Assembly: GCA_902463875.1 (NCBI GenBank)
Contig: CABQHR010000113.1
Location: 1-5,960, forward strand
Direction: 5' to 3'
DNA: 5,960 nt
Source: an uncultured Collinsella sp.
Lineage (GTDB): Bacteria > Actinomycetota > Coriobacteriia > Coriobacteriales > Coriobacteriaceae
Shown here: piece by piece, positions 1 through 5,960 of the stretch
How positions within the stretch are numbered: the first letter of the stretch is position 1
Layout: every line of letters starts with the position of its first letter
Made by a program: the position numbers and the translations under genes
Notes under the pieces: generated by a model
What the model saw: the letters and a program-made list of their open reading frames with translations, nothing else
The model's database searches: none
What the model was told of the DNA's origin: nothing

Positions 1-12
1 GCGTCACTTTGC

Positions 13-39
13 TTGACAACAGGCTAAACTGGCTAATAA
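13..39 (+). promoter_or_regulatory. Candidate promoter of the LacI-family regulator
   Basis: A perfect -35 hexamer TTGACA lies at 13-18. The best -10 nearby is uncertain: TAATAA at 34-39 leaves only a 15 bp spacer, and GCTAAT at 32-37 is closer still. TACTAT at 45-50 is too far away. The -35 box is clear but the start of transcription is not fixed. A TAAAC motif (25-29) sits inside the spacer, which is where a repressor could block RNA polymerase, so autoregulation is plausible. Confidence 0.42.
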
Positions 40-80
40 ACATTTACTATTCTGTTTAGATTGAATTTGCGGTCGTTTAG
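24..80. promoter_or_regulatory. Candidate operator cluster (TAAAC/GTTTA motifs) before the regulator gene
   Basis: CTAAAC at 24-29 is the reverse complement of GTTTAG at 54-59, so the two form a spaced inverted repeat with starts 30 bp apart. A further TAAAC lies at 37-41 and a second GTTTAG at 75-80, 21 bp (two helical turns) after the first. GGCTAA is also directly repeated at 22-27 and 31-36. A similar arrangement stands before the isomerase gene (1349-1383). This suggests one regulator acting at both sites, most simply the LacI-type protein encoded next door. The motif is read directly; the binding protein is inferred. Confidence 0.4.
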
Positions 81-130
81 TTGCCGAGCCACGGGTGGTC
101 AAGCCACGATGTCCGGTCACGACCGATGCT

Positions 131-136
131 AGGGGG
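131..136 (+). promoter_or_regulatory. Ribosome binding site that sets the regulator start
   Basis: AGGGGG ends four bases before the ATG at 141. It favours this ATG over the in-frame TTG at 81, which has no comparable purine run before it and would add 20 residues unrelated to the LacI fold. Confidence 0.65.
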
Positions 137-140
137 AACC

Positions 141-1151
141 ATGGCCAAAGCAAGTGTCCGCGAGATCAGCCGCATCACCGGCTTTTCGCCCGCGACCGTG
201 TCCAACGCGCTCAACCGCAAGCGCAGCGTGAGCGAAGAGACCGCTAAGATCATCCTTGAGTGCGCGCAGTCACTCGGCTACCAGCAGTCGACGCAACTCG
301 AGAGTATCCAGTTCGTGCTTGCGCGCAAGACGGGCGCCATCCTGGACGAGAGCACCTTCCACCCTGCGGTTATCGAGGGCGTGGAGCGCCAGGCGCGCCG
401 CCATGGCATGAGCACGAGCTTTGTCACGCTCGACTTTAGCGACCTGGACGCCGTGCGCCCGCAGGTCGAGGGGCTGATCGCCGATCCGTCGGCCGCCATC
501 GTGCTGATGGGTACCGAGCTGGGCGAGGAGGACTACGCCCTGTTCGCCAACGCCGCCGCCCACCTGATCGTGCTCGACGGCTGGAGCGACCGCCAGTACT
601 TCGATGCCGTGGTCATCGCCAACACCGACTCGGTGCTGCGCGCTGTGGACCATCTTATCGAGAAGGGTCACAAGCAGATCGGCTATCTTGCCGGCGACCT
701 GCGTATCCGCAACTTTAAGGACCGTGAGCGCGGTTACCGTCAGGCGCTTGAGGACGCGGGTCTCGAGCCCAATCCGGCATGGCATATCACCCTGGGCACC
801 ACGCTCGAGGGCGCTTACCACGACATGGGCGCCTGGCTCGATACCGTCTCGCGCGACGACCTGCCGACGGCTTTCTTCGCCGAGAACGACGTGCTCGCCG
901 TGGGTGCCATGCGTGCCCTTAACGAGCACGGCGTGCGCGTGCCCGATGACGTATCGATGATCGGCTTCGATGATCTGTCCGTGGGCGCTTTCTCCAATCC
1001 GCCGCTCACCACGGTGCACGTTCCCAAGCACGAGGTGGGCGAGATCGCGGTACGCCGCCTGGTGGGCAACATCCGCAACCCCAAAAGCTACACCTGCAAG
1101 ACGGCCGTTTCGACCTACTTTGTCGAGCGCCAGAGCGTGCGCGAACTCTAG
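141..1151 (+). CDS. LacI-family transcriptional regulator, hinge segment shortened
   Basis: A 336-residue one-component sugar-responsive regulator, close to the usual LacI/GalR length of about 330-345. Residues 5-25 form the N-terminal helix-turn-helix (VREISRITGF, then SPATVSNALN at 16-25), followed by the family's VSEET...LGY segment ending at Tyr47. The rest is the type 1 periplasmic-binding-like effector domain, with GHKQIGYLAG in the middle, ENDVLAVGAMRALNEHG later, and the signature GFDD at 275-278. The stretch between Tyr47 and the first effector-domain strand (IQFVLA, from residue 56) is only about eight residues and lacks the usual ARSL hinge helix. The gene ends before a strong terminator, so it is a separate transcript upstream of the catabolic genes and probably represses them and itself. 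The effector is likely a sugar or sugar phosphate of the pathway. Family assignment is firm; the targets and ligand are inferred. Confidence 0.93.
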   Translation: MAKASVREISRITGFSPATVSNALNRKRSVSEETAKIILECAQSLGYQQSTQLESIQFVLARKTGAILDESTFHPAVIEGVERQARRHGMSTSFVTLDFSDLDAVRPQVEGLIADPSAAIVLMGTELGEEDYALFANAAAHLIVLDGWSDRQYFDAVVIANTDSVLRAVDHLIEKGHKQIGYLAGDLRIRNFKDRERGYRQALEDAGLEPNPAWHITLGTTLEGAYHDMGAWLDTVSRDDLPTAFFAENDVLAVGAMRALNEHGVRVPDDVSMIGFDDLSVGAFSNPPLTTVHVPKHEVGEIAVRRLVGNIRNPKSYTCKTAVSTYFVERQSVREL

Positions 1152-1217
1152 GCGAAAGCGCCGCCTACTCGCGATAAATGCGCCCGCGTTACGGCGGACA
1201 CACAAAACGCCACAGAT

Positions 1218-1244
1218 AGAGGGTCCTTCGGGGCCCTCTTTTTT
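1218..1244 (+). terminator. Intrinsic terminator after the regulator gene
   Basis: A nine-pair stem joins AGAGGGTCC (1218-1226) to GGGCCCTCT (1231-1239), with one G-T pair. The four-base loop TTCG is closed by a C-G pair, the very stable cUUCGg tetraloop. A run of six T (1239-1244) follows directly. This is a textbook rho-independent terminator, 67 bp after the regulator stop codon. It separates the regulator transcript from the operon. Confidence 0.93.
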
Positions 1245-1396
1245 GTTCCCCTTGTATGTTCAGATTGTTTACATACCGTTTAGGCTGATTTCTCTACCGC
1301 CTACGGGTATTTCGCGTTAAACTATTAAACAAAAGAGTAAAACATTTAGTAAACAGAACAAAACGAAACATGCGTCTGTTTACTGAACATGTGACT
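1245..1396 (+). promoter_or_regulatory. AT-rich control region before the isomerase operon
   Basis: This region is markedly AT-rich compared with the genes on both sides and must hold the operon promoter. It carries six TAAAC/GTTTA motifs: GTTTA at 1267 and 1278 (11 bp apart, one helical turn), TAAAC at 1318, 1326 and 1350, and GTTTA at 1378. I found no convincing -35/-10 pair. TATTAA at 1323-1328 could be a -10 but has no good -35 at 17 bp, and TTTACA at 1268-1273 resembles a -35 without a matching -10. Promoter presence is inferred from position and composition. Confidence 0.5.
1345..1387. repeat. Spaced inverted repeat, candidate operator of the isomerase operon
   Basis: TTTAGTAAACAG (1345-1356) and CTGTTTACTGAA (1376-1387) are inverted copies with one mismatch in twelve. 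The nine-base cores AGTAAACAG and CTGTTTACT match perfectly across a 19-base gap. Each arm is also nearly palindromic on its own (TTTA-G-TAAA; GTTTA-C-TGAAC), so the arms could be two separate binding sites centred at about 1349 and 1383. They lie just before the isomerase ribosome binding site, where a bound repressor could block transcription. A 5'-UTR hairpin is the alternative reading. Confidence 0.55.
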
Positions 1397-1410
1397 AGGG
1401 GAGGACGTAC

Positions 1411-2811
1411 ATGGATAAGATCAAGCTCGGTTTTGTGCCCACGCGCCGTAGCATCTTTAGCGCGCCGGACGCGATCAAGTATCGCGGCCTTACGGCTGAT
1501 CGCCTGCGCGAGATCGGCGTCGAGATTGTGGATATCGACGACATCAACGACGAGGGCCTGCTGTTCGACGACAGCCATATCGCGCCTATCGTCGAGAAGT
1601 TCCGCGCCGAGGGCGTCGACGGCATCATGCTCTGCCACGCCAACTTTGGTACCGAGTATGTCTGCGCCCGCCTTGCCCGCGAGCTCGGCTTGCCCGTGCT
1701 GCTGTGGGGTCCGCGCGACGAGCGCCCCGAGCCCGACGGCACCCGTCTGCGCGATAGCCAGTGCGGCCTGTTCGCCACCGGCAAGGTCCTGCGTCGCTTC
1801 CAGGTTCCCTTCACCTACATGACCAACTGCCGTCTGACCGATCCCGAGTTCGAGCGCGGTGTCTGGGACTTTTTGGCCGTGTGCAACGTGGTCAAGACTT
1901 TCAAGCACACTCGCATCCTGCAGATGGCCACCCGTCCGTTCGATTTCTGGTCGACCATGTGCAACGAGGGCGAGCTGCTCGAGAAGTTCAACATCCAGCT
2001 TTCGCCCATCCCCATGACCGAGCTTGTCCAGGCCGTGCGCGACGCCCAGGCTGACGAGCAGGCCATGGCAACCATGCTCGCCCACATTGGTGACAGCTTT
2101 GAGATCTGCATCTCCGAAGACAAGGTTCCTGCGGTCGCAGGACTCGCCATTGCCATGAAGCGCCTGGTCGAGAAGTACGGCTGCAACGCCGGCGCCATCC
2201 AGTGCTGGAACGCCCTGCAGGACGAGTTGGGCATTATGCCCTGCGCCGCCAACGCAATCCTCAACGAGATGGGCATCCCCATCGTCTGCGAGACCGACAT
2301 CCATGGCGCTATCACCGCGCTGATGGTCGAGGCCGCCGACCTGGGCCGTCACCGCGGCATGTTCGCCGACTGGACCGTGCGTCATCCCGATAACGAGAAC
2401 GGCGAGCTGCTGCAGCACTGCGGCCCCTGGCCCTGCAGCTGCGCGGCCGTCAAGCCCAAGCTCACCTATCCGCTGGCCTTCGATCACCCCGGCGCGCTGA
2501 CGGCCGAGGCCAAGCACGGCGACCTCACCCTTGCCCGCTTTGACGGCGACAACGGCGAGTACTCGCTGCTGCTGGGCAACGCCCGCGGCATCGACGGCCC
2601 GGCCGGCATGGGCACCTACCTGTGGGTCGAGGTCGACAACCTCAAGCGCCTCGAGGCCAAGATCGTCGAGGGTCCCTACATCCACCACTGCGTCGCCATT
2701 CACGCCAACGTGGTGCCGGTGCTCTACGAGGCGTGCAAGTACATCGGCATTGTCCCCGACCTGTACGACCCCATCGAAGAAGACGTCAAAGCTTACCTGC
2801 GAGGAGAGTAG
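1411..2811 (+). CDS. L-fucose/L-arabinose isomerase family protein (aldose-ketose isomerase)
   Basis: A 466-residue cytoplasmic enzyme of the FucI/AraA fold, expected to interconvert an aldose and its ketose using a divalent metal, often Mn2+. The start is fixed by AGGGGAGGA (1397-1405), six bases before the ATG. Two Rossmann-like domains appear to fill about residues 1-310 and a C-terminal barrel the rest. The recognisable core is QCWNALQDELGI (264-275), then CETDIHGA (293-300). Glu272 and Asp296 are 24 residues apart, the same spacing as the metal ligands Glu337 and Asp361 of E. coli FucI. A His-rich patch (His425, His426, His431) is the likely source of the third ligand. It is shorter than E. 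coli FucI (591 residues) and nearer AraA (about 500), as in the compact FucI-like relatives. It is the first gene of the operon and its last codons carry the ribosome binding site of the next gene. The substrate is unknown; D-arabinose, L-fucose or a rarer sugar are all possible. Confidence 0.88.
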   Translation: MDKIKLGFVPTRRSIFSAPDAIKYRGLTADRLREIGVEIVDIDDINDEGLLFDDSHIAPIVEKFRAEGVDGIMLCHANFGTEYVCARLARELGLPVLLWGPRDERPEPDGTRLRDSQCGLFATGKVLRRFQVPFTYMTNCRLTDPEFERGVWDFLAVCNVVKTFKHTRILQMATRPFDFWSTMCNEGELLEKFNIQLSPIPMTELVQAVRDAQADEQAMATMLAHIGDSFEICISEDKVPAVAGLAIAMKRLVEKYGCNAGAIQCWNALQDELGIMPCAANAILNEMGIPIVCETDIHGAITALMVEAADLGRHRGMFADWTVRHPDNENGELLQHCGPWPCSCAAVKPKLTYPLAFDHPGALTAEAKHGDLTLARFDGDNGEYSLLLGNARGIDGPAGMGTYLWVEVDNLKRLEAKIVEGPYIHHCVAIHANVVPVLYEACKYIGIVPDLYDPIEEDVKAYLRGE

Positions 2812-2813
2812 AA

Positions 2814-3650
2814 ATGGCAACTATCGAAGAGCTTGAGTCCCTGCGTTGGGACCTTCGACGCGATTGCGTCGATATCATCATGGCTGGCGCTGGCGGGCAC
2901 ATCGGCGGCGACATGTCGGTCATCGATGCGCTGATGACCCTCTATGCCAACCACCTCAACATTTCTCCCGAGACCGTCGACGATCCCAACCGCGATCGCT
3001 TCGTACTCTCCAAGGGCCACGCCATGGAGGCCTACTACGCGGTGCTCTGCCACGAGGGCTATCTGGACCTCGACGACGTCAAGGCCCGCTTCTCTAAGTT
3101 CGGCAGCCCCTACATCGGCCACCCCAACAACAAGCTCAAGGGCATCGAGATGAACTCGGGCTCGCTGGGTCATGGCCTGCCCGTGGCCGTCGGGATGGCG
3201 CTTGCCGGCAAGATGGATGGCCGCGACTACCGCGTCTACACCATCATGGGCGACGGCGAGCTTGCCGAGGGCTCGGTCTGGGAGGGCGCCATGAGCGGCG
3301 GCAACTACCAGCTCGATAACCTGTGCGCGCTCGTGGACCGCAACCGCCTGCAGATCAGCGGCAGCACCGAGGACGTCATGAAGCAGGATTCGCAGGAGGA
3401 GCGCTGGGCCGCCTTCGGTTGGAACGTGCTGTCCATTCCGGGCAACGACGTCCAGGCCATCGACGCCGCGCTGACGCTGGCCGCCGAGACCAAGGGTAAG
3501 CCCACGGTCATCATCCTCAACACAGTGAAGGGCTACGGCTCGCCGGTTATGGAGGACAAGGCCGCCTGGCATCATCACCTGCCCAACGATGAGGAATATG
3601 CCCAGATCATCGCCGATTTCGCTGCCCATAAGGAGGCCATCAATGGCTAA
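2814..3650 (+). CDS. Split transketolase, N-terminal (thiamine-diphosphate-binding) subunit
   Basis: A 278-residue protein matching the first third of a full-length transketolase (about 650 residues), as in known two-gene transketolases. It should bind the diphosphate of ThDP and Mg2+ and, with the next gene product, move a two-carbon ketol unit between sugar phosphates. Visible motifs: GHIGGDMS (28-35), SKGHAMEAYYA (66-76) with His69, GSLGHGLPVAVGMA (116-129), and the ThDP-Mg signature starting GDGELAEGSVWEGAM at 146 and ending with Asp175 and Asn177 in LVDRNRLQISG. Near the end WHHHLPNDEEY (252-262) replaces the WHG...P of housekeeping enzymes. The start lies 2 bp after the isomerase stop; its GAGGAG ribosome binding site (2801-2806) is inside the isomerase gene, so the two are probably translated together. 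A dedicated sugar-specific role is more likely than a housekeeping one, given its operon. Family is firm; the donor ketose is unknown. Confidence 0.92.
   Translation: MATIEELESLRWDLRRDCVDIIMAGAGGHIGGDMSVIDALMTLYANHLNISPETVDDPNRDRFVLSKGHAMEAYYAVLCHEGYLDLDDVKARFSKFGSPYIGHPNNKLKGIEMNSGSLGHGLPVAVGMALAGKMDGRDYRVYTIMGDGELAEGSVWEGAMSGGNYQLDNLCALVDRNRLQISGSTEDVMKQDSQEERWAAFGWNVLSIPGNDVQAIDAALTLAAETKGKPTVIILNTVKGYGSPVMEDKAAWHHHLPNDEEYAQIIADFAAHKEAING
3630..3636 (+). promoter_or_regulatory. Strong internal ribosome binding site for the C-terminal transketolase subunit
   Basis: AAGGAGG lies within the last codons of the N-subunit gene, six bases before the ATG at 3643. It selects this start over the in-frame upstream ATG at 3589, which would add 18 residues that only read through the neighbouring gene in another frame. 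The 8-base overlap suggests coupled, balanced synthesis of the two subunits. Confidence 0.8.
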
Positions 3651-4584
3651 CAAGATCGCCAACCGCAAGGCTATCTGCGACACGCTGCTCGAGGCCGCCG
3701 CAACCGATAAAGACATAGTCGTCCTGTGCTCCGACTCCCGCGGCTCCGCATCGCTCACGCCGTTCTTCGATCAGTATCCCCAGCAGTCCATTGAGGTCGG
3801 CATCGCCGAGCAGGACCTGGTGAGCATCGCCGCCGGTATGGCCTCGTGCGGCAAGAAGGCCTGGGCCGCCTCGCCGGCGTCCTTTGTGACCACGCGCTCG
3901 TATGAGCAGTGCAAGGTCGACGTTTCGTACTCCAACACCAACGTCAAGCTCATCGGCATCTCGGGCGGCGTGTCCTACGGCGCCTTAGGCATGAGCCATC
4001 ACTCCGCGCAGGATATCGCCGCCATGAGCGCGATTCCCAACATGCGCGTGTATCTGCCGAGCGATCGCTTCCAGACCGCCGAGCTCGTGCGTGCCCTGGT
4101 CGCCGACAACAAGCCGGCCTACATCCGCGTGGGCCGCAACCCGGTGGAGGACGTGTACACTGAGGACGAGTGCCCGTTCCAGATGGATCGCGCCACCTGG
4201 GTGCGCCGCGGCACCGATGTGACGATCGTCGCTACCGGTGAGATGGTCCGCCACGCCGTGGACGCCGCCGATCTGCTGGCCGAGCAGGGCATCTCGGCAA
4301 CGGTGCTCGATATGTACTGCGTCAAGCCGCTCGACGCCGAGGCCGTGATCGAGGCCGCCGGTGCCACGCGCGCCGTCGTGACCGTCGAGGAGCACAGTCC
4401 CTTCGGTGGCCTGGGTTCCATGGTCGCGCAGGTTGTGGGTGAGCACTGCCCGCGTCCGGTCAAGTGCCTGAGTCTACCCGATGCGCCGGTCATCACCGGT
4501 ACGAGCCCCGAGGTCTTTGCGCACTACGGCCTGACGGGCGAGGGGATCGCCAAGACGGTCGTCGAGTTCTTTGGCAAACAGTAG
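3643..4584 (+). CDS. Split transketolase, C-terminal (pyrimidine-binding) subunit
   Basis: A 313-residue partner of the preceding subunit, overlapping it by 8 bp. Together they would make one complete transketolase. The pyrimidine domain spans about residues 3-170: VGIAEQDL (52-59) carries Glu56, the glutamate that activates ThDP by contacting its aminopyrimidine ring. Phe81...Arg85-Ser-Tyr87-Glu-Gln follows, matching the family's F..F..R.YEQ segment. SYGALGMSHHSAQDIA (111-126) holds the active-site His pair. The C-terminal transketolase domain covers about 185-300. Arg165 in the VGRNP segment lies where classical transketolases hold an arginine contacting the substrate phosphate, and Arg8 may match another, so a phosphorylated acceptor is plausible. 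This part is inference from motif position. The same architecture occurs in the E1 beta subunit of 2-oxo acid dehydrogenases and in DXP synthase, but the GHxGG and SKGH motifs of the partner subunit point to transketolase. Confidence 0.92.
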   Translation: MANKIANRKAICDTLLEAAATDKDIVVLCSDSRGSASLTPFFDQYPQQSIEVGIAEQDLVSIAAGMASCGKKAWAASPASFVTTRSYEQCKVDVSYSNTNVKLIGISGGVSYGALGMSHHSAQDIAAMSAIPNMRVYLPSDRFQTAELVRALVADNKPAYIRVGRNPVEDVYTEDECPFQMDRATWVRRGTDVTIVATGEMVRHAVDAADLLAEQGISATVLDMYCVKPLDAEAVIEAAGATRAVVTVEEHSPFGGLGSMVAQVVGEHCPRPVKCLSLPDAPVITGTSPEVFAHYGLTGEGIAKTVVEFFGKQ

Positions 4585-4631
4585 AAACAGACGCTGCGCG
4601 GCCGCCAAGCACCGCACCTTGCCGTTCAAAC

Positions 4632-4669
4632 CGTCGCCTGTGTACACAAAGTACGCGGCGCTCCTTTTT
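4632..4669 (+). terminator. Possible weak terminator after the transketolase genes
   Basis: CGTCGC (4632-4637) pairs with GCGGCG (4655-4660), with one G-T pair. Inside it GTAC (4642-4645) pairs with GTAC (4651-4654) around an ACAAA loop, leaving a four-base bulge on the left side. CTCC and then five T (4665-4669) follow. The stem is imperfect and the T run is not adjacent, so partial termination or no termination are both possible. If real, it would lower kinase expression relative to the upstream genes. Confidence 0.3.
4639..4648. repeat. Perfect 10 bp palindrome
   Basis: TGTGTACACA reads the same on both strands. It sits 55 bp after the transketolase stop codon and inside the possible terminator hairpin. 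A protein-binding site is conceivable, but a 10 bp palindrome can also arise by chance. Confidence 0.35.
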
Positions 4670-4709
4670 CACGGCAATCTGCGGCACTTGACGGCCGCTC
4701 GCTCCTTGT

Positions 4710-4738
4710 CCGTCGGGTTTTAGTTTTTGAATCGACGG
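4710..4738. repeat. Inverted repeat flanking a T-rich stretch before the kinase
   Basis: CCGTCG (4710-4715) and CGACGG (4733-4738) are perfect inverted copies separated by 17 mostly T-rich bases. They end eight bases before the AGGAG ribosome binding site (4746-4750) of the kinase. The repeat could be an operator, a 5'-UTR hairpin affecting translation, or chance. A TTGACG box at 4688-4693 could be a -35 for a local promoter, but no matching -10 was found. Confidence 0.4.
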
Positions 4739-4755
4739 GGGAGACAGGAGAGTAC

Positions 4756-5960
4756 ATGAGCAAATACATCATCGGAATCGATCAATCCACGCAGGGCACC
4801 AAGGCGCTGCTGGTGGACGAGGGTGGCCATCTGATCCATCGCGCCGATCGCCCGCATCGCCAGATTGTGAACGAGGCCGGCTGGGTGAGCCATGATCCAG
4901 CCGAGATCGCCGCCAACGTGCTGGCCGTGGCGCGCGCCGTGGTGGAGGAGACCGGGGTCGATCCGGCCGACGTCGCCGGCATCGGCATCTCCAACCAGCG
5001 CGAGACCACTGTTGCCTGGAGCCGCACGACGGGTGAGCCGCTGTGCGATGCCGTGGTGTGGCAGTGCGCCCGCGCCCGCGAGCTGTGCGATGAGCTTGCT
5101 GCGCGCGAAGGCGTGGCCGAGCTGGTGCGTGACACGACGGGTCTGGTGCTCTCGCCCTACTACCCGGCGGGCAAGATGGCCTGGATCCTCGCGAACGTTC
5201 CCGCGGCTGCCGAGGCCGCGGCGGCAGGCGAGCTGTGCCTGGGCACCATCGATGCCTGGGTGGTCTGGACGCTCACGGGCGGCGCGGAGTTCCGCTGCGA
5301 CTGGTCTAACGCCAGCCGCACGCAGCTCTTCGACCTGCGCCGTGGCTGCTGGAGCGAGCCAGTGTGCGAGGCCTTTGGCGTCGATGCAGCCTGCCTGCCG
5401 CGGGTGACCGATTCCGATGGTCTGTTCGGCATGACGGACCTGGGCGGCTTTTTGCCGGCACCCGTGCCCATTCACGGCGTGCTCGGCGACAGCCACGCCG
5501 CCTTGTTTGCCCAGGGCTGCCATAGCCGCGGCATGGCCAAGGCGACCTATGGCACCGGCAGCTCGGTCATGATGAACGTCGGCGACGAGTTTGTCGCCAG
5601 CTCGCACGGGCTTTCGAGCTCGCTTGCGTGGCGTATGGACGGTGTGACCGAGTATGTGCTCGAGGGCAACGTGAGCTACGCCGGCGCCGTCAAGACGTGG
5701 CTGCGCGACGACCTGGAGCTCATCAACAATCCTGAGGAAGTCACCGACCTGTGCTACGCCGCCAATCCGGCGAGCCGCGTCTACTTTGTGCCGGCGTTCA
5801 CTGGCCTGGGCGCGCCGCACTGGGCGAGCGATGCCGAGGGCTGCGTCTTTGGCATGACGCGCACCACGGGCCGTGCGGAGTTCGTAAAGGCCGCCGACGA
5901 GTCGATCGCCTATCAGATCTTCGACGTGATCGATGCGATGGTCGAGGATTCGGGCGCGGC
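4756..5960 (+). CDS. FGGY-family carbohydrate kinase, glycerol-kinase-like (3' end outside window)
   Basis: An open frame of 401 codons runs to the window edge, about four fifths of a typical 500-residue FGGY kinase. AGGAG five bases before the ATG supports the start. It should transfer phosphate from ATP to a sugar or polyol. The closest resemblance is glycerol kinase: GIDQSTQGTKALL (7-19) at the phosphate loop, NQRETT (80-85), VVWQC with Trp102, Tyr135, the Asp245 catalytic base in GDSHAALF, YGTGSS (265-270), and FVPAFTGLGAPHW in the second domain. The glycerol-contacting positions Arg, Glu, Trp, Tyr and Asp245 are kept, but Gln246 of E. coli GlpK is Ser here and Phe270 is also Ser. The GlpK fructose-1,6-bisphosphate loop (Gly234, Arg236) reads Pro234 and Pro236. 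A non-glycerol substrate, perhaps the ketose made by the isomerase, is therefore likely. It lacks the MH substrate motif of xylulokinase. The same-strand gap of 171 bp suggests either an operon member or a separately promoted gene. Confidence 0.88.
   Translation, partial: MSKYIIGIDQSTQGTKALLVDEGGHLIHRADRPHRQIVNEAGWVSHDPAEIAANVLAVARAVVEETGVDPADVAGIGISNQRETTVAWSRTTGEPLCDAVVWQCARARELCDELAAREGVAELVRDTTGLVLSPYYPAGKMAWILANVPAAAEAAAAGELCLGTIDAWVVWTLTGGAEFRCDWSNASRTQLFDLRRGCWSEPVCEAFGVDAACLPRVTDSDGLFGMTDLGGFLPAPVPIHGVLGDSHAALFAQGCHSRGMAKATYGTGSSVMMNVGDEFVASSHGLSSSLAWRMDGVTEYVLEGNVSYAGAVKTWLRDDLELINNPEEVTDLCYAANPASRVYFVPAFTGLGAPHWASDAEGCVFGMTRTTGRAEFVKAADESIAYQIFDVIDAMVEDSGA

Follow-up and report, generated by a model that had tools for sequence, protein, structure and literature searches.

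The window is the whole stretch of 5,960 nucleotides that was analysed. It carries a regulator gene and a block of four enzyme genes, and the features are as follows.

141..1151, plus strand: LacI-family regulator gene (PF00356 and PF13377 exceed their cut-offs)
1218..1239, plus strand: terminator-like hairpin 3' of the regulator gene (9 pairs followed by a run of T, from a consensus scan)
1411..2811, plus strand: FucI/AraA-fold aldose-ketose isomerase, predicted D-apiose isomerase (466 aa)
2814..3650, plus strand: N-terminal, ThDP-binding subunit of a split transketolase (TK), AptA-like (278 aa; PF00456 at 178.9 bits)
3643..4584, plus strand: C-terminal subunit of the split TK, AptB-like (313 aa; PF02779 at 113.2 and PF02780 at 119.6 bits)
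4756..5960, plus strand: GlpK-like FGGY kinase, predicted apulose kinase (PF00370/PF02782; 401 codons, gene truncated by the window end)

The profile searches confirmed the families that the earlier note had placed here (FucI-like isomerase, split TK and GlpK-like kinase) together with their positions. The regulator gene lies upstream of the range of that note. The genes of the two TK subunits overlap by 8 bases, and a gap of 171 bases lies upstream of the kinase gene. The window contains five terminator-like sites in the consensus scan, compared with 2.9 expected from shuffles. The LacI protein is probably the repressor of the operon, active as long as the cell lacks the sugar. No palindromic operator common to the upstream regions of the regulator, isomerase, and kinase genes was seen.

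The related loci are the best 80 of 570 stretches encoding the isomerase family, which were identified by a pattern scan of contigs from one genome per species. These 80 loci belong mainly to Collinsella, Lachnospiraceae, and Oscillospiraceae. Nucleotide comparison with the retrieved loci assigns the window to Collinsella: its best matches come from the C. aerofaciens group and are about 93-95% identical over most of their length. The tblastn searches with the window proteins found the isomerase and both TK subunits together in 77 of the 80 loci and all four enzymes in 72, so the association of these genes is not due to chance and the neighbourhood is conserved, as the earlier note had proposed to check. 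Seven stretches have no kinase match, of which five are shorter than 8 kb. A LacI-like match is located less than 10 kb from the isomerase in 73/80 relatives, and less than 2.5 kb upstream of it in 67/80. In two annotated records of relatives, the genes are named 'L-fucose/L-arabinose isomerase family protein' and 'glycerol kinase'.

The trees of both TK subunits place the window block with AptAB. In the tree of the C-terminal subunit, the window block joins AptB of the Enterobacterales apiose-type clusters and is separated from other split TKs by a branch with support of 100/99, which is 99/98 when the active-site columns are removed. Row L128 was left out of this tree on account of its length, its sequence having been taken from the wrong strand. 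In the tree of the N-terminal subunit, a branch with support of 100/98 parts the window block and AptA from 14 other split TKs. Both trees exhibit the window subunits as a sister clade of AptAB and not inside it. The loop GGVSYGALGMSHHSAQDIA occupies residues 108-126 of the window C-terminal subunit. At the GEDG.(T/S)HQ loop, Leu replaces Asp and His replaces Gln in all 23 rows of the AptAB side, window block included, whereas both Asp and Gln are kept in 14 of the 15 rows outside it (two of the 15 are duplicates). The canonical TK phosphate site differs between the sister clades, with R8, S35, and R165 in the window protein versus A, T, and G in AptB.

The window of 6 kb itself holds no apiosidase or transporter gene, and this part of the context comes from the relatives. 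The survey of apiosidases (PF13204) covered 46 whole genomes from 47 of the 80 loci, mostly those on longer stretches; two plasmid records were left out, as was a match in G037 that fell below the cut-off. In 21/46 genomes, an apiosidase gene was found no more than 35 kb from the isomerase, compared with 1.4 expected, an enrichment whose significance treats related genomes as independent. Nine of the ten genomes of Collinsella and close kin have it within this distance. The remaining 25/46 genomes have none within that distance; 11/46, including one of the ten Collinsella-type genomes, have no match in the whole genome, and one has a sub-cut-off match alone. The apiosidase gene of Collinsella is located 5-31 kb from the block. 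The Listeria block, with an isomerase 68% identical to that of the window, has the order LacI (divergent), isomerase, TK-A, TK-B, kinase, PTS EII, and apiosidase (PF13204 at 313 bits). In Monoglobus, the kinase gene is followed by a gene that resembles an apiosidase (60 bits against a cut-off of 26.5).

Genes for a substrate-binding protein (SBP), DUF2291, and an ABC transporter were identified in 14 of the best 80 loci. The SBP of the related locus L019 matches the protein of PDB 5ibq/4ry0 at ~350 bits, compared with 186 bits for the next match, a ribose-binding protein. The ligand of 5ibq is presumably alpha-D-apiose. The protein of 5ibq/4ry0 is an SBP of R. etli whose gene stands in one run with DUF2291 and the ABC genes; oiaX, for 3-oxo-isoapionate-4-phosphate decarboxylase, comes four genes further along. 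In E. coli, the SBP of the apiose cluster likewise has 5ibq/4ry0 as its best match, and carriers of that cluster grow on apiose (PMC13001218). The binding protein of the relatives is closest to the SBPs of apiose loci that are annotated or growth-tested. One paper terms the 5IBQ protein a probable ribose ABC transporter SBP. The single-sequence model of the L019 SBP was poor (pLDDT 49.6), and its fold matches were set aside. Within the stretches compared, an apiosidase-like gene is present in 22 loci and the ABC set in 14, and no locus has both, as if each source supplied the same sugar.

Taken from sequence comparison, the block of Collinsella is very probably a D-apiose catabolic operon, a divergent Gram-positive version of a known route. 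The isomerase would convert D-apiose to D-apulose, and the kinase would convert D-apulose to D-apulose 4-phosphate. The AptAB-like TK would then shift a two-carbon ketol unit from apulose 4-phosphate to glyceraldehyde 3-phosphate, with xylulose 5-phosphate and DHAP as products. AptAB reportedly catalyses this same reaction, from apulose 4-phosphate and glyceraldehyde 3-phosphate to xylulose 5-phosphate and DHAP. In Collinsella, the sugar is probably supplied by apiosides that enter through a beta-glucoside-type PTS and are then cut by the nearby apiosidase. In a group of relatives that includes Lachnospiraceae, the free sugar probably enters through the apiose-type ABC transporter.

The known route, D-apiose degradation I, consists of ApsI, AplK, and AptAB (MetaCyc PWY-8089, reportedly described by Carter et al. 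2018). Both routes proceed from an isomerase to an FGGY kinase and a dedicated split TK. Both also have a GlpK-like kinase and TK subunits on the same side of the trees, and the DUF2291/ABC transporter of the known route is matched in a set of relatives of the block. In contrast, the isomerase of the block is only distantly similar to that of Klebsiella, the block has a LacI regulator where the Enterobacterales apiose clusters have a 'sugar-binding transcriptional regulator', and Collinsella and Listeria have an apiosidase and a PTS, unlike D-apiose degradation I.

These comparisons bear out part of what the earlier note had proposed. Its logic of aldose to ketose, ketose phosphate, and cleavage by a dedicated split TK is supported at the level of predicted functions, as are its guess of an uncommon pentose or branched sugar and its mention of D-apiose catabolism as a precedent. 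Its main suggestion, an undescribed route whose combination of genes matches no described one, is mostly not supported, since the comparison indicates D-apiose; the route is probably not wholly new but similar to one known from other bacteria. The note had named trees with all enzymes inside a characterised clade as evidence against its suggestion. The TK approaches this as a sister clade on the AptAB side, and no enzyme lies fully inside such a clade; the apiose reading rests on gene neighbours as much as on trees. No description of this gene block was found in the literature searched, a search that did not extend to Carter et al. 2018. D-apiose is a branched plant sugar that occurs in pectin RG-II and in the flavonoids of celery and parsley. 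If true, the D-apiose assignment turns a misleadingly named block into a testable trait of plant-fibre and flavonoid use in common gut bacteria. Degradation of apiose has been demonstrated for Bacteroides and Clostridia of the gut according to PMC13001218, which cites Carter et al.

The isomerase is the enzyme on which the earlier note had based its objection to apiose. The window isomerase matches Pfam Fucose_iso_C below the threshold (21.9 vs 29.3 bits) and NCBIfam SftI at 91.6 bits (cut-off 700), and no FucI or AraA model of NCBIfam is among its matches. Its fold is nearest to L-arabinose and L-fucose/D-arabinose isomerases. It shares with FucI and AraA this fold and candidate metal ligands, whose equivalence is inferred, whereas the identity in structural alignments is only 11-16%. 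The apiose-type clusters of Klebsiella, Rahnella, and Sodalis, which also contain DUF2291, have a FucI-like isomerase between AptAB and the FGGY kinase. The objection that the apiose isomerase is not FucI-like therefore falls. The isomerase of the Klebsiella-type cluster is ~25% identical to that of the window. An isomerase tree was set aside as evidence because it contains an artefact row (L153, an antisense reading frame). It is rather unlikely that the window isomerase has no common ancestry with the published apiose isomerase and that the block is a separate Gram-positive invention, in which PTS-imported apiosides are opened in Collinsella by a cytoplasmic apiosidase and a nucleoside-hydrolase-fold enzyme that would cut apiofuranosides; that fold is not known to act on this class of substrate.

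An ordinary pentose route, in which the isomerase yields D-ribulose from D-ribose or D-arabinose, the kinase phosphorylates it to ribulose 5-phosphate, and the TK serves as an additional enzyme of the pentose phosphate pathway, is quite improbable. RbsD was found in 12 of the 14 ABC-type loci (12/80 overall), and the L019 locus has both RbsD (155 bits, cut-off 93) and an RbsK-like kinase, the latter below the cut-off. The title of PDB 4ry0, which names a ribose transporter, and the nearest folds of the isomerase would also fit this route. However, apiosidases are enriched near the block, its TK subunits group with AptAB and not with other split TKs and have lost the loop Asp, and C. aerofaciens and C. 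stercoris own, besides the block TK, another split TK that is of the ordinary type.

We consider it very improbable that the substrate of the TK is some other ketose phosphate, branched or deoxy (such as a polyol-derived one), with apiosidases adjoining for another reason. Two Lachnospiraceae genomes would favour this, having a second copy of TK-A, TK-B, and kinase in which a zinc alcohol dehydrogenase and another ABC transporter replace the isomerase; these second-copy kinases are 82-84% identical to the L019 kinase. Against it stand the kinship to AptAB and the two alternative suppliers of apiose (apiosidase or ABC transporter), and the polyol could be apiitol, which would result in the same ketose.

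That the block resembles the sulfo-TK pathway and acts on sulfoquinovose or a similar sulfosugar is extremely unlikely, and this reading was dropped. The sulfo-TK pathway (SqvD, SqwGH, SqwI) shares with the block a FucI-family isomerase and a split TK, SqvD and SqwGH (PMC11659671, PMC9594981). A gene for DUF4867 (SqvB family), known from sulfoquinovose clusters (PMC9594981), is also located just downstream in C. aerofaciens relatives. It lies 4.2-9.3 kb from the isomerase in 4/10 Collinsella-type genomes and is absent in 5/10, and it also occurs within ~0.6 kb of other FucI-like isomerases in the same genomes. The head-group motif of SqwH is RAFDR (PMC11659671), whereas the window protein has R8, S35, S107, and R165, that is, Ser and Ser for the Ala and Asp of the motif when placed by residue offset from the numbering of that paper. 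The SftI score far under its cut-off and the kinase that accompanies the block in 72/80 loci also argue against this route.

The window kinase has GlpK as its best family, with 462.9 bits against a cut-off of 498 and 462.8 against 590.35 on a truncated protein. Its full-length relative in the L019 locus scores 594.9 against 498 and 580 against 590.35, and AplK of E. coli also resembles GlpK, with 495 bits against the GlpK cut-off of 590. A GlpK/AplK superclade (100/100) takes in the block kinases, and AplK and the block kinases are set apart from GlpK by a weak branch (81/51). The GlpK rows of six genomes (seven rows) form their own clade (98/97) with the window kinase outside, even though it is of the same subfamily. 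GlpK is the best family of all four of these seven rows that were scanned, and the full-length one exceeds both cut-offs. True-GlpK stretches as long as the window kinase, from three genomes, score 614-701 and 584-625 bits. A last reading takes the kinase for an ordinary glycerol kinase that has no relation to the genes beside it; its best family and the 171-base gap, which would allow separate transcription, speak for this. The reading was given next to no probability and dropped, as the kinase is kept with the block in 72/80 loci, each of the six genomes examined owns a separate GlpK-clade kinase outside which it falls, and its 463 bits are low for its length. A GlpK annotation in such a gene setting is probably wrong.

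Five genes are located on the plus strand of the 5960-base window; the gene description and coordinates in the earlier note are correct:

141-1151, plus strand, LacI-family regulator
1411-2811, plus strand, isomerase, 466 aa
2814-3650, plus strand, transketolase N-subunit (TK-N)
3643-4584, plus strand, transketolase C-subunit (TK-C)
4756 to window end, plus strand, FGGY kinase, first 401 codons

The window exhibits about 93-95% nucleotide identity to the loci of the C. aerofaciens group over most of their length, which identifies it as Collinsella. Judging from sequence comparison, this block is most probably a D-apiose operon with an isomerase, a kinase, and an AptAB-like transketolase. We infer its substrates, reactions, co-transcription, regulator role, and uptake route; D-apiose would be converted to D-apulose and apulose-4-phosphate, which the transketolase would cleave. 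The order of isomerase, kinase, and dedicated transketolase reasoned out in the earlier note agrees with this reading. Its suggestion of an undescribed route is not supported, since the transketolase kinship with AptAB and the genes neighbouring the block in relatives point to the D-apiose pathway. The analysis directly shows the gene content, the conservation of the block, its proximity in relatives to an apiosidase or an apiose-type transporter, and the transketolase kinship and loop. The block represents an already known pathway type, in a Gram-positive version that is divergent and under-annotated.

Scanning a single genome for each species identified 570 isomerase-family stretches, and the best 80 of these were used as the sample of related loci. 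Of the 80 loci, 77 combine the isomerase with both TK-N and TK-C, and 72 have the kinase as well. Seven stretches are without a kinase match, five of them shorter than 8 kb. A LacI-like match is located within 10 kb in 73/80 loci. Most hosts belong to Collinsella and its relatives, to the Lachnospiraceae, or to the Oscillospiraceae.

The TK-C tree exhibits a branch (100/99) that splits 23 block and AptB rows (the window, 15 related loci, Listeria, Monoglobus, a second Lachnospiraceae copy, and four AptB) from 15 other split transketolases (drawn from one C. aerofaciens and five of the Lachnospiraceae-type genomes already represented; two rows duplicate genes that are also present as other rows). 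The branch has support of 99/98 without the loop and phosphate-site columns, and the TK-N tree splits 23 from 14 rows (100/98). The block TK-C forms a sister clade to AptB (93/88) and is not nested inside it. The kinship with AptAB is drawn from the trees and the GEDG.(S/T)HQ loop. By plain identity the window subunits do not favour AptAB: they share 41% and 39% with it, and 43% and 37% with the split transketolase of ordinary type in C. aerofaciens. In this loop, Leu replaces Asp and His replaces Gln in 23/23 AptB-side rows, whereas both residues are kept in 14/15 other rows. The loss of the loop Asp fits apulose 4-phosphate as substrate: this Asp probably recognises a C4 with a hydroxyl group, and apulose 4-phosphate would have no such carbon. 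Placed by the GEDGPTH motif, the Asp is presumably E. coli D469. D469 lines the substrate site, and its alteration shifts acceptor choice (PMC5073344). At the phosphate site (reference positions R356/S383/R525 in PMC11659671), the window TK-C keeps R8, S35, and R165 and has S107 in place of His; many relatives have Lys instead of R8. Unlike the window, SqwH of the sulfo-TK pathway has RAFDR at these positions, and AptB is different again from both.

A single superclade (100/100) takes in the window kinase together with AplK and GlpK. Seven GlpK rows, from six genomes, make up a clade of their own (98/97), the AplK rows form another (100/100), and so do the block kinases with Listeria left out (100/99). 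Support is weak (81/51) for the branch that unites block kinases, AplK, and the Listeria kinase to the exclusion of GlpK. GlpK is the best family for the four GlpK-clade rows scanned, and the full-length row is above both cut-offs. GlpK stretches of window-piece length score 614-701 bits with the GlpK subfamily model, and the window scores 463. At the sequence level, GlpK likeness is no argument against a putative apulose kinase, which itself looks GlpK-like, because GlpK is likewise the best-scoring family for E. coli AplK (495.3 and 490.4 bits, below the cut-offs of 590.35 and 498).

Growth on D-apiose has been shown for carriers of the E. coli SE15 cluster (PMC13001218). This cluster consists of two SDR genes, ABC permease, ABC ATPase, DUF2291, sugar-binding protein (SBP), AplK, a "sugar-binding transcriptional regulator", AptA, and AptB. 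Clusters with this type of transporter and regulator, AptA-/AptB-like genes, and an FGGY kinase occur in a Klebsiella, a Rahnella, and a Sodalis plasmid; they differ from SE15 in having a FucI-like isomerase and no SDR pair inside the cluster; single SDR genes are located near the Rahnella cluster. The R. etli SBP (PDB 5ibq/4ry0) adjoins DUF2291 and ABC genes and is four genes from oiaX, annotated as 3-oxo-isoapionate-4-phosphate decarboxylase. We take the 5ibq ligand to be apiose; 4ry0 is titled as a ribose transporter. These entries match the SBP of L019, a Lachnospiraceae locus, with 351.5 and 349.7 bits (next match 186.2) and the E. coli apiose SBP with 270.1 and 269.3 bits (next match 162.6).

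Among the best 80 of 570 loci, 22 have an apiosidase-like gene (at least 35% identity to the Listeria, C. stercoris, or Monoglobus query; the L070 match is a 66-aa end piece) and 14 have SBP and DUF2291 with RbsA/RbsC-like ABC genes; none has both within the stretches compared. The Listeria order is LacI (divergent), isomerase, TK-A, TK-B, kinase, beta-glucoside-type PTS, and apiosidase (313 bits). The Pfam Apiosidase model (PF13204) was searched in whole genomes for 47 of the 80 loci (46 covered) and in two plasmid records, and its cut-off was exceeded in 36/48 records. Matches within 35 kb of the isomerase occur in 21/46 whole genomes against 1.4 expected at random placement, a large contrast among genomes whose shared kinship makes the P values too small. 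Matches of at least 150 bits occur near it in 14/46 genomes (0.6 expected). Nine of ten Collinsella and close kin (one Coriobacteriia and one "Candidatus Coprousia" assembly among them) have a match near the isomerase. Counting against an apiosidase link, no match was found within 35 kb in 25/46 genomes or anywhere in 11/46; in the Lachnospiraceae, many of the matches score low (39-79 bits) or are located on a contig other than that of the isomerase. Eight of the ten ABC-set genomes searched are without a PF13204 match (L019, L022, L023, L027, L028, L029, L034, and L077); that of L056 has one below the cut-off, and that of L057 has two, one 3.25 Mb off and one on a different contig.

Nucleoside-hydrolase-like genes are located near the block at L016:14746-15672 and L067:19597-20526 (the two scanned, both of IU_nuc_hydro/Sde182 type) and in L024, L026, L035, L041, L044, L046, and L054. 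This fold could supply the sugar in L026 and L044, since their genomes gave no match in the Pfam Apiosidase search.

A second conserved Collinsella cluster, 5-31 kb from the block, consists of apiosidase, PTS EIIBC, an esterase-like gene, and an Sde182-type nucleoside-hydrolase-like gene. It is located at L168:6692-12932, L169:3088-9640, L172:4292-10667, and L173:4034-10655, with the latter two genes divergent and a PF07632 match of 114-130 bits in the Sde182-type gene. PF07632 matches occur in 8/10 Collinsella-type genomes, in all eight 3.4-3.8 kb from a strong apiosidase.

In the C. aerofaciens relatives L001, L002, L003, and L014, LuxS and then a DUF4867 gene come after the kinase (families checked in L002), with luxS directly between kinase and DUF4867 gene at L002:14986-15474 and likewise in the others. 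Ten Collinsella-type genomes were searched for DUF4867: its distance to the isomerase is 4.2 kb in three of them and 9.3 kb in another; one has it on a different contig, and it was not found in five. DUF4867 (SqvB) is proposed to open sugar rings for FucI-type isomerases (PMC9594981). It is not sulfoquinovose-specific, because in Lachnospiraceae genomes it adjoins other FucI-like isomerases (e.g., G002:C80, G003, G005:C4, and G006:C26). RbsD, present in 12 of the best 80 of 570 loci, could take this ring-opening role.

Two further stretches from relatives (L166:2025-10133 and L167:6547-14789) have a second TK-A/TK-B/kinase copy with its own ABC transporter and a zinc alcohol dehydrogenase in place of the isomerase; here a polyol may be the starting point for making the same ketose. 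Divergent from this copy (L166:11549-16714 and L167:16180-19901) are a putative RpiR-type regulator, a different split transketolase, and an FGGY-like kinase, with a PF04199 cyclase-family gene in L166; this set is perhaps another sugar-acid or lactone route. In the stretch L170:6924-15115, Faecalicatena orotica has a 46% identical isomerase paralogue beside a DUF4867 gene and genes that, judged by sequence start, look like a pfkB-type kinase, an iron alcohol dehydrogenase, and a glycyl-radical enzyme with its activase; no transketolase match was found in that stretch. A second paralogue, 55-57% identical to the window isomerase, occurs in three ABC-type Lachnospiraceae genomes (G003:C1:3851582-3852961, G005:C13:57054-58433, and G023:C2:268584-269966).
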